Below are positions 1 to 64,000 of a stretch of 64,000 nt of DNA, one piece after another. How positions within the stretch are numbered: position 1 is the first letter of the stretch; every line of letters begins with the position of its first letter. The stretch covers positions 1 through 64,000 of the forward strand of contig JAEUHM010000061.1 of NCBI GenBank assembly GCA_016795485.1. The letters run 5' to 3'. The DNA comes from Verrucomicrobiaceae bacterium. GTDB lineage: Bacteria; Verrucomicrobiota; Verrucomicrobiia; Verrucomicrobiales; Verrucomicrobiaceae. A program made the position numbers and the translations under genes. The notes beneath the pieces were generated by a model that was not told where the DNA came from, did not search any database, and saw only the letters and a program-made list of their open reading frames with translations.

Positions 1-59
1 GCAACGCCACCTACACCAACACCCTCACCACCCCGTAGTCACCCCGCCCCTCAGAGCCA

Positions 60-365
60 ACTACCCGGCGGGTAAACCAAAAACACCCGCCGGGTAAGCG
101 CTCACCACCCCCTGGGTAAGAGCCGACTACTGCCAGGGTAACAGACAACCACCCACCGGGTAAGCGCGAGTTACCCCCTGGGTAAGCGCCAACGACTGCC
201 AGGGTGAGAGACAACTACCCGCCGGGTAAGCGCCCGCTACCCCCTGGGTAAGTGCCAACGACTGCCAGGGTAACAGACAACTACCCACCGGGTAAGCGCC
301 CGCTACCCACGGGGTAAAACCCACTCACCCCCTGGGTCATCCGGCCCTACCCACGGGGTAAGGCC
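60..365. repeat. 22-bp tandem array with palindromic TACCC-N3-GGGTA core
   Basis: Fourteen units with GGGTAA (or GGGTCA/GGGTGA) begin at 70, 92, 114, 136, 158, 180, 202, 224, 246, 268, 290, 312, 334 and 356, always exactly 22 bp apart. Most units have the imperfect palindrome TACCC-NNN-GGGTA. Every third unit is a variant (CTGCCAGGGTAA), which gives a 66-bp higher-order period in the middle. Positions 1-59 are related C-rich sequence without the core. The array lies upstream of the surface-protein gene at 504. No function is established. Because 22 bp is close to two helical turns, all cores would face the same side of the DNA. Confidence 0.85.
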
Positions 366-503
366 AAATCACGGCGCGGATGCCTAACAAAGCCTAACCA
401 CTTCAGGATTGACTTTGGAGCCGATAGGGGAAAACCTGAATGCCTTCCGCAGTTGCTGGCGGACGGTCTTGTTAGTTCCACGCCACAACCCACCTCCCCA
501 CCC

Positions 504-2441
504 ATGAATAAGCCAACGCTTCTCTCCACCCTCGCCACAGCCGCGCTCGGTTTCTGGCTCTCCTTCACCACCGCTCAGGCGCAGACCTTTGAGACGGTGT
601 TCTCAGACAACCAGGGCCGCAATCCCTATGCCAACCTCATCCAAGGCAGCGATGGTGACTTCTACGGAACTACCTACCAAGGCGGAACGATCAACAGCGG
701 CACGGTGTTCAAGATCACCGCCAGCGGCACGCACACGGTGCTGCATAGCTTCAACAGCACCAATGGCAGCCAGCCTTATGCCGGGCTGGTGCAAGGCAGC
801 GATGGCAGCTTCTACGGCACCACCGTGAATGGCGGAGCGAGCAACAATGGCACGGTGTTCAAGATCACCGCTAGTGGCACTCACACCCTTCTGCACAGCT
901 TCAACAACACCAATGGCAGCTCTCCCTTTGCCGGGCTGGTACAAGGCAGCGATGGTAGCTTCTACGGCACGACCTCCAATGGCGGAGCGAGCAACAACGG
1001 CACGGTGTTCAAGATCACCGCCAGCGGCACGCACACCCTGCTGCACAGCTTCAACAGCACCAATGGCAGCTTTCCGCGTGCTGGGCTGGTGCAAGGCAGC
1101 GATGGCAACTTCTATGGCACCACTAGCTCTGGCGGAGCTAGCGGCAACGGCACGGTGTTCAAGATCACGTCGAGCGGCACGCATACGCTGCTCCACAGCT
1201 TCAACGGCACCAATGGCAGCAATCCTTATGCCGTGCTGGTGGAGGGCAGCGATGGCAGCTTCTACGGCACGACGCGAGAAGGTGGAGTGAGCAACGACGG
1301 CACGGTATATAAGATCACCTCCAGCGGCACCCACACGCTTTTGCACAGCTTCAACGGAACCAACGGCCGCAATCCCCAAGCCGGGCTGGTGCTTGGCAGC
1401 GATGGCAGCTTCTGTGGCACCACTCAATATGGCGGAGCGAGCGACTACGGCACAGTGTTCAAGATCACCGCCAGCGGCACGCACACGGTGCTGCACAGCT
1501 TCAGCAACACCAGTGGCAGCTATCCCTGGGCCGGGCTGGTCTTGGGAAGCGATGGCAGCTTCTATGGCACCACCTCCGGTGGCGGAGCGAGTAGCTACGG
1601 CACGGTATACAAGATCACGTCCAGCGGCACCCATAGCGTGCTGCACAGCTTCAACAATACCAACGGTATCTATCCTCCTGCCGGGCTGGTCTTGGGCAGC
1701 GATGGCAGCTTCTACGGCACCACCCAGCAGGGCGGAGCAAGCAACTATGGCACGGTGTTCAAGGTCACCTCCAGCGGTACCCACACCCTGTTGCACAGCT
1801 TCAACGGAACCAATGGCAGCTCTCCCTATGCTAGGCTGGTCTTGGGCAGCGATGGTAGCTTTTACGGCACCACCTACCAAGGCGGGGCGAGTAGCTACGG
1901 CACGGTGTTCAAGATCACCTCCAGCGGGACGCATACGCTGCTCCACAGCTTCAACAACACCAACGGCAGCTCTCCGTATGCCAAGCTTGTCTTGGGCAGC
2001 GATGGTAGCTTCTACGGCACCACCTACCAAGGCGGGGCGAGCGGCTACGGCACGGTGTTCAAGATCACCGCGAGCGGCACGCACACGGTGCTGCACAGCT
2101 TCGGCATTTCTACCAATGGCCGTAATCCCTATGCCGGGCTGGTGCAGGGCAGCGATGGCAGCTTCTACGGCACAACCTCCAATGGCGGAGCGAGCAATTA
2201 CGGCACGGTGTTCAAGATCACCTCCAGCGGCACGCATACGGTGCTGCACAGCTTCAGCAACACCAATGGCCGCACTCCCAGAGCTGATCTGCTCGTAGGC
2301 AGCGATGGTAGCTTCTACGGTACTACCCTGCTGGGGGGGGGAGCAGCTACGGCACGGTGTTCAAGATCACCTCCAGCGGCACGCATACGGTGCTGCACAG
2401 CTTCAACAATACCAATGGTCGCTATCCGTATGCCGGGCTAG
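504..2441 (+). CDS. GxxYGTT (Gloeo_Verruco) repeat surface protein, N-terminal part, frameshifted
   Basis: This is the 5' part of a secreted repeat protein. The start is placed at the ATG at 504 because it gives a clean signal peptide (MNKPTLLSTLATAALG..., cleavage near AQAQ/TFE). A TTG at 453 would only add a non-signal extension. From about residue 45, 50-residue repeats follow, each with GSDGxFYGTT, GG, GTVFKIT and HSF, matching the choice-of-anchor GloVer repeat family found in Verrucomicrobia. At the DNA level the repeats are almost identical, with an exact 150-bp period. After the run of nine G at 2333-2341 the frame is lost, and the protein would end in about 33 foreign residues. The repeats continue in another frame to 4864. 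Restoring one base gives a single protein of about 1453 residues, parallel to the intact gene at 8216. Its role is unknown; it is probably exported to the cell surface. Confidence 0.8.
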   Translation: MNKPTLLSTLATAALGFWLSFTTAQAQTFETVFSDNQGRNPYANLIQGSDGDFYGTTYQGGTINSGTVFKITASGTHTVLHSFNSTNGSQPYAGLVQGSDGSFYGTTVNGGASNNGTVFKITASGTHTLLHSFNNTNGSSPFAGLVQGSDGSFYGTTSNGGASNNGTVFKITASGTHTLLHSFNSTNGSFPRAGLVQGSDGNFYGTTSSGGASGNGTVFKITSSGTHTLLHSFNGTNGSNPYAVLVEGSDGSFYGTTREGGVSNDGTVYKITSSGTHTLLHSFNGTNGRNPQAGLVLGSDGSFCGTTQYGGASDYGTVFKITASGTHTVLHSFSNTSGSYPWAGLVLGSDGSFYGTTSGGGASSYGTVYKITSSGTHSVLHSFNNTNGIYPPAGLVLGSDGSFYGTTQQGGASNYGTVFKVTSSGTHTLLHSFNGTNGSSPYARLVLGSDGSFYGTTYQGGASSYGTVFKITSSGTHTLLHSFNNTNGSSPYAKLVLGSDGSFYGTTYQGGASGYGTVFKITASGTHTVLHSFGISTNGRNPYAGLVQGSDGSFYGTTSNGGASNYGTVFKITSSGTHTVLHSFSNTNGRTPRADLLVGSDGSFYGTTLLGGGAATARCSRSPPAARIRCCTASTIPMVAIRMPG

Positions 2442-2540
2442 TGCAAGGCAGCGATGGCAACTTCTACGGCACCACTCAATCTGGCGCAGCGAGCGACAGA
2501 GGTACGGTGTTCAAGATGACCGCCAGTGGGACTCACACTG
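640..2540 (+). repeat. Intragenic 150-bp tandem repeats
   Basis: About thirteen units of 150 bp (50 codons) have strongly conserved DNA, with AGCGATGG recurring at 150-bp steps. One interval is 153 bp (a codon insertion near 2105) and one is 149 bp (at the G9 tract). The low divergence compared with the protein-level-only repeats of the paralogue at 8216 suggests recent expansion or homogenisation. Confidence 0.85.
2333..2341 (+). repeat. Poly-G tract (G9) at the frameshift
   Basis: Nine consecutive G lie inside a repeat unit. The GATGG landmark of successive repeats recurs every 150 bp (651, 801, 951 and so on; one interval of 153), but the interval spanning this tract (2304 to 2453) is 149. 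One base is therefore missing, and a ten-G tract would join both reading frames. This may be a homopolymer sequencing error, a real inactivating deletion or a phase-variable switch. Confidence 0.85.
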
Positions 2541-4864
2541 TGCTGCACTCCTTTGATGGTAGTTCTGCTGCGTCTCCTCAATGCACGCCTACCTTTGGCA
2601 CCGATGGCAACCTCTACGGTACGGCAGAGGCGATGGCGGTGTGGCGTCTGAACTTTGACACCACCACACAAACCCCCACGCTCGTTGCTCCCGCACCGAG
2701 TAGCTCCACGAGCTCGCCCATCAGCGTGTCGTTCACTTTGCCGGAGGCGGCTTTGGCGGGGAGTGTGAAGTTGGCCTTTGGGGCTACGGAACTGACGCTG
2801 GCTGCCTCCCAGGAGTCGGCAGGAGCCCATAGCTTCTCGTTTAACCCGGCTAACCCGACTGCCAGCCCGGAGATCGCCAGTGGCAGTGCCATTGCCGATG
2901 GTAGCTACACGGTGACGCTGTCGTATCAGGACGCGCTGGGCAATCCTGCGGCCCAAACGCAAAGCAATGGCGTGGTGGTGGATACCGTGACTTCCGATCC
3001 ACTGTTCTTCGCTCCTGCTGCCATCACCAAGTATGGCGCAAACGTGCCTGTGTCGTTTCAATTGCCGGAGGCCGCGCAATCGGGTTCGGTGAAGCTGAGC
3101 TTTGGCTCAGAGGTGCTGACTCTCGCTTCATCTCACGAGACAGCAGGCAACCATGACTTCAACTTCCCGGTGTCCAATCCAACGGCCAGTGCAGACATCG
3201 CAAGTGGTAGCGCCATTGCGGACGGGGTGTATTCGGTAACCCTGAGCTACAACGACGCTCTGGGCAATCCCACAGCCAGTGTGCTTCACTCCGCCGTGGA
3301 GATAGACGCGGTGCCGAATGATCCGGTCTTCACGACGCTACACTCCAAAGGCGGAGCGGTGCCTGACGCAGGCGTCTCCGGCAGTGGTATCCCCGCAGGA
3401 GCGATTTGGAGCAAGCTGGGCATCCCGAGCATCAATGACGCTGGTCACCTCGCGGTGTTGGGTGATTGGGCAGCAGGCACGGTGCGGGGATCGAGCATCT
3501 TCCGGGGTGGTCCTGGTGCGGTGAATCTGCAAATCTCACTCAGCAAGGGCGCAGCAGTGCCAGGGCTGACCAATGTGGTGCTGGGCACGCTGAAGGACCC
3601 GATCTTGGGTCCAGATGGGTCCATCGCCGTGGTAGCAGGCCTAGCCAACGCCCCAAGCACGACCGGAGCGGTGACCACGGCAGACAACGCAGCTCTGGTG
3701 CTGGATGCGGATGGCTCAGGTGCTGGTGGTGCGGTGGTGATCGCCCGCAAAGGCACTGCGGCCCCTGGAGCAGGTGGTGCACTGTGGAAGACCTTTGACT
3801 CAGTAGCGGTGGGCAACAACGCCGTGGCCATCCTTGGCAAGCTCTCCGGTGCAGGTATCGGAACCGGGAACGATCAGTGCCTATGGATCTACAATCGCAA
3901 CACCATGACCACGACCCTGGCGCTGCGTGAGGGCAATACGCTGATGGGTTCCACGGTGAAGGTGATCGGAGCGCTGGTAGCCCGTGCCGCAGCCGGAGCC
4001 CAAGGTCGCGGAGTGGCCAACGATGGCACGCAGGATCAAGTGGCGGTGCGGGTAACGCTGGCTAATGGCGCGCAAGCGGTGGGCGCGGTGGATGAGAATG
4101 GGACGTTTGGGGTAAGCTATCAGACCGGAGGCGTGGCTCCTGATTACGTTAATGCCACGTGGAAGAGCATTGGCCTGCCAGGGCAGAACACGGTGAGTGC
4201 GCAGGCGTTTGTTGGGGTGGTGAACGATGTGATAAGCGATGGAAATACAGCAATCTTCACCGAGGACGACAGTACGTTTACGCTGAGGCAGCGATTAACA
4301 AAGGGATCTACAGCGGCTGGTATCTTGGGTGGCTCATTTGCGGGATTCAAAGACCCAGTGAATGGCACAGGAGGAACATTTGTGTTTGTAGGAAGTGTGG
4401 CGGCCAACAGTAGTGCGGGAATCTCGTCGACGAATAACGACGGGGTGTGGTATCACGACGGTAGCTTCACCATTGGGAGCCCTCTGGCGAGCTATAGCTT
4501 GATCGCGCGGGAGGGCTCGCAGCCGCCAGGGACGACGACTGGGACGCAATGGAAAGCGTTCACGTCCGTGGCGCTTCCGAACGGGCGCAAGCCACTGTTC
4601 TACGCCACGCTTGTGGTAGGCCCCGGAGGAGTGACGACCGCGAGCGACACCGGCATCTGGGCCGTGGATAGCCTGGGCCAAGTGAAGAAGCTCATCCAAG
4701 AAGGAGACGCCTTCGGCAGCAGCACGGTGAAGAGCTTCAAGGCCCTGCTACCGCTCACCGGAAGTCCGGCCCAGACCCGGAGCTTCAACAACAACGGCGA
4801 GGTGGTGATGCAGGTGACGGATGCAGCGGGTGGGACGCATCTGCTGCATGTGGCGGTGCCGTAA
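2357..4864 (+). CDS. GxxYGTT repeat surface protein, C-terminal part after frameshift
   Basis: This continues the gene at 504 in the -1 frame. The ATG at 2357 lies inside a repeat (MFKITSSGTH) and is unlikely to be a natural start. It holds the last full YGTT repeat, a degenerate terminal one (YGTA near 2620), then two Ig-like beta domains of about 100 residues (2680-3320) resembling each other, both with LPEAA..GSVKL.FG and IADG.Y.VTLSY. The final domain of about 510 residues begins at TTLHSKGGAVP and contains several N-x-x-G-x-[VI]-A motifs (INDAGHLAV, NNNGEVVMQV). This final domain is nearly identical to the tail of the gene at 8216. No sorting motif or membrane anchor is visible at the C-terminus (LLHVAVP). 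Confidence 0.75.
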   Translation: MFKITSSGTHTVLHSFNNTNGRYPYAGLVQGSDGNFYGTTQSGAASDRGTVFKMTASGTHTVLHSFDGSSAASPQCTPTFGTDGNLYGTAEAMAVWRLNFDTTTQTPTLVAPAPSSSTSSPISVSFTLPEAALAGSVKLAFGATELTLAASQESAGAHSFSFNPANPTASPEIASGSAIADGSYTVTLSYQDALGNPAAQTQSNGVVVDTVTSDPLFFAPAAITKYGANVPVSFQLPEAAQSGSVKLSFGSEVLTLASSHETAGNHDFNFPVSNPTASADIASGSAIADGVYSVTLSYNDALGNPTASVLHSAVEIDAVPNDPVFTTLHSKGGAVPDAGVSGSGIPAGAIWSKLGIPSINDAGHLAVLGDWAAGTVRGSSIFRGGPGAVNLQISLSKGAAVPGLTNVVLGTLKDPILGPDGSIAVVAGLANAPSTTGAVTTADNAALVLDADGSGAGGAVVIARKGTAAPGAGGALWKTFDSVAVGNNAVAILGKLSGAGIGTGNDQCLWIYNRNTMTTTLALREGNTLMGSTVKVIGALVARAAAGAQGRGVANDGTQDQVAVRVTLANGAQAVGAVDENGTFGVSYQTGGVAPDYVNATWKSIGLPGQNTVSAQAFVGVVNDVISDGNTAIFTEDDSTFTLRQRLTKGSTAAGILGGSFAGFKDPVNGTGGTFVFVGSVAANSSAGISSTNNDGVWYHDGSFTIGSPLASYSLIAREGSQPPGTTTGTQWKAFTSVALPNGRKPLFYATLVVGPGGVTTASDTGIWAVDSLGQVKKLIQEGDAFGSSTVKSFKALLPLTGSPAQTRSFNNNGEVVMQVTDAAGGTHLLHVAVP

Positions 4865-4894
4865 ACGATCTCAACGGAGGTTCCGGGGGGCTGA
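3330..4894 (+). repeat. Long direct repeat, copy 1 (shared 3' end of paralogous surface genes)
   Basis: This encodes the TTLHSKGGAVP... tail and continues past the stop into the trailer (GGAGGTTCCGGGGG). Long blocks are identical to the copy at 11120-12665, with local divergence around 4040-4500. It is about 1.5 kb in direct orientation, about 7.8 kb from its partner. Confidence 0.8.
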
Positions 4895-4946
4895 CTAGGC
4901 CACTTCCTTCAGAAGCAACACAAAATACAAATTGGAGTCATAATCT

Positions 4947-7900
4947 ATGAATCGCCTTTCAAGCTCAATCTCGCCTGTGCGTCTTGTGACTAACACTTTT
5001 TTGATACTGGCTTTGTTCATCTTAGCGCAGTCCGGATTGAAGGCGGCAACGGGTGTCCAAGTGATGAAGTGGAAGAGTCTGGGGTCATGGCAGACGTTTT
5101 TCTCCAACGGTAGTCCGCAGAGCACTTATATTGCCGTCGAGAAGACTTCGGGTGTGATGGATGGCAGCGGAAAAGTAGCTGTCACATATGTTGCGACCGA
5201 CAGGTATCATATCTGGGTTAGCCAGTCGTCAGGGCCACGAAATGATACCCTGATGATGCAACAGTTTCTGGCCGCAGCACCGGAGCAATGGTTCGTGGAT
5301 GCTCGGCCTTCTGCAACAAATCCATCTGTACCTTATTTCGCTCTGCCACGGGGGTTGCAGGTCGTTGCCAGCTATCCCAGCGATTCGCCTGACTGGAAGT
5401 ATTTTGTTATTGGCCCGATGGCTTCGACCTCTCTGCGCTTCCAGTTGGAGCCTTTGGATGTGAGTTGTGAGATTGGCCAGACCTTTGAACTCAAAGTCGT
5501 GGTACTTGGAATGGTTGGCCCCGCCACGGTGCGGTGGTACAAAGTAACTGCTGACGGCATCACTTTACCACTGGGCCTAGCGGAGCCATTGGTAGGAAAC
5601 ACGGATACTTACCAGAGCACCTTGGAAGCTAGCGACATCGGTGCCTTATACTACGTAGAGGTCACCGATGGCACGAAGACGATTCGGAGCAAAACGGCTA
5701 AGGTGATGCGGCGTGCTAAAGGCAGTCAAGATATCCTCCGTACGAATGGCGGGGTCGCCATCAGTGGGCGGGTATGGGAAGACCTGAACAACAATGATAC
5801 TGACAATGTGGAGCCTGGCATCCCTGGAGTTCAAGTCAGCTTGATCGATTTGGACGCCAATCGCAAGATCGTGGCGTCCACTACCACGGATCAATACGGC
5901 AACTACGAGTTCGTCGTCGTCGATTCAGGCAGGTATCGGGTGAACTGGAAGACCTCTGAGAACTATCATGTGGCAAGACCCTACATCGGCGATCCGGCGT
6001 TTGACTGCGATGCCGAGTTTGCCTCCAGTTTGATCAATGCTCCCACATCCAGCACCCTTTCTCTGGAGAGCGGTGAGATCCAGGCACTGGTCGGGATGAA
6101 TATTCAAGACATCGACCTTGGTCTGTTTGCCAAACCAAAACTGATGTTCGTTGAGACTGCCAGGGAAGTGATCGAGCGGGATACGGATGTGGTCATCGAG
6201 GTGGGCTTCGTCTTGAGCAAGCCCCTGCGGTACACGCCACTGACACTTTACTTCAAGACATTTAGCTTTCCGAAGGAGGGTGCCACAAGGCTGGTGGACT
6301 ACCGGCAGGAAAACGTAACCTCTACTACAGTGCCAGCGGGTCAGACTGCGGGTGTGGTGAGGTTCACTATCGTTGGGGATGATCTATCCGAAGTGCCAGT
6401 GGAACATTTTTTCGTAGAACCAGATCAGCTTGGAAACAAGGATCACATACATCGGGATGAGAAGCCAGATCTACGTCAGGTTTACATCATTGACGACGAT
6501 GTGAAGGTTCCTGATCCCAAGGATACGACTCGTGAATACAAAACGCCTGAAGGCAACCGCATCATCAGTGGCGGGACTGCCGACTTCAGCACAGGAGCGC
6601 CTATGTTTTGGGAACCTGCACCTGAGATTGCCATCAATGGACGCCCTGCGTTTAAGGTCGGACCGGCAAATGGATTGATCGCCCACGCAGTGATGACCTC
6701 CACCAACGCCATGGGGCCGCGGACCATCTCATTTGATTGGAAAATGTCCGGTGGGGTGGATGATATCATGAGGATATTCACTCAGGATCCAAACGTGGTT
6801 TACGATGAAACAAACCTTCCTCCCGTTTTGGGCGAACTGACCGGCACCACTGGCTGGCAGTCCATCTCCATCAACCTTCCAGCGGGGCACATTTTCAATC
6901 TCAATATCTTCAAAGGTGGACTGGACGCGGGCTTCATTCAGGGATGGGTGCGCAACCTTAATCTGGGTGGAGCAGATAGCCCCGATACGGAAGAAACCCC
7001 AGAAGCACTTGCTCTCGATGGCTTGGAGGAACTTCAACGCCCGGCAGCTGCGGAAGACCGTGCCATGGGCATGCCCAGCAGGAACTTCGATGGCACTTTT
7101 TCCTCTACGGTGCTTGGAAGTGCGGGCGACAACTATCAGTCCGGTGCCTTGTCCAATCTCACCGTGTCGACCACAGGCACCGTGACTGGGAAGGTGCTCC
7201 ATGGAGGTAAGGACAAATCGTTTCGTGGTAACTTTGACGAGTTGGGCAAATACTCTGGGCAAGTGGTGGCCACTGATGGCAGTACTGCGTCCCTGTTTCT
7301 ACAAATGCAGACGGAGGTCAACTCAGGCGCTGTCCAGATTTCAGGAGTGGTAATGGATTCAAACCGCAATGTCGCGCGTGTTCTTGCCCAGAAGCCAGTC
7401 AAGTGGGTGGCTACGATCAACCCCTGTCCTTACGCTGGCCGATATACGCTTATTCTACCGCAGCGAGCCGGAGGAGCGCCCGATTTGCCCACGGGGGATG
7501 GCTTTGCAACGATCGTCATCTCGCAGACCGGAGGAGTGACACTGTCTGGTGTTCTGGGAGATGGTGTCGCTTTCACGGCTGCTTCCAGCATCACGCCTGC
7601 GGGTAGGATCGCTGTGCAAAAGCGGCTGTACTCAAATAAAGGTGGCCTTACTGGCGTGCTCCATCTGAGGGATGTGCCCGGAGTCAGTGATTTGGACGGA
7701 AAGTTGCGCTGGCGGAAACCAGCTAACGCAAAATCCATCATTCACCCGGAAGGATTCGACGTGGACGTGACATCGCTTGGCTCAAAGTACAACCCGGCAC
7801 TGCGTCCTCCATTATCTCTTATGACCGGAGCAGCACCGTGGTTCGGAAAAGTCGAGATGGCGGGCGGCGACTTTATCAAAAAGCCTGTGGAGATCGAGAC

Positions 7901-8144
7901 CCAGTTAACGATCAAAGGCACTATGATGTCTCTCCGGGAGAAAGCCCCGCCAACCGGACAAAAAGCTTACTTTCTCGTGCGCGGGACTGCGACACTGACG
8001 AACGGCACAGTAACATTCACCTACGAAGACAAGTTCCAGAAAAAGAAGACCACTTGCAGAGGAGTGCTTTTCCAGAAGCAGAGCACGCTGGTTGGCAGAC
8101 TGAGCGGAGTCAAAACCAGCGGCACCTTCCGCCTTAACTTCTAG
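4947..8144 (+). CDS. Large secreted protein with SdrD-B-like and Calx-beta-like domains
   Basis: A secreted protein of 1065 residues. The N-terminus (about residues 12-33, NTFLILALFILAQSGLKA) is a signal peptide. An Ig-like region follows (about 165-255). Next is an SdrD B-like domain (about 268-333) with GRVWEDLNNNDTDNVEPGIPG and a YGNYEF motif, a fold that often binds calcium. A Calx-beta-like domain follows (about 401-516) with FTIVGDDLSEVP and YIIDDD. The C-terminal module of about 350 residues (710-1065) has YTLILP, GDGFATIVIS, LYSNKGGLTGVL and LRWRKPA motifs and is related to the C-terminus of the protein at 51557. It lies between the two GxxYGTT paralogues, 82 bp after one and about 70 bp before the next. 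It is probably an exported adhesin-like or matrix protein; the ligand is unknown. Confidence 0.75.
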   Translation: MNRLSSSISPVRLVTNTFLILALFILAQSGLKAATGVQVMKWKSLGSWQTFFSNGSPQSTYIAVEKTSGVMDGSGKVAVTYVATDRYHIWVSQSSGPRNDTLMMQQFLAAAPEQWFVDARPSATNPSVPYFALPRGLQVVASYPSDSPDWKYFVIGPMASTSLRFQLEPLDVSCEIGQTFELKVVVLGMVGPATVRWYKVTADGITLPLGLAEPLVGNTDTYQSTLEASDIGALYYVEVTDGTKTIRSKTAKVMRRAKGSQDILRTNGGVAISGRVWEDLNNNDTDNVEPGIPGVQVSLIDLDANRKIVASTTTDQYGNYEFVVVDSGRYRVNWKTSENYHVARPYIGDPAFDCDAEFASSLINAPTSSTLSLESGEIQALVGMNIQDIDLGLFAKPKLMFVETAREVIERDTDVVIEVGFVLSKPLRYTPLTLYFKTFSFPKEGATRLVDYRQENVTSTTVPAGQTAGVVRFTIVGDDLSEVPVEHFFVEPDQLGNKDHIHRDEKPDLRQVYIIDDDVKVPDPKDTTREYKTPEGNRIISGGTADFSTGAPMFWEPAPEIAINGRPAFKVGPANGLIAHAVMTSTNAMGPRTISFDWKMSGGVDDIMRIFTQDPNVVYDETNLPPVLGELTGTTGWQSISINLPAGHIFNLNIFKGGLDAGFIQGWVRNLNLGGADSPDTEETPEALALDGLEELQRPAAAEDRAMGMPSRNFDGTFSSTVLGSAGDNYQSGALSNLTVSTTGTVTGKVLHGGKDKSFRGNFDELGKYSGQVVATDGSTASLFLQMQTEVNSGAVQISGVVMDSNRNVARVLAQKPVKWVATINPCPYAGRYTLILPQRAGGAPDLPTGDGFATIVISQTGGVTLSGVLGDGVAFTAASSITPAGRIAVQKRLYSNKGGLTGVLHLRDVPGVSDLDGKLRWRKPANAKSIIHPEGFDVDVTSLGSKYNPALRPPLSLMTGAAPWFGKVEMAGGDFIKKPVEIETQLTIKGTMMSLREKAPPTGQKAYFLVRGTATLTNGTVTFTYEDKFQKKKTTCRGVLFQKQSTLVGRLSGVKTSGTFRLNF

Positions 8145-8215
8145 TGTGAAGAAGGAGCTCAGCAACTTTTCAATCAGTCCATTTGATGCCCAGTCCCAAT
8201 CCCCGTGATCGATTT

Positions 8216-11200
8216 ATGAATAACAAGTTTCTTCGCCCAATCTTGGCTCTGTGTGGATTAATCTCCGGGCTGACGCTGCCCGTAGCTCAAGCGCAGACCT
8301 TTGAGGTGTTGTTTTCTGACAGCACGGCATACTCGCCTTGGAATGGGCTCGTCAAGGGAAGTGATGGTAATCTTTATGGCACAACACCGCAGGGAGGTGT
8401 TAGCGACTTGGGAACTGTGTATAAGGTGACTCCGACTGGAGTCATAACGACCGTCGTATCTTTTGATCTGAGTAACGGCGCTCGCCCGTTTTGCAATTTA
8501 GTAGAGGGAGCCGATGGAAGCTATTACGGTACAACGAGGGAGGGTGGAATGAACGGTGCCGGCACCGTGTTCAAAGTGAGCCCAGCAGGCGGCTTGACGG
8601 TCTTGACTCACTTCCTGAGTTCCGAAGGCTACCCGAACGAGGGCTTAGTAATAGGATCCGACGGCAACTTCTATGGTGTCACCTCTAGAGGTGGTCCTGC
8701 ATCACGTGGTAGTCTCTTTAAACTCACACCGGGTGGAACGCGCACAACCGTGGCATTCATGACCAGTGAGAGCGGTTACCCTGGTGCAATAGTCCAGGGT
8801 AGTGACGGCAATTTCTACCTTCCTTCAAGCGGTGGCAGTGAAGGCAAAGGGGCGATCGTCAAGATAACGCCCGCTGGCTCAGTGACCGTGATGGCTTCAT
8901 TCAATGGGAGCAATGGACGCAATCCAAGCCATCAACTCTTGGAAGGAAGCGATGGCCATTTTTATGGCACGACACTTGATGGAGGCGTTAGTGACGCGGG
9001 GACTGTGTTTCGCATTTCTCCGACTGGAACCCTGACAAGTTTAGCCTCCTTTGGTGGCGCTTTTGTTGGAGACGAGCCACAAGGACTTTTTGAGGGTCCT
9101 GATGGCGCGTTTTATGGCGTCACGAAGAGGGGAGGAAATAGTAATAGCGGCACCATATTCAAAATCACGGATTCAGGCACCCTGACCATTTTGGCGAGTT
9201 TCATGACTAACTTGGGTCAAGGACAGTTTCCCGTAGGTCGTCTCGCACTCGCCGATGACGGGCATCTCTACGGAGTGAGTCAGTTTAGCGTGGACGGAAC
9301 GTCTGGCAGCGTATTCAAGGCTAGTACGGCAGGAGTGTTGACAACCGTTGCTGAGTTTAACAATCTCGCTGGGAGACAAGATGCAAGTCTTGTCCGTGCA
9401 AGTGATGGCAACTTTTATGGCACAGCGCGGATTGGGGGAGCCCAAGATAGCGGTACTGCATTCAAAGTGGATACTAGCGGTACATTTAGCTTAATCGCAA
9501 CCTTCGGCGGTGTAAGTGGGAAGTGGCCTTCGTCTCAAATCATTGAGGGAAACGATGGCCATTTTTATGGCACGACTATGACAGGTGGTGCTCACGGTGC
9601 TGGGACGGTGTTCAAGCTGACTCCGAGTGGGACGTTGACCACATTGCACAGTTTCAATGTGACGGATGGACGCCATCCTGCCACTGGTCTCGTGACGGAC
9701 AGCGCTGGCTCATTCTATGGAACAACAAGAGAAGGCGGCACGGCTAATCATGGCACGGTATTCAAGGTTTCGCCAAGCGGGACGCCAACGATGCTGCACA
9801 GCTTTGTGGGTGTAGACGGAAGCAAACCTGACACGCAGTTGGTTGTTGGTATGGACGGCAACCTTTACGGGACGACCCCGGAAGGAGGCTCCAGTGGTTT
9901 TGGAACCATTTTTATGATCACCCCCACCGGAACGTTTACCTCTCTACACAGTTTCAGTGGTGCGAATGGGCGGATGCCAAATGCAGTCCTTCTGAAGGGA
10001 ACTGATGGTTCCTTATATGGGACCACTTTTTACGGTGGATCCTACGGGAAAGGCTCTGTGTTTAGACTTTCTTCAGGTGGCGCTTTTGCTGTCTTGCACT
10101 CATTCAACGGTGTTGGCGGAGACGGCCCCTCCGGTGGCCTTCTTGAGGGTTCAGATGGGAGTGTTTATGGCACGACCCAATTTGGCGGTAGCAGCCCAGG
10201 GGCAGGTAACGGGACTGTGTTCAAACTGACTGCCTCCGGTGTGTTTACAAGCCTCGTATCGTTTTCAGGGGGCAACGGTAAGCGGCCTCTTTCTGGCTTA
10301 GTGGAGGGATTTGGGGGAAACCTGTTTGGAACTACGAGTGAAGGCGGCGGCCAAGGTTTGGGTACGGTATTTAAAGTTAGTCCGAGTGGCGCATTTGCAT
10401 CCTTGCACTCTTTCAACGGCAGCCACGCATCATTGCCTAGTGGTGGACTCGTCTTCGATTCCAGCCATCGACTTTATGGCACGGCAGGTTCAATGACCGT
10501 TTGGCGGATTGATCCGACCTCCCCGCCAACCGTTGTCACCATCGATTCAAGTAATATCAAGTCCAATTCTGTCAGCGTGCAAGGCAGCGTAAACCCAAAC
10601 GGACTCACGACGACTGCCCAGTTCGAATATGGTATTACTGCAGCTCTAGGAACTGCTAGCTCAGTGTTGATTTCGCCTGCGGATGGAACGCTTGCCCAGG
10701 CAGTTAGTCTACAGCTAACGGGATTAAGTCCTGACACAACGTATTACTATCGGGTGTCAGGCAGCAATAGCCTTGGAACGACCTCTGGTGACATCAAGAC
10801 CTTTCACACGCTTCAGACAGACGCAGACCTCTCTGCATTATCACTCTCTGTCTCTCCAATAAGCCCTGCCTTTGTCGGAACATTGACAGCATACGGTGCT
10901 ACGGTGAGTAGTGCGGTGACTCATACCTCTGTCAGTGCCACTACAGTGCTTCCTGGAGCCACGCTCACCATCAATGGAACGCCCGTCAGTTCAGGCACTC
11001 CTAGTCCTAGTATTTCGCTTAGCATCGGTAGCAATGTTATCACGGTGCGGGTGACCGCAGAAGACGCAGTGACCACGAAAGATTATGTCATAACTGTTGT
11101 TCGCCTGGGGGACCCGGTTAACACCACGCTGCACTCCAAAGGCGGGGCGGTGCCTAACGCGGGAGTGGTGGGCAGTGGCATCCCGGCGGGAGCGATTTGG

Positions 11201-12637
11201 AGCAAGCTGGGTGTCCCGTGCATCAATGACGCGGGTCACCTCGCGGTGTTGGGTGATTGGGTAGCAGGCACGGTGCGGGGATCGAGCATCTTCCGTGGTG
11301 GTCCTGGTGCGGTGACGCTGCAAATCTCACTCAGCAAGGGCGCGCCAGTGCCAGGGCTGACCAATGTGGTGCTGGGCACGCTGAAGGACCCGATCTTGGG
11401 TCCAGATGGGTCCATCGCCGTGGTAGCAGGCCTAGCTAATGCCCCAAGCACGACCGGTGCAGTGACCACAGCAGACAACTCAGCTCTGGTGCTGGATGCG
11501 GATGGCTCAGGTGCTGGTGGTGCGGTGGTGATCGCGCGCAAAGGCACCGCAGCACCTGGAGCAGGTGGTGCACTGTGGAAGACCTTTGACTCAGTAGCGG
11601 TGGGGAACAATGCCGTGGCCATCCTTGGCAAGCTCTCGGGTGGAACGATCACAACGCTCAATGATCAGTGCCTGTGGATCTACAATCGCAACACCATGAC
11701 CACGACTCTGGCACTGCGGGAGGGCAATACGCTGCTGGGGTCAACGGTAAAAGTGATCGGAGCGCTGGTAGCACGTGCGGCAGCCGGAGCCCAAGGTCGC
11801 GGAGTGGCCAACGATGGCACGCAGGATCAAGTGGCGGTGCGTGTGACGCTGGCCAACGGCACGGTAGCCGTGGGCGCGGTGGCGGAGGACGGCAGTGTGG
11901 CATGGAGCTACCAGACCGGAGGCGTGGCTCCTGGCTACGTGGGTGCCACGTGGAAGAGTTTTACCATGCCAGGGCAGAACACGGTGAGTGCGCAGGCGTT
12001 TGTTGGGGTGGTGCAGGGTGGAAACGCCACGACAGCAACGAACACCTCCATTTTCACCGAGGACGACAGCAGCTTTGCCCTCAGCAAGCGAGTGACAAAG
12101 GGCGATGCCGCACCTGGATTCCCAGGGGGAGTGTTTGGAGGATTCAAAGACCCGGTCTTGGGCACGGGAGGAGCGTTCGCGTTCGTGGGCAGCACGATGG
12201 TGAGCAGCAGCGCGGGGATCGCATCAACGAGCAACGACGGCGTGTGGCATCACGACGGCAGCACACTGAGCTTGATCGCCAGAGAGAGCACGCATCCCGC
12301 CGGAACGACCACAGGCACGAACTGGAAGGCCTTCACGTCCGTGGCGCTGCCGAACGGGCGCAAGCCACTGTTCTACGCCACCCTGGTGGTAGGCCCCGGA
12401 GGAGTCACCACTGGGAGCGACACCGGCATCTGGGCGGTGGATAGCCTGGGCCAAGTGAAGAAGCTCATCCAAGAAGGAGATGCCTTCGGCAGCAGCACGG
12501 TAAAGAGCTTCAAGGCGCTGCTACCGCTCACCGGCAGCCCAGCCCAGACGAGGAGCTTCAACAACAACGGCGAGGTGGTGATGCAGGTGACGGATGCAGC
12601 GGGTGGGACGCACTTGCTCCACGTGGCGGTGCCGTAG
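8216..12637 (+). CDS. GxxYGTT (Gloeo_Verruco) repeat surface protein, intact
   Basis: A secreted protein of 1473 residues and the intact paralogue of the broken gene at 504-4864. The ATG at 8216 gives a signal peptide (MNNKFLRPILALCG..., cleavage near AQAQ/TFE); TTG/ATG at 8183/8186 would add a non-signal stretch. About fifteen repeats of near 50 residues carry DGxxYGTT..GG...GTVFK; some are degenerate (YLPS, YGVS). After the repeats (about residue 761) come a fibronectin-like segment (TYYYRVSGSNSLG), a cadherin-like beta-sandwich segment (about 868-963, ending KDYVITVVR), and the tail domain shared almost identically with the first paralogue (about 966-1473). A surface or matrix role is likely; no enzymatic motif is visible. 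The repeats are far more diverged at the DNA level than in the first paralogue, while the tails are not. Confidence 0.85.
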   Translation: MNNKFLRPILALCGLISGLTLPVAQAQTFEVLFSDSTAYSPWNGLVKGSDGNLYGTTPQGGVSDLGTVYKVTPTGVITTVVSFDLSNGARPFCNLVEGADGSYYGTTREGGMNGAGTVFKVSPAGGLTVLTHFLSSEGYPNEGLVIGSDGNFYGVTSRGGPASRGSLFKLTPGGTRTTVAFMTSESGYPGAIVQGSDGNFYLPSSGGSEGKGAIVKITPAGSVTVMASFNGSNGRNPSHQLLEGSDGHFYGTTLDGGVSDAGTVFRISPTGTLTSLASFGGAFVGDEPQGLFEGPDGAFYGVTKRGGNSNSGTIFKITDSGTLTILASFMTNLGQGQFPVGRLALADDGHLYGVSQFSVDGTSGSVFKASTAGVLTTVAEFNNLAGRQDASLVRASDGNFYGTARIGGAQDSGTAFKVDTSGTFSLIATFGGVSGKWPSSQIIEGNDGHFYGTTMTGGAHGAGTVFKLTPSGTLTTLHSFNVTDGRHPATGLVTDSAGSFYGTTREGGTANHGTVFKVSPSGTPTMLHSFVGVDGSKPDTQLVVGMDGNLYGTTPEGGSSGFGTIFMITPTGTFTSLHSFSGANGRMPNAVLLKGTDGSLYGTTFYGGSYGKGSVFRLSSGGAFAVLHSFNGVGGDGPSGGLLEGSDGSVYGTTQFGGSSPGAGNGTVFKLTASGVFTSLVSFSGGNGKRPLSGLVEGFGGNLFGTTSEGGGQGLGTVFKVSPSGAFASLHSFNGSHASLPSGGLVFDSSHRLYGTAGSMTVWRIDPTSPPTVVTIDSSNIKSNSVSVQGSVNPNGLTTTAQFEYGITAALGTASSVLISPADGTLAQAVSLQLTGLSPDTTYYYRVSGSNSLGTTSGDIKTFHTLQTDADLSALSLSVSPISPAFVGTLTAYGATVSSAVTHTSVSATTVLPGATLTINGTPVSSGTPSPSISLSIGSNVITVRVTAEDAVTTKDYVITVVRLGDPVNTTLHSKGGAVPNAGVVGSGIPAGAIWSKLGVPCINDAGHLAVLGDWVAGTVRGSSIFRGGPGAVTLQISLSKGAPVPGLTNVVLGTLKDPILGPDGSIAVVAGLANAPSTTGAVTTADNSALVLDADGSGAGGAVVIARKGTAAPGAGGALWKTFDSVAVGNNAVAILGKLSGGTITTLNDQCLWIYNRNTMTTTLALREGNTLLGSTVKVIGALVARAAAGAQGRGVANDGTQDQVAVRVTLANGTVAVGAVAEDGSVAWSYQTGGVAPGYVGATWKSFTMPGQNTVSAQAFVGVVQGGNATTATNTSIFTEDDSSFALSKRVTKGDAAPGFPGGVFGGFKDPVLGTGGAFAFVGSTMVSSSAGIASTSNDGVWHHDGSTLSLIARESTHPAGTTTGTNWKAFTSVALPNGRKPLFYATLVVGPGGVTTGSDTGIWAVDSLGQVKKLIQEGDAFGSSTVKSFKALLPLTGSPAQTRSFNNNGEVVMQVTDAAGGTHLLHVAVP

Positions 12638-12665
12638 AAGAGATCAATGGAGGTTCCGGGGGCTC
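11120..12665 (+). repeat. Long direct repeat, copy 2 (shared 3' end of paralogous surface genes)
   Basis: Partner of 3330-4894. The match starts near the TTLHSKGGAVP codons and runs a little past the stop codon. The upstream parts of the two genes have diverged, so the tail has probably been homogenised by gene conversion or is a recent modular acquisition. Confidence 0.8.
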
Positions 12666-12670
12666 TTTTG

Positions 12671-12767
12671 CCCCTTCAGGGCACCTCACGTTGCGCTATG
12701 GGTGACCCAGGGCATCGCTACGCTCAGCCCTGGGCTAGGCTCTGCCGACCCGTTGGGCCGGTGGGGG
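12671..12767 (+). repeat. About 97-bp dispersed repeat, copy 1
   Basis: Runs from CCCCTTCAGGGCACCTCACG to GGGCCGGTGGGGG and recurs with a few changes at 13020-13116. It contains the hairpin at 12705-12736. Lies in the non-coding stretch 12638-13437. Confidence 0.8.
12705..12736 (+). repeat. REP-like hairpin, copy 1
   Basis: ACCCAGGGC (12705-12713) pairs with GCCCTGGGCT (12727-12736) around a loop ATCGCTACGCTCA. The same element occurs at 13054-13085 in the same orientation and inverted at 12928-12959. This arrangement resembles bacterial dispersed palindromes. Confidence 0.75.
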
Positions 12768-12927
12768 GTTGGAGTGGTGAACGGTAAGGTGGGTATTCGG
12801 TCATCGGTAGCCGGTGGTCGGTGATCGGTGGTCGGTGATCGGTGGTTGGGTTGCTCCTGGCGTGTGGGGTGACGAGGTGGTGTGGTGTTTTGCGGGATGG
12901 ACGCCCCCAAGGTGGGGCGGAGATTTT

Positions 12928-12959
12928 AGCCCAGGGCTTGGCGGAGCCATGCCCTGGGT
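12928..12959 (-). repeat. REP-like hairpin, inverted copy
   Basis: AGCCCAGGGC (12928-12937) pairs with GCCCTGGGT (12951-12959) around TTGGCGGAGCCAT. It is the reverse-oriented member of the family at 12705 and 13054. Confidence 0.75.
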
Positions 12960-13019
12960 CTTGGTGTGGCCCATGCGGGGCGGCCTGAAGGGCCGCGAGA
13001 GGGATCAGAGCCTCTCGTG

Positions 13020-13116
13020 CCCCTTCAGGGCACCTCACGTTGCGGGATGAGGAACCCAGGGCATCGCTACGCTCAGCCCTGGGCTGGGCTCTGCCGACCC
13101 TTTGGGCCGGTGGGGG
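13020..13116 (+). repeat. About 97-bp dispersed repeat, copy 2
   Basis: Second copy of the element at 12671-12767, with a few substitutions (GGGATGAGGA in place of GCTATGGGTG). It ends exactly where the 21-bp tandem array begins. Confidence 0.8.
13054..13085 (+). repeat. REP-like hairpin, copy 3
   Basis: ACCCAGGGC pairs with GCCCTGGGCT, with the same loop as the copy at 12705. It is embedded in the second 97-bp repeat. Confidence 0.75.
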
Positions 13117-13272
13117 ATGCGCCTCGGTCGTCGCGGGATGCGCCTCAGTCATCGCGGGATGTGCCTCAGTCGTCGCGGGACGTGCCTTGGTCATCGCGGG
13201 ATGCGCCTCGGTTGTCGCGGGATATGCCTCGGTTGTCGCGGGATATGCCTCGGTTGTCGCGGGATGTGCCTG
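13114..13272. repeat. 21-bp tandem repeat array
   Basis: Seven complete units of 21 bp (GGGATGCGCCTCGGTCGTCGC and close variants) start at 13114 and end at 13260; a partial eighth unit runs to about 13271. There are no spacers, so it is not a CRISPR array. No start codon and credible protein context support coding, although heptapeptide repeats appear in several frames. Confidence 0.85.
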
Positions 13273-13437
13273 AAACGTCCGGGGGGCGTGGTTTGCTGCG
13301 GTGTTATGGTTGGGCCTAGATCGTTCTGGGATGCCAGGGTTGGTCCAAATCTGCGGGCTGAGGGGGCTAGCTTGCGTTGACAGGCTTCTGACTGAGGTGA
13401 AACTCCGGTTCTTTGCTTCTCTTCCGCCGCTTTCTCC

Positions 13438-14139
13438 ATGCCTCCTTCTTCTCTTGACCCCCAGTTTGACGCTTACGCGCAGGATTATGATAGCGCGTTG
13501 AATCAGGGGCTGAAGCTGTCTGGGGAGCGGAAGGAGTATTTTGCGGATGGCCGAGGTGCTTGGATGAAGCGGGTGCTGGGCCAGGCGGGGACGGGCCGGA
13601 TGCTGGACTTTGGCTGTGGGGTGGGGGCGGTGACGCCTTTTCTGCTGCGTCACCTGCGGTTAACTCACCTGACGGGGTCTGACCTCTCGGATGCGTCTCT
13701 GGCTCTGGCGCGTCAGCAATATGCCAGTGAGGTGGTGGATTTCTGTCCGCTGGGCGAAATGAAGGCCCTGGCGGGAACTTTTGACCTCGCGCACTGCAAT
13801 GGGGTGTTTCACCATATCCCGCTGGAGCATCGGCTGGACGCGGCGCGCTCGGTTTTTGATGCGCTGAAGCCTGGGGGCTTCTTTTGCTTCTGGGAGAACA
13901 ATAAGTGGAACCCGATCGTGCACTTCATGATGTCGCGAGTGCCGTTTGACCATGACGCGATCACGCTGTGGCCGCATGAGGCGCGTGGGTTGTTGCGCTC
14001 GGTGGGTTTTGAGGTTCTGCGCACGGATTACCACTTTGTGTTTCCTGCGGCCTTGGCTCCGTTTCGCGTGCTGGAGCCTGCTTTGAGGAAGTTGCCGCTG
14101 GGTGGCCAGTATATGGTGCTCTGCCAGAAGCCAAGGTGA
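13438..14139 (+). CDS. Class I SAM-dependent methyltransferase
   Basis: A cytoplasmic enzyme of 233 residues. Motif I is clear at about residues 56-63 (LDFGCGVG), followed by an acidic strand end (GSDLS, about 80) that should hold the ribose of S-adenosylmethionine. FDLAHCNGVFHHIP matches motif IV, and LKPGGFFCFWE matches the post-motif region. This fits the Methyltransf_11/UbiE-like fold; the substrate is not evident. It overlaps by one base (TGATG) with the following glycosyltransferase, so the pair is probably co-translated and the methyltransferase may act on a glycan, lipid or small-molecule precursor. Confidence 0.85.
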   Translation: MPPSSLDPQFDAYAQDYDSALNQGLKLSGERKEYFADGRGAWMKRVLGQAGTGRMLDFGCGVGAVTPFLLRHLRLTHLTGSDLSDASLALARQQYASEVVDFCPLGEMKALAGTFDLAHCNGVFHHIPLEHRLDAARSVFDALKPGGFFCFWENNKWNPIVHFMMSRVPFDHDAITLWPHEARGLLRSVGFEVLRTDYHFVFPAALAPFRVLEPALRKLPLGGQYMVLCQKPR

Positions 14140-15218
14140 TGAAGCATCGGCTGCTTTTTGTTTCCAATCTCTTCCCGGATCGCGCTGAGCCGTATCGCGG
14201 CCTGGATAATGTGACGGTGCTGCATCATCTGCGCGCTTGGTGGGACATCCGCGTGGTGTGCCCGCGCCCAACGCTGAAGGGCTGGCTGGGGAGTGCCTCC
14301 AAGCTGGTGTGCCGGGACGAGGATACTGTTTTCCAACCCCAATACGTGAGTGTGCCTTACGTGCCGAAGTATGGCTCCCGCTTCAATCACGGGCTGATGG
14401 CTAAGGTGTTGCGCGGAGTGCTGGCACAGCATGAGTGGGACGTGACGCTGGGGGCTTGGCTCTACCCGGATGGCTGTGCGCTGACTGCCGCGCAAGATAA
14501 GCCCACGGTGCTGATCGCCCAAGGGACGGACGTTCACGGCTATCTCAAAGATCCGGTGCGCAAAGCAGCCATCTATGAGGCGATCGACCGCAGTGCGACT
14601 GTGATCACGAGAAGTGAGTCACTGGCTAAGCTGTTAGGCTCGGCTAAGGCGCTGCCGATTCATAACGGAGTGGACATCACGCGTTTCAAGCCGCTGCCTC
14701 GTGAAGCGGGGAAGACGATACTTTTTGTCGGCAACCTTCTGCCAGTGAAGGACCCGCATCTGATGCTGCAAGTGGCGGGGCTTTTGCCTGACTGGAAGGT
14801 GGTGATTGCCGGAAAGGGGCCTCTCCGCTCTGAACTGGAGGCCAGTGCGCCGAAGAATGTGACGTTCCTCGGCCCACAGGATGCTGACAGCATTGCCCGC
14901 TGGATGAACACCGCAGATTTGCTGTGCATGACTAGCCACAACGAAGGCCTACCGAACGTGGTGCTGGAGGCGATGGCGGTGGGCTTGCCCGTGGTGGCCA
15001 CGAATGTGGGAGGGATCAAAGAAATCATCGACCAACCATGGAAGGGCACTCTTTGCGATAGCCGTGATGCCGCAGAGATAGCGAGGGCGATCACTGAGAC
15101 GCTTCCACGAACGGACAGAAACAAAATCGCCACTGAAGGCAGCAAAAGAAGCTGGCCCGCAGTGGCGGAGAGTTACCACGAGGTGCTGGTAAGGCTTACT
15201 CGGGAAGCACGCGGCTGA
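14139..15218 (+). CDS. Glycosyltransferase family 4 protein
   Basis: A GT-B fold transferase of 359 residues. The N-terminal half starts with a short hydrophobic strand (HRLLFVSNLFPD) and has the GTDVHGYL region. The C-terminal half carries NGVDITRFKP, ILFVGNLLPVKDP and the nucleotide-sugar binding motif EGLPNVVLE, with the two glutamates eight positions apart, then GLPVVATNVGG. This is typical of retaining GT4 enzymes. The ATG at 14139 overlaps the methyltransferase stop; an in-frame GTG lies one codon upstream. Its 3' end overlaps the convergent gene at 15196 by 23 bp. The sugar donor and acceptor are unknown. Confidence 0.9.
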   Translation: MKHRLLFVSNLFPDRAEPYRGLDNVTVLHHLRAWWDIRVVCPRPTLKGWLGSASKLVCRDEDTVFQPQYVSVPYVPKYGSRFNHGLMAKVLRGVLAQHEWDVTLGAWLYPDGCALTAAQDKPTVLIAQGTDVHGYLKDPVRKAAIYEAIDRSATVITRSESLAKLLGSAKALPIHNGVDITRFKPLPREAGKTILFVGNLLPVKDPHLMLQVAGLLPDWKVVIAGKGPLRSELEASAPKNVTFLGPQDADSIARWMNTADLLCMTSHNEGLPNVVLEAMAVGLPVVATNVGGIKEIIDQPWKGTLCDSRDAAEIARAITETLPRTDRNKIATEGSKRSWPAVAESYHEVLVRLTREARG

Positions 15219-17010
15219 AAAGAACGGTGGCGCCTTGGCTGAGGGCGGCAGGTTGATCCGCCACGGTGAAGTTGAGAAGCAACTCACTGGCATCGTCAGG
15301 ATCGTTCTCAAACTCGAGCTCACCCTCGGTCTGCCCGCCGCTGACGACCACATTGACTGAGCCGCGCACGGTGCCGCCCACACTGAAGTCGTAGTTTCCA
15401 ACGGGGACATTGCGCACCTTGACCTTGAGTTTGGTGTCGCCATTGAGCTTGCGCTCGAAGCTCACGGAGGTGCTGCCAGTGACGCCATCTTCAGCGAGCA
15501 AGGCAACTGTCCAGAGCTGCGGTGTGACTCCGCCTACGGTGCCATCATCACCAGCGGACCCGCTGCCGAACACGTGAGCAAAGAGAGTCTCACCAGCAGC
15601 ATTGACGATCTCGATGAGTTGGCCGCGGGGATCAAAGTTGAGCAGCACTTTGCGGGGTTCTACAACCGAGCGGAACTCTACCTCGCCCTCTACGCCACCA
15701 GTGGTGCTAACCGCTTGCAGGGTGGCGCGATGCACTCCGCTCACACGGATGCTGTAGGCACCGACTTCTACGTCCTCGATCTCGATGTTGAAGCGGTGGC
15801 GGCCTTTGCTGTCCACTTCGTAGCGACCTTCTGCCTTTGCATCTGCATCGATGCCAGTGGAGGTGAGCGTTTCATCGGTGCGAGAAGGCGGCTCTGCCGA
15901 GGGGATGCCAGAGAGGCTGCTGGGATCGAATACGCTCTCAAACAGCACGACACTGGCTTGGCTGATGGTGATGGTGGCACCCAGCGGATCAAACACGAGC
16001 GGAAGCTCATCACCGTCGTCATCGTTGCTGAACTCGATCTCGCCCTCGTCGTCTCCCTCGCTGTTAGTAACCACGTTAATGACACCACGAACAACACCAT
16101 TAACTAAGAGGTCATAAGCTCCTAGTGGCGCGTCCTCGATCTCAACCGAGAAGTGGCGACGTGCTGTCTCAGAGACGGCCCACTTGGCCTTGGCAGTGCC
16201 AACCGGCGGCTGTGCCACGGGAGCGATGGGCAGGAGAACGACACGGCGGCGATCCACGCTAGCACCAAAGGCTTTGGCGGCTAACTGGCCAGAGAACAGG
16301 ATGTCCGTTCCGCTCAAGATGTCGATACTGGCACCCCTGGGATCTACGGCCAGAGGAAGGTAGCCCGGAGGCAGAGTGGTGGTGCCAGAGCGGAGTCGAA
16401 GGGCACCGGCACCTCTGGAGACTGTGAGCGTTCCGAGTGGCTGGCCATTGAGATGAACGTCCAGGGACCCGGAGGTCATATCTGAGATAGAAACCGAAAG
16501 GGTTCTCGCACCGGAGGAGCTGAGCACGTAGGACGCCTTGGCTTTGGCCCGTGATCCAGGGGTGTGATTGGTAAGGCGTGCGGACTCGGTAAGGCTGGAG
16601 CCGCCGAGTTCACCACTACCAGAGAAGATACCCTCCAGGAGACTGGTGCCCGCCCGGCTGACCGTGACGGACTTGCCACGCGGATCAAAGTCCAACGCTC
16701 TGGATGAGCCAGTGGCGGGAGCGCGGAAGCGCACGGTAGCGGACCCGCCCCTGTCCGTGGTGAATGTGCCCTGCGTGATGCCGTCCACCAGGATGTCATA
16801 CGCGGAGGAGCGGTCCAATTTGGAGACGACGACTGTGAAGGTCGACTTGGTATCGGTGAACGAGCCCTCAGCCCTGCCCTTGGCATCTGGGTCAGGCCCG
16901 AGATTGGAGAAGTAGAAGCGCGAGGTAGATGAGTCTGCTTGGGCGCAGAGAGCAGTTAGCGCGGTCATCAAACCCAGGCAGCGGGCAAGTGAGGTGTGTT
17001 TAGTTTTCAT
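15196..17010 (-). CDS. Secreted protein of five tandem beta-rich repeats
   Basis: A protein of 604 residues, not recognised as a named family. The start at 17010 gives a signal peptide (MKTKHTSLARCLGLMTALTA..., cleavage near AQA/DSS); an upstream in-frame extension to 17109 is not signal-like. Five repeats of about 110 residues follow. Each has a K-A-x-[AG]-x-[YW] strand, a segment like IEDVEVGAY..RVSGV, then G.[VI]EF, [LVA].FDP.G..[IV].I and a final hydrophobic strand with F. The third repeat has a very acidic insert (EGDDEGEIEF-SNDDDGDELP). The repeats look like self-contained beta domains. It lies 123 bp downstream of the beta-barrel gene on the same strand, with a perfect palindrome between them. 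Function unknown; probably an exported structural or binding protein. Confidence 0.75.
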   Translation of the reverse strand: MKTKHTSLARCLGLMTALTALCAQADSSTSRFYFSNLGPDPDAKGRAEGSFTDTKSTFTVVVSKLDRSSAYDILVDGITQGTFTTDRGGSATVRFRAPATGSSRALDFDPRGKSVTVSRAGTSLLEGIFSGSGELGGSSLTESARLTNHTPGSRAKAKASYVLSSSGARTLSVSISDMTSGSLDVHLNGQPLGTLTVSRGAGALRLRSGTTTLPPGYLPLAVDPRGASIDILSGTDILFSGQLAAKAFGASVDRRRVVLLPIAPVAQPPVGTAKAKWAVSETARRHFSVEIEDAPLGAYDLLVNGVVRGVINVVTNSEGDDEGEIEFSNDDDGDELPLVFDPLGATITISQASVVLFESVFDPSSLSGIPSAEPPSRTDETLTSTGIDADAKAEGRYEVDSKGRHRFNIEIEDVEVGAYSIRVSGVHRATLQAVSTTGGVEGEVEFRSVVEPRKVLLNFDPRGQLIEIVNAAGETLFAHVFGSGSAGDDGTVGGVTPQLWTVALLAEDGVTGSTSVSFERKLNGDTKLKVKVRNVPVGNYDFSVGGTVRGSVNVVVSGGQTEGELEFENDPDDASELLLNFTVADQPAALSQGATVLFSRVLPE

Positions 17011-17077
17011 GGCGACGTGATGGAGGAATCTTGAACTCCCCAACTGTGGGCCACACCTTAGAGCCCATCCAGCACAC

Positions 17078-17101
17078 AAAGGTAACCATGTGGTTACCTT
17101 T
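17078..17101. promoter_or_regulatory. Perfect 10-bp inverted repeat between the two minus-strand genes
   Basis: AAAGGTAACC (17078-17087) and GGTTACCTTT (17092-17101) are separated by four bases. It lies in the 123-bp gap after the beta-barrel gene and before the five-repeat protein gene. It could be an operator, a processing hairpin or a weak attenuator. Only three T follow it on the minus strand, so strong termination is unlikely. Confidence 0.55.
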
Positions 17102-17133
17102 GCCCCCACTCTGCACTCCCCCGCCCAGAGGCC

Positions 17134-17880
17134 TTAGAAGCGCCAGGTCAAGCCGACCATCGCGTAATGGAACAGCGCAAACGTATCAATGTCGCCATTG
17201 TCAGCGCCTCCTTCGAGGATGCGGTAGCCCACACGAACGGCCAAGTTGTCTGTGGCTTGATGAGAAATGGCGAGCATGACGTCTTCAGCACGGCCTTGGC
17301 TCGCAGCTAAAGCATCTCCCTCAAAGAGCAGATGCCAACGAGGCGCAAAACGCCAGTCGAGCTTGAAGTTGATGAGCGGAACGACCCCAACGTTGGAATC
17401 GGAGCGAGTGAGCCCACCTTGGCTGAGCTCGATCTCTGCATCGCGAACCTTTGCGGTGAGACCCAGACCGAAGGTGAGGTTCTCTGAACGCCAGAAGTTG
17501 TAGCGATAAGTCAGGCGATAGGAGTTGAAGGTGTATTTGCCGGTCGTGGGTCGTCCAGCCGCAAAGTCACGGCCAACGAAATGAACTGGGTCACTGAACT
17601 CGCCCGAGAAATCAAAGCTGAGTGGAGCAAACAAGGCAGAGACTTCATGGCGGTCATTGATGAGCCAGTTGGCACGCAGACGGTAGTAAGCCTGCACTTC
17701 ATCGCCTCCGAGGTCATCGACCATTGAGAACGGTGTGCCGCCCTCACTAGGAATGGTCACATCCGCCTTGCCCACCCAGGCGCCTCCAGTTTCAACATCA
17801 AACTCAACCGCCGCACGGACGGCAGGAACAACAAAGGCCGAAGCGGCCAAAACAGTGGCAAAAAGGGGGTGTTTCAACAT
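17134..17880 (-). CDS. Outer-membrane beta-barrel protein
   Basis: 248 residues with a signal peptide (MLKHPLFATVLAASAFVVPAVRA). The mature part alternates polar and hydrophobic residues in strands such as QAYYRLRANWLI, NSYRLTYRYNFW and NLAVRVGYRIL, and ends in Phe (VGLTWRF), the terminal aromatic expected for an outer-membrane barrel recognised by BamA. Its length suits a barrel of about 8-12 strands. It is probably a porin-like or structural barrel; no substrate can be assigned. Transcribed leftward with the five-repeat protein gene, and divergent from the giant gene at 18104. Confidence 0.75.
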   Translation of the reverse strand: MLKHPLFATVLAASAFVVPAVRAAVEFDVETGGAWVGKADVTIPSEGGTPFSMVDDLGGDEVQAYYRLRANWLINDRHEVSALFAPLSFDFSGEFSDPVHFVGRDFAAGRPTTGKYTFNSYRLTYRYNFWRSENLTFGLGLTAKVRDAEIELSQGGLTRSDSNVGVVPLINFKLDWRFAPRWHLLFEGDALAASQGRAEDVMLAISHQATDNLAVRVGYRILEGGADNGDIDTFALFHYAMVGLTWRF

Positions 17881-18020
17881 CAGGCAAAAGAACGGCTGTG
17901 GGCCTGAACCGGACGCAAAGGAATGTGGGCAAGGAATACTTTAGAGGTGCGAAACCTCCAAGAGAGTCCGCTTTGAGCCGTCAGAACAACCATAAGGAGC
18001 CGAGTTTACAGACGGCTTAC

Positions 18021-18049
18021 TTGTCAAATCAGAACAAAAATCATAAACT
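18021..18049 (+). promoter_or_regulatory. Possible sigma-70-type promoter
   Basis: TTGTCA (18021-18026) and TAAACT (18044-18049) are separated by 17 bp, 54 bp upstream of the ATG at 18104, within the 223-bp divergent intergenic region. The -35 box is good and the -10 box moderate. The rest of 17881-18103 shows only a small hairpin (GAGGT/ACCTC near 17944). Confidence 0.4.
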
Positions 18050-18103
18050 CGTCATTGATACGCCCTCACCGGGGCTAGTGCGGACCACCAACCACTTGTT
18101 CTT

Positions 18104-21100
18104 ATGCAAAAACTCCTTCCGTACCTTCTCATGGCGGCAGCGGCCTTGGCCCAGCAGCCAGTTCCGACTCCGGCACCGCCGCCCACTCCGATTCCACCTC
18201 CGGTCATTCAACCCCCTCCAGTGGTGAAGCCGAGGGTGGCACCAGCGCCCCAACAGCCTGTCCGCGAGCGAGAGCGGCGGATTTATGTGCCGTATGAGGA
18301 ACTGGGCAAAGTCTTCACCGATGGCGGCAAGGGCGTGTTCCTTCCGTACCGGGAGTTCTTGGAGCTGTGGAATGAATTGACCCTGAAGCGCGAGGAGGAA
18401 GAGAAGGTGCCTGTCGAAGCAGTGGTCACCAAAGCCGAGTACACAGGGCAAGTCGTGGGTGAGGCACTGGTGCTAGAGGGGCGACTGACGGCGGAATCGT
18501 TCAAGACTGGGTGGAATACCGTCTCGCTAGGGCAGAAGGACATCGTGGGACTTGCGGAAGCCAATACAGGCAAAGCGGTGCTCAAGCGTGCAGGAGAAGG
18601 ATACGACCTGATGCTGCCAGACAAAGGAGTCTACGACATCACGCTCAAGATGATCCTGCCTATAGAACAGACTGCGGGACGTAGTCGCATAGCGGCAGCA
18701 TTTCCCAAAGCAGCAGTGTCACGCGTGGTCATGACGCTGCCAGGGGAAGGCCTGGAACTCCAAAGCAAGACGGGTGCGTTTACAAGCAGGCCGATAGGTG
18801 GCAGCACGGAAGTATCCCTGGTGTTTGGCAACGACTACTCGAGTGACCTGAGTTGGGGGCTGCCGCAAGCAGTGACCACCATGACGCCACTGCTTCTCGC
18901 CTTCTCAGAACTGGATAGCCTCATCAGTGCAGGTTCCATTCAAACCACTGCTAGCGTCCAACTCAGAGTCATGCGAGCACCCATGGCCGAGTTTAAGATC
19001 AGTGTCCCTGCAGGTCAGGAGGTGCTGGGAGTCACGGGAGCGGGAGTGAAGTCGTGGGGCGTATCAGCAGGCCCTGAAGGTAGGTCTTTGGTCACCATCA
19101 GCCCAGATAAGCCGGTGAAGGATGAGCTGAGGGTGCAGATCAACCTTGAGTCGGTCATCGCTGCCCTTCCGTCTGAGGTCAGTGTGCCAAATGTGGTAGT
19201 GGAAGGCGCTGCCTATGCGCGCGGCACTGCCATCGTCCGCAGTGAGCCGCAATATGATGTAACGCCCAAAGTCATGCAGTCTGTGGTACGCTCTAGCACG
19301 CAAGTGGAAGCCCAGGGAGAGAAAATGGCCGTCGGAGCCTTCCGGTTGCTGAAACAGCCATGGACATTCACCACCACCGTCGAAGAAGCACGCCCTCAAG
19401 TAGAGGTAACCAGCCTCACACGCACAGAGATTCTGCGCGATGTGATGAAGGTTGATGCCCAGTTCAACTATTCCGTTCGCCGCGTGGGCCTGTTTGAACT
19501 TCGGCTTGGATTACCTCCAGACTTGGTAGTCACTGACGTCAGCGGAGATGGCATTGGCGAGTGGAAGGCAGATGCCGGCTCTCTGCTCGTGAAGTTGGCC
19601 AAACAAACCACAGGAAACATCAATCTACGTCTTCAAGGCAGGCAGAACCGCAAAACACCAACCGATGACGTCACCTTGCCGGTCTTCGCCTCCCAGAATG
19701 TGGTGCGATACGAGGCCAAACTCGGCATTGGCGTGCACAGCAGTCTGGAGCCTAGCACCAAAGCAGCAGGCGATCTTCAACAAGAAGACGTCAACGCCCT
19801 CCCAGCGGAAGCAAAGAATGGCTCCGGGACCGAACTCGTTTTGGCGTTCAGACATCGCGACACCGCAAAGCCAGCTGTACTCGCACTAAAGCCTCGTGAC
19901 CCACAAGTGAGTGCCGAGGTGCTAACGCGAGTCGAGGCACGTGAGCAAAGCACGCGGCACGTCTGGACGGTGTTGTTTGATGTGAGTTACGCGGCCGTGG
20001 ATCGTGTGGTGGTCGCCGTGCCGAAAGCAGTGGCGGAACAAGTTCGCATCGAACCTGAGAGTCTGAGGGACATCAAAGAGACGATCAAGACGCACACTCC
20101 TACTGAAACCGAAAACAAACTGCCCAATATCGCTGCTTTCGCACTTTGGGAGATCGTCTTGCGAAGTGAGCGCATGGGGCAGTTCTCCATCGCTTTGAGC
20201 TATGAGAAGCAAGGTGCGTTGGAAGCGGGAAAAACGGGAAGCGTGGAACTGCTAAGTGTGCACGTGCCAGGAGCCTTCCAGGAGACTGGTCAAGTGGCAG
20301 TCACCAAGGACAACAGCCTTGAACTGCGCAATCCGAAGCCCGATGGCCTGGAGGAAATCGACGCACGTGAGCTCAAGGCTCAGTTGCAGCGCGATGGAGT
20401 GTTCCAGGCCTATAAGTATCGCTCTCCGCCAGTGAAACTGAGCGTCGAGACCGCGAAGAACGCCTATTTTCCAATCCCACAAGCAGTGATCACTCACGCG
20501 GATCTAACCACCGCTGTGGCCAGTGATGAAGCGCAATCGACTGAGGTGATTTACTGGGTGAAGAACATTGATCTTCAGTTCCTGGTCGTGACTTTGCCAA
20601 AGGGTGCCACGCTGGTGAGCGATGTGTTTGTTGGCAAAGAAGGCCAGCAGCCGATGCGGCGTGAAGGTTCTGAGGATCTACTCATCAGACTACCCAGCGG
20701 CGGAAATGCGGCCAAAGAGGCAGTGCCTGTGCGTTTCGTTTACGAAGTCAAGAGCACACGCCCTGGCAGCACGCTTAGACTCAAGGGCACGATGTCGGTT
20801 GCCGCTTCCTCAGCAGGCGGAGTCAAAGTCATGCAGACCCGCCACAGGCTGTTTTTGCCTTTGGCCTACCACTATCCGTCGTTCGATGGCCCCCTTTCGC
20901 AAACACTCTCGGATCGAGGATGGATGCGCGTACGGCGTCTGATTGATCCACTGATTCCCGCTTTGGGACCGAATGTCTCCCGCGTATCCAATGAGATCAC
21001 CAGCGCCCCAAAAGAAGTCGGAGCTGACACACGCTCTCTGTATGATTTTCAAGTGCCCAATCACGGCACGCTTATCACACTCCATCGGCTAGGAGAACCC

Positions 21101-21601
21101 GCGACCGTTGGAGTGCACTACCAATCAAAGAAGGTCACCTATGCGTGGGAAGCCGGTGCGTTCTTGTTAGTGCTCCTTTGTGGCATCAGAGGACTCAAAT
21201 GGCCATTGGGCCGCAAGGTTGGCTTTCTCGTCATGGTTGCAGCGGCGGCAACACTGGCCACTGGCTTGCTGAACACGGTGAACATGTTGATCGCATTCTC
21301 CGCGCTGTATGCGGCAGTGGTCGTGGCGGCGCTTTGGTTTGCCTTTTGGGTGTTAGGCTTGTTCGCCCGCGACAAAAAGGCCAAGCCAGACGCCCCACGC
21401 GATCCACCAGCGTCCACTCCGCCCTCAGCTCCCAAGCCTACTCCGACTGCGCCCACTCCAGCACCTACAGCAGCGCCACCGCCAGCATCACCTCCGACAC
21501 ACACAGCCCAAAGCGGAGCAACGATGACGGTCGATTCGTCACCGGTGTCCGTGATTCAGTTGCCAGAGGTCAAGGAGGACAACAGCGAGCCCAAAGCCTG
21601 A
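18104..21601 (+). CDS. Giant membrane-anchored protein, module A
   Basis: A protein of 1165 residues, not a family recognised by name. A short signal sequence (MQKLLPYLLMAAAALAQ) is followed by a proline-rich linker to about residue 50. The motif VPYEELGKVF...VFLPYREFLELW (about 66-93) opens the main part, which is a long series of beta-rich segments. Near residues 1015-1090 are hydrophobic helices (AGAFLLVLLCGIRGL, VGFLVMVAAAATLATG, AAVVVAALWFAFWVLGLF), then a Pro/Ala/Thr-rich cytoplasmic tail. The predicted topology is a large exported domain anchored by about three helices. The opening motif recurs twice in the next gene, six bases downstream. Function unknown; an envelope-spanning scaffold is a guess. 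Confidence 0.7.
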   Translation: MQKLLPYLLMAAAALAQQPVPTPAPPPTPIPPPVIQPPPVVKPRVAPAPQQPVRERERRIYVPYEELGKVFTDGGKGVFLPYREFLELWNELTLKREEEEKVPVEAVVTKAEYTGQVVGEALVLEGRLTAESFKTGWNTVSLGQKDIVGLAEANTGKAVLKRAGEGYDLMLPDKGVYDITLKMILPIEQTAGRSRIAAAFPKAAVSRVVMTLPGEGLELQSKTGAFTSRPIGGSTEVSLVFGNDYSSDLSWGLPQAVTTMTPLLLAFSELDSLISAGSIQTTASVQLRVMRAPMAEFKISVPAGQEVLGVTGAGVKSWGVSAGPEGRSLVTISPDKPVKDELRVQINLESVIAALPSEVSVPNVVVEGAAYARGTAIVRSEPQYDVTPKVMQSVVRSSTQVEAQGEKMAVGAFRLLKQPWTFTTTVEEARPQVEVTSLTRTEILRDVMKVDAQFNYSVRRVGLFELRLGLPPDLVVTDVSGDGIGEWKADAGSLLVKLAKQTTGNINLRLQGRQNRKTPTDDVTLPVFASQNVVRYEAKLGIGVHSSLEPSTKAAGDLQQEDVNALPAEAKNGSGTELVLAFRHRDTAKPAVLALKPRDPQVSAEVLTRVEAREQSTRHVWTVLFDVSYAAVDRVVVAVPKAVAEQVRIEPESLRDIKETIKTHTPTETENKLPNIAAFALWEIVLRSERMGQFSIALSYEKQGALEAGKTGSVELLSVHVPGAFQETGQVAVTKDNSLELRNPKPDGLEEIDARELKAQLQRDGVFQAYKYRSPPVKLSVETAKNAYFPIPQAVITHADLTTAVASDEAQSTEVIYWVKNIDLQFLVVTLPKGATLVSDVFVGKEGQQPMRREGSEDLLIRLPSGGNAAKEAVPVRFVYEVKSTRPGSTLRLKGTMSVAASSAGGVKVMQTRHRLFLPLAYHYPSFDGPLSQTLSDRGWMRVRRLIDPLIPALGPNVSRVSNEITSAPKEVGADTRSLYDFQVPNHGTLITLHRLGEPATVGVHYQSKKVTYAWEAGAFLLVLLCGIRGLKWPLGRKVGFLVMVAAAATLATGLLNTVNMLIAFSALYAAVVVAALWFAFWVLGLFARDKKAKPDAPRDPPASTPPSAPKPTPTAPTPAPTAAPPPASPPTHTAQSGATMTVDSSPVSVIQLPEVKEDNSEPKA

Positions 21602-21607
21602 GTCGTC

Positions 21608-24600
21608 ATGAAGACCATGCACTTCATTTGGCGCACGCTGCTGCTGTGCGGCTGTTATTCCTGGCTCCCGGGTGCAGAACCGCCTCCTGCACCATCTCCT
21701 ACTCGGACTGAGCTTTGGATTCCGACGGAATCGTTCTCTGAGGTGCTCAACAAGCATCCGAATGCGGTCATGCTTTCCGCTGCAGAATACGAGGCGCTTG
21801 TCCGAGACGCAGGCAAGCTGACGGCAGACCAGTTGCGTGCTGCAAATCCTATCGAGGGACTGGTCATTGAGTCTATGAAGTTCAAAGCGAGCTTTACCGG
21901 CAGTGAAACCGAACTGGGCATCACGGGAGAGGTTGTCGTGAAATGCTTGGGAGAACTTTGGAGCAGCGCGGAAATGCCGTTACCCTTTGATCATCTCGTG
22001 CGAGCATCGGTGGACAATACCAGCACGCTTGTGCCTCCAGCAAAAGACATGGAGCACCGACGACTCGTCGTGAAGGGCAAAGGAAAGCATGTGGTGAAGC
22101 TGGAGTTTCGTGAACCAATCCACTTTGATGCCGCCCGAAGCGAGAAGTCTGTTCAATTGCGCATGGTGCCAAATCTCTGCGTGCTAGAGCTTCAGAGCAA
22201 TCAGCCTGTTATCGGAGAAGGCGTCCACGCTTCAAGCGATGGCGCAGTTTCCACGTGGACTCTGAGCCGCCCCAATCGCGACTCGGCGCGCCTGATCTGG
22301 CGCGATAAGGCATTGGAGCTAGCCGATTGGGTAGCGGCAGAGACACGGATTCAAGAGGACTCTGTGGTAACATTCCACACCGTTCAGGCATCCTCTCCTG
22401 ACAACCAATTAACGTTCTCGATCTCGCCAGGGAATGCAACGGTTGGAGATGTTGCCTGCAACTCTTTGCGAAACTGGAAGCAGGACGGAAGCAAACTCTT
22501 GGTCGAGCTTCGTCCGGGAGTAACCAAATCGAGTCTTGTCGTTGAACTCCGGCTTTCCCACTCGGCAGCAAGTGCTGGAGGCAAAGATAAAACACAAGTA
22601 AGCATCCCCCACCTCAGTGGGCCGCTCCTTTCCAACTCAGAAGGCCAATCGAACATCCTGACAGAAGCCGAAGACTTGGCGTTCCTGGGGGTAACGGGCT
22701 CAGCTCAACTACAAGGATCGACCGTCCGTTGGAGACTCAATGAACCCCCACCTGAGCTCGTCTTGAAGAGAATCGAGCCTCAAGTCATCATTGAGGCAGA
22801 CGCTCTCGCCACGCTGAACCGTGATGACCTTTCGATCGACCGAACTTTGGTAGTGATGACGGATCGTCCGATCAGCGAACTGGAACTGACTCTTCCAAAT
22901 GCCGAAGAGTTTGCCAATACGACAGGGAACTGGAAGCGCACTGGAGCGACTCTGCGGTATGAGTGGCCACAGGGATTGACGCCTGGGTTGCGAGAAAAGA
23001 TCGTCCTTAGATCCAGCAAGCGACTGGTCAAAGATCAGCCGATCACCATCGAGAACATAGCGATTCCCTCAGCAGCAAAAGTGGCTGGATATGTGGGGCT
23101 ATCATTTGATCCCATGTGGCGGGTCAGTGTCGCCCAGACGTTAGGCCTTGAGGAGCGGGACGCACGTGCGGCTCCTGTTAAGGGGAAGATGGCTTGGTTT
23201 GGTCTGCGTGAGTTCAAAGTCCAACTACAGGCTTCACGCAGAGCAGCCATTTTTGACGCGGAAGTGGCAGCTTACGCGCTACCAAGGGCGCGGACCGTCG
23301 AGATCGAGGGGCAAGTGACACTGAACGTCTCGGATGCGCCGTTGCGCGATCTGATTGTAAAGTTTCCACCCACTGAAGCCAAGTTTGTCCGATGGACATC
23401 TCCCCTAGTCGGTGAGCAGAAGCTCAATGAACAGACTGGTGAGTGGGCGATTTCACTCCGCAAAGAGATGTTAGGAAATCTGACTATTCGCTTCCGTCTC
23501 AGCCAGCCAGCATCAGTCGCTGGCGCTGAGGGCACTACGAAACTCAGCGCTAGCTTGCCAACTCTAGCATTGCCTCAAGCGCGGCGATTCCATGGAACCT
23601 GGGTCGTAGAGGCCAATACCGACACGGAGTTGGCGTTTACTCCAAAGGCCATGCAGCCAGTGGATGTTTTGAAGGCACCAATGGTCGAGGGCTATTCTCT
23701 CAGACACCGGGCAGTGGCTGCTTTTGAGTATGGCACTGCGGATGCGGCGCTGAAGGTCGATGCCGTAAGGCATTCCCACAGCGAGTTAGCTTCTATGGTC
23801 GTAACTGGGTTGAAGCTCCGGTCAGTCATAGGCTCTGATGGCTCAGTCACGCATGAGGCGATGCTGGGGGTCAAACACAGTGGAGAGCAGTTTCTGCACA
23901 TCACGCTGCCAAAGGACGCTAGCTTGTTGAGCGTGTTCGTGAATCAGCAGCCGATCAAGCCTGTGCGCGGGCCAGATGGTTCTCTCAGCCTTCCCCTGCC
24001 ACCGCGCTCGACCGAACGGACTTCCGTGCCCATACGACTCATTTACGATCAACGCGAGAGCCCATGGAGCAGCAAAGGACGCCAAAAACTCGTTCCACCA
24101 CAACTTGGGAGCGAGATCCCGATCATGGGCACCGACTGGCAGGTCTATGCACCAGCGGGATATGAGATGGTAAAGACAAGAGGAACCTTAGACGTCATTA
24201 GCGATGACGAGAACTGGGTCAGCCAACAGATATCGATGGCAGCCGAAGGTAGAGACTCAGAGATGCCTGCGATTTGGGCCTCCCAGCCGGGAGCGATTCG
24301 AACCTATTCCGCTAATGGAAGCTTCTTACCTGGGGGAAAAATGTATGGCCAACCAACGTCATCTACCATGCAGCACGACAATGCAGGCGCTGACGGCGTT
24401 CGTTCAAGAATGTTGAATCAGGTTGGGAGATCTTGGGAATCACCTGCTGCGATAGCCGCCGTCTCTGGCGCACCTGTCGCTCGATCAAACGTCTATGACG
24501 CAGTGAACGATGCGGATCAGGAAGCGCGACTTGGGAAGTTCGAGTCTGCAGCAGATATTTACCAGCAAGCGCTCGCCGCAAATGAACTTCCAGCCAACAC

Positions 24601-27600
24601 GATAGCAGAGGTTCAATCGCGTCTCCACGACGCGAGACAAGCCAGCCTACTCCAACGAAGCATGATGGGCCTGCCGGATACAGAGAAACTAACCAACCAT
24701 ATTGCCGCGCTTAAGAAGAAACTGACTCTGAACCCTGCAGACGAAGCAGCGCGAAGATCGTTGGATGACTTTAATCGCAGTTTGGAAAACGCAGCTCGAG
24801 CCGACAATGACAAGGTGCATGAACTGAAGGCTCTTCAGACCCGACTGGCCGAAGCAAAGCCGGTTGAGGGATTTTCAGCACCTATAAACCCCGCCTCACG
24901 ATCAAATCGTATCGCCTTATCATCGACAAGCAATGCACTCGTCGGCGCCCAACCGCCAGGAGCTACTCCACCAGCAAAAACGGGCCTGCTTTCGGTAGAT
25001 TTGGAACTCCCGACGAGTGGACAGCGGCTTCGGTTGGTTGGTGGCCAGAGTGCTGGTGATTTGGAGTTGGAGTATGTCTCGTGGGAACGTCTCCTGGTGG
25101 CTGCATGTGGCTGGATGACGCTCGGTGGCCTGGCTTTCATTGTGTTTGGCCGTCGGCGTTGGTTTCTCCTTTCTAGCTTCGTGGCGGTGGTTGCATTTGC
25201 AGGCATTTCACTAGTTCGTACTGAGTGGGACACGATGGGCTACTCTTTTGCAATAGGTTGGCTAGTCGCGCTCGCTGGATGGATGGTCATCCGCGCGGCG
25301 AAATGGTTAGAAGAACCCGTGACTGCTGCATCGCTTAGCAGTTCAGGTGTGCTGCTACTGATCGGTAGCTTTACCATCCCATCTTATGGAGCAGAACCGA
25401 TGCGTCTACTGCCGGATCCTGCTGCCCATGAGGTTTTCGTTCCTTATGAGGCGTCTAAAGTGGAGAACCAGCCCCAACATTACTACCTTGAGCGCAGTGT
25501 CTTTGAGAAACTATGGTCTCTTGCGAAAGAGAACCGCAAACCGACACCACGGGCGGATGATCCAAACGCACCGGTGACACAGATCGTGTCTGCTTTGCAT
25601 CGAATCCACTTCTCTAATGAAGGATTGCGCGTGGACTCAGTCCTGGATGTCGTCACCGCGAAGAAGTGGAGTGCGCTCGAACTGAAATGCAGTCTTTCTG
25701 ACACGCAGTTGAAGCCTGTGAAGGTTGTGATCGACGGCAACGATGGCGCTCTGGTGTTAGAGAATCCTGGTGTCCACAAAGTGGAGATCACTTGGGAGAC
25801 GGGGCTGCAGAAGAGTGCGCATGAGATTGCGCTTCAACTTCCTGCGAGCACCACAGCCCTTGCTCAATTGACGCTGACCGAGACGGACGGCATTCCTCAC
25901 CTTCCTCAAGGCATTCAATCAAGTATTGAAGATCGTAACGTGGCACTTCTTGTGCCGAAAGATGGTTTACTAACATTCACACGCACACCCAGAAGGCCCC
26001 TGGAGAACATTCTGCCTCCGCCTACAGCCAATGTCGAAGTCTCAACGACATTTCAGTCACCTGGCAGCTCTCAGACCGTGTGGAAGGCCACTTACCGCTT
26101 TCCAGGGGTGGCAAAGAAGGAACTCGGAGTGCTCATTGATCCCGAGTGGCGCATCGCCGAAATCAAGGAGGGTGGTCCCTTCATAGGTACGGAATGGAGA
26201 GAAATGGATGGGAAGCGCGCGTTGTTTTTTCACCTTGCCTCGGAAGCCAACGATGTGGCTTCACTCGCGCTCCAGCTTGAGCCACTCTCTGTCAATGCAC
26301 TCACCCGCATGCCCCACCTTGAGCCCGTGGCGGCGAAATGGGATGGCGAAGGCAAGCTTGGCTGGGCCGAGGGTCTGGAGGTCTCAACTTCTGGGATTGA
26401 CGACTCACAGCGCACTGGCGCAACAAGCCTTTCACTGGCCTGGAGGCTCAAGAAGGACGGACCGGTAGGAGTCAATGTGGTGAGAGCAGACCCGAAAGCC
26501 GGTGTGGCCATTGACTACGTGTTTCAGGTGAGTGAGCAGAAGCTTGAGCTTGCCGCAGCCATCGTTCTATCCCGTCGATTAGGCAATTGGGAGCGCGTTC
26601 GTGTGACGATGCCAGACGGGATGGAGCTACAGGGTGTTCAGTGCCCATCATTGCTGCGGCACGTCCAAGACGGCAATGACATCCACCTTCATTTTGCCAA
26701 CTCTCAGACCAATGAACAGCGCATCGTGCTCCACTTTGCGAAGACCGTTTCTCAACCGGTGACAAAGTGGGACCTAAGACCGGTTAAAGTTCATGGCGTC
26801 ACCAGGACCAGAAGCCAGGTCATCATTGCTGCTCATGCAGCACTCGATGTCCGGCTGGGCGATGTTCTCGCTAGCGCAGGAGCGAGGGAAATTGATCCTG
26901 CCACGCTTAGTCAGATCTTCACCATCGTTGCCCCGCTGGAAAAGAAGCGCGCTATACAGATGGAGACTTCTGAGTGGACACTACCGATCTCTCTCAACGA
27001 ACTGCCCACGAGATTCTCAGCTGACGGGGTCATGTTGGTGAGGGCGACTATGGGAGCGCTAGCTCTATCCCAACAAGTATTCATCTCCGTTGAGCAGGGA
27101 GCGCTCAAAAAGGCAGTCATCACGCTACCTGCCTCATTACCAGAGGCGAGTGTCATGGGTGAGTTGCTTCGTGAAGTGCAAACGAAGGTTAACGGAGATA
27201 TGCGAGAGTATGAGTGCAGCTTCCAGACCCAGGGTGGGCTATTGGGATGGACCACGCTCACCTTTGATACTCAGCTTCCCCTTACCGATGCCGAAATTTC
27301 CGTCCCTATGGTGCAGATTGAGGGCATTGACCGCCTGCGGAGGTTCTTTGTGCTCGACAACGCATCGGCCCGTGAGCAGCGAGTCGTCAGCCTGAACGGA
27401 GTGGATGTTTGTGATCCATCGTTGCTACCTTATCTCCCCGAAGTCACCACAAAGCCGATGTACTACCAAGGGCGCCTTGGCGCGGGTAATGGAGAGGCGC
27501 TGCGTGTAGCTTACAGTCAACTACAGGCCACGGAAGGCAATGCAGCAGTGGTGACTCTTGCCGAAATACGCACCCTACTAAGGCCCGATGGTGAGCGTTG

Positions 27601-28927
27601 GGACACGGTACAGTATTCCGTCTTCAATCGCTCTCTACAGTTCCTGCCCGTGGTGCTGGACCCGAGCGCTGAACTCATTGCTGTATCCGTTGGAGGGGAG
27701 CCTGTCAGGGCAGATCAAGAGTTAAGGCAAGGTCGGAAAGCGCGATTGATCCCCCTCATCCAGACAGAACCGGGACAGCGTAGCATCGAAGTGCGACTTA
27801 TCTACAGAATCAGAGGCAAGGACTTGCTCGCGAACCCGATTAGATTAGACGACCCAGAGGTAGATGGCATCTCGGCAGAACGCACGATTTGGAGCGTGAG
27901 TGTGCCAGCAGGAATGAAGCTCAGTGACCAGATGGCCGAGATGTATGGCAACATGGAAGTTGTGCCCGAAGAGGGACGGGAAGTCGCAGAGACCGAAAGC
28001 TGGCTTTCCGAGTTGGGGCGCTTCAACCGCATGTTCGCCTCCATTGCTGGCACTGACTCCCAATCCCGAGGGAAATTGATCCAACAAGGACAGGAACTCG
28101 CCAAGACACTCAAGGACAAGATTGATATCCTAGAGCAGAAGGCAGCCTCAAAAGGGAACTATTTGTCAAAGGACGGCGAGTCGGCCAAGGAATCAGAGAA
28201 ACTACAGGCCGAGATTTCCAAGCTTAAATCCGAGTGGATGCAACAGAACATCATTCTGGATCAGAACAGGGACATGCAAGCAATCCCAACGAAGAAATTG
28301 AATGTGCAGGCTAGCAACGGTTGGCTGGTCAACAACGGTAGGGTTTCCAAAGAGGGCATCGGGACGCTGCAAGTAGCGAGTAACAGCCTCAATGATAACC
28401 TCGGAGTGCAGAACGACTTCTTTAAGCTACCAGGAACCAATACTTACACGGGCACACTCACCGTGAACACTGGTAAAACCATCACCATTGCTGGCGGCAC
28501 AATGCTCAACTTCAATGGTGGAAATGCTCGTAGCAGCCAAGCGTCTGACAATCGTGCACCCAACGACATGTCATCTGTGGGTGTTGCTGGCCCCCGCGCC
28601 CCGGCGTCTGTAACTCCTGCGGCACCCGCGCCATTAGAATCCCCTAAAGCAGTGCCGAGTAACGAGTTCAATCCAAGGCCTCAGAATCAACTTCGTCCTA
28701 CAGGGAGGCGCTCGATCACTTTGGAAGTTCCGCTGACTGGAACGGTTTATCACTTCCGTAAACTGAAGGATCACGCCGCACTTCAGTTTGATCTGAGCAA
28801 GGTCACGAGTCACGAGCGCCAGAAGCGAGCATGGATACTGGGAGGCGGCCTAACATTCCTCGGATTCATTTGGTTTGTGGGCAATCGCCGCCAAAAGCGC
28901 GCATCAGACACTTCCGGGCGAGATTGA
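21608..28927 (+). CDS. Giant membrane protein, fused modules B and C
   Basis: A protein of 2439 residues with two consecutive copies of the architecture seen in the gene at 18104. Module B starts after a signal or lipoprotein-like sequence (LLLCGC) with LWIPTESFSEVL...MLSAAEYEALV. It contains a helical region (about 1010-1110) and then hydrophobic helices at about 1155-1235. A second signal-like segment follows (about 1240-1265, GVLLLIGSFTIPSYGAEP), immediately before module C, which opens with VFVPYEASKV...YYLERSVFEKLW. Module C is beta-rich and has a coiled-coil-like segment (about 2160-2215). It also has a short TYTGTLTVNTGKTITI stretch like autotransporter-associated strands, and a final membrane helix (about 2410-2428) with a basic tail. 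The internal signal-like segment suggests an ancestral gene fusion. Function unknown. Confidence 0.7.
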   Translation: MKTMHFIWRTLLLCGCYSWLPGAEPPPAPSPTRTELWIPTESFSEVLNKHPNAVMLSAAEYEALVRDAGKLTADQLRAANPIEGLVIESMKFKASFTGSETELGITGEVVVKCLGELWSSAEMPLPFDHLVRASVDNTSTLVPPAKDMEHRRLVVKGKGKHVVKLEFREPIHFDAARSEKSVQLRMVPNLCVLELQSNQPVIGEGVHASSDGAVSTWTLSRPNRDSARLIWRDKALELADWVAAETRIQEDSVVTFHTVQASSPDNQLTFSISPGNATVGDVACNSLRNWKQDGSKLLVELRPGVTKSSLVVELRLSHSAASAGGKDKTQVSIPHLSGPLLSNSEGQSNILTEAEDLAFLGVTGSAQLQGSTVRWRLNEPPPELVLKRIEPQVIIEADALATLNRDDLSIDRTLVVMTDRPISELELTLPNAEEFANTTGNWKRTGATLRYEWPQGLTPGLREKIVLRSSKRLVKDQPITIENIAIPSAAKVAGYVGLSFDPMWRVSVAQTLGLEERDARAAPVKGKMAWFGLREFKVQLQASRRAAIFDAEVAAYALPRARTVEIEGQVTLNVSDAPLRDLIVKFPPTEAKFVRWTSPLVGEQKLNEQTGEWAISLRKEMLGNLTIRFRLSQPASVAGAEGTTKLSASLPTLALPQARRFHGTWVVEANTDTELAFTPKAMQPVDVLKAPMVEGYSLRHRAVAAFEYGTADAALKVDAVRHSHSELASMVVTGLKLRSVIGSDGSVTHEAMLGVKHSGEQFLHITLPKDASLLSVFVNQQPIKPVRGPDGSLSLPLPPRSTERTSVPIRLIYDQRESPWSSKGRQKLVPPQLGSEIPIMGTDWQVYAPAGYEMVKTRGTLDVISDDENWVSQQISMAAEGRDSEMPAIWASQPGAIRTYSANGSFLPGGKMYGQPTSSTMQHDNAGADGVRSRMLNQVGRSWESPAAIAAVSGAPVARSNVYDAVNDADQEARLGKFESAADIYQQALAANELPANTIAEVQSRLHDARQASLLQRSMMGLPDTEKLTNHIAALKKKLTLNPADEAARRSLDDFNRSLENAARADNDKVHELKALQTRLAEAKPVEGFSAPINPASRSNRIALSSTSNALVGAQPPGATPPAKTGLLSVDLELPTSGQRLRLVGGQSAGDLELEYVSWERLLVAACGWMTLGGLAFIVFGRRRWFLLSSFVAVVAFAGISLVRTEWDTMGYSFAIGWLVALAGWMVIRAAKWLEEPVTAASLSSSGVLLLIGSFTIPSYGAEPMRLLPDPAAHEVFVPYEASKVENQPQHYYLERSVFEKLWSLAKENRKPTPRADDPNAPVTQIVSALHRIHFSNEGLRVDSVLDVVTAKKWSALELKCSLSDTQLKPVKVVIDGNDGALVLENPGVHKVEITWETGLQKSAHEIALQLPASTTALAQLTLTETDGIPHLPQGIQSSIEDRNVALLVPKDGLLTFTRTPRRPLENILPPPTANVEVSTTFQSPGSSQTVWKATYRFPGVAKKELGVLIDPEWRIAEIKEGGPFIGTEWREMDGKRALFFHLASEANDVASLALQLEPLSVNALTRMPHLEPVAAKWDGEGKLGWAEGLEVSTSGIDDSQRTGATSLSLAWRLKKDGPVGVNVVRADPKAGVAIDYVFQVSEQKLELAAAIVLSRRLGNWERVRVTMPDGMELQGVQCPSLLRHVQDGNDIHLHFANSQTNEQRIVLHFAKTVSQPVTKWDLRPVKVHGVTRTRSQVIIAAHAALDVRLGDVLASAGAREIDPATLSQIFTIVAPLEKKRAIQMETSEWTLPISLNELPTRFSADGVMLVRATMGALALSQQVFISVEQGALKKAVITLPASLPEASVMGELLREVQTKVNGDMREYECSFQTQGGLLGWTTLTFDTQLPLTDAEISVPMVQIEGIDRLRRFFVLDNASAREQRVVSLNGVDVCDPSLLPYLPEVTTKPMYYQGRLGAGNGEALRVAYSQLQATEGNAAVVTLAEIRTLLRPDGERWDTVQYSVFNRSLQFLPVVLDPSAELIAVSVGGEPVRADQELRQGRKARLIPLIQTEPGQRSIEVRLIYRIRGKDLLANPIRLDDPEVDGISAERTIWSVSVPAGMKLSDQMAEMYGNMEVVPEEGREVAETESWLSELGRFNRMFASIAGTDSQSRGKLIQQGQELAKTLKDKIDILEQKAASKGNYLSKDGESAKESEKLQAEISKLKSEWMQQNIILDQNRDMQAIPTKKLNVQASNGWLVNNGRVSKEGIGTLQVASNSLNDNLGVQNDFFKLPGTNTYTGTLTVNTGKTITIAGGTMLNFNGGNARSSQASDNRAPNDMSSVGVAGPRAPASVTPAAPAPLESPKAVPSNEFNPRPQNQLRPTGRRSITLEVPLTGTVYHFRKLKDHAALQFDLSKVTSHERQKRAWILGGGLTFLGFIWFVGNRRQKRASDTSGRD

Positions 28928-28928
28928 A

Positions 28929-29615
28929 ATGCGAGAGGCATCATCGGTTGCCGAGCGTGGCTGGCTTTGCATGATTGAGGGCATGCAGGCGACTGCCTCG
29001 TCCTCACAGATCATCGGCCATTTACGCCAGCAGGGTTTTACTCTGTTGGTCATTTTGCTTGTTCTCTGGGGAGCTGAGATCACGGACTTTTTACTTCGTG
29101 TCTTCACCTCAATCGAAATGGATCGTTGGGGTATCCGCCCGCTCCAGGCAGCAGGTCTGCCCGGCATCCTAGCGGCACCATTGCTCCATGTAGGCTTTCC
29201 TCATCTCGCGGCCAACACGCTTCCGCTGCTCGTGCTTGCCTCCCTGGTGCTGCTGGAGGGGCTGTCCCGATACCTCAAGGCCACTTTCATCATCATGATT
29301 GTAGGTGGCTTGGCCGTCTGGTGCTTTGGAAAGCAGGATTCCGTGTATCTCGGTGCCAGTGGACTGGTATTTGGCTACATGGGCTTCGTTTTTATGCGCG
29401 CCTGGGTATCACGCCGTCTACTTTGGATCGCTATTGCCATCGCATGTGCAGTTTTCTACGGCAGTCTTGCCCTTAGTCTGTTCTCTCTCAAGGAAGGGGT
29501 CTCCTGGCTGGGACATGTAGCGGGGTTTGTCTCTGGAATGCTGGCTGCGGAGTGGCTGCACACAGAAAAGCGCTCGGCCCTCGTGCGGGCTCTAAAAGGT
29601 AATGAATGGAAATGA
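28929..29615 (+). CDS. Rhomboid-family intramembrane serine protease
   Basis: 228 residues and about six membrane helices. The catalytic serine lies in GASGLVFG (Ser144) and the catalytic histidine in GHVAGF (His196). HVGFPHLAANT (about 87-97) matches the conserved loop and helix 2 HxxxN region, here H-x-x-A-N. It should cleave transmembrane substrates within the membrane. The ATG at 28929 lies one base after the stop of the giant gene; later Met codons (28971, 28983) are possible starts since the first 25 residues are not conserved-looking. The tight linkage suggests that the anchored giants may be substrates, which is an inference. Confidence 0.88.
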   Translation: MREASSVAERGWLCMIEGMQATASSSQIIGHLRQQGFTLLVILLVLWGAEITDFLLRVFTSIEMDRWGIRPLQAAGLPGILAAPLLHVGFPHLAANTLPLLVLASLVLLEGLSRYLKATFIIMIVGGLAVWCFGKQDSVYLGASGLVFGYMGFVFMRAWVSRRLLWIAIAIACAVFYGSLALSLFSLKEGVSWLGHVAGFVSGMLAAEWLHTEKRSALVRALKGNEWK

Positions 29616-29671
29616 CATTCTGCTTGCGCAAAGGGTCAATGCTGGCAGTTTAAGGGCTGCACGATTCACGT

Positions 29672-29746
29672 TCCGATGTAGCTCAGCGGTAGAGCGGGTG
29701 GCTGTTAACCACTAGGTCGTAGGTTCGAACCCTACCATCGGAGCCA
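29672..29746 (+). tRNA. tRNA-Asn (anticodon GTT), CCA encoded
   Basis: The cloverleaf can be drawn: acceptor TCCGATG/CATCGGA, D-arm GCTC/GAGC, anticodon stem GGTGG/CCACT with loop CTGTTAA, and T-arm GTAGG-TTCGAAC-CCTAC. The 3' CCA is in the DNA. Followed 17 bp later by a terminator. Confidence 0.95.
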
Positions 29747-29762
29747 ATTTTGTTTCTCGATC

Positions 29763-29788
29763 AGCCCGCCCTCCAAGCGGGCTTTTTT
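29763..29788 (+). terminator. Rho-independent terminator after tRNA-Asn
   Basis: AGCCCGC (29763-29769) pairs with GCGGGCT (29777-29783), followed by a run of six T. Confidence 0.85.
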
Positions 29789-29909
29789 GTGCACTCGGCC
29801 TCAGACTTGGTCCGCTTGCTGCTTCCCATCGAAAGTCCGGGCATACCGGTGAACGCAACCGCCGCTCTGTGACTTCGTGGTTGGATAAACAGGGCGGGTT
29901 CACTCGCTC

Positions 29910-29933
29910 GGCGGGACTTGGTTGGGTCCCGCC
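29910..29933. repeat. GC-rich hairpin downstream of the minus-strand pair
   Basis: GGCGGGAC (29910-29917) pairs with GTCCCGCC (29926-29933) around a loop TTGGTTGG. There is no T-run on either side. It lies just beyond the 3' end of the gene at 29962 and might stabilise that transcript. Nothing else was seen in 29789-29961. Confidence 0.5.
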
Positions 29934-29961
29934 GGGCTCCCAACTCGCTGGAAATCGACTC

Positions 29962-30690
29962 TTACCTCAAAATGATCGGAGGCGGGACGATTTTGATGCC
30001 TTGCCCACCCAGCGGCTGCCCCTTCGTCTCCTCAATTGTATCAACGAGGCCGTTTTTGAAGCTTACAGCGAGGCATCCCGTCTCCACCTTCACGTAGATG
30101 ACACTTTGCACCAGTTGCCCATACGCATCGCGTCCCGTCATCACCTGCGGAACTTTTTCAAAAATGGCATACTCAAATCGCTCTTCACGCCCGGCGAGCG
30201 TGATCTTTGTATTTTTGCGTGTTGGCTTACCCAAGGACTGTTCTACCTCATCAGCAGTCATCCCGAGAGCTACCTGATGATCAGCAATGAGTTGCCCAAT
30301 TTGAATCTGCCTCTCGTAGAGCGCCTTAAGCTTCTTGGGAAGATCTGGGTCTTGAGAAAGCACATCCGTCATGTGCATCCATCCAGCTGTATCACCATGA
30401 GCAGCACGTCCCCGCACACGATAAGCGGTGTCTGACATGGCTACCAAGGTCACTGGAGTGCCCGCATTCATTGTACCCAGCACCCGATCCAAAGCTGAGG
30501 AGTAATAGATGTAGCTTTGTTTTGCCACCGTGAGCCTCACACTCATCCCGCGCATGCCTTCCAGACTCAGTGTGCCTGGCTCCGTGGCCAGTCCAGATTG
30601 GCGCTGAGGTAATGCCGCCAGCCCTGAGCAACCAAGCGCCACCAGAACGCATCCGAAAACAAGGGCTTGGCTCAAGGATGCAGTTTTCAT
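29962..30690 (-). CDS. Secreted protein with SH3-like and SmpA/OmlA-like regions
   Basis: 242 residues. The N-terminus is a signal peptide, possibly with a weak lipobox (LVALGC, where the -3 residue is Ala). Residues about 50-105 resemble a bacterial SH3-like domain (MNAGTPVTLVAMSDTAYRVR...GWMH). After a helical stretch, LGMTADEVEQSLGKPTRK (about 143-160) closely resembles the start of the SmpA/OmlA fold, which supports envelope proteins. The final part has strands ending at GQGIKIVPPP. It lies 13 bp after the gene at 30704, probably in one operon. An envelope-binding role is inferred; the exact function is unknown. Confidence 0.65.
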   Translation of the reverse strand: MKTASLSQALVFGCVLVALGCSGLAALPQRQSGLATEPGTLSLEGMRGMSVRLTVAKQSYIYYSSALDRVLGTMNAGTPVTLVAMSDTAYRVRGRAAHGDTAGWMHMTDVLSQDPDLPKKLKALYERQIQIGQLIADHQVALGMTADEVEQSLGKPTRKNTKITLAGREERFEYAIFEKVPQVMTGRDAYGQLVQSVIYVKVETGCLAVSFKNGLVDTIEETKGQPLGGQGIKIVPPPIILR

Positions 30691-30703
30691 GACACGATCG
30701 AGT

Positions 30704-31585
30704 TCACAGACCGGGAGGACGCTCGCCTATCGACTTCGGTTTGGCTTTGTTCATCGCGGCACGTTCCGCAGCAGGGTCGAAGACAAATCCACCTCTTCGG
30801 ACCACATCATTCTCCGCAGTGAGGAAGAGCTTCGGACGGTCAGCATCCGCTTCTCTGAGCATCGTCTGGCTCTCGAGCTGCCCATCGGGGCGGATGACGC
30901 AGTAGCGGTAGATCGTGGGAGCAGTCAAAAACATCACGTGCAGGTTATTGTTCCGATCCAGTGTGTATTGCGGTTCGCGGAACAACGTTAGTGTGCCCAG
31001 TTGATACGTCAGCAGCATCCCACCCGAAAGCTCATCCACGATGCGGATGTAAAGATACGACCGATTGAAGTCCTGATGCTGTAACAGCACGTACTTCCGG
31101 GTCCTGCCAGCATCTGGGAAGCCAGGAGGCACGCCAAACGAGAGTGGCTTGCAAAGTTGGGCACCCTCAAGCACCTGAACCCGAGCGCGATTCGACTCAT
31201 AAAACTGACCCGAAGGCCCAAAGTAGACGAGCGCTTTAATGCCGTAGTGACCCTGCTCCATGACATATTTTGCCGTAACGGACACCTTCCGCCTTAGCGT
31301 CTGTCCAGCGGGGAACACGCTCGGTTTTGTGTCATCCGTATGCACGGCGGACAGATTCCGCTCCGTGGCGTCAGTGATTTCAAAACTTAACCATCCCTGC
31401 CCTTTGGGGCCGCCAGTAATGAAGTCCGTACCTGATCGGTTCGTCACTGTCACCGTAGCAGACACTGCTTCCTGAACGATGTGCTGAGTCTTGTCCAGCT
31501 CCAGCGAGACCTGAAGCTGGGCCGCAACAGGACCGCAGCAGATCATCATCAGGGCAATGGGCAAGAATCGCGATAAACGGAGCAT
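30704..31585 (-). CDS. Secreted hypothetical protein
   Basis: 293 residues. The start at 31585 gives a signal peptide (MLRLSRFLPIALMMICCGPVAA); the frame is open further upstream, but that part is not signal-like. The mature N-terminus (VSLELDKTQHIVQEAVSATVTVTN) looks like an Ig-like beta-sandwich of the kind found in intracellular-proteinase-inhibitor-like or CARDB-like domains. The C-terminal half has repeated YLYIRIVDE and YTLDRNNNLHV strands. No catalytic motif is visible. It is the first gene of a two-gene minus-strand operon with 29962. Function unknown. Confidence 0.6.
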   Translation of the reverse strand: MLRLSRFLPIALMMICCGPVAAQLQVSLELDKTQHIVQEAVSATVTVTNRSGTDFITGGPKGQGWLSFEITDATERNLSAVHTDDTKPSVFPAGQTLRRKVSVTAKYVMEQGHYGIKALVYFGPSGQFYESNRARVQVLEGAQLCKPLSFGVPPGFPDAGRTRKYVLLQHQDFNRSYLYIRIVDELSGGMLLTYQLGTLTLFREPQYTLDRNNNLHVMFLTAPTIYRYCVIRPDGQLESQTMLREADADRPKLFLTAENDVVRRGGFVFDPAAERAAMNKAKPKSIGERPPGL

Positions 31586-31723
31586 GGTAGTTTTGTTTTT
31601 GGGGGTATTATCGGGAGGATACCCCCGGCTAGCCCAAAAAAGAAGCGCGAAATACATCCCAGCACCTGCCCCGGCTATTTGTGGAGATTGACGATCCCCA
31701 CCAGCCATTCAACCCTGCCCTCC

Positions 31724-32089
31724 ATGGACATCACCCGCACCCAATGCCCCTTCTGCGAGTTTCCCTTGCAGACCGCAGGCCAAGTGTGCCCCAAGTGCGG
31801 CGAAACCTCCCGAGGGCAGGCCATTCTCGGCCTTCTAGAAGTCGATGTTGCCCACAGTGGCGAAACTTGGGACATGGCGCATGAGAAGATCATCATCGCA
31901 GTCGATCGGGGCATCTTGCTCGGCCACAGCGGTGTAAAGATCATCCACGGTTGGGGCGCATCCACTGGCAAATCCGTCATCTCCGGTCGCGCCATCCGCC
32001 TTCTCGAGTCCCTAGCGGGTCGCACCGGCGGCAAACTCACCAAAGACCGCCACAATCCAGGAGCCCACATCCTCTGGCTGAATCGGTGA
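31724..32089 (+). CDS. Zinc-ribbon plus Smr-like domain protein
   Basis: A small protein of 121 residues. The start at 31724 (MDITRTQ) places the first of two CxxC pairs (CPFC, CPKC) at residues 8-25, a zinc ribbon. The rest resembles an Smr domain: LEVDVAHSGETWDMAHEKI, then VKIIHGWGASTGKSVI matching the conserved HGxG-x-x-x-G signature, followed by an Ile/Arg helix. Smr domains bind or cut nucleic acids (MutS2, small stand-alone Smr proteins). Divergently transcribed from 31585 across a 138-bp spacer. The specific role is unknown. Confidence 0.7.
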   Translation: MDITRTQCPFCEFPLQTAGQVCPKCGETSRGQAILGLLEVDVAHSGETWDMAHEKIIIAVDRGILLGHSGVKIIHGWGASTGKSVISGRAIRLLESLAGRTGGKLTKDRHNPGAHILWLNR

Positions 32090-32135
32090 TAGCGTAACCA
32101 AAGCCGGTCTTAAGGATCACAGACAGCTTGATACG

Positions 32136-32164
32136 CCGGTGAGATGAATCTCGCATTGCACCGG
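32136..32164 (+). promoter_or_regulatory. Stem-loop in the leader of coaC
   Basis: CCGGTG (32136-32141) can pair with CACCGG (32159-32164), enclosing a smaller GAGA-TGAA-TCTC hairpin. It ends 28 bp before the ATG of the CoaC-like gene. It could be a leader structure or chance pairing; no known riboswitch class was recognised. Confidence 0.35.
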
Positions 32165-32192
32165 GGTCTTAGCCGCGGAAAGTAGGCGTAGA

Positions 32193-32726
32193 ATGTCCAA
32201 AATCATCCTGGGAGTCACGGGTTCTATCGCTGCTTACAAGGCTGCGGATCTTGCGAGCCAGCTTGTGAAGCTGGAGCATGAGGTGACTTGTGTTTTGACC
32301 AAAGAAGCCTTGGAGTTCATCACACCTCTCACATTACAAACCCTTTCGAGACGCCCGGTGATCTCGGACCTGTTCGCTGAGAAAGATGGCTGGCAGCCAG
32401 GGCATATTCAGCTTGCTGACTCGGCAGATTTGTTGCTCATCGCACCCGCGACAGCGAATGTCATCGCCTCGATGGCGCATGGGTTTGCCAACGATGCCCT
32501 GACGGCGATTGCGCTGGCGACAAGGGCCAAGATTTTGGTAGCTCCGGCTATGAATGGCAAAATGTGGCAGCACCGCGCTACTCAAGCGAATGTGGCAACA
32601 CTCAAGTCCTGGGGCGTGGAGTTCATCGAGCCGGCAGAAGGCTTGCTGGCGTGTGGGTATGAGGGTGTGGGTAGGCTGGCACCGGTGGAGGAGATTGTGG
32701 AACGCGTGAGGGATACTTTGAAATGA
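32193..32726 (+). CDS. coaC: Phosphopantothenoylcysteine decarboxylase
   Basis: A flavoprotein of 177 residues for coenzyme A synthesis, converting 4'-phosphopantothenoylcysteine to phosphopantetheine. The HFCD-family features are present: VTGSIAAYK at the N-terminus, the active-site His in PGHIQL (His71), APATAN for FMN binding, PAMN (Asn121), and the substrate-clamp LACG..G.GR with Cys154. In most bacteria this is the N-terminal half of bifunctional CoaBC; here it ends in its own stop. The stop overlaps the start of the next gene (ATGA), so the two halves are translationally coupled. Confidence 0.92.
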   Translation: MSKIILGVTGSIAAYKAADLASQLVKLEHEVTCVLTKEALEFITPLTLQTLSRRPVISDLFAEKDGWQPGHIQLADSADLLLIAPATANVIASMAHGFANDALTAIALATRAKILVAPAMNGKMWQHRATQANVATLKSWGVEFIEPAEGLLACGYEGVGRLAPVEEIVERVRDTLK

Positions 32727-33385
32727 AGATTCTCATCACGGCAGGACCCACTCGTGAGCCGCTCGATCCGGTGAGGTTCATCAGCAATCGCTCTTCAGGA
32801 CGGATGGGCTATGCGCTCGCTCTCGCCGCAGTAGAGCGGGGGCATGAGGTTGTGCTTGTTTCTGGTCCGGTCGAGCTTTCGGCACCTTCTGGTGTCGCTG
32901 TGGTGAGAGTGACTACTGCTCAGGAAATGCATGAGGCAGTTAGGGCTCGCATCAAGGATCAGCATGTGGGCATTTTTGCAGCAGCGGTGGCGGATTATCG
33001 GCCCGTGCGGATGGAGGAGCAGAAGATCAAGAAGGGCGCAAGCCGGATGACGCTGGAGCTGGAGAAGACGCCTGACATTCTCGGCTCTGCGCGTTCGGTT
33101 TTCGGCTTCAAGGGTGTGCTTATTGGGTTTGCGGCTGAGACGGAGAACCTCGTGGCAAATGCTACTCAGAAGATGACCCGGAAAATGTGCGACTTGGTGG
33201 TGGCTAACCATGTGGGCGGCCCTGACTCCGCTTTTGACAGCGACATGAACGAAATCACCATTTGCACTCCTCAACTGCCACCTCAGCCATTCCGGAGGGA
33301 GACCAAAGTGGAAGTTGCGCGCTTGATTGTTGAGCGCGCTGAGGAGATGGCAGTGCGAAAGTTTGGAAAGACGACCCCTTCATGA
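32723..33385 (+). CDS. coaB: Phosphopantothenate--cysteine ligase
   Basis: 220 residues, the second half of CoA-pathway CoaBC as a separate protein. It joins 4'-phosphopantothenate to cysteine using a nucleotide. Typical motifs are ITAGPTREPLDPVRFISN, the dinucleotide-binding-like SSGRMG, AAAVADYRP (about 85-93), KIKK, and GFAAET (about 137). Start and stop overlap with both neighbours by four bases (ATGA at 32723 and 33382). The ligase is expected to work with CoaC and the CoaE encoded at 45045. Confidence 0.92.
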   Translation: MKILITAGPTREPLDPVRFISNRSSGRMGYALALAAVERGHEVVLVSGPVELSAPSGVAVVRVTTAQEMHEAVRARIKDQHVGIFAAAVADYRPVRMEEQKIKKGASRMTLELEKTPDILGSARSVFGFKGVLIGFAAETENLVANATQKMTRKMCDLVVANHVGGPDSAFDSDMNEITICTPQLPPQPFRRETKVEVARLIVERAEEMAVRKFGKTTPS

Positions 33386-34140
33386 TCAAAGACCTCCTCG
33401 ATACAGCAGTAGAAGCCGCCCGGGCCGCCGGGAAGTTCATTCACGATAACTTTGGGACGGAACTGACCGTCAACGAAATGAAGAAGTATGACATCAAGTT
33501 GGAGCTTGATGTGAAGAGCCAGGAAATGATCACGAAGATCATCCTTGATCGATTTCCTGACCACGCGGTGCTTGGCGAGGAAGGGGATACTGGTGGGGAC
33601 GGAGAGATCGAGTGGATCGTGGACCCGATAGACGGCACGGTGAACTACTTCTTTGGCATCCCGCACTACTGTGTGTCGATCGCTGCACGCCGGAAGGGCA
33701 GTGAAGAGATCATTCTGGGTGTGATTTTTGATCCTTCACAAGATGAGCTTTGGACGGTTGCCGAGGGGATTGCTCCAACATTGAATGGGCGTCCAATTAA
33801 GTGCAGTGATCGCGCCGATATGTCCGAGTGCGTGGTCACGGTAGGCTTTAGCAAAAGCAAGGAGAGCCTGGACGCCGGATTTGAGCGCTACAAGCGGATA
33901 TCTTACAATGTGCGGAAGACACGGATGCTCGGAAGTGCGGCCTTGGCCATGGCCTACATCGCCACGGGTCGACTCGATGCCTACGTGGAAGAACAAATCA
34001 GCCTCTGGGACATTGCCGCTGGGAAGATGCTGGTGGAGAAAGGCGGGGGCAAAGTGCACCTGGAGCCCGGAAAGGCAAAAGCGGGCACGATGTTCATCTG
34101 TGCCACGAATGGGCGGATCGGGATCGAGCCTTATCTATAA
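33382..34140 (+). CDS. Inositol monophosphatase family protein
   Basis: 252 residues with the metal-dependent phosphatase signature: GEEGD (about 67-71), the WIVDPIDGTVN motif (about 79-89) and LWDIAAGKMLVEKGGG (about 211-226), which supply the metal-binding Glu and Asp residues. It would remove phosphate from inositol 1-phosphate or a related small molecule. Bacterial members are also histidinol-phosphate or nucleotide phosphatases, so the substrate stays open. ATG overlaps the coaB stop, making this the third gene of a coupled coaC-coaB unit; a link to CoA metabolism is suggested only by position. Confidence 0.88.
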   Translation: MIKDLLDTAVEAARAAGKFIHDNFGTELTVNEMKKYDIKLELDVKSQEMITKIILDRFPDHAVLGEEGDTGGDGEIEWIVDPIDGTVNYFFGIPHYCVSIAARRKGSEEIILGVIFDPSQDELWTVAEGIAPTLNGRPIKCSDRADMSECVVTVGFSKSKESLDAGFERYKRISYNVRKTRMLGSAALAMAYIATGRLDAYVEEQISLWDIAAGKMLVEKGGGKVHLEPGKAKAGTMFICATNGRIGIEPYL

Positions 34141-34402
34141 AGGCAGTATTCGAGTATTGGAAGGCCGTCCCGTTGACCGGTTCGAGATAAGGTTCAGGTA
34201 ACCATTCCGGCATCATCTTTATGGAGATAGTTTCGAAGTTTTGCATGTATCTAGCCAATCTTAGAATGATGAATCGTGAGTTGCACAATATTTGGTTAGA
34301 CACTAGGTCCATGGTGCCTAGTTTGGCATCTGGTCGCGAGTTGTTGTTGAGATCTGAATGCGACCAGTGTTTAGGAATGAACAAGACTCGCATCATTTCA
34401 TT

Positions 34403-35029
34403 ATGCCAAGCCCTCTAGAACCAAGTGTTGTTGGCTGCAGATTTGATTCACCACAGGGTATGTGCGTTATGACTTTGCTCATGGTACTCAGGCAGTATAG
34501 GGGCCCGAGAACGAAAGCAGATGTGATCGATGCCATTAAGCTTGAAGGATGGTTTGATTTGCTGCCCGAAGATCTTCGGCGCTATCCTCAAGGGAACTCG
34601 AATGAACCTCGATGGGTCACACTGGTCTGCTGGGCAAGAAATCTGTGCGCGGACCATGGCTTGATCTCTCGTGATCAACGAGACGCTTGGGAAAGCACGA
34701 CCGAGGGAAAAAACCAGGCTGTTAAGATCAGCCAACATTTCCGGGAGAACATTGCTGATTTGAGGAAGTGCTGGTGGTGGAAGCCCGAAAAGAAACGTGA
34801 ATTAAATCCGGGCTACACACCGAGTAGCGGGGATGCCCTGCGGCCGCCATACGTCTATGAAGACTCAATTCCAATTTTCCGCAGAAGTGTGAGAGGTCGG
34901 GAGGGTAATCGTGCTTCCGACGAAAGACTCGCCAAGCTATTGGCAGAATACAGGAACCCAAACACGACCGTTGAACGACGAGATCGTTTGAGAGAAGTTT
35001 TAGAGCTGTCTTTTCCCGAAGGACCGTAA
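34403..35029 (+). CDS. Orphan protein resembling an Mrr N-terminal winged helix
   Basis: 208 residues, not confidently assigned. Residues about 20-120 resemble the Mrr_N winged-helix domain of restriction endonucleases: a helix with VLRQYRGPRTKADVIDAI, then WVTLVCWARNLCADHGLIS and a RDAWESTTEG strand equivalent to the usual W.LT..G. No Mrr nuclease core (D...QAK) follows; the C-terminus is charged and helical. The ATG at 34403 was chosen; an upstream in-frame start at 34358 is possible. The surrounding sequence (34200-34400) looks richer in A+T than its neighbours, which might mean acquisition by transfer. Nothing else is evident in the 262-bp gap before it. Confidence 0.55.
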   Translation: MPSPLEPSVVGCRFDSPQGMCVMTLLMVLRQYRGPRTKADVIDAIKLEGWFDLLPEDLRRYPQGNSNEPRWVTLVCWARNLCADHGLISRDQRDAWESTTEGKNQAVKISQHFRENIADLRKCWWWKPEKKRELNPGYTPSSGDALRPPYVYEDSIPIFRRSVRGREGNRASDERLAKLLAEYRNPNTTVERRDRLREVLELSFPEGP

Positions 35030-35183
35030 GTTGGAGTCATGGGCACTACCCTTTCCTGGTCGCATTCAGCATAATCCGTCCTCTTTCGCGCTGTTCTCTA
35101 TACCAAACAAGCGCGTCAAGTTTCGCACAATCATTGCCGTCACAGGGTTGATTCTCGAGGTTGGGCTGATCGTTTGTGGTGGG

Positions 35184-35978
35184 ATGCATTGTAAGTTTCT
35201 TGGCTCTGGGGTTCTTTTGTTTGCGTGTGGGATGCTGTCTCACGCCGCAGAGCCTTTTGAGTTGGACTTCAACCGCTACCTACAGGGCAAATACGTTTAC
35301 GAGCGGAACTGTATCGTCTGCCACGGTGCTCGTGGAGACGGGAAGGGAGAGATGGCCGCGAACTTGGTGCCGAGGCCGCGGTCGTTCCGAGAGGGGATGT
35401 TCAAGTTTCGGACTACACCAGCGGGGAAGCTACCGACGGATGATGATTTGCGTCATACGATCCGGTTTGGACTCTCAGGAACGGCGATGGGGATGTTTTC
35501 CCAACTGGCTGATGAGGATGTGGAGGCCGTGATCATGTATGTGAAGTCGTTTTCCCGTCAGTGGCGAAAGCCTGAGAACTATGGGGAGCCGATAACTGTG
35601 CCGACGGCACCAAGCTGGTTGGGCAAGCCGGAGCGGGTGAAATCGGGCGGAGTGTTGTTTGGAGTCCATTGCGCTGGCTGCCATGGACCGAGTGGAAGAG
35701 GAGATGGCCCAGCGGTGCCCGGGCTGAAGGACTTCTGGAACCATCCGGGCCGTCCGTCCGATCTGAGGCAGCCGCATTTGCGTTGCGGTGACCGTGCGGA
35801 GGACATGTACCGAGTGCTAATGACGGGCTTGAACGGTACTGCGATGGTGAGTTTTGAGGGTGTGCTTACGGCTGACCAACGCTGGGAGATTATCGGCTGG
35901 CTGTTGACGCAACGCCTGCCACCCGTTGCCACTTTGGGCGCTGGACCGCCTAGATCTGCCGGTAAACCTGTCCAATGA
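35184..35978 (+). CDS. Dihaem cytochrome c
   Basis: An exported electron carrier of 264 residues with two c-type haem sites, CIVCH (43-47) and CAGCH (163-167). Each is followed by GxGxG-type loops (GARGDGKGE, GPSGRGDGP) and a downstream Met in GTAM, a candidate axial ligand. The signal peptide is HCKFLGSGVLLFACGMLSHA. The frame is open from 35031 and contains another hydrophobic stretch before 35184, so a longer membrane-anchored form cannot be excluded. It resembles the tandem cytochrome-c domains used in periplasmic electron transfer; the partner is not in the window. Confidence 0.85.
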   Translation: MHCKFLGSGVLLFACGMLSHAAEPFELDFNRYLQGKYVYERNCIVCHGARGDGKGEMAANLVPRPRSFREGMFKFRTTPAGKLPTDDDLRHTIRFGLSGTAMGMFSQLADEDVEAVIMYVKSFSRQWRKPENYGEPITVPTAPSWLGKPERVKSGGVLFGVHCAGCHGPSGRGDGPAVPGLKDFWNHPGRPSDLRQPHLRCGDRAEDMYRVLMTGLNGTAMVSFEGVLTADQRWEIIGWLLTQRLPPVATLGAGPPRSAGKPVQ

Positions 35979-36039
35979 GGTAGGGGCGATGGAAGGATTG
36001 GCTTGGGAATCGATGGGCGATCATGTATGCTCCGGCAAA

Positions 36040-36555
36040 ATGAAGGCACTTCTTTTTGCGTTGTTGGCGGTCGCTGCGTGTGCGGCTGAGGTCAAGGATT
36101 TGAGCAATCACTTTCTGTTGAAGCACTATGTGGGGAAGTGGGAGGCTTCTGGGACGCTCAAAAATCAGCAGGGGAATGATGTAGAGATCTCTGAGGAGTG
36201 GACGGGTCGTGTGGAAGGCCCCGGTACGTTTGTGCTGGCCGGTAACCGCACGTTTAACGGGGAGACGCAGTCGTTCACCTGGACGCTGACGCATAACCCT
36301 GCCACGGACAGCTTTGAGGCGATGCTGCTAGGCCAGGATGGGAATCAATTGCGATTTGAAGCCCAGTTCTCTGAATCAGAAATGACGCTTGAGCTGAAGG
36401 CGGTGACAGGGAATGGTAATGGTTCGATCACGGTGCTGGATCGATTGAAGGGTGAATCGAAGGATGAAATTGAGAGTGAAGTGACCTTCATAGGTGATGG
36501 GGGGGAGACAACGCTTCAGGGAAAGATTCTGCACAAGCGCCTGAAGACGGCGTGA
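36040..36555 (+). CDS. Small secreted beta-rich protein
   Basis: 171 residues. The ATG at 36040 gives a signal peptide ([15 protein letters not shown]). The mature part runs [12 protein letters not shown]...[20 protein letters not shown], reminiscent of DUF1579-like or lipocalin-like beta-barrels that begin with a GxW motif; this is tentative. It starts 61 bp after the cytochrome gene and may be co-transcribed with it. Function unknown. Confidence 0.6.
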
Positions 36556-36637
36556 TGCTTTTGCTTGCCAAGAAGGGGATTCCTCGGAGAATCGGCGCTC
36601 GGCAGATGCCTGGGAGGCGAAGCTGAGGATTGATCAC

Positions 36638-37585
36638 ATGAAAAAAACCGCTGTTGTAACTGGCGCCGCTGGCTTCCTGGGCTCGCATTTGACGGACCGT
36701 CTGCTCGCAGAGGATTATCGTGTCATCGGCATCGACAATTTGTTAACGGGCAACACTCGTAACATTGAGCATCTGGCGGGGAACGCGGATTTTCAGTTCA
36801 TCAAGCATGATGTGACGAACTATATTTACCTGCCCGGTGCGGTGGATTTGGTCTTCCATATGGCATCTCCTGCAAGCCCTATCGATTATTTGCAGTTGCC
36901 GATTCAGACTTTGAAAGTGGGCTCGCTGGGGACTCACAATGCGCTGGGGCTGGCTAAAGCCAAAAGCGCGAGGTTCCTGCTAGCATCCACTAGCGAGTGC
37001 TATGGCGATCCGCTGGTGCATCCCCAAAAAGAAGATTACTGGGGCAATGTGAATCCGATCGGCCCTCGTGGTGTCTACGATGAAGCAAAGAGGTTCGCCG
37101 AGGCGATGACGATGGCTTACCACCGGTATCACAAAGTGGACACGAAGATCGTAAGGATTTTCAACACCTATGGACCAAGGATGAGGCTGGAAGATGGACG
37201 AGTGGTACCAGCATTTATTGGGCAGGCATTGCAGGGGCACGCGCTGACGGTTTTTGGCGATGGCAGCCAAACGAGGAGCTTTTGTTATGTGTCTGATCTG
37301 ATCGACGGGATTTTCCGGCTCTCGCAGAGCGACTATCATGAACCGGTGAACATAGGAAACCCGGCTGAGATGACGGTGATTGAGTTCGCCCGGGAGATAT
37401 TAAAAATAACCGGAATTAATGCCCCGATAGAACATCGCCCGCTGCCAGTGGATGATCCAAAAGTGAGGCAACCGGACATTTCTTTGGCACGTCGGGTGCT
37501 CGGATGGGAGCCAAAAGTCACATTCGATGTGGGTATTCGCAAAACTTTGGAATATTTTAGACACTTTCTTTCACTCCCGTCTTGA
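36638..37585 (+). CDS. UDP-glucuronate decarboxylase (UDP-xylose synthase)
   Basis: An extended SDR enzyme of 315 residues that would turn UDP-glucuronate into UDP-xylose for surface glycans. Features: NAD-binding GAAGFLG (9-15), the UXS-typical ASPASPIDY and [30 protein letters not shown], and the catalytic Tyr147-x3-Lys151 in YDEAKR. Homologues usually read SEVYGDP, so the Cys is a small oddity. A GAGG sequence about 9 bases upstream of the ATG is one of the better ribosome-binding sites here. UDP-glucuronate must come from an enzyme outside this window, since the dehydrogenase at 59456 looks GDP-mannose specific. Confidence 0.92.
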
Positions 37586-37656
37586 TGCAGCCCCCCGAAG
37601 TCTGCTAAATCCTTTGTTGCACTGATTTTCTCAAGCGCCCTTTTCCCAAAAATCCC

Positions 37657-38271
37657 ATGAAATACTCCATAGTCGCCGCGTGTGTTGCAGCCCTGCTGTC
37701 AGGCTTCGTGTCTGCTCAAACTCCAAACCAGGAGATTCGCGTCAAGAAGGCCAAGGTGGAAGTTTCCACTCAAATGACGCCGATCATCCAAGCAGCAGGG
37801 GTGACTGAGAAGCGGTGGAAGCCAAAAACGTGGCTGGAGTTGGACACTGAGTTTGACGTAGACCTTGCGCGAGCTCTCGGGGGTGATGATGCTTCCTACG
37901 GTTCGTTGGCCATCCAATATTTTATAGCGACTTCTGGAAGGTCAAAGGACGGCAAGGTGATCGTCCTGTCGGGCACGATCAACTACATTAACATTCCTGC
38001 AGGAGAGAACCACGCGCTCGCATTTGTGACTCCAGCAGCACTGAAGCGTGCGCTGAAAAAAGAGGACGGCGGAAAAGGGGATGTAATTGCGCACGCAGTG
38101 GTGATCGGAGGAGGAGGTGCGGAGCCGCTGGCGGTCATCAACACCCAAAATGGCAAGTGGTGGGAAGACACCAATAAGTTTGAGATCCTCGACAACACGG
38201 TGATACCTAAAGCTAAGACTCCATTTACCGTGCTATGGGGTGATTACGATCTCCAATCGGAAGCGAAGTAA
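37657..38271 (+). CDS. Amuc_1102-family pilus-like protein
   Basis: 204 residues with a signal peptide (MKYSIVAACVAALLSGFVSA) and a compact beta-rich exported domain (KVIVLSGTINYINIPAG, FTVLWGDYDL). Assignment to the Amuc_1102 family of Akkermansia rests on its size, secretion signal and, above all, its place directly upstream of the Amuc_1101, 1100, 1099 and 1098 homologues. It is probably a periplasmic partner of the pilus-like complex. The intervals to its neighbours are short (71 and 68 bp), with no terminator seen. Confidence 0.75.
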   Translation: MKYSIVAACVAALLSGFVSAQTPNQEIRVKKAKVEVSTQMTPIIQAAGVTEKRWKPKTWLELDTEFDVDLARALGGDDASYGSLAIQYFIATSGRSKDGKVIVLSGTINYINIPAGENHALAFVTPAALKRALKKEDGGKGDVIAHAVVIGGGGAEPLAVINTQNGKWWEDTNKFEILDNTVIPKAKTPFTVLWGDYDLQSEAK

Positions 38272-38339
38272 CCCACAAGAGGCTCACTTAGCATCATAGA
38301 TGGCTCGGCGGGCACGTAACGAATCAATCAAAAACCTTC

Positions 38340-40202
38340 ATGGCAGATAACAAGAACCTTGTGGTGCTCAATTTGGGCTCCCAGAGAGTGGGCGGAGCCG
38401 TCTTCTCCAAAACCTCGCGTGGTGAACTCGTGCTGAAGAAGTATGAGTTCGTGGAAATGATGGGTGATCCCTCGGTGGATGCCACTCGTCTTCCACAGCT
38501 AAAAGTGGCTGTAGCAGAGCTGGCCGATAACCTAAAGCTCAAGGGGCATCAGGCTTGGTATGCTGTGGCTGGACACTTGGTGTTTTCCAGATTCGTCAAG
38601 CTGCCGCCGGTCCAAGGCGAAAGGGTGGGGCAGATTGTAGAGTTTGAGGCGCGCCAGCAGGTTCCTTTCCCGCTGAATGAAGTGGCATGGGACTACGATT
38701 TCATCACCGAAGATCCCGTGGAGAAAGAGGTGATGATTGTGGCCATGAAGATGGACGCGCTCAACGAGATCAATGATATCGTGAGCAACAACGGGGTCAA
38801 AACCGTGGGCGTGGACCTAGCCCCTACGTGTGTCTACAACGCCTTTCGCTATAGCTACCCGGATGCAGATGAACCATGCGTCATCGTTGATCTGGGAGCC
38901 CGCTCTACGAACCTGATTTTTGCTGAAGGTGAGAAGATGTTCACTCGGAACATCCTAGTGGGTGGGGCAAGTGTTACGGGTGCCATCGCCAAAGAGTTTG
39001 GCTATGGATTTGGTGACGCCGAGAATCAAAAGTGCACTCAGGGCTTTGTAGCGCTCGGTGGGACAGTTGAAGATCACGCTGATGCTGGCATCGCTGCCCT
39101 GTCCAAGGTGATCCGGAACGCGGTGACGCGTCTGCATGGTGAAGTGCTCAGGACAATCACTCACTTCCGCAGCCAGCAGGGTGGAAGTCAGCCCAAGCGA
39201 ATCTTCTTGTGTGGCGGCGGGTCTCAACTGGCCTATCTGGCGGAGTTCTTCCAAGAGAAGTTCAAGCTGCCTGTGGAAATCTTTAACCCGCTCAGAGGAG
39301 TACAACTCGCACCTGGGGTGAACGCAGAAGCCGCTGCCGCAGACGCCCATGGAATGGCGGAGATGGTTGGCTTGGCGCTCCGTTCCTCTGGCTCGTGCCC
39401 TGTGGAAGTCGAGCTTGTTCCAGATGCAGTTGAGCTCTCCCGAGACACAGCTCGTAGGGCACCAGCGCTAGTGATGGCCGGGTTGTGCACGTGGGCGATG
39501 TTTGGGGCTGGTATTGCCTATTTTAACAAAGCTGGGGAAGCGACACAGTCACGAGTAGCTGAAGTAGAAGCCAAGGTGGAGAGTCTGAAGGATCTCTCCA
39601 ACAATCTGGCTCAGATTGATGTCGAACTGAACGATCTCAAAGCTCAGAGTGCTCAATTTGAGGCTGCTGTGAACGACCGGTCCTACTGGGTAAGAATGCT
39701 GACCGATCTCAACAACAAGTTCGACAGCGATTTGCTATGGCTCACATTGATAGAGCCGTTAAAGGATGGACGGTCAATGACGCTGCCTCAGACACCAGAG
39801 GGAGCCGCCATGGGCTCTGCAACCGGCAGTGGAAACTCCTCGTTGTTCGAAACCCCACCTGCCGCAGAAGGTGCTGACGCGTTCGTCAAGCCAGCGGACC
39901 CTGCTGCAACCGGTTCTCCGCCCACCTCTGCACCAACGGGAGCCCCCCCAACGGTAGTTGCGCCGTATAGCCTGAGGATCATGGGCCTATATCGGAGAAA
40001 TGACGAAGGCCAGGAGGTTGTTTACCGTTACGCGCGTGCTCTTGCCAGTTCGGAGTTTTTTGCAGTGGAGAACATCGCCGAAAAGCTCGGGGATTATTGC
40101 AAAGCAGAATCTGGGGCAGGTGAGGAAGAGCGCTATGCTTATAAGTTTGAGCTTCGTCTGCCGCTCAAAAACCCAATGGAAATGACCCTGCAAGCGAAGT
40201 AA
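38340..40202 (+). CDS. Amuc_1101-family PilM-like protein fused to a PilN-like part
   Basis: 620 residues. Residues about 1-360 form an actin-like PilM/FtsA-type domain: NLGSQRVGGAVF at the start, FEARQQVPFPLNEVAWDY, VIVDLGARSTNL (phosphate loop 2) and FLCGGGSQL (adenosine motif). A membrane helix follows (about 378-395, LVMAGLCTWAMFGAGIAYF), then a coiled coil (VAEVEAKVESLKDLSNNLAQ) and a periplasmic C-terminal domain. Classical PilM is cytosolic and ends before such a helix, whereas PilN supplies helix, coiled coil and periplasmic fold, so this looks like a PilM-PilN fusion. A Pro/Ala/Thr-rich linker lies at about 500-540. The next gene starts six bases downstream. Confidence 0.85.
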   Translation: MADNKNLVVLNLGSQRVGGAVFSKTSRGELVLKKYEFVEMMGDPSVDATRLPQLKVAVAELADNLKLKGHQAWYAVAGHLVFSRFVKLPPVQGERVGQIVEFEARQQVPFPLNEVAWDYDFITEDPVEKEVMIVAMKMDALNEINDIVSNNGVKTVGVDLAPTCVYNAFRYSYPDADEPCVIVDLGARSTNLIFAEGEKMFTRNILVGGASVTGAIAKEFGYGFGDAENQKCTQGFVALGGTVEDHADAGIAALSKVIRNAVTRLHGEVLRTITHFRSQQGGSQPKRIFLCGGGSQLAYLAEFFQEKFKLPVEIFNPLRGVQLAPGVNAEAAAADAHGMAEMVGLALRSSGSCPVEVELVPDAVELSRDTARRAPALVMAGLCTWAMFGAGIAYFNKAGEATQSRVAEVEAKVESLKDLSNNLAQIDVELNDLKAQSAQFEAAVNDRSYWVRMLTDLNNKFDSDLLWLTLIEPLKDGRSMTLPQTPEGAAMGSATGSGNSSLFETPPAAEGADAFVKPADPAATGSPPTSAPTGAPPTVVAPYSLRIMGLYRRNDEGQEVVYRYARALASSEFFAVENIAEKLGDYCKAESGAGEEERYAYKFELRLPLKNPMEMTLQAK

Positions 40203-40207
40203 TTGAC

Positions 40208-41263
40208 ATGGACTGGATCAAAGAACACAAAACCCTTGCGGGTATCCTCGGAGTGGCCGGTGCTGGTGCGATCGGGCTAGGCGTGATGGTGTGGAACTCA
40301 TATACTGCTTATGTCGAAGGACTCGATAACTACGACACGGTATCCAAGGCTCTTGGAAGGATAGAGAGCGCGCCTCTTTACCCCAGTAAAGAGAATATGG
40401 AGAAGAAGAAGGCCATGGTGCAGCAGTTTCGTGGTGAGGTCGAAAAGCTTCAGCAGACCCTCCTCAATCTACAACCGCCGCTGAAAGACATCACTGACAC
40501 CGATTTTCAGGCAAAGTTGAAGCAACGAATGGCTGAAACTCGCGCTAAGACGGGTAGTACTGCTGAAGAGGGAGGGAAGATTCCCAAAAACTTTGCTTTT
40601 GGTTTTGATCTTTACGTCAACAGCCTGCCGCCTCAGGCGGCGGCCAAGGATTTGAATGACTACCTGGATGCCGTTGACTCGATTGTGCAAATGGCTTTGG
40701 ACAGTGGTGTTAAAAAGATCACTGCACTCTCAAGAAGCGATGTGGCTTCTGAGAAGTCCGGGGCGAGCTCTAAGGCGGCGGCACCAGATTCCGCGAGCTC
40801 ATTCATGACTGGCCAAACAACCCCGCAGCCCTCGGCGCGAGGGACTAAGTCAGCAGTTGCTGCTGCCCCCAGCGCTACCAAAGTCGTGGAGCGTAGAACA
40901 GTGAAGATCAACATGGTTGCGGACCAGCCAGCATTTCAAACTTTCATGAATGACTTGGCGAGTGCATCCAAGATGCTCCATTTCACTGTTGTCCGAGTCC
41001 TCCGTGTAGAAAATGATAAGCTCACGGGGCCGACAAAAGCTGTAGAGGATGCGCTGAACAAAGAAAACAAAAATGACACCGCATCGACTGGAGCGAGTCC
41101 AGGGGGGGCTCCCCCTGGAGGCGATCAACCTGCAGTGTCGAGTGGGCCCGAAGTACTGATTGCTCCTAAAGCCGCTCCTGCCGATGCAGTGATCGTAATG
41201 GGGGGAGAGATGCTTAATGTCTATGTAGAGATCGATATCATCAAATATATCGACAGCCCTTGA
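40208..41263 (+). CDS. Amuc_1100-family pilus-like protein (PilO position)
   Basis: 351 residues. A single membrane helix near the N-terminus (LAGILGVAGAGAIGLGVMVW) is followed by a long coiled coil (about 60-115), a linker and a beta-containing C-terminal domain (VERRTVKINMVADQPAFQTF; MLHFTVVRVLRVE). This is the layout of PilO and of Akkermansia Amuc_1100, known for activating human TLR2. The assignment depends on the layout and on flanking Amuc_1101- and 1099-like genes. It should sit in the inner membrane with its domain in the periplasm, pairing with the PilN-like part of its neighbour. Confidence 0.82.
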   Translation: MDWIKEHKTLAGILGVAGAGAIGLGVMVWNSYTAYVEGLDNYDTVSKALGRIESAPLYPSKENMEKKKAMVQQFRGEVEKLQQTLLNLQPPLKDITDTDFQAKLKQRMAETRAKTGSTAEEGGKIPKNFAFGFDLYVNSLPPQAAAKDLNDYLDAVDSIVQMALDSGVKKITALSRSDVASEKSGASSKAAAPDSASSFMTGQTTPQPSARGTKSAVAAAPSATKVVERRTVKINMVADQPAFQTFMNDLASASKMLHFTVVRVLRVENDKLTGPTKAVEDALNKENKNDTASTGASPGGAPPGGDQPAVSSGPEVLIAPKAAPADAVIVMGGEMLNVYVEIDIIKYIDSP

Positions 41264-41317
41264 TAACTCGATTGCCATAACCTGAACCAATCCAATTTAC
41301 TTTAGCCGAATACAATC

Positions 41318-42304
41318 ATGGCAAAACCTGACCAAAACTACGACAAGGTCATCTTGGGAGTTGCTGCAGCCGCATGCATTGGCGTCTGTGGATACCTTTT
41401 CTATACAAAGGGTGACTTTGATAGCCAGTTTACAACACGTCCAGTCACAAAAGGCCAAGAGTTTGGGGAGATCCCCCTCAGGCGTGTCGAGGACGCGCGG
41501 AAGCGTCTTCTAGAGGTGTTTCATTGGGAGCCGCCCATCAAGAGCAATAAACCGGTCCCTCTAAACAAATCGGTATTAATTGTCCTCAAAGAGGGTGAAC
41601 TGATCGATATGTTTCTCGAGAATCCGCCTCTTCGGGAGCCAATGACAAATGAGTACCTTCGTAAATATGAGTTAGACGCACTGGCTCCCAATGTAAGTGA
41701 ACTTGATCCGGATGGCGATGGCTTTAGTAACTTGGAAGAGTTCGTGTTGAAGACCAATCCGAAAGATAGCGATCCCACCCATAAGGACGCTGTTCCTCCA
41801 GCAAAAAATAAGATTTACTTTGTTTCCCGAGAGCAGGATGACTACAAGCTGATTCTTGGCAGTAGTTCAATGCCACTACAAGTAAGGCGGACTTTTCCTA
41901 TTCCCGCAAAAGCCGACTATGTTGAGGCACTTCCGCAGGATGTTGAGTTTGAACTAGGCAGTGTGGCTAGATTTCAAGCCCTTAACTTCACGCCGAAAAA
42001 GGTCCCTGATCCAAGGCTAGGTGAGAAGGACGTCTCCGAACTCACACTATTGGATCGATCGACCAACTCAGAAGTCGTCCTGGTTTTTCGAGAGGAGAAG
42101 AACCTAGCCAGTTACAAGGCCAAAATTCAGTTCAGGCTGAAAACCGTTCAAGAAAGAGTGGTCAAAAAAGGCGACATCTTCCGTTTTGAGGGTGTTCCAT
42201 CTTCATTCCGCCTCGAAGATGTTACTGAGACAGGTGCAACAATCTCGGAACAAGATGCTTCCGGGGCCTGGGGACAACCCTGGGCCATTTCCCCTCGCCC
42301 ATGA
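41318..42304 (+). CDS. Amuc_1099-family pilus-like protein (PilP position)
   Basis: 328 residues. An N-terminal membrane helix (VILGVAAAACIGVCGYLFY) is followed by a periplasmic part. Near residue 129, DPDGDGFSNLEEF is a calcium-binding loop of the thrombospondin type 3/dockerin kind. The C-terminal half has strands such as KAKIQFRLKTVQERVVKKGD and ends IGF-free in SEQDASGAWGQPW. By position it corresponds to the pilot or connector component between the inner-membrane complex and the secretin (PilP in pilMNOPQ), although it is longer and not clearly homologous. An ATG overlaps its stop (42301), but the secretin start is placed further on. Confidence 0.8.
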   Translation: MAKPDQNYDKVILGVAAAACIGVCGYLFYTKGDFDSQFTTRPVTKGQEFGEIPLRRVEDARKRLLEVFHWEPPIKSNKPVPLNKSVLIVLKEGELIDMFLENPPLREPMTNEYLRKYELDALAPNVSELDPDGDGFSNLEEFVLKTNPKDSDPTHKDAVPPAKNKIYFVSREQDDYKLILGSSSMPLQVRRTFPIPAKADYVEALPQDVEFELGSVARFQALNFTPKKVPDPRLGEKDVSELTLLDRSTNSEVVLVFREEKNLASYKAKIQFRLKTVQERVVKKGDIFRFEGVPSSFRLEDVTETGATISEQDASGAWGQPWAISPRP

Positions 42305-42408
42305 TAAAAATTTCATTTTTGCGCATTTTGCGCTCGCCAGTTGACCTCTTTTTACGCTATAAAAAACCCCTTCACTCTCTCCGGACATCATTCTCTCGAA
42401 GATCATCT

Positions 42409-44952
42409 ATGACATTTATCAAAGGAACCCCCCACCGCTTAGCCTCGATTGTGGCGCTTTTCACTGCATCGGCGGCGCTTGGTTTAAAGGCTGGAGACGC
42501 CCCAGCAGGTCTTTCTGGAATCGCTGAAAGAGAGATTGCTCGCCGCATGGCTCGGATGGAAGACGCCCGTCAAGCAATTGAGAAAGGTGACGAGGCTTTT
42601 GCCAAGGGCGACTACGAGGCAGCACTTGGATACTATCGCGCTGCACTTGAATCGTTGCCAGATGCACCTCTGACAGCCGAGTGGAGAGCGATAGCCCAAG
42701 CCAAGTTGGCTGACGCTAGCGTTGAACTGGCGAAGGACCGTGCAGCAAATGGCCGTTACAAGGAGGCACACGAATTACTCGACGGTGCGCTTGCTGCAGT
42801 GCCTGAGCACAAAGGTGCTACAATACTGCGGAAACGATTGGGCGATCCTGATCGCTATGAACCGGCGCTCACTCCGGATCATGTGGCCAGTGTTGAGACT
42901 GTAAATCGTGCTCTTCAGATGGGCACGAGTGCACGAAATCTTGGAATGCTTGACGAGAGTAATAAGCATTTTGATGAGGCTCTTCGTACTGATGGTTACA
43001 ATATCGCGGCGAGGCGAGGAATGGAGAAGGTAGAGCAGGAAAAGTCGAAGTACTATGCCTCTGCTTATGACCACACTCGTGCGAAAATGCTGAACGAGGT
43101 GAACAAAGCTTGGGAGACCGCTGTTCCGGTCGCTGCTTCAATCGTCAATACGAACACTGGTCCTGTTGTTGCAAATGGCTCCGCTTATTTGTCGCAGAAA
43201 ATGAAGACGATTATCATTCCACAATTGCAGCTCTCAGGAGCAACGATCGAGGAGGCTATTGAGTTCTTGCGAATCAAGAGCCGGGAGCTTGATGACGCAG
43301 AATCCGATCCATCTAAGAAAGGCGTCAACATCATTGTCAAGCCGGGTGATGCTCCAATTGCGGCAAGTATTTCCCTGGATTTGAAAGATGTGCCACTTGA
43401 GGAAGCGCTGAGATACGTAGTCGAGTTGGCTGGGATGAAGGTTAAAGTAGAACCGTTCGCTGTGATGGTGGTGCCCACTACCGAAAATATAACTGAGCAG
43501 TTTACGCGAATCTATCGTGTTCCCCCGGATTTCTTGTCAATTGGTGGTTCATCTGATGGAGGAGGCGGAGCTGCTGCCGCGCCAGCTGATCCATTTGCGG
43601 CTCCTGGTGCAGCTGCTCAGGCCTCAAGTCTTACCGCTCGTAAATCAGCAAAACAAATCCTACAGGACCAGGGCATTCAATGGCCTGAAGGTGCTTCTGC
43701 TGTATTCAGTGCAGCAACTTCTCAGTTGATCGTTAAGAACACCTCACCCAATCTTGACCTTGTCGAGGCATTCGTTGACTCCCTCAAGGATCGTGCACCG
43801 AAGCAGATCTTCATTACGGCTAAGTTTGTCGAGGTCACTCAGAAGAATACTGATGAACTCGGTTTTGATTGGCTGTTAGGAGGATTTAATGTTCCCGGAA
43901 GCGACCGGATGTTTGGCTCGGGTGGCAATGTGGGCAACTCTCAGAACGGCGGACTTCAGAACGCCAGTGGTGGCGTTGTTGACTTTCCGTTTCTGTTCCC
44001 AAGTGGTGGCCCCGTTGGCCAGTTCCCTTTAACCCGTTCAAATCGGACAGGGGACGCAGCCATTACTCCTGATTCGATTGATGGTTTGATTGCAGGCAAC
44101 AAGGGGATTTCTTCTGTTGCGCCTGGAGCGCTTGCTTTCTCGGGTGTGCTTACTGACCCACAGTTCCAAGTAGTCATGAGAGCACTCAGCCAACGTAAAG
44201 GCGTTGATTTGATGAGTGCTCCTAGCGTGACCACCAAGCCTGGAACGCGGGCCACCATCTCTGTGATTCGTGAGTTCTGGTATCCTACAGAGTTTGATCC
44301 ACCTGAGATTCCTCAGCAGTTTGGCTCCCTCGGCACTGTTACCGGTGGGGGATTGGGCGCTGGTCTGGGCACTTCTACATCATCTGGAAGTTTCCCAGTG
44401 ACCCCGACGACACCTACCACCTTCGAAATGAAGCCAATTGGTGTTACCATGGAAGTGGATCCTGTCGTAGGCACTGATAACTACTCCATTGACCTCAACT
44501 TGGCCCCAGAGGTAAATGAGTTCGAGGGCTTCATCAACTACGGAAGCCCTATTCAGACGGGTGGTCTTGATGCCCTTGGTAACCCGATCCAGATCATCCT
44601 TACTGAGAACCGCATTCCGCAGCCTGTGTTTTCTACGCGGAAGGTCCAGACCTCCGTTACTGTATGGGATGGACAAACGGTTGCTCTTGGTGGTTTGATT
44701 CGCGAGGACGTCCAAGATGTTGAAGACAGAGTCCCCATCTTGGGTGACATCCCAATCATTGGACGCTTGTTCCAGTCCAAGGCTGAAGACCATTTCAAGC
44801 GTAATCTCACGATCTTTGTAACTGCTCGACTAATTGATCCTGCTGGACAACCTATTAATCCGAAGCTTGGCCAGCCTGAAAAGGAAAGTTCTGACGTAGC
44901 ACCTGCTGGTGGTGCAGGCGGACCGAGCCTTTTCCCTGCTCCTGGGCAGTAA
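42409..44952 (+). CDS. Amuc_1098-family secretin (PilQ-like outer-membrane channel)
   Basis: 847 residues. The start at 42409 gives a signal peptide (MTFIKGTPHRLASIVALFTA...); an ATG at 42301 overlapping the previous stop would add a non-signal extension. Residues about 30-180 are helical TPR-like repeats (AFAKGDYEAALGYYRAAL). N-domains follow, including FITAKFVEVTQKNTDELGF (about 465-485). The secretin core has LMSAPSVTTKPGTRATI (about 601) and ends with VWDGQTVALGGLI and VPILGDIPIIGRLF (about 774), the hallmark of type II/IV secretins. It should form the outer-membrane pore of the pilus-like machine. It is the last gene of the cluster, followed by a strong terminator. Confidence 0.92.
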   Translation: MTFIKGTPHRLASIVALFTASAALGLKAGDAPAGLSGIAEREIARRMARMEDARQAIEKGDEAFAKGDYEAALGYYRAALESLPDAPLTAEWRAIAQAKLADASVELAKDRAANGRYKEAHELLDGALAAVPEHKGATILRKRLGDPDRYEPALTPDHVASVETVNRALQMGTSARNLGMLDESNKHFDEALRTDGYNIAARRGMEKVEQEKSKYYASAYDHTRAKMLNEVNKAWETAVPVAASIVNTNTGPVVANGSAYLSQKMKTIIIPQLQLSGATIEEAIEFLRIKSRELDDAESDPSKKGVNIIVKPGDAPIAASISLDLKDVPLEEALRYVVELAGMKVKVEPFAVMVVPTTENITEQFTRIYRVPPDFLSIGGSSDGGGGAAAAPADPFAAPGAAAQASSLTARKSAKQILQDQGIQWPEGASAVFSAATSQLIVKNTSPNLDLVEAFVDSLKDRAPKQIFITAKFVEVTQKNTDELGFDWLLGGFNVPGSDRMFGSGGNVGNSQNGGLQNASGGVVDFPFLFPSGGPVGQFPLTRSNRTGDAAITPDSIDGLIAGNKGISSVAPGALAFSGVLTDPQFQVVMRALSQRKGVDLMSAPSVTTKPGTRATISVIREFWYPTEFDPPEIPQQFGSLGTVTGGGLGAGLGTSTSSGSFPVTPTTPTTFEMKPIGVTMEVDPVVGTDNYSIDLNLAPEVNEFEGFINYGSPIQTGGLDALGNPIQIILTENRIPQPVFSTRKVQTSVTVWDGQTVALGGLIREDVQDVEDRVPILGDIPIIGRLFQSKAEDHFKRNLTIFVTARLIDPAGQPINPKLGQPEKESSDVAPAGGAGGPSLFPAPGQ

Positions 44953-44989
44953 GGCTTTTGTAGTTAGGTATCGCCTTGGCGTATTTAAG

Positions 44990-45023
44990 GCGGAGCAAGT
45001 TTATTGGACTTGCTCCGCTTTTG
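44990..45023 (+). terminator. Strong Rho-independent terminator after the pilus cluster
   Basis: GCGGAGCAAGT (44990-45000) pairs perfectly with ACTTGCTCCGC (45008-45018), followed by TTTTGTTT. It separates the pilus cluster from coaE and shows that the coaE start must lie downstream, at 45045, even though its frame is open from 44976. Confidence 0.92.
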
Positions 45024-45044
45024 TTTATCCTTCATCGGACGGCA

Positions 45045-45644
45045 ATGAAACTTTGTGTGATCACGGGTGGGATTGGTACGGGAAAATCAACCGTGGCTAG
45101 GCTCCTGCACACTCTTTTGGGTCCAAACGCAGACTACTATTCTGCAGATGAAGAGGTCGTGCTGGCTTACGGGCGCTCGGATGTTGCGATGAGGGTAAAG
45201 ACTGAGCTTGGTGTGTCTATTGGTCCTGGAGGAATCACAAAGGACCAGAGACGTCAACTGCGGGACTTAATTACGCAGTCCAAAAGCTCAAAAGCTGCCT
45301 TGGAGGCAATTTTACATCCAATCACCTTCGAGGCTCTCCAAAAACGGCTCTCGGCAGCAAGGAGGTCTGATAAGAAGGTTTTGGTTGCAGAAATACCCCT
45401 TTACTACGAGACTGGAAGGGATGTGGCGGCAGACTACGTTGTCGTAGTCGCTGCCAGCCGGGCGTCCCAAATCGCGCGGCTTCAAAAAAGCCGAGGCTTG
45501 GACGAAGGCACGGCCGCAGAGTTGATCAATCTTCAGATACCTATGTCAATAAAGGTTGATCGTGCGGACGTGGTGATTTGGAACGATGGCTCTCTTCTTG
45601 CCACGGAGCGTCAGATTGGCCTTTTAAGCAAACAACTCCTTTAA
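45045..45644 (+). CDS. coaE: Dephospho-CoA kinase
   Basis: 199 residues; it phosphorylates the 3'-hydroxyl of dephospho-CoA, the last step of coenzyme A synthesis. The P-loop GGIGTGKST (8-16) is at the N-terminus, followed by YYSADEEV (substrate Asp region), HPITFE (typical LHP motif) and VAEIPLYYETG. The length is normal for bacterial CoaE. The start at 45045 follows the terminator at 44990-45023, so a longer start is excluded. It lies 17 bp before rho. Confidence 0.92.
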   Translation: MKLCVITGGIGTGKSTVARLLHTLLGPNADYYSADEEVVLAYGRSDVAMRVKTELGVSIGPGGITKDQRRQLRDLITQSKSSKAALEAILHPITFEALQKRLSAARRSDKKVLVAEIPLYYETGRDVAADYVVVVAASRASQIARLQKSRGLDEGTAAELINLQIPMSIKVDRADVVIWNDGSLLATERQIGLLSKQLL

Positions 45645-45661
45645 CAAAACCAATTCAATTC

Positions 45662-47098
45662 ATGAACGAAGCCACTGAGACGCCGGCAACGGCAGCGCCC
45701 CCTGAGACTTCGCCCTTCAGCGATGCTCCCGAGGCCACTGGGAAAGCGTCACGCACTGTCAACTCCGGCCAACCTGTGATCATTGATCCTACTTTGGCGA
45801 TTCCAGCACGAAAGATGGACGACTCACGGGTGTATCCTGATGAGCTTTCGATTTCGGAGATGCAGGATATGTCGCCTGCGGCCCTACAGCAGCTTGCAGA
45901 CAGTGTTGGCTGGCGAATCAATGCGAGCCGCAATAAGCACCAACAGATTTTTGATATCATCTCGTGGACCGGAACCAAAGGAACGAAGTTCAGGGTCGAT
46001 GGCGTCCTCGAAATTGACGTGCAGGGCTTCGGAATGATTCGTTCACCGAAATACAGCTTTAGGCCGCTGCCCGAGGATGTGTTTGTGCCCGCCTTTTTGA
46101 TCCGCAAGTTTGGTTTCCTAGCCGGCCAACGGCTGATGGGTTATGCCAAGATTCCGAAGGAACGGGAGAAGTACGCCGTTCTTGATCGGGTCAATGAAGT
46201 CGAAGGTATTCCTATGGAAGACTGGCAGATTCCAACACCGTTTGACAAACTCACCGCAACTTTTCCTTCTGAGCGCATTATCTTGGAAGCAAAAAAAGAG
46301 GCGACGATTAGTTCGAGAGTAGTGGATGTCGTTGCCCCACTCGGGAAAGGCCAGCGTGGATTGATCGTGGCTTCACCGCGTTCTGGCAAGACCATGCTTC
46401 TCAAGGATATTGCTAGGTCCATCACCTCTAATCATCCTGAAATAGCGCTCATTGTTTTGTTGCTTGATGAGCGACCTGAGGAAGTCACCGACTTTGAAGA
46501 AACGGTGACGGGTTGCGAGATTTACAGTTCGACATTCGACGAGTCACCCAAAAGACACACCCAGGTTGCGGAATTGGTCATTGAGCGTGCAAAGCGTCTA
46601 GTAGAGATGAAGAAGGACGTTGTGATTCTGTTGGACAGCATCACTCGGTTGTCCCGCGGCTACAATGCAATGGCTGGTGGAAAAGGACGCACCATGTCTG
46701 GCGGTATGGACGCGAAAGCCATGAGCCGGCCAAAGAAGTTCTTCGGTGCCGCACGGAACGTGGAAGAGGGTGGCAGCCTCACGGTCATCGCGACCGCTCT
46801 TGTGGAGACGGAAAGCCGCATGGACGACCTGATATTTGAAGAGTTCAAGGGAACTGGAAATATGGAGATTCACCTCGACCGGGAAATGGCCGAACGGCGC
46901 ATCTATCCTGCGATTCACGTCACAAAGTCTGGAACTCGGCGGGATGATCTTCTCTATCATCCAGATGAGTACCGTCGGATTGGCGTGATACGGCGTCAAC
47001 TCGCCAGCGTCCCAGCCATTGAAGCTTTGGAGACCCTGGTTAGGAACATGCACAAGGTGAAGACAAATGCAGAGCTTCTCATGCTCGGGTTGAGATGA
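45662..47098 (+). CDS. rho: Transcription termination factor Rho
   Basis: A hexameric RNA-dependent ATPase of 478 residues that ends transcripts lacking intrinsic terminators. The N-terminal helical domain ([20 protein letters not shown]) is followed by the OB-fold RNA-binding part ([15 protein letters not shown]). The Walker A is SPRSGKT (about 237-243) and the Walker [12 protein letters not shown] (about 320). The Q-loop/secondary RNA-binding site reads [11 protein letters not shown], and [19 protein letters not shown] is typical. The first 60 residues are an acidic, Ala/Thr-rich extension. The ATG at 45662 was chosen over longer alternatives. The stop overlaps the RNase D start (ATGA). Confidence 0.96.
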
Positions 47099-48252
47099 TT
47101 TGGGCAGATGAAAACCTCGTAGGCGATCACGGAGCTCGCTACGTTGACAGTTATCAGGCTCTGCAGGAGATCGTGGCCGACATGCGGGCGGAGATCGCCA
47201 CAGGGCACCGTCGTTGTTGTCTCGATACGGAAGCAGACAGCTTACATCACTATTCAGAGAAGCTTTGCCTCATACAGTTGGCATACTCGGATCGTTTTGC
47301 GCTCATTGATCCATTGGCAATCCCAGACATGAGTCCTCTTCTGGCTGTGCTTGATGAACTTGAAGTGTGGTTTCATGGAGCTGACTATGACCTCACGTTG
47401 TTCCGCAAAACTTACAACTGGGTCCCTGCTTGCATTCGTGATACTCAGATTGCAGCACGCCTCACTGGTAGTAGGCAGTTTGGACTAGCTGCATTAGTTG
47501 AGCAGCACTTTGGCAAAACTTTGTCCAAAGCATCGCAGAAGGCGGATTGGAGCCGCAGACCGCTTCCTCCCGTGATGCTTAGCTATGCCGTAGATGACGT
47601 CCGATATCTTCTGCCACTTGCTGACAAGCTCATTGGTCAACTCGAAATTCTCAATCGGTTACCGTGGTTCCAACAAAGTTGTGATGCGCTTAGAAAGAGC
47701 GTTACCGAGCGCACTGCTGTCATTCGTGAAGAGCCATGGCGTGTCCAGGGTTCCGGTCGACTGCATCCGCGTGGACTAGCAGCCCTCAAGGCGCTGTGGG
47801 AATGGCGTGATACGGTGGCAATGGGCCGAGATATTCCCTGCTTCAGGGTTATGTCCAACAAGCAATTGGTCGAAGTAGCTCTGGCGCTTGAAGCAGGACG
47901 GGAATTGCCTCCGCCTAACGGCTGGCGCCCTCGTTGGAAGCAAGAGTATCGTCAAGTTGTCGAGGGTGTGCTCGCCTCTCCAGAATCAAGCTGGCCGAAG
48001 CGGCAGCGCAATCACGGGGGAAGGCTCACCGAAAAAGCGCGCCTGTTGCTTGATAAGCTTTGCGGCGAGCGCGAAAAGTCTGCCGCTGAGTTAGAACTTG
48101 AACCCTCTCTTCTTGGGTCCAAGTCTGTCCTTGAGCAGATCGTCAGCCAACCCGAGGCCATCAGTGAATTGATGGCATGGCAATATGACGTGCTACGTGG
48201 ACCCATTGACGCTGCCCGCGATGAATTGGGATTCAACAACTCAATCATATAA
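47095..48252 (+). CDS. rnd: Ribonuclease D-like 3'-5' exonuclease with HRDC domain
   Basis: 385 residues. A DEDDy nuclease domain occupies about residues 15-210: the first acidic pair in CLDTEADS (Asp44, Glu46), the second in WFHGADYDLTLF, and the third, with Tyr, in YAVDDVRYLLPL. ADWSRRPL is the conserved substrate loop. An HRDC domain (about 225-300) follows, with LWEWRDTVAMGRDIPCFRVMSN. RNase D trims tRNA and other small RNA 3' ends. It is translationally coupled to rho. Its 3' end overlaps the convergent pseudouridine synthase gene by 12 bp. Confidence 0.9.
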   Translation: MIWADENLVGDHGARYVDSYQALQEIVADMRAEIATGHRRCCLDTEADSLHHYSEKLCLIQLAYSDRFALIDPLAIPDMSPLLAVLDELEVWFHGADYDLTLFRKTYNWVPACIRDTQIAARLTGSRQFGLAALVEQHFGKTLSKASQKADWSRRPLPPVMLSYAVDDVRYLLPLADKLIGQLEILNRLPWFQQSCDALRKSVTERTAVIREEPWRVQGSGRLHPRGLAALKALWEWRDTVAMGRDIPCFRVMSNKQLVEVALALEAGRELPPPNGWRPRWKQEYRQVVEGVLASPESSWPKRQRNHGGRLTEKARLLLDKLCGEREKSAAELELEPSLLGSKSVLEQIVSQPEAISELMAWQYDVLRGPIDAARDELGFNNSII

Positions 48253-49155
48253 GTTCTGCGTCCAGGGCATGAACTCGTCGGGAATCGGTGCCTCGAATGA
48301 CATCGCCTTTTGGCTAATTGGGTGATCAAACGCTAGCTTCCATGCGTGGAGCATAAGCCGATGGCATTTGATCAATTGACGGGATGGATGACCGTATAAC
48401 CCGTCTCCCAAAATGGGTCGCTGCAGCACATCTCTCATGTGCACACGAATCTGGTGGGTTCTTCCGGTGAACAAGTGGCACAGAACCAACGCACATCCAT
48501 TGTGTTCCCCAACAACCTTCCACTCCGTGATGGCGTTTTTGCCTGAGCCGTCAAACAACACAGCCATGCGCTTTCTGTCTACTGGGTGGCGGCCAATCAT
48601 GTTTTCGATTCGCCCAGCCCTGTCATTAGGCATACCGTTGACTGCTGCTAAGTAGATCTTTTTGATTCTGCGACCCGCAAAGGCATCAGTGAGACAGACG
48701 TGTGCTCGATCGTGTTTAGCTACAACCATGCAACCGGAGGTTTCTTTGTCCAAACGGTGGACAATACCAGGCCGAAGTTCTCCGCCAATGCCGCTCAAAT
48801 CGTCACAGTGATGAAGGAGCGCATTCACTAAGGTGCCATCCGGGTTACCTGCTGCCGGATGGACGACAATCCCAGAGTCTTTATTTAGCACAACGATGTC
48901 TGAGTCCTCGTACAGGATATTCAACGGAATATCTTGAGCTTCTACGGCAGTCTGTTGGGGTTCTGGGACGCTCAGAGAGATCGTGTCCCCGGCCTTCAGT
49001 TCAGCACTAGGTTTGGTGGGCCGCGTGTTGAGCAGGGCATGCCCTGATTTAATCAAGTCCTGAAGTCTTGCGCGGGAAAGTTCCGCTACATGCTTCTGGA
49101 GGAACCGATCCAAGCGATCCCCAGCTCCATCGTTTGCTGTTACGTCAAACTGCAT
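48241..49155 (-). CDS. RluA-family pseudouridine synthase (RluD-like)
   Basis: 304 residues. An S4 RNA-binding domain at residues about 12-65 (DRLDRFLQKHVAELSRARLQ, SGHALLN) precedes the synthase domain. The catalytic Asp136 is in HRLDKETSG, with NKDSGIVVHP and FTGRTHQIRVH completing the family signature. It converts uridines in rRNA (RluD-like layout) to pseudouridine. Convergent with and overlapping the RNase D gene by 12 bp, so there is no room for a separate terminator. Confidence 0.93.
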   Translation of the reverse strand: MQFDVTANDGAGDRLDRFLQKHVAELSRARLQDLIKSGHALLNTRPTKPSAELKAGDTISLSVPEPQQTAVEAQDIPLNILYEDSDIVVLNKDSGIVVHPAAGNPDGTLVNALLHHCDDLSGIGGELRPGIVHRLDKETSGCMVVAKHDRAHVCLTDAFAGRRIKKIYLAAVNGMPNDRAGRIENMIGRHPVDRKRMAVLFDGSGKNAITEWKVVGEHNGCALVLCHLFTGRTHQIRVHMRDVLQRPILGDGLYGHPSRQLIKCHRLMLHAWKLAFDHPISQKAMSFEAPIPDEFMPWTQNLYD

Positions 49156-49217
49156 TCCGCAAACATAGATGGCTCTCCACAGACTCTAAAGTTACTCTAT
49201 TTGTCATCGAACGAGAC

Positions 49218-50168
49218 TCAAGGCACGGGTTCACCAGACCCCGCATAGTACCAGCCCTCGACCCTCCCATTTTTGACGATGCAGAGAATGTCGACAGGTT
49301 GAGGTCCAAAAATGCTGTTCACCTCGGCATTGACCTTGATTGCCCATGCAGGCTTGCCCTCATGATTTGTTGGCTCAGGGTCGGACCACCTTGAAATCTT
49401 GTTTGCTTTCAGTTCCGTTAGGTCTGCGGCCTGCAAGTGCGCAATCAGCAGCGGATATGACCCATCGGGAGCCGAAACTGGCTTACCGTCAGGACTCACC
49501 TGACCGCCGCTAGGGGCTGGCAATTGTGTTTCAGATGCATTGGACGAGGCAAGTTTCTTTGCGTGCAGCTTACGCAGTGCATCAGTTCTGCGTTGCTTCC
49601 AGATCTCGTAACCATCAATGATGCTGTTTTTGAAGTCAGTATCTTCCAATGCAACGACTGCCCGTGCGGGTGACGTGGGTGTTGGAGCGAGGAGCAATTG
49701 TGGGCTTTGGAAGCCTACAGCAACCGCTTGAGCACCTGCTGCTAGCGTGGAACCGCCCACACTCATCTTAAAGAGAGTGTCTTTGAGAAGCTTCACCGGT
49801 CTGGGGAAAGCACTTGGAGGGATCTTGGTCCAGTTGAGAGTGAGATCCTCGATGGATTCGTGCTTTGGAGGGACAAAGCCATTGGGTTCAGCCTTCACCT
49901 CTTCCACTTTAGTTGTCATCGTGGGAGCAGCAGTTGGGCTTGGTGTCGGAGTTGGGACGGTAGGAGTCGCCTTAGGAGCCGGCGTTTCTGGTGGTAGTGT
50001 TGCTACATCAGGCTGAGGCACACTTTTTACCGTTTCTGTGGTGATGGGAGTTGGTGCGCCTTTGTTAAGGTTTTTGAAGATGATCTTTTCGCCCACCGGA
50101 GCGCCAAAGTAGTCGTAGGCGGCAAAAGCAGCACCAAAGATGAGCACGGTTACGAAGAGTGATTTCAC
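49218..50168 (-). CDS. Membrane-anchored hypothetical protein with proline/threonine-rich linker
   Basis: 316 residues. The N-terminus is a short uncleaved-looking helix (SLFVTVLIFGAAFAAYDYFG). A Pro/Thr-rich linker follows (about 45-90), then a periplasmic region: SIEDLTLNWTKIPPSAFPRPVKL, a helical stretch with WKQRRTDALRKLHAKKL, and a C-terminal fold with KPAWAIKVNAEVNSIFGPQP. No family was recognised. It is divergent from the DapA-family gene at 50308. Function unknown. Confidence 0.6.
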   Translation of the reverse strand: MKSLFVTVLIFGAAFAAYDYFGAPVGEKIIFKNLNKGAPTPITTETVKSVPQPDVATLPPETPAPKATPTVPTPTPSPTAAPTMTTKVEEVKAEPNGFVPPKHESIEDLTLNWTKIPPSAFPRPVKLLKDTLFKMSVGGSTLAAGAQAVAVGFQSPQLLLAPTPTSPARAVVALEDTDFKNSIIDGYEIWKQRRTDALRKLHAKKLASSNASETQLPAPSGGQVSPDGKPVSAPDGSYPLLIAHLQAADLTELKANKISRWSDPEPTNHEGKPAWAIKVNAEVNSIFGPQPVDILCIVKNGRVEGWYYAGSGEPVP

Positions 50169-50307
50169 AGTTTAAAGCAGGGGGTTGGGATTGGTCAGGA
50201 CCTTACTGGGTAGCAAGTTTAGGACGAATGGGCGGCACTTTTCTTCGATTTTTGGCGATTTTCACTTCCAATCCCATGGAGTCTTTGTACCTCGCCGTCT
50301 CGCACCG

Positions 50308-51243
50308 ATGCAAACCACACCCGTTACCGTTCAGGACCTCCAATCTTCCGTCGTCAGCGTGCCTCCGTTGGCACGTAAAGACGATCTCACGCTCAATGAC
50401 GAGGCAAATCTGGCTTTGATTCGACACCTAGAAGCTGGTGGAGTCCGCATCTTTCTCTATGGCGGGAATGCCAACTTGTACAATATCGCAGTCAGCGAGT
50501 ATGCGAGCTTGCTTGAGTTTCTGAGCAGCGCGGTGGCACCCACGAGCATTGTTGTTCCATCAGTGGGTCCATTTTACGGTAACATTATCGATCAGGCGGC
50601 GATTCTCCGACAGTTCAGATTTCCAACGGCGATGATTCTCCCAACGCTGTTCCCAGCTAAACCTGCTGGCATTCAGACTGCGGTAAGGCACTTCGTGGAG
50701 AAAGCGGGAATCCCAGCTGTCCTGTATTTAAAGGACGAAGGTTATATGCCTCCTGAAGCGGCGGCTGAACTAGTGAACGATGGGCTGATTTCTTGGATCA
50801 AATACGCCATTGTCAGAAATGACCCGGCACAAGATTCATACTTATCCCGGTTGGTTGATCTCGTAGATCGGAAGTTGATTGTCAGTGGAATCGGCGAGCA
50901 GCCGGCGATCATTCATCTGCGCGACTTCGGCATCACCGGGTATACTTCTGGATGTGTCTGTATCGCACCCAGTCTGTCAATGCAGATGCTAAAGCTCGTG
51001 CAAAGTGGTGAGTATGTTGCTGCAGAAGCGATTCGCGAGACTTACCGATCATTGGAAGACATGCGAAACTCGTTTGGGCCTATTCCTGTTCTGCATCATG
51101 CTGTAAGTCTAAGCGGTATTGCAGACATGGGGCCGTTTCTTCCGCTTCTGGCGCCTTTGAGCGATGAGATTCAAACTGCAATAGGCCCGGTTGCAAAAGC
51201 CCTGCTGGCTGCTGGTGGCGGCTCCAGCCATCATGTAAGTTAA
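50308..51243 (+). CDS. DapA-family (dihydrodipicolinate synthase/aldolase) protein
   Basis: A TIM-barrel protein of 311 residues. The start at 50308 (MQTTPVTVQDL) fits the family; a frame open from 50185 adds basic non-conserved sequence. The Schiff-base lysine is probably in ISWIKYAIVRND (about 174), preceded by the tyrosine strand AVLYLKDEGY. The family's usual substrate loop reads GGNANLYN instead of a GTTGE-type motif, so true dihydrodipicolinate synthase activity is doubtful. A 2-keto-acid aldolase or lyase is as likely. The gene ends where a predicted riboswitch leader begins. Confidence 0.8.
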   Translation: MQTTPVTVQDLQSSVVSVPPLARKDDLTLNDEANLALIRHLEAGGVRIFLYGGNANLYNIAVSEYASLLEFLSSAVAPTSIVVPSVGPFYGNIIDQAAILRQFRFPTAMILPTLFPAKPAGIQTAVRHFVEKAGIPAVLYLKDEGYMPPEAAAELVNDGLISWIKYAIVRNDPAQDSYLSRLVDLVDRKLIVSGIGEQPAIIHLRDFGITGYTSGCVCIAPSLSMQMLKLVQSGEYVAAEAIRETYRSLEDMRNSFGPIPVLHHAVSLSGIADMGPFLPLLAPLSDEIQTAIGPVAKALLAAGGGSSHHVS

Positions 51244-51330
51244 CGGCTTGACTCAGATAGCTTTGTGAAGTTGTTGAGGCAATGACCCCATAGGGGAGTT
51301 TGCTCTTTAGTTTCAATCGAATCCAAATAC

Positions 51331-51533
51331 CGACCACCAGCACAGGGGAAGGCCGTGAAATCCGGCCACAGTAGCGCTGCGGTAACAGGTGACGACTCTC
51401 TAGCTCCGGTGTCTCGATTGCCGGTAAGTGAATAGTCAATCCGTGCTAGTCATGGGTGAAGACGTGAGAGAAGGCGAGGTGTGGCACTGTCCCACCCACA
51501 AACCTGGAGTCCGAACATCCACCTGATGGTCGT
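51331..51533 (+). ncRNA. Predicted cobalamin (B12) riboswitch
   Basis: The leader of the gene at 51557 carries the cobalamin-riboswitch core in order: AGGGGAA, then the P3 hairpin GGCCG-TGAAAT-CCGGCC, then GCGCTGCGGTAACAGGTGACGA, resembling the E. coli btuB leader. Further on are GGCACTG (51483-51489) and the 3' box GGAGTCCGAAC (51506-51516). A closing stem pairs CGACCACCAG (51331-51340) with CTGATGGTCG (51523-51532), nine of ten positions. The last part of the B12 box is divergent (TCCACC for CCTGCC) and the usual GGGAAGG is not in its normal place, so it may be a variant class. The structure ends 24 bp before the start codon. The rest of 51244-51330 shows no clear promoter. Confidence 0.8.
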
Positions 51534-51556
51534 TTCGCAATCATTCATCGCATCAA

Positions 51557-54106
51557 ATGAAACACTGCATTTTGGCACTCTTGAGTGCCAGTGGGTCTAC
51601 GCTGCTCGCAGCAGACTGGATCGTAATTAAAGTCGCCGAAGCCGAAGGCTTTGTGAGAACGCACGCTCATATTCCGTCTACCGGGGAACTTGTCCTTGGA
51701 AACGGTGGGCAAATGTTTAAGCAGCAGGGATTCGGCGGAAGGACACTGGAGCCCTTCGAGCTTGGGTCGCTCATTGTTGATCCATCGTTCATTGCCACAT
51801 CTACGTCTGGCGGACTTTTGGGAGCCGGAGGCTTTGGGAGCACAGGCGTATATCCTTTTGAGCCATCTGCTCCCACTCAGGCCCCTGGCGCTGCACTCGC
51901 AACACTCCAGAACTTCGACGGAGTGTTCTGGAAGCATCCGGTGCATCAGACCTCGGGCTGGATAGTTGGCGGAGGTAATGGCACGCTCACGAGCGGGCCG
52001 TTTGGTGACTTCAAGCAGCACAACCTGACCTTCGTCTCCACGGATGGCTCGACGGTGAAAGCAATCACTGGCGACCTGAGTACCTACAGCTCCGGTATGG
52101 CGACGAACAACCAAGGAGACCTCTACCTTGGAACGTCAGACACGAACCCCGTGTTGAATAACAGGGTTCTCATGTTCTCTGCTGACGCTATTCACGGGGC
52201 AATCACTGGCAGTGCACTCACGGTTAACGAAGCATCGAACACAGGGAGTCTGCCAACGACAGGAAGTCTCGCCCTTGACTCTACTGGGCGTCTGTGGGCT
52301 TCTGGCTTCGAGCGAGACGTGATCTTGATGCGCGACAACTCAGTTGGGATTCGTTTGTTCAAGCCAGATCATCCCGCTATTTTTGGGGCAGGTGGACCCG
52401 TTCTCTATCAAGTAAAGACCTTTACTGTAGCAGGAGTTCATTACGTCAGTTTTCTGGCAAGTGATCAGTACGGTGTCGCTGGCACGCCCGTTTACTATGG
52501 CTGGAAGAAGGTGGATGAGTTGGCTAGTCGCGTGGTTTCATTTGCCCTTACGGCACAGAACGTGTCCGAAAGTAGCGGGGCAGTTTCGGTGGAAGTTCGG
52601 GTATTCCCCGCACCCACAAAGTCCATTACGGTGCCACTGAAGATTTCTGGCACTGCCACAAAAGGTGTCGACTACACGTTGTCCAGCCAGAGCATCAAGT
52701 TTCAGCCTGGCCAAACTTCGAAGACGATCACTCTTAACATACGTCCGGATGTCATTAATGAACCCGGCACGAGTGAAACCATTGTCTTGGAACTGGATCA
52801 TCCAATACCAAACTCTCATTGTGGTATCAGCCTAGTTGGCACGACATCCACTTTGACCGTGAACGATGTCGAATCGCTGCCGGTCGTCACCACGGTCCAA
52901 AATTTCCCAACGCTTCGAGTCGGCACCAGTTTCAACCATCAACTCTCAACGTCTGGTGGCGATGCTATTCAATACTCGGCGACTGGACTTCCCAAGGGGC
53001 TCAAGCTCAACCCGAAGACAGGTGAGATCACCGGCAGGCCAGAAGTGCCTGGTGAGTTTGTGGTGGTTGTTAAGGCTACCAATGCGCTCGGAACAAGTGT
53101 ATCAGAAGCCATACCAATGGAGGTGCAGGCCATAGCGCCGATGCTTGTCGGGCAATTTGTTGCGCTTGGTGATGTCGGAGAGCGACTTGACCTCAACGTT
53201 AAGCCAAACGCTTTCTTCACGGGAGGCTTCAGGGTTGGCAAGGTTCTCCATAAGTTGTCGGATCGAATGGAGACATCTTCAGAAGACGGTGTCTACAGTG
53301 TAATGCTAGCAGGTTATGGCAGCCTCTCGTTCACGATCAACAAGCTTACCGGCAATGTGATGGGCGCTTCGTTTGGTGGGCCTCTAGTTGGCTGGCGTGC
53401 GACGAACGATAACCGCCGAGAGGGACGCCATCACTTCCAGATCGCTCCAGGAGTCGGTGCCAACCAGCCAGAAGGGTTTGGCTTTGGCAGCATTGTTGTG
53501 GATGCAAAAGGACAAGCAATCATCACCGGTCGAGTTGCAGATAACTCCGCCTTTTTATCAGTCTCTCCGGTGAGTAGCAATGGCGATGTCGCTGTCTATC
53601 AACCCTTGTATGAAAATATGGGGCACCTGATTGCCATGCTAAATCTGGATGGCACAAACGATCGAGTCATTAGCGGCAACTTCATGTGGAAGAAGCCACC
53701 TCAGAGTTCTGGTGTCTATGCTGGAGGTTGGAGTCCACAGCTTGTGCTATCCGCATCGGGGGGGCGTTATCGTGCTGTTGCTGGTTCGACCCTCTTTCTT
53801 GGAGCAACTCCTGCTGGTTCGGGCAATGCAGACCTCACACTCTCAGGAGCGGGTATCGCCAGCACTGTGCTTGATGTCTCCATAGCCATCTCACCTGTGA
53901 TGCGGGTCTCCCGGCCCAATAACGTCACTACTTCTCTGAGTAAGGGCCTTGTTTCCGGAAATGCGATCACGGGTGGCGAAAGCTTAGCCTTCAGAGGCAT
54001 CATGGTTCCGAAAACAGGCAGTTTGAGCATTTTTGACGGAACAGTCAGTGGATTCTTTGTGAGGCAGGGAAGAACAGGCCAATTGGAGATCAAGCCGAAA
54101 CCATGA
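51557..54106 (+). CDS. Riboswitch-controlled secreted surface protein (propeller-like, Calx-beta, Ig-like)
   Basis: 849 residues, not a recognised named protein. Signal peptide MKHCILALLSASGSTLLAA. Residues about 19-330 look like a beta-propeller: repeated short strands with GDLYLGTSD, GRLWASGFERD and GGNGTLTSG. A Calx-beta-like domain follows (about 328-437; GTATKGVDY and IVLELDHP), then a putative-Ig (PIG-like) domain (about 441-524; YSATGLPKGLKLNPKTGEITG). The C-terminal part (about 528-849) matches the end of the protein at 4947 (FGFGSIVVDAKGQAIITG, LYENMGHL, FMWKKP). Just downstream of a predicted cobalamin riboswitch, which suggests a role in cobamide capture or use, possibly like Bacteroides BtuG, a surface beta-propeller. 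This is inference; no TonB-dependent receptor is nearby. Confidence 0.72.
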   Translation: MKHCILALLSASGSTLLAADWIVIKVAEAEGFVRTHAHIPSTGELVLGNGGQMFKQQGFGGRTLEPFELGSLIVDPSFIATSTSGGLLGAGGFGSTGVYPFEPSAPTQAPGAALATLQNFDGVFWKHPVHQTSGWIVGGGNGTLTSGPFGDFKQHNLTFVSTDGSTVKAITGDLSTYSSGMATNNQGDLYLGTSDTNPVLNNRVLMFSADAIHGAITGSALTVNEASNTGSLPTTGSLALDSTGRLWASGFERDVILMRDNSVGIRLFKPDHPAIFGAGGPVLYQVKTFTVAGVHYVSFLASDQYGVAGTPVYYGWKKVDELASRVVSFALTAQNVSESSGAVSVEVRVFPAPTKSITVPLKISGTATKGVDYTLSSQSIKFQPGQTSKTITLNIRPDVINEPGTSETIVLELDHPIPNSHCGISLVGTTSTLTVNDVESLPVVTTVQNFPTLRVGTSFNHQLSTSGGDAIQYSATGLPKGLKLNPKTGEITGRPEVPGEFVVVVKATNALGTSVSEAIPMEVQAIAPMLVGQFVALGDVGERLDLNVKPNAFFTGGFRVGKVLHKLSDRMETSSEDGVYSVMLAGYGSLSFTINKLTGNVMGASFGGPLVGWRATNDNRREGRHHFQIAPGVGANQPEGFGFGSIVVDAKGQAIITGRVADNSAFLSVSPVSSNGDVAVYQPLYENMGHLIAMLNLDGTNDRVISGNFMWKKPPQSSGVYAGGWSPQLVLSASGGRYRAVAGSTLFLGATPAGSGNADLTLSGAGIASTVLDVSIAISPVMRVSRPNNVTTSLSKGLVSGNAITGGESLAFRGIMVPKTGSLSIFDGTVSGFFVRQGRTGQLEIKPKP

Positions 54107-56304
54107 TTCAGAAGCGCTCACGGTGGATTTCACGAAAAGGACTGCTCCTAGCCCTTGTGCTCGCCACGTTGTTAGGCGGGGGTTTTGTGACCTACCATCG
54201 TGAGCATCTGCTCTTGTGGCTGGCTGGCGCTTCGACCGCAGTTACACCAGCGGTAGAAGATTCTCATTTTCGGCCACTACCGATCTCGTTCGAGATCAAT
54301 GGGAATGTCAGCGATAACGAACTGGAAGTAGACCTCGCTGTTATCATAGCGGACTGGCAGACTGACGGTGATTCACTGCTCTTGGACCGGCTCACTCCCA
54401 CGGGGATCCAGGCGATACAGGGCTCTGGAGGGCAGGGGTTGAGTCGCCAAGTGAAGACGATGGGAATGTGGTTTCCGGTATTTGATCTTTCGCGTGCCCG
54501 CAGGCGCGATGGTTCCCAGATTGAGTCCACAGCTTTGGGAGTTGATGTCGATCCTGACACAGTTTCCCTGACCAAGATTCCGTTATCCATAGTCGCTGCT
54601 AGCCCTCCCCGTGTCATGGTCGGCGAGACCCTCGACTACACTTTCGGGGCGATTGGAGGCGTGCCTCCCTATCAATGGCATCAGTCGGGGGGAAATTGGG
54701 TAATGGAACAATTGACTGGACGCCTATCCGGGCCTGCTGGCCCCCCGGCAAAGACCCCGATCTCGGTGACTGTCACAGACTCGGTCGGAGCACACGTATC
54801 GATTGATACCGAGGTCGTCGTGATACCAGACCAACCGCTGGTCATTGTGACTGAATCGCTGGGAGTAGTAGAAGTGGAGCAACAATTGTCGATTCAGTTG
54901 GAGGGGAAGGGCGGTGTTTCGCCCTATACCTGGGCACTAACATCTAGTATCGGGCTAACGTGCGATTCAATCTCGGGTAAAGTCACGGGTTCCGTATCAA
55001 ATCCGGGCGACTATGAAGCAGTTATCACGCTCCGTGACGACCAGGGAACTGAAGTGAGCACGACACTACTTATCAAGGTTAGTGAGGGTCTTGAGATCGT
55101 AACGGATTATCTGTTGCCAAGCGCAGAGCCAGAGGTGCCCTACACTCAACTACTTGAGGCAAGAGGCGGCACAGAGCCTTATCGGTGGACGGTCGAGGGT
55201 GATTTGCCGCCGCGATTGACGCTGGATTCATCAGGTCTGCTCAAGGGAATACCGTTTGGCAAAGAGGGGCTGTATCGATTCACTGTGAGGGTCGAGGATT
55301 CGCTTGGATTGCACCACATCAAGGCCATGCAACTCCCCATTATGCAGGCTTTGGTGGCTGTTCCTTCAAGGAGGTGTGCTGGTCTTGCATGGAGAAACCG
55401 TGCGGTTGAGCGGCGTGTGGGCGGAAGAGTGGTCAGTGCTATCATTTCACGTGACGGGCCCGATGGTAGCCGAGAGATTCAGATTGCAGGGAGATCAAAC
55501 TTTGTTGATCGCGGTCTCTCTGAAGGTGCATCATACGATTATCGTCTCGCAGTCACACTTGCGGATGGTCGGAAGGTTTCAGTTGGACGCAAGAAGGTGG
55601 CTATTTTGCCAATTGCATTGGTGAAGGGAACGCATGGGATTCGTGGTGATCCATTTGCGGACAGGGTTGTTTCATACCGACCGCTTTCGGCGAATGGTTT
55701 TGGGGCGCGGCTTCTCCCAGATAACGTATTGGGACCACCAAACGGTATGAGCACGTACGAGCCAGCATTTCGTCCTGAGCATCTTGTCTCACTACACGCC
55801 AGCTCAATTGGTGGAGGAGAGATTGTTCTGGAGTTTACTGACAATATTGTAGCGGCGGGGCAGGGAGAAGATCTCACCGTATTTGAAAACGTGATGTTTG
55901 TGGGCCGCAATCCGCTAAGGCGATTTATGGAGCCTGCAATCATAGAAGTGGCGCTGTTTGATGACGATTGGGTGCGCTTTCCCGCAGTTGTCCTGCCAAG
56001 CGGTGATTCAACTCAGGACGTGTGGCAGCCACAATACTACGCCCAGGGGTTTGCTGGCATCAATGCAACGACAGGTGACAATCCAACAGATCCATCAAGA
56101 AGCGGTGGAGACAGCTTCGATTTTGCTAGGCTCGGACGGTCTGACTTGTCGTGGGTCCGGTTCGTTCGGATTCGTTCCACTGGAGACAATGTGACTTCTT
56201 CGCTTCACGGGGTGATGGTTCGCCATAACCAAGAAATGAATGCCACTTCTGGGGTAGGCTCATCAGGATTTGACCTCGATGCGGTAAGCGCAGTTCACTT
56301 TTGA
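54103..56304 (+). CDS. Membrane-anchored surface protein with Ig-like domains, coupled to the riboswitch gene
   Basis: 733 residues. A single N-terminal helix (residues about 12-30, LLLALVLATLLGGGFVTY) anchors it or serves as an uncleaved signal. Three putative-Ig domains follow at about 163-243, 245-327 and 330-412, with repeated GGVPPYQWH, GGVSPYTW and GGTEPYRWTVEG motifs. The C-terminal domain (about 520-733) resembles a cell-surface-protein module: VLGPPNGMS, GGGEIVLEFTDNIVAAGQGEDLTVFEN, WVRFVRIRS and a final GFDLDAVSAV. Its ATG overlaps the stop of 51557 (ATGA), so both are under the cobalamin riboswitch. A shared role in binding cobamides at the surface is plausible but untested. Followed by a terminator. 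Confidence 0.72.
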   Translation: MIQKRSRWISRKGLLLALVLATLLGGGFVTYHREHLLLWLAGASTAVTPAVEDSHFRPLPISFEINGNVSDNELEVDLAVIIADWQTDGDSLLLDRLTPTGIQAIQGSGGQGLSRQVKTMGMWFPVFDLSRARRRDGSQIESTALGVDVDPDTVSLTKIPLSIVAASPPRVMVGETLDYTFGAIGGVPPYQWHQSGGNWVMEQLTGRLSGPAGPPAKTPISVTVTDSVGAHVSIDTEVVVIPDQPLVIVTESLGVVEVEQQLSIQLEGKGGVSPYTWALTSSIGLTCDSISGKVTGSVSNPGDYEAVITLRDDQGTEVSTTLLIKVSEGLEIVTDYLLPSAEPEVPYTQLLEARGGTEPYRWTVEGDLPPRLTLDSSGLLKGIPFGKEGLYRFTVRVEDSLGLHHIKAMQLPIMQALVAVPSRRCAGLAWRNRAVERRVGGRVVSAIISRDGPDGSREIQIAGRSNFVDRGLSEGASYDYRLAVTLADGRKVSVGRKKVAILPIALVKGTHGIRGDPFADRVVSYRPLSANGFGARLLPDNVLGPPNGMSTYEPAFRPEHLVSLHASSIGGGEIVLEFTDNIVAAGQGEDLTVFENVMFVGRNPLRRFMEPAIIEVALFDDDWVRFPAVVLPSGDSTQDVWQPQYYAQGFAGINATTGDNPTDPSRSGGDSFDFARLGRSDLSWVRFVRIRSTGDNVTSSLHGVMVRHNQEMNATSGVGSSGFDLDAVSAVHF

Positions 56305-56311
56305 TGATAAC

Positions 56312-56345
56312 AAAAAAGGGCACCCAGTTGCGGGTACCCCTTTTT
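56312..56345. terminator. Bidirectional terminator between convergent operons
   Basis: AAAAAAGGG-C-ACCC pairs with GGGT-A-CCCCTTTTT around a short loop (AGTTGC). Both flanks carry A or T runs, so it can stop the riboswitch operon from the left and the exopolysaccharide operon from the right. Confidence 0.85.
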
Positions 56346-56365
56346 ACTGTCAGTGCTCGGTGGAG

Positions 56366-58252
56366 TTATGACTGCTTAGACACCGTAGCCGCGATGCGCA
56401 ACATCTGCTGGTAATAGCCTTCCCAGTTCATTTCGTTATTCTGATTTGCACCCGAGGCACGGCGAGCCCATAGAAATGCCCTCTCGGCGTCAGCAAATCG
56501 GCCTGAGCGCGCATAATGCATGGCAAGAGCGATCCGCGGTTCTTCATGCCAGGGTGCCGCTCGAATGGCGATCCGTGCGCTCACTTGTGCTTCGTCTGTT
56601 CGTCCCAAGGCATCTAAAACGTCCGTGTGTGCTACGGGATACAGATAGTGCCAAGTGTTCAGCTCCACTGATCGACGAAGGTCGGCCTCTGCTTCCGTGA
56701 GAACTGCCAATCCTTTATCTGAGCGTGGACTCAATCCTCCCTTTAATCGTGCAAGACCACGTTGATAACGCCATTCAGGGTTGTGAGGATCGTTGCTGAT
56801 CGCTTTGCTAAGGAGAGCGATCTCGCCGTCGATATCATCTCTCTGACTGGCGAGATTTGCCTGAGTGCCCCAGTAGTCTGATGGCGCCCACCGGAGTGTA
56901 GCCACCACGAGTCCGATTCCACATGTCGCAAGCATAAGTTTTCCAGTGACTCTCAAGCCTGGAATCTTTGGAGGAGAATGAGATGAGAGGCTAAAGCCCG
57001 GATTCATCAAGATCCCAGCCAGTATTCCCCCAAGAACTGCGATAAAGCCGGTGTGGAAGTGAAACTCGAACGTCGCATGCGCGAGGAGTGCAATGCTGGC
57101 AGCCAATGCGCCGATTGCGAGCGCCAATGAGTTGCTCTGAAGTTCGCCCGTTTCTGTATAGCGCCACTTCACAAACCAGTTAACAAAACGCAGCCCATTG
57201 GTCAGATGTAGCAGTATGAGTAGCGCAAGGAGAATCAGACCGATCCACCCATAGTCTGCAAGTACCTGCAAATATTCATTATGAACAAAAATCGGATCCA
57301 ACTGATGATTCGGTGCTGCTGGCTCACGCAATGCCACGCCATACTCAGTAAACATGCGGGAGCCTTTTCCGACCCACGGTGAGAGTTGATGTTGCCACAA
57401 GGCCGACTTCCAAATGCTGCCGCGAACATCTTGTTCAAGTGGGGAGCTGTTTGTCCTCGATTTTATTGCTTCTGCTCCCAGTTGGTAGAGTGTGGCGAGT
57501 AGCAGTGCTCCAATAATGATTCCGCCGGTCATCAACATGCGAAGCAGATGCCGATTTGTTCTCCAGAGAACCCAAATCGAAGCGATAATGAGAACTGAGA
57601 GCCCAATGCCCATTGCCGCCAAACCCGCACGGCTTTTTGTTAGTACGAGGCAAACAGATGCTGCTGTGGCTACAAATGCCATCAGAAGTTTGTAGGTGAT
57701 GCTAGATCGTCCAAAAAAGATGCAGGCACCCATCATCATTAGTGCAGCATTTAGAAACGCGGCGAGGTGATTGGCGTTGTTGAAGAAGCCACCGACGCGT
57801 CCTTCTCCAAATGTTCGCACAAAGTGCGGTACAACGTGGAAACTCGTCCTGCCAGAAACATGTACAGAACTGACAATCAGGTTTCCAACCACTAGCACCA
57901 CTATGCTGATCAATAGCGCCATCCGCCACCCAGGATGGCTTAGTGTCGTAGCGACGAGGACGTACGCAACAAATGCGGCTGCGATCATCATCAGGTCTGG
58001 CCTTGCAAGGACCGCAACGGGTGACCACGTAGCTCTGGCAGCCATGTAAGCTGTGAACAAGACCATCGACAAAAAGCAGAAGTCGCTCGGAGAGGAGAAT
58101 ATTTTCATTTTCCAACTCAGCGCAGCAATGAGTCCCCCCAATCCGATGAGCAGGCACGCTGGCCAGAAGAATAGCAACTCCGTATCAGTCGCTAAGGCAC
58201 CAGAAAGAATGAATCCGGCGATGAGTAGAGAGGCTGAGACGAGTCGAAGCAT
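56366..58252 (-). CDS. O-antigen ligase-family polymerase with TPR tail
   Basis: 628 residues. The N-terminal two thirds hold about ten or more membrane helices, with the family's periplasmic loop motif HNEYLQVLADYGWIG (about residue 320), typical of Wzy_C/O-antigen ligase proteins that transfer or polymerise glycan chains from a lipid carrier. Residues about 450-628 form TPR helices (NPEWRYQRGLARLKGG, LGRTDEAQVSARIAIRAAP, YARSGRFADAERAFLWARR). It is the last gene of the exopolysaccharide operon, one base after the stop of the glycosyltransferase, and is followed by a bidirectional terminator. Ligase or polymerase activity cannot be told apart from sequence alone. Confidence 0.88.
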   Translation of the reverse strand: MLRLVSASLLIAGFILSGALATDTELLFFWPACLLIGLGGLIAALSWKMKIFSSPSDFCFLSMVLFTAYMAARATWSPVAVLARPDLMMIAAAFVAYVLVATTLSHPGWRMALLISIVVLVVGNLIVSSVHVSGRTSFHVVPHFVRTFGEGRVGGFFNNANHLAAFLNAALMMMGACIFFGRSSITYKLLMAFVATAASVCLVLTKSRAGLAAMGIGLSVLIIASIWVLWRTNRHLLRMLMTGGIIIGALLLATLYQLGAEAIKSRTNSSPLEQDVRGSIWKSALWQHQLSPWVGKGSRMFTEYGVALREPAAPNHQLDPIFVHNEYLQVLADYGWIGLILLALLILLHLTNGLRFVNWFVKWRYTETGELQSNSLALAIGALAASIALLAHATFEFHFHTGFIAVLGGILAGILMNPGFSLSSHSPPKIPGLRVTGKLMLATCGIGLVVATLRWAPSDYWGTQANLASQRDDIDGEIALLSKAISNDPHNPEWRYQRGLARLKGGLSPRSDKGLAVLTEAEADLRRSVELNTWHYLYPVAHTDVLDALGRTDEAQVSARIAIRAAPWHEEPRIALAMHYARSGRFADAERAFLWARRASGANQNNEMNWEGYYQQMLRIAATVSKQS

Positions 58253-58253
58253 T

Positions 58254-59528
58254 CTATCTCTTTGTCGTTGCGTGTTTGTATGCTCGCAAAAGTTGCATTG
58301 CGCTGTTTTCCCAACTCAGCTCACTTTCTAATCGCGCTCTCCCAACCCGTCCCATGATCTCTCTGCGGAGAGGATCATCCAACAGTTCAAGAATACCCGC
58401 AGCTAGGGCTTTAGCCGAGTTTTGATGAACATAGAGGGCTGAATCACCTGCTGATACTTTGCCTTCTCGTGTCGCAAACATCACCTGCGGCTTGCTGAAT
58501 GCCATGTATTCGAGGGTCTTATTCATGGTGCAGCAATCGTTGTATTCATTGATGGGATCACACGTTATTCCGAGGTCCATCGTTTGCAGTGCACTACTCA
58601 ACTGGTCATCACTAACCCTCCCAGGCATCTCAACCGTTTCCGTCAGACCTAGAAAGTCGCGAAGTTCTACCATCCGGGTGTACTCTGGACCGTTACCCAT
58701 AAGCAAAAAGTGAATATCGGCACGTCCCAAGTCGGTGACAATGTGGTGAGCTGCTCTGAGAAGGTAGTCCACGCCGTCAAGATTTCCCATGACTCCAATG
58801 TAGGCTACTAGATGCTTTTTGCCTCTGCGGAGTGCTTCACGTGCAGGGAATCGGGTATCGATTTTCGTTGGTGAGGTCCTAACTACAAAGAATGTATCTT
58901 TGGAGCGGTTACTCCTGGTCGCTATGTGATCTTGGACGCTTGCGTTTGTGCAAATAATGGCGTCCGCTGTTGCTAGCGTACACCTCTCAGCAAGCCGAAC
59001 CATCCAATAGAAGAGTCCTCTTTTCCGAAACTTGGCCTCGAACATTTCAGGCCAAAGGTCGTGTGCGTCAAATATGATTCGGATCCCTGCGAGCAGCTTA
59101 AATGGCAGGGCCACAAGAAACAGAAGGTCTGGTGGATTGCAGATGTGAATCACGTCAAACCCACCGTCTCGCCAAGCTTTGATGGCGCATCTCATTTCAC
59201 CCAAGAGTGCGGTTGTATACTCTAGAAGGAATCCGGGGATGCTACTGGCTTCTTTGGAGATCCGGTGACGTAGAATCTTGATTCCCTCGATAGTTTCATA
59301 TCGCTCCATGTGCCCTCGCATCTGAGGACATATGACCGTCACTTGGTGACCCGCATCACGCAATGTACAGGCTTCCTGCCAGACGCGGCGATCAAGAGGC
59401 ACCGGCAGATTCTCTACGATGATAAGAACCCTCTGAGAGTCCAAGTCGTTAGCAGTTACCAACAACTGCCCTCGTAGCTCCAAGGCAGTTGATTGAGTTG
59501 TGGCCAGCCATTTACGTCGATTACCCAC
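58254..59528 (-). CDS. Glycosyltransferase family 4 protein (WbuB-like)
   Basis: GT-B fold transferase, up to 424 residues. The conserved part begins with RVLIIVENLPVPLDRRVW, as in WbuB-type enzymes. FDAHDLWPEMFE, AYIGVMGNLDGVDYLL and EYNDCCTMNKTLEYMAFSKP (nucleotide-sugar binding region) follow. The ATG at 59528 puts 23 extra residues before the conserved start and overlaps the dehydrogenase gene by 73 bp. TTG codons at 59465/59462, just at the dehydrogenase stop, would match homologues better. Belongs to the exopolysaccharide operon; the sugar added is unknown. Confidence 0.88.
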   Translation of the reverse strand: MGNRRKWLATTQSTALELRGQLLVTANDLDSQRVLIIVENLPVPLDRRVWQEACTLRDAGHQVTVICPQMRGHMERYETIEGIKILRHRISKEASSIPGFLLEYTTALLGEMRCAIKAWRDGGFDVIHICNPPDLLFLVALPFKLLAGIRIIFDAHDLWPEMFEAKFRKRGLFYWMVRLAERCTLATADAIICTNASVQDHIATRSNRSKDTFFVVRTSPTKIDTRFPAREALRRGKKHLVAYIGVMGNLDGVDYLLRAAHHIVTDLGRADIHFLLMGNGPEYTRMVELRDFLGLTETVEMPGRVSDDQLSSALQTMDLGITCDPINEYNDCCTMNKTLEYMAFSKPQVMFATREGKVSAGDSALYVHQNSAKALAAGILELLDDPLRREIMGRVGRARLESELSWENSAMQLLRAYKHATTKR

Positions 59529-60757
59529 TGGCCAGAGCGAGCTGATGAAGCGAGCTCGTCAATGGTAGCACACTTCTGTGCGGCAATTACCGTATCGCTG
59601 CCGGCGACCACTTCTGAAGCGGAGTCCCTGAGAAGCCGGGCCAAATGAGGCATCCGTCGATTGATCTCGGTCTGATTTGCTCCCGTTAGACGGGAAAGAT
59701 TCAATGATGGGTCAAAAATATTGATCTCATAGCCCCGGCCTAAAAGCGCCTCTGCTACTCCAACCATTGGACTTCCACGGAGGTCGTCGGTGTCAGCTTT
59801 GAAAGCGAGGCCGAGTATCCCTACCCGCCTGCCATCTTTTGCCATGATGAGTTTTATCAAGGCTTCAAAGTGGGCAGTGTTGGTCGCCAAGGTATTTTCA
59901 AGTAGGGGAAGGTTGACGCCTTCCATACGCGCTAGACTACTAAGTGCGCTAACGTCCTTCGGCAGACAGCTTCCACCAAAGGGATTTCCTGGGCGCATAT
60001 AGTAACGGCTGATATTGAGACGTGTGTCACGACATACAACATCCATGACTCGCGCGCCATCGACGCCGAGATGTTTTGATAGCCTGCCAATCTCATTCGC
60101 AAATCCCACTTTGATGGCATGGAAGTAGTTGCAGGTGTATTTGATCATCTCGGCTCCCTCCCAGTTGAGGAGTTCGGCATCGCTTCCAAGCAAATCAAAC
60201 GCAGATGAATCCTTGGGAGAGTTTCCATTCTGTGTGCCTACAACGGCAAGCGAGGGCGATCTAAAGTCTGCCACGGCGGTGCCTTCTCTAAGAAACTCAG
60301 GACAGTAGCAGATTTCTACAAGCCCGTTGTCAACGCAGGCCGCCATCATTTCCGTCACGATACTGCGCGTGCTACCAGGAAGCATGGTACTTCGGAAGAT
60401 AAGAACGTGCTGCTCTGCCTTCTTGAGAATAGCATCATTTATTTGGGCCGCTACATGCCGGACGAAGTCAAGATTGAGACGACCATTGGACTGACTCGGC
60501 GTGCCGACACAAACGATTGAGACTTGAGTATCGCGAATCGCTTCCATCGCATCGGTGGTGCCAGATAGCAGCCCGCTTGCTTTTCCTTCCCTCAATAGTT
60601 GATCGAGTTCGGGTTCAACGATGGGTGATTGGCCGGATGCAAAGGTTGAAATTTTGCCTGCCTGGACATCCACGCCGATGATGCGATGCCCCTTCTCCAT
60701 CAGGCACCCTGCGGTGACTGCTCCAACATATCCCAGGCCAAAAATGCTAACGTTCAT
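59456..60757 (-). CDS. algD: GDP-mannose 6-dehydrogenase (AlgD-like)
   Basis: 433 residues. The Rossmann start is MNVSIFGLGYVGAV, the UDP/GDP-sugar dehydrogenase middle domain has the RSTMLPGS and PEFLREGTA motifs, and the catalytic Cys264 lies in GGSCLPKDV. The match to Pseudomonas AlgD is close, including CVGTPS, AEMIKYTCN.FHA.KV.FANEIG, NISRYYMRPG, and a C-terminus ending in Cys-Trp, which sets it apart from UDP-glucose dehydrogenases. It oxidises GDP-mannose to GDP-mannuronate, so the operon's glycan probably contains mannuronate or a derivative. The start at 60757 follows the family; 17 extra upstream codons are open. Confidence 0.88.
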   Translation of the reverse strand: MNVSIFGLGYVGAVTAGCLMEKGHRIIGVDVQAGKISTFASGQSPIVEPELDQLLREGKASGLLSGTTDAMEAIRDTQVSIVCVGTPSQSNGRLNLDFVRHVAAQINDAILKKAEQHVLIFRSTMLPGSTRSIVTEMMAACVDNGLVEICYCPEFLREGTAVADFRSPSLAVVGTQNGNSPKDSSAFDLLGSDAELLNWEGAEMIKYTCNYFHAIKVGFANEIGRLSKHLGVDGARVMDVVCRDTRLNISRYYMRPGNPFGGSCLPKDVSALSSLARMEGVNLPLLENTLATNTAHFEALIKLIMAKDGRRVGILGLAFKADTDDLRGSPMVGVAEALLGRGYEINIFDPSLNLSRLTGANQTEINRRMPHLARLLRDSASEVVAGSDTVIAAQKCATIDELASSARSGQWVIDVNGWPQLNQLPWSYEGSCW

Positions 60758-60782
60758 TTGCTGATCTTGTGTGATTCGAGCA

Positions 60783-62621
60783 TTACAACCGCGTCCAGCG
60801 GCTTTCAATCTGTTGGCGAGCAGAGATTATGATGCACTGCGTCTGCTCAACTTGCGCGTATCGCCGTGAGGCGATGACCTCTTCCCTCATCATGCTCATT
60901 TCTGGGCCGGAAGCGGTGAGTTGCCACCTGAGCGCCTGTCGCTTAATCAGCCATCGATTGAAATCAGTCTGCTCCACCTTGCACTCGGGAGCTAGACACC
61001 ATCTCACCTGCAAGTCTGTTTCCTCAGCGCACTGATCGCTAATGACAACGGACCCATCGATGGTGACATCCACACGACGATTCAACGCGCGACCTTCGTG
61101 CTTGAACGTGACATCAATCGTGTCGTTGGTCGCTTTTGTAAGTTGAGGTTTAGCATGGTGTCGGCTCCATAGAAAAGTGCCTATGCGTTTTGGTGTGACA
61201 AAACCAGTTTTCGGCTGCGGTCCGTTATGAGCTGCCCAGCCTGCTAGCGCAGTCCGCTTGGCAGCGAATCCATGGTATCCACCCGTGCCGGGATCAATAA
61301 CCAGGGCGGCCATACCGTCCCAAATCGAGACATGCATCGCATCGCAGTGTCCGTGCGCTGCGATGCTACCGAAACCGAGAGGTGATCCATCTATACGTAT
61401 GAGCCACCCTGATGACTCTCCGACCGCCATTCCGGATTGCGGTGCAACCCACCAGCGCTCATTAGAGAACTGACCTTTGAGAGGTGATGGTCCCAACCAA
61501 AAGTGCAAGGCGCTCTTTTCGGTAGCTCCTGCAATCCAAGCTTGCCATTCAGCCGGAGCGGTCTCTCGCGATTGGCAAAATGGGACGGTCTCGGCATTGT
61601 CAGAGTCACCATAGTCCCAAGGTTCAGCAGGATGTAGCATTCGAGCAAAGAACTCAGATGCCGCCTTGAGACGCTCGGTCACGTCTGGTCGATGAACAAC
61701 CATGAGACGACGTGCGTGCAAGGCCAACTCGTAGGCGAACAAGTGGTAGTGAAGTGCTTGTTCCAAGTTTCCGCCGTCTGGGACGAACTGATGTAGGATG
61801 CAGTCAGCAATCTTATCCCATATATCTGTGGCACTGCCGATATACTTCTCCAAACTAGGCCAACGCTTCACTCCATGTAGGAGTCCTGTCAGTTCACCGA
61901 TTCGATGGTTGTTGGCAGATGATCCGACAGAAGGATATCTACTTATCCAAAGCGCATGCGCTGGCACGATGCGTCTCACCAGCCTTTGTTGTCTCGCACG
62001 AGCAGAATCGCTCCCAGCCGCTGTAATAAGAGCGTCTATCCAGGTAAAGTTCATGAGCCGGAGTGCTGCTTCCAAGCTGCTTGTCCAGTTGATACCTCGC
62101 CCTACCGGATTCCGATCACACCAATCATCAAGCCAACTTTGTACTGTATCAATCGCACTGGCATTGCGGTCCACCCAGCCATGCATGGCTAAGCGAGTGA
62201 GCTGGCTCCATCGATTCATTTCCCAGATCGTGCGGGAGTCGGCACCGTCTGGTAAGGAACGATAATCAAGGCGGTAAGATTCGTCATCTGGCTCTACAAT
62301 GACGCCAGAGGTCGCGTCTCGATGCCAGCAGGGAGGGGCACCTACATCCGTGACTCGCCAGCCGAACAATGACCAGCGACCTGCCATCAGGTCTGCTGCA
62401 TCGGTGCGCAGAGCCACCCGCAGATCCCATGGCACTGCAGCTACATGAGGCAGCATGGGCATTTGCTCCGCTGCATTACCAATGTCAATTTCATTAAGGC
62501 GCTCAATCCATTGACGATCCTTTTTGTGTTTCCATCTGTCACGAAGGCGCTGCCAAGCTTCGACTGGCTTCATGGCCAGCAGTCGATGGTAGTACCAACT
62601 GAACTTGGATGCGTGCGGCAT
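60783..62621 (-). CDS. Heparinase II/III-family polysaccharide lyase-like protein
   Basis: 612 residues with no signal peptide. The N-terminal half is alpha-helical toroid (HRLLAMKPVEAWQRLRDR; NHRIGELTGLLHG, the NH.. motif being typical of Hepar_II_III_N). The C-terminal half is the beta-sandwich heparinase II/III domain (WLIRIDGSPLGFGSIAAHGHCDAMHVSIW and DPGTGGYHG, with the conserved His). Such genes are common in exopolysaccharide operons beside a bi-domain oxidoreductase, where they may trim or modify the uronic-acid-containing polymer. It lies 9 bp after the oxidoreductase and 25 bp before the dehydrogenase. Substrate inferred from the AlgD-like neighbour only. Confidence 0.87.
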   Translation of the reverse strand: MPHASKFSWYYHRLLAMKPVEAWQRLRDRWKHKKDRQWIERLNEIDIGNAAEQMPMLPHVAAVPWDLRVALRTDAADLMAGRWSLFGWRVTDVGAPPCWHRDATSGVIVEPDDESYRLDYRSLPDGADSRTIWEMNRWSQLTRLAMHGWVDRNASAIDTVQSWLDDWCDRNPVGRGINWTSSLEAALRLMNFTWIDALITAAGSDSARARQQRLVRRIVPAHALWISRYPSVGSSANNHRIGELTGLLHGVKRWPSLEKYIGSATDIWDKIADCILHQFVPDGGNLEQALHYHLFAYELALHARRLMVVHRPDVTERLKAASEFFARMLHPAEPWDYGDSDNAETVPFCQSRETAPAEWQAWIAGATEKSALHFWLGPSPLKGQFSNERWWVAPQSGMAVGESSGWLIRIDGSPLGFGSIAAHGHCDAMHVSIWDGMAALVIDPGTGGYHGFAAKRTALAGWAAHNGPQPKTGFVTPKRIGTFLWSRHHAKPQLTKATNDTIDVTFKHEGRALNRRVDVTIDGSVVISDQCAEETDLQVRWCLAPECKVEQTDFNRWLIKRQALRWQLTASGPEMSMMREEVIASRRYAQVEQTQCIIISARQQIESRWTRL

Positions 62622-62630
62622 TCGATGGTT

Positions 62631-64000
62631 TTAGTCCGTGCTACTCGCCGTGGCCGAGGAGTCAACCCCAAGGTAGATGATACGGGCTTCCCTTATCGAC
62701 TGAGAAATAGCGAAAGTCGTCATCATGGCACGATGCACGCTTGCCATAGGCATTGGGTGGGTTGTTTTGCCCTCCAGGAAAGACAGCCAAGCGGCCAACT
62801 CTTCGGCATGTCCCTTGGACGTGTGCCTACTCACTTTTGTTTGGCGATGATAGAATGTATTAACCTTCGTGAAGTTTTCGCATTCCAACACAAGGCCCGT
62901 GGTAGAAAGCCGGAATACCTCTTTTGGAAAGGACGCTGAACCCTCGGCCGAGTAAACCAGGTGGAAGTGTGAACCATCAGCGAATGCGATTTGAGCGGAA
63001 AATGAATCACTCGATGTAGTGCTGACATCGTCCGGGGCGATACGTTGTGCAAAAACACTCACAGGCGATGAGGGTATTAGTTGGCAGGCAAGGTCAATCA
63101 TGTGGCAAGCCTCTCCGATGACTCTTCCCCCGCTCTCTTCTCTGCGTGCGTACCAGTGATCAGGATCAAGTTTGCCTGCATTGACATGGTAGGATATTGT
63201 CCTGGGCCCAGGCTGATGTGATAGGAGTAATTGAATCTCCCTTGTGGCGGGCGCAAAGCGGCGATTGAAGCCAACCATCACAGAACCCGCAGATTCCGCC
63301 ACAGTTTGTTTGATCTGCGTCAACTCTTCGGGTGTCAGACACAGGGGTTTCTCAACAAACAGATGCTTATGATGCTGAAGGCCTTGCAACACCATACTGG
63401 CATGTAGGTGATGACGAGTTCCGATGATTACAGCCCCTCCATTAGAGCACAAAAGCTTGTTAGCATCCGTCTCTGCACTGTCGAATCCAAATCTCTCCAT
63501 GGTGTGTCGAGAACTCAGTCCAGCTGAATTAATCACTGTGCCAAGCTTCACCCTGCCTTTGAGGTATGGCAGCAGCATAGTCCGCACGAAGTTGCCTGCT
63601 CCAATGACATTCACGGTGTCGATTGGATCAGTGACCCTGACACTTGTCTGGATTGGGTCATCCATGTTGACTCCAACGCTAGGAATCCGGGCGATTTCGG
63701 CGGTTGTGGACGTGTATTGAAGAATTATGCCAATCTCACGCTTTGAAGTGGATAGAAGGTCACCGTAGGCGCTCAGAGCTTGATCGAATGGCAGTGTTTT
63801 GGTTGTCAGTTGGTCAAGTTTCAAGACCCCTGTCTTCATGAGGTGGAGACAGGCTTCAAAGTTCCGGTTTTCCGTCCACCGCACGTAACCTAGCGGATAG
63901 TCGTTACCCGCCCACTCATAGTTGGGATCATAACGGCCAGGACCATAGCTCCGAGAGTATTTAACCTGAATGTCTTTGGCATACGCGGTCCTCCAAGGGA
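62631..64000 (-). CDS. Bi-domain oxidoreductase (zinc-type alcohol dehydrogenase + Gfo/Idh/MocA), partial
   Basis: Runs off the window edge. Reading the minus strand inward from 64000 gives an open frame with VKYSRSYGPGRYDPNYE and GYVRWTENRNFE, the hallmark of the large dehydrogenase domain of bi-domain oxidoreductases in surface-polysaccharide operons. The GTG near 63884 is therefore internal. A Gfo/Idh/MocA domain follows: INVIGAGNFVRTMLLPYLKG, the EKPLCLT motif with its catalytic Lys, and GGRVIGEACHMIDLACQL. The two domains probably catalyse an oxidation and reduction on one sugar nucleotide or lipid-linked sugar. First visible gene of the exopolysaccharide operon. Confidence 0.9.
   Translation of the reverse strand, partial: PWRTAYAKDIQVKYSRSYGPGRYDPNYEWAGNDYPLGYVRWTENRNFEACLHLMKTGVLKLDQLTTKTLPFDQALSAYGDLLSTSKREIGIILQYTSTTAEIARIPSVGVNMDDPIQTSVRVTDPIDTVNVIGAGNFVRTMLLPYLKGRVKLGTVINSAGLSSRHTMERFGFDSAETDANKLLCSNGGAVIIGTRHHLHASMVLQGLQHHKHLFVEKPLCLTPEELTQIKQTVAESAGSVMVGFNRRFAPATREIQLLLSHQPGPRTISYHVNAGKLDPDHWYARREESGGRVIGEACHMIDLACQLIPSSPVSVFAQRIAPDDVSTTSSDSFSAQIAFADGSHFHLVYSAEGSASFPKEVFRLSTTGLVLECENFTKVNTFYHRQTKVSRHTSKGHAEELAAWLSFLEGKTTHPMPMASVHRAMMTTFAISQSIREARIIYLGVDSSATASSTD

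Follow-up and report, generated by a model that had tools for sequence, protein, structure and literature searches.

Organization of the locus

The window analysed is a stretch of DNA of 64,000 nucleotides, and the part of interest comprises a riboswitch followed by two genes on the same strand (Table 1). The aptamer leader lies between an upstream DHDPS-like gene (50185-51243) and the gene for protein 1. The reading frame of protein 2 begins within the stop of protein 1, the two overlapping in the tetranucleotide ATGA, as had been noted from the sequence. The gene that follows protein 2 is convergent and encodes an O-antigen ligase (56366-58252), and the operon therefore consists of two genes.

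Table 1. Features of the riboswitch-controlled gene pair, in window coordinates.
Feature	Position	Strand	Evidence
Cobalamin riboswitch aptamer, RF00174-type	51322..51540	+	Rfam 25.1 bits, E 1.4e-4; R1 match 51332-51536; covariation
P13-like hairpin UUCAU-CGCAUCAA-AUGAA	51544..51561	+	Minimum-free-energy fold; same hairpin in leaders of relatives
Protein 1, 849 aa, secreted	51557..54106	+	Signal peptide, propeller, Calx-beta, He_PIG, C-terminal beta domain; orthologues in relatives
Protein 1 beta-propeller domain, residues 19-323	51611..52525	+	AF2 pLDDT 93.3; six-bladed fold matches
Protein 1 Calx-beta domain	52529..52867	+	PF03160 E 4.9e-12
Protein 1 He_PIG Ig-like domain	52880..53107	+	PF05345 E 2.5e-12
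Protein 2, 733 aa	54103..56304	+	N-terminal hydrophobic anchor, three Ig-like, FnIII, BtuH-like domain; orthologues in relatives
Three Ig-like (He_PIG-type) units of protein 2, residues about 158-414	54574..55344	+	PF05345 E 7.2e-14, two stretches; third by eye
Protein 2 FnIII-like domain	55345..55617	+	Fold matches; profile match to FnIII of DUF3472 proteins
Protein 2 C-terminal BtuH-like (GFD) domain	55615..56301	+	7biz_B fold match; 8blw_B profile match; hhalign

A cobalamin riboswitch in the leader

The sequence-only reading had recognised the core of a cobalamin riboswitch in the leader. A search with the Rfam model RF00174 in E-value mode bears this out, giving a significant match that includes the conserved core and the 3′ B12 box. 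The score lies below the gathering score of the family (31.5 bits), which is why a default Rfam scan that applies this cut-off does not report the window leader. Directly orthologous leaders exceed the gathering score (40.8, 35.3 and 34.3 bits in genomes G007, G031 and G028 respectively), and in the 6.5 Mb genome to which the window belongs (G000) a whole-genome search finds no RF00174 match other than this leader. A second covariance model, termed R1, was constructed from 12 aligned orthologous leaders of relatives with the window excluded. It matches the window just once, at the riboswitch, with a score of 139.7 bits (E = 1.2e-43). When the window is included in the alignment, compensatory changes are found in 13 of the 35 consensus pairs, including the closing stem. 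In the window this stem is formed between ACCACCAG and CTGATGGT with seven of its eight positions paired, where relatives have TTCGCAG and CTGCGAA. These data show that the window leader is homologous to cobalamin riboswitches, with covariation of its helices.

One element of the earlier assignment has to be removed from the core. The sequence GGCACTG (about 51482) sits in a variable arm, and relatives do not keep it. We note that in the riboswitch of G009 (L092 6896-7247) the variable arm contains ~135 nt more before the 3′ box than in its close relative G016.

The start codon of protein 1 lies within a hairpin

The start codon of protein 1 falls within the 3′ arm of the P13-like hairpin, AUGAA (51557-51561). 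The hairpin is present in the minimum-free-energy structure, the energy of which is not unusual (z 0.29). A hairpin of the form TTCATCG..(C)AATGAA is common to the leaders of the pair in relatives and to the leaders of BtuB genes discussed below, and short platforms with the hairpin adjoining the start codon are also seen in BtuB leaders. In relatives whose leaders are longer, GAGAGAUG can pair with CGUCUCUC and GUCUCU with AGAGAC as alternatives close to the start codon; both elements are missing from the window leader. No terminator and no sigma-70-like promoter were found in the window leader. Since the hairpin holds the start codon and there is no detected terminator, translational OFF control of the pair is likely, by inference.

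In the leaders of L095, L101, L102 and others the ATG of the hairpin opens a short frame (MKSE../MKRE..). This runs in frame into protein 1 in some relatives and stops in others; it is possible that it represents a leader peptide or an alternative start.

Protein 2 carries a BtuH-like domain

The N-terminus of protein 2, MIQKRSRWISRKGLLLALVLATLLGGGFV, contains no cysteine and so has no lipoprotein export signal. Three Ig-like domains had been proposed for this protein; two He_PIG stretches score above threshold, and the third is recognised only by eye. The C-terminal domain has the motif string DFTVFENxF ... SGGDSFD ... GFDLDAV, and will be called the GFD domain. The module GFDLDAVSAV had been picked out previously, and its GFDLDAV portion is real and conserved in relatives.

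Proteins of the BtuG and BtuH type that capture cobamides at the cell surface are best known from Bacteroidetes, and the cobamide they capture is understood to be delivered to BtuB. An AF2 model of residues 415-733 of protein 2 has a mean pLDDT of 72, i.e. modest confidence, the GFD part included. Foldseek matches to this model are dominated by FnIII domains. A second look with VIA gave 7biz_B (BtuH2) as the best match (Z 11.9, rmsd 4.1, 171 aligned), the other VIA matches shown being FnIII. Because BtuH appeared only in this second look, the match was checked by sequence. Using hmmsearch, a profile of 21 GFD domains gave a single significant match among all PDB sequences, which was the H-domain of BtuG1 (8blw_B, E = 5.7e-4). 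Comparison of the GFD profile with one of 38 Bacteroidetes H-domains gave an hhalign score of 45.5 (E = 1.3e-5), against at most about 23 for control comparisons with shuffled or unrelated profiles. The GFD profile also matches 72 of 1045 ORFs from 80 Bacteroidetes B12 loci, and these appear to be the BtuH and BtuGH ORFs. We conclude that the C-terminal domain of protein 2 is homologous to the B12-binding domain of BtuH. There are no binding data for it.

The alignment of the GFD and BtuH profiles spans only the first half of the BtuH domain (about 106 columns). In BtuH2, Asn399 contacts the phosphate and Phe401 the lower ligand of the cobamide (PMC8941943), and these two residues align with FEN-x-F of the GFD domain. 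The equivalent of Asn399 is invariant in the 21 GFD sequences, and protein 2 of the window has Met at the position of Phe401. Most of the other BtuH2 contacts (His476, Tyr510, Trp511 and Trp577) could not be placed on the GFD domain.

DUF4465 was considered as an identity for protein 1 or protein 2 and was ruled out, as neither protein has a match to PF14717; nor was there any match to this family elsewhere in G000.

The propeller of protein 1

Protein 1 had been described as a secreted protein with a propeller-like N-terminal domain followed by Calx-beta and Ig domains, and each of these was recovered by structure prediction or by Pfam. The modelled propeller is closest to the six-bladed Pizza6 and NHL folds, which it matches end to end (VIA Z about 25, rmsd 2.4, 241 aligned). 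BtuG is not among the fold matches shown, an absence that is not evidence against BtuG. The propeller has no match in Pfam, including the BtuG family (DUF5074/PF16819), and no profile similarity to 19 Bacteroidetes BtuG G-domains (hhalign probability 0.1). This profile comparison rules out the propeller as a BtuG. The remainder of the protein is made up of generic surface modules: Calx-beta, He_PIG and the C-terminal part occur in numerous further proteins encoded by these genomes, the C-terminal beta domain being of a kind that recurs there.

Relatives of protein 1 were recovered by whole-genome searches, and none came from the contig-level search for related loci. Homologues of the propeller in two distant families are also preceded by RF00174 matches (42.7 and 75.4 bits), and a GFD gene lies behind each of them; in G197 the homologue is split over two contigs. 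That the propeller binds cobamide is a guess; it has no relative for which B12 binding has been demonstrated.

Conservation of the linkage between riboswitch and genes

The two genes are adjacent as a pair in relatives, and the riboswitch lies upstream of the pair in 15 of the 16 relatives with complete upstream DNA; the linkage is thus conserved. The riboswitch is placed directly before the pair in 14 genomes of the family, G000 included. The G007 locus is divided between two contigs, one carrying the riboswitch together with the beginning of protein 1 and the other the remainder. In G038 one PEP-CTERM gene is located between the riboswitch and the pair. The sole exception is G048, in which the pair has no detectable riboswitch. 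G003 and G022 were left out of the count as their upstream DNA is cut by contig ends. At loci where the riboswitch match was listed on the minus strand, the genes that apparently follow it are artefacts of orientation and were disregarded. No paper on this gene pair was found in the open-licence literature.

In G022 the contig with the riboswitch and a DUF4465 gene ends just past that gene, and another contig opens inside a fusion of a BtuH-like domain and a propeller, with protein 2 next. The two contigs fit a single operon, although this is an inference. G022 and G046 are the two relatives with a DUF4465 gene behind the riboswitch. The propeller of the protein 1 type is fused to a BtuH-like domain in both G038 and G022 (L107 11315-13624; L106 30-1802), in the reverse order to that of Bacteroides BtuGH.

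GFD profile matches were found in 54 of 388 genomes of the presumed phylum Verrucomicrobiota. From these, 40 loci with 6 kb of upstream sequence were sampled blind to riboswitches. In 28 of them a cobalamin riboswitch precedes the GFD gene in the same orientation (27 with a match to RF00174 or RF01482 that exceeds the gathering score, one with a match to R1); the other 12 have no riboswitch within 6 kb, one of these being cut by a contig end. A TonB receptor adjoins the GFD gene at 13 of the 40 loci. The earlier statement that no TonB receptor lies beside the pair is correct for the lineage of the window but does not extend to the presumed phylum as a whole, and the absence of the receptor is peculiar to lineages like that of the window. 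At the loci with a receptor the order riboswitch - X - receptor - GFD is frequent, and receptors beside the GFD domain in other families are not clean members of TIGR01779.

Family X comprises PEP-CTERM surface proteins with the motif VIDW.DG...WG.RWD, encoded directly behind cobalamin riboswitches (L007, L012, L013, L014, L283-L286 and L300-L315). It is covered by no Pfam family; a search of Bacteroidetes B12 loci with its profile picks out large proteins (E about 1e-17). Two further observations may be recorded. In several riboswitch operons a pseudopilin-like gene (GFTLIEVLV...) comes after the BtuH-like gene (L108 8411-9202; L239 3263-3850), and in compact genomes of the same order (L003, L005) a strong RF00174 match precedes an apparent ribonucleotide reductase.

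Exclusivity with BtuB and the requirement for cobamide

Within the family of the window, this riboswitch precedes the pair in 14 genomes and BtuB in 10, and in no genome does it precede both. R1 detects one strong riboswitch of this type per genome of the family. BtuB was assigned by a match to TIGR01779 of at least 120 bits, a cut-off that is not sharp. No pair genome has a match at this level; nearest to it is G007, which has the pair and a full-length match of 112 bits. The BtuB leaders share the TTCATCG..CAATGAA hairpin, for which reason the whole riboswitch looks orthologous between the two kinds of leader. The exclusivity is significant by Fisher's test (p 3e-7), uncorrected for relatedness. 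A MetH tree of 40 genomes requires about eight changes of state between pair and BtuB, at least five of which are forced by well-supported (starred) branches. There were too few independent pairs for a sign test to reach 0.05. Partial matches to TIGR01779 are found in TonB receptors of G000 (C14:478412, 90 bits) and of many relatives, the BtuB-bearing sisters included.

G000 encodes the B12-dependent methionine synthase MetH. G000 lacks CbiC, and has neither a convincing BtuC/FecCD nor a riboswitch-linked BtuB. From this gene content the organism is unable to synthesise the corrin ring yet requires it for MetH, and so must import cobamide; the one cobalamin riboswitch of its genome precedes the pair. 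Matches to PF01032 of 42-50 bits were rejected as BtuC since they are partial; a full match occurs only in G044. MetH is present in all the complete relatives, and nearly all of these, the genomes with BtuB included, have no recognisable BtuC/FecCD permease, G044 being the only one that does.

Discussion

The analogy to the BtuG and BtuH proteins that had been drawn from the sequence is upheld by fold and profile for protein 2, and is not borne out by sequence for protein 1, the propeller of which shows no sequence relationship to BtuG. Protein 2 resembles BtuH2 of Bacteroides thetaiotaomicron (BT_1956, PDB 7BIZ) in its fold, its profile homology and the invariant Asn399 position of its family. 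BtuH2 has Ig-like domains followed by the C-terminal B12 domain (PMC8941943), and both proteins combine such domains and are encoded in a cobalamin-riboswitch operon. However, BtuH2 is a lipoprotein encoded near btuB, whereas protein 2 lacks a lipobox cysteine and its gene is not adjacent to one for a receptor. Protein 2 further differs in its extra FnIII domain and its GFDLDAV C-terminus, and the identity is only 16%. BtuG1/BtuGH (BT_1490, PDB 8BLW) and BtuG2 offer a parallel to the pair, in that a surface propeller and a BtuH-type domain are encoded in a riboswitch operon, and the fusions of G038 and G022 join the same two elements as BtuGH. The propeller of BtuG2 is seven-bladed (PMC10404256), while that modelled for protein 1 fits six-bladed folds and is accompanied by Calx-beta and Ig domains. 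DUF4465 proteins (BtuJ, IPR027828) are also riboswitch-controlled surface binders of B12, and members from a Haloferula and a Coraliomargarita bind B12 (PMC13398666); neither protein of the pair matches that family. Lastly, the BtuB of sister genomes shares with the pair the orthologous riboswitch and the presumed role in cobamide acquisition, but is a TonB-dependent barrel, for which the pair has no counterpart.

We think it quite probable that the pair is a surface module of the BtuH type that captures cobamides under the control of a cobalamin riboswitch. The proposal of a verrucomicrobial cobamide capture system is supported by all three of the computational checks suggested with it, namely the covariance model, the match of protein 2 to BtuH in structure and profile, and the conserved linkage, while ligand binding has not been shown. 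Note that cobamide binding, surface location, OFF control and the replacement of BtuB are all inferred. When cobamide is scarce the riboswitch would allow translation of secreted protein 1 and anchored protein 2. The Ig and FnIII domains of protein 2 would form a stalk for the BtuH-like domain at its C-terminus, the probable site of cobamide binding. With ample cobamide, the aptamer would be expected instead to promote folding of the hairpin, in which the start codon of protein 1 is sequestered. Standing where sister species have BtuB, the pair probably takes over at least the capture step, and passage through the outer membrane would have to use an unlinked receptor or another route.

The first of these routes leads to a narrower form of the capture reading, in which the role of the pair ends with surface capture, the cobamide then being passed to a TonB-dependent receptor of the ordinary kind encoded elsewhere, so that nothing is new in transport across the outer membrane. 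We lean towards this form. Bacteroides BtuH works together with BtuB and BtuG (PMC10404256), receptors with partial TIGR01779 matches are present in G000 and many relatives, and a diverged receptor could have been missed, given that those adjoining the GFD gene elsewhere are not clean members of the family. Yet similar partial matches occur in the sisters that have BtuB, and in the lineage of the window the operon behind the riboswitch consists of the pair only and includes no receptor gene. The most far-reaching form is that the pair fully replaces BtuB, providing a route for cobamide across the outer membrane that requires no TonB-dependent barrel dedicated to it, that pair and BtuB have changed places several times behind a single orthologous riboswitch, and that protein 1 is a new class of cobamide-binding propeller; we consider this unlikely.

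A different function is also unlikely. The proteins might perform some other cobalamin-responsive task, such as adhesion or formation of a surface layer when B12 is limiting, or their ligand might be cobalt or a different tetrapyrrole and not a cobamide. The generic surface modules of protein 1 would suit such a task and the lack of binding data for the pair leaves room for it, but it does not account for the homology of the C-terminal domain of protein 2 to the B12 domain of BtuH, for the linkage of BtuH-like domains to TonB receptors in other families, or for the exclusivity with BtuB. It is very improbable that the window riboswitch is merely a decayed remnant, despite a score beneath the Rfam threshold, a missing distal platform, the absence of the two alternative pairings of relatives, a start codon swallowed by the hairpin, and a leader in which neither terminator nor promoter was detected. 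The core is fully kept, as the R1 score attests, there are compensatory changes in the closing stem of the window itself, and BtuB leaders also have short platforms with the hairpin by the start codon.

Surface capture of cobamides by the pair would extend the BtuH-type mechanism to another presumed phylum, and makes protein 1 a candidate for a new family of B12 propellers. In a lineage that needs cobamide uptake, one B12 riboswitch has been kept with either BtuB or a barrel-free surface pair behind it. The question of how B12 crosses two membranes in a cobamide auxotroph without BtuB and without a recognisable BtuCD is thus made testable.
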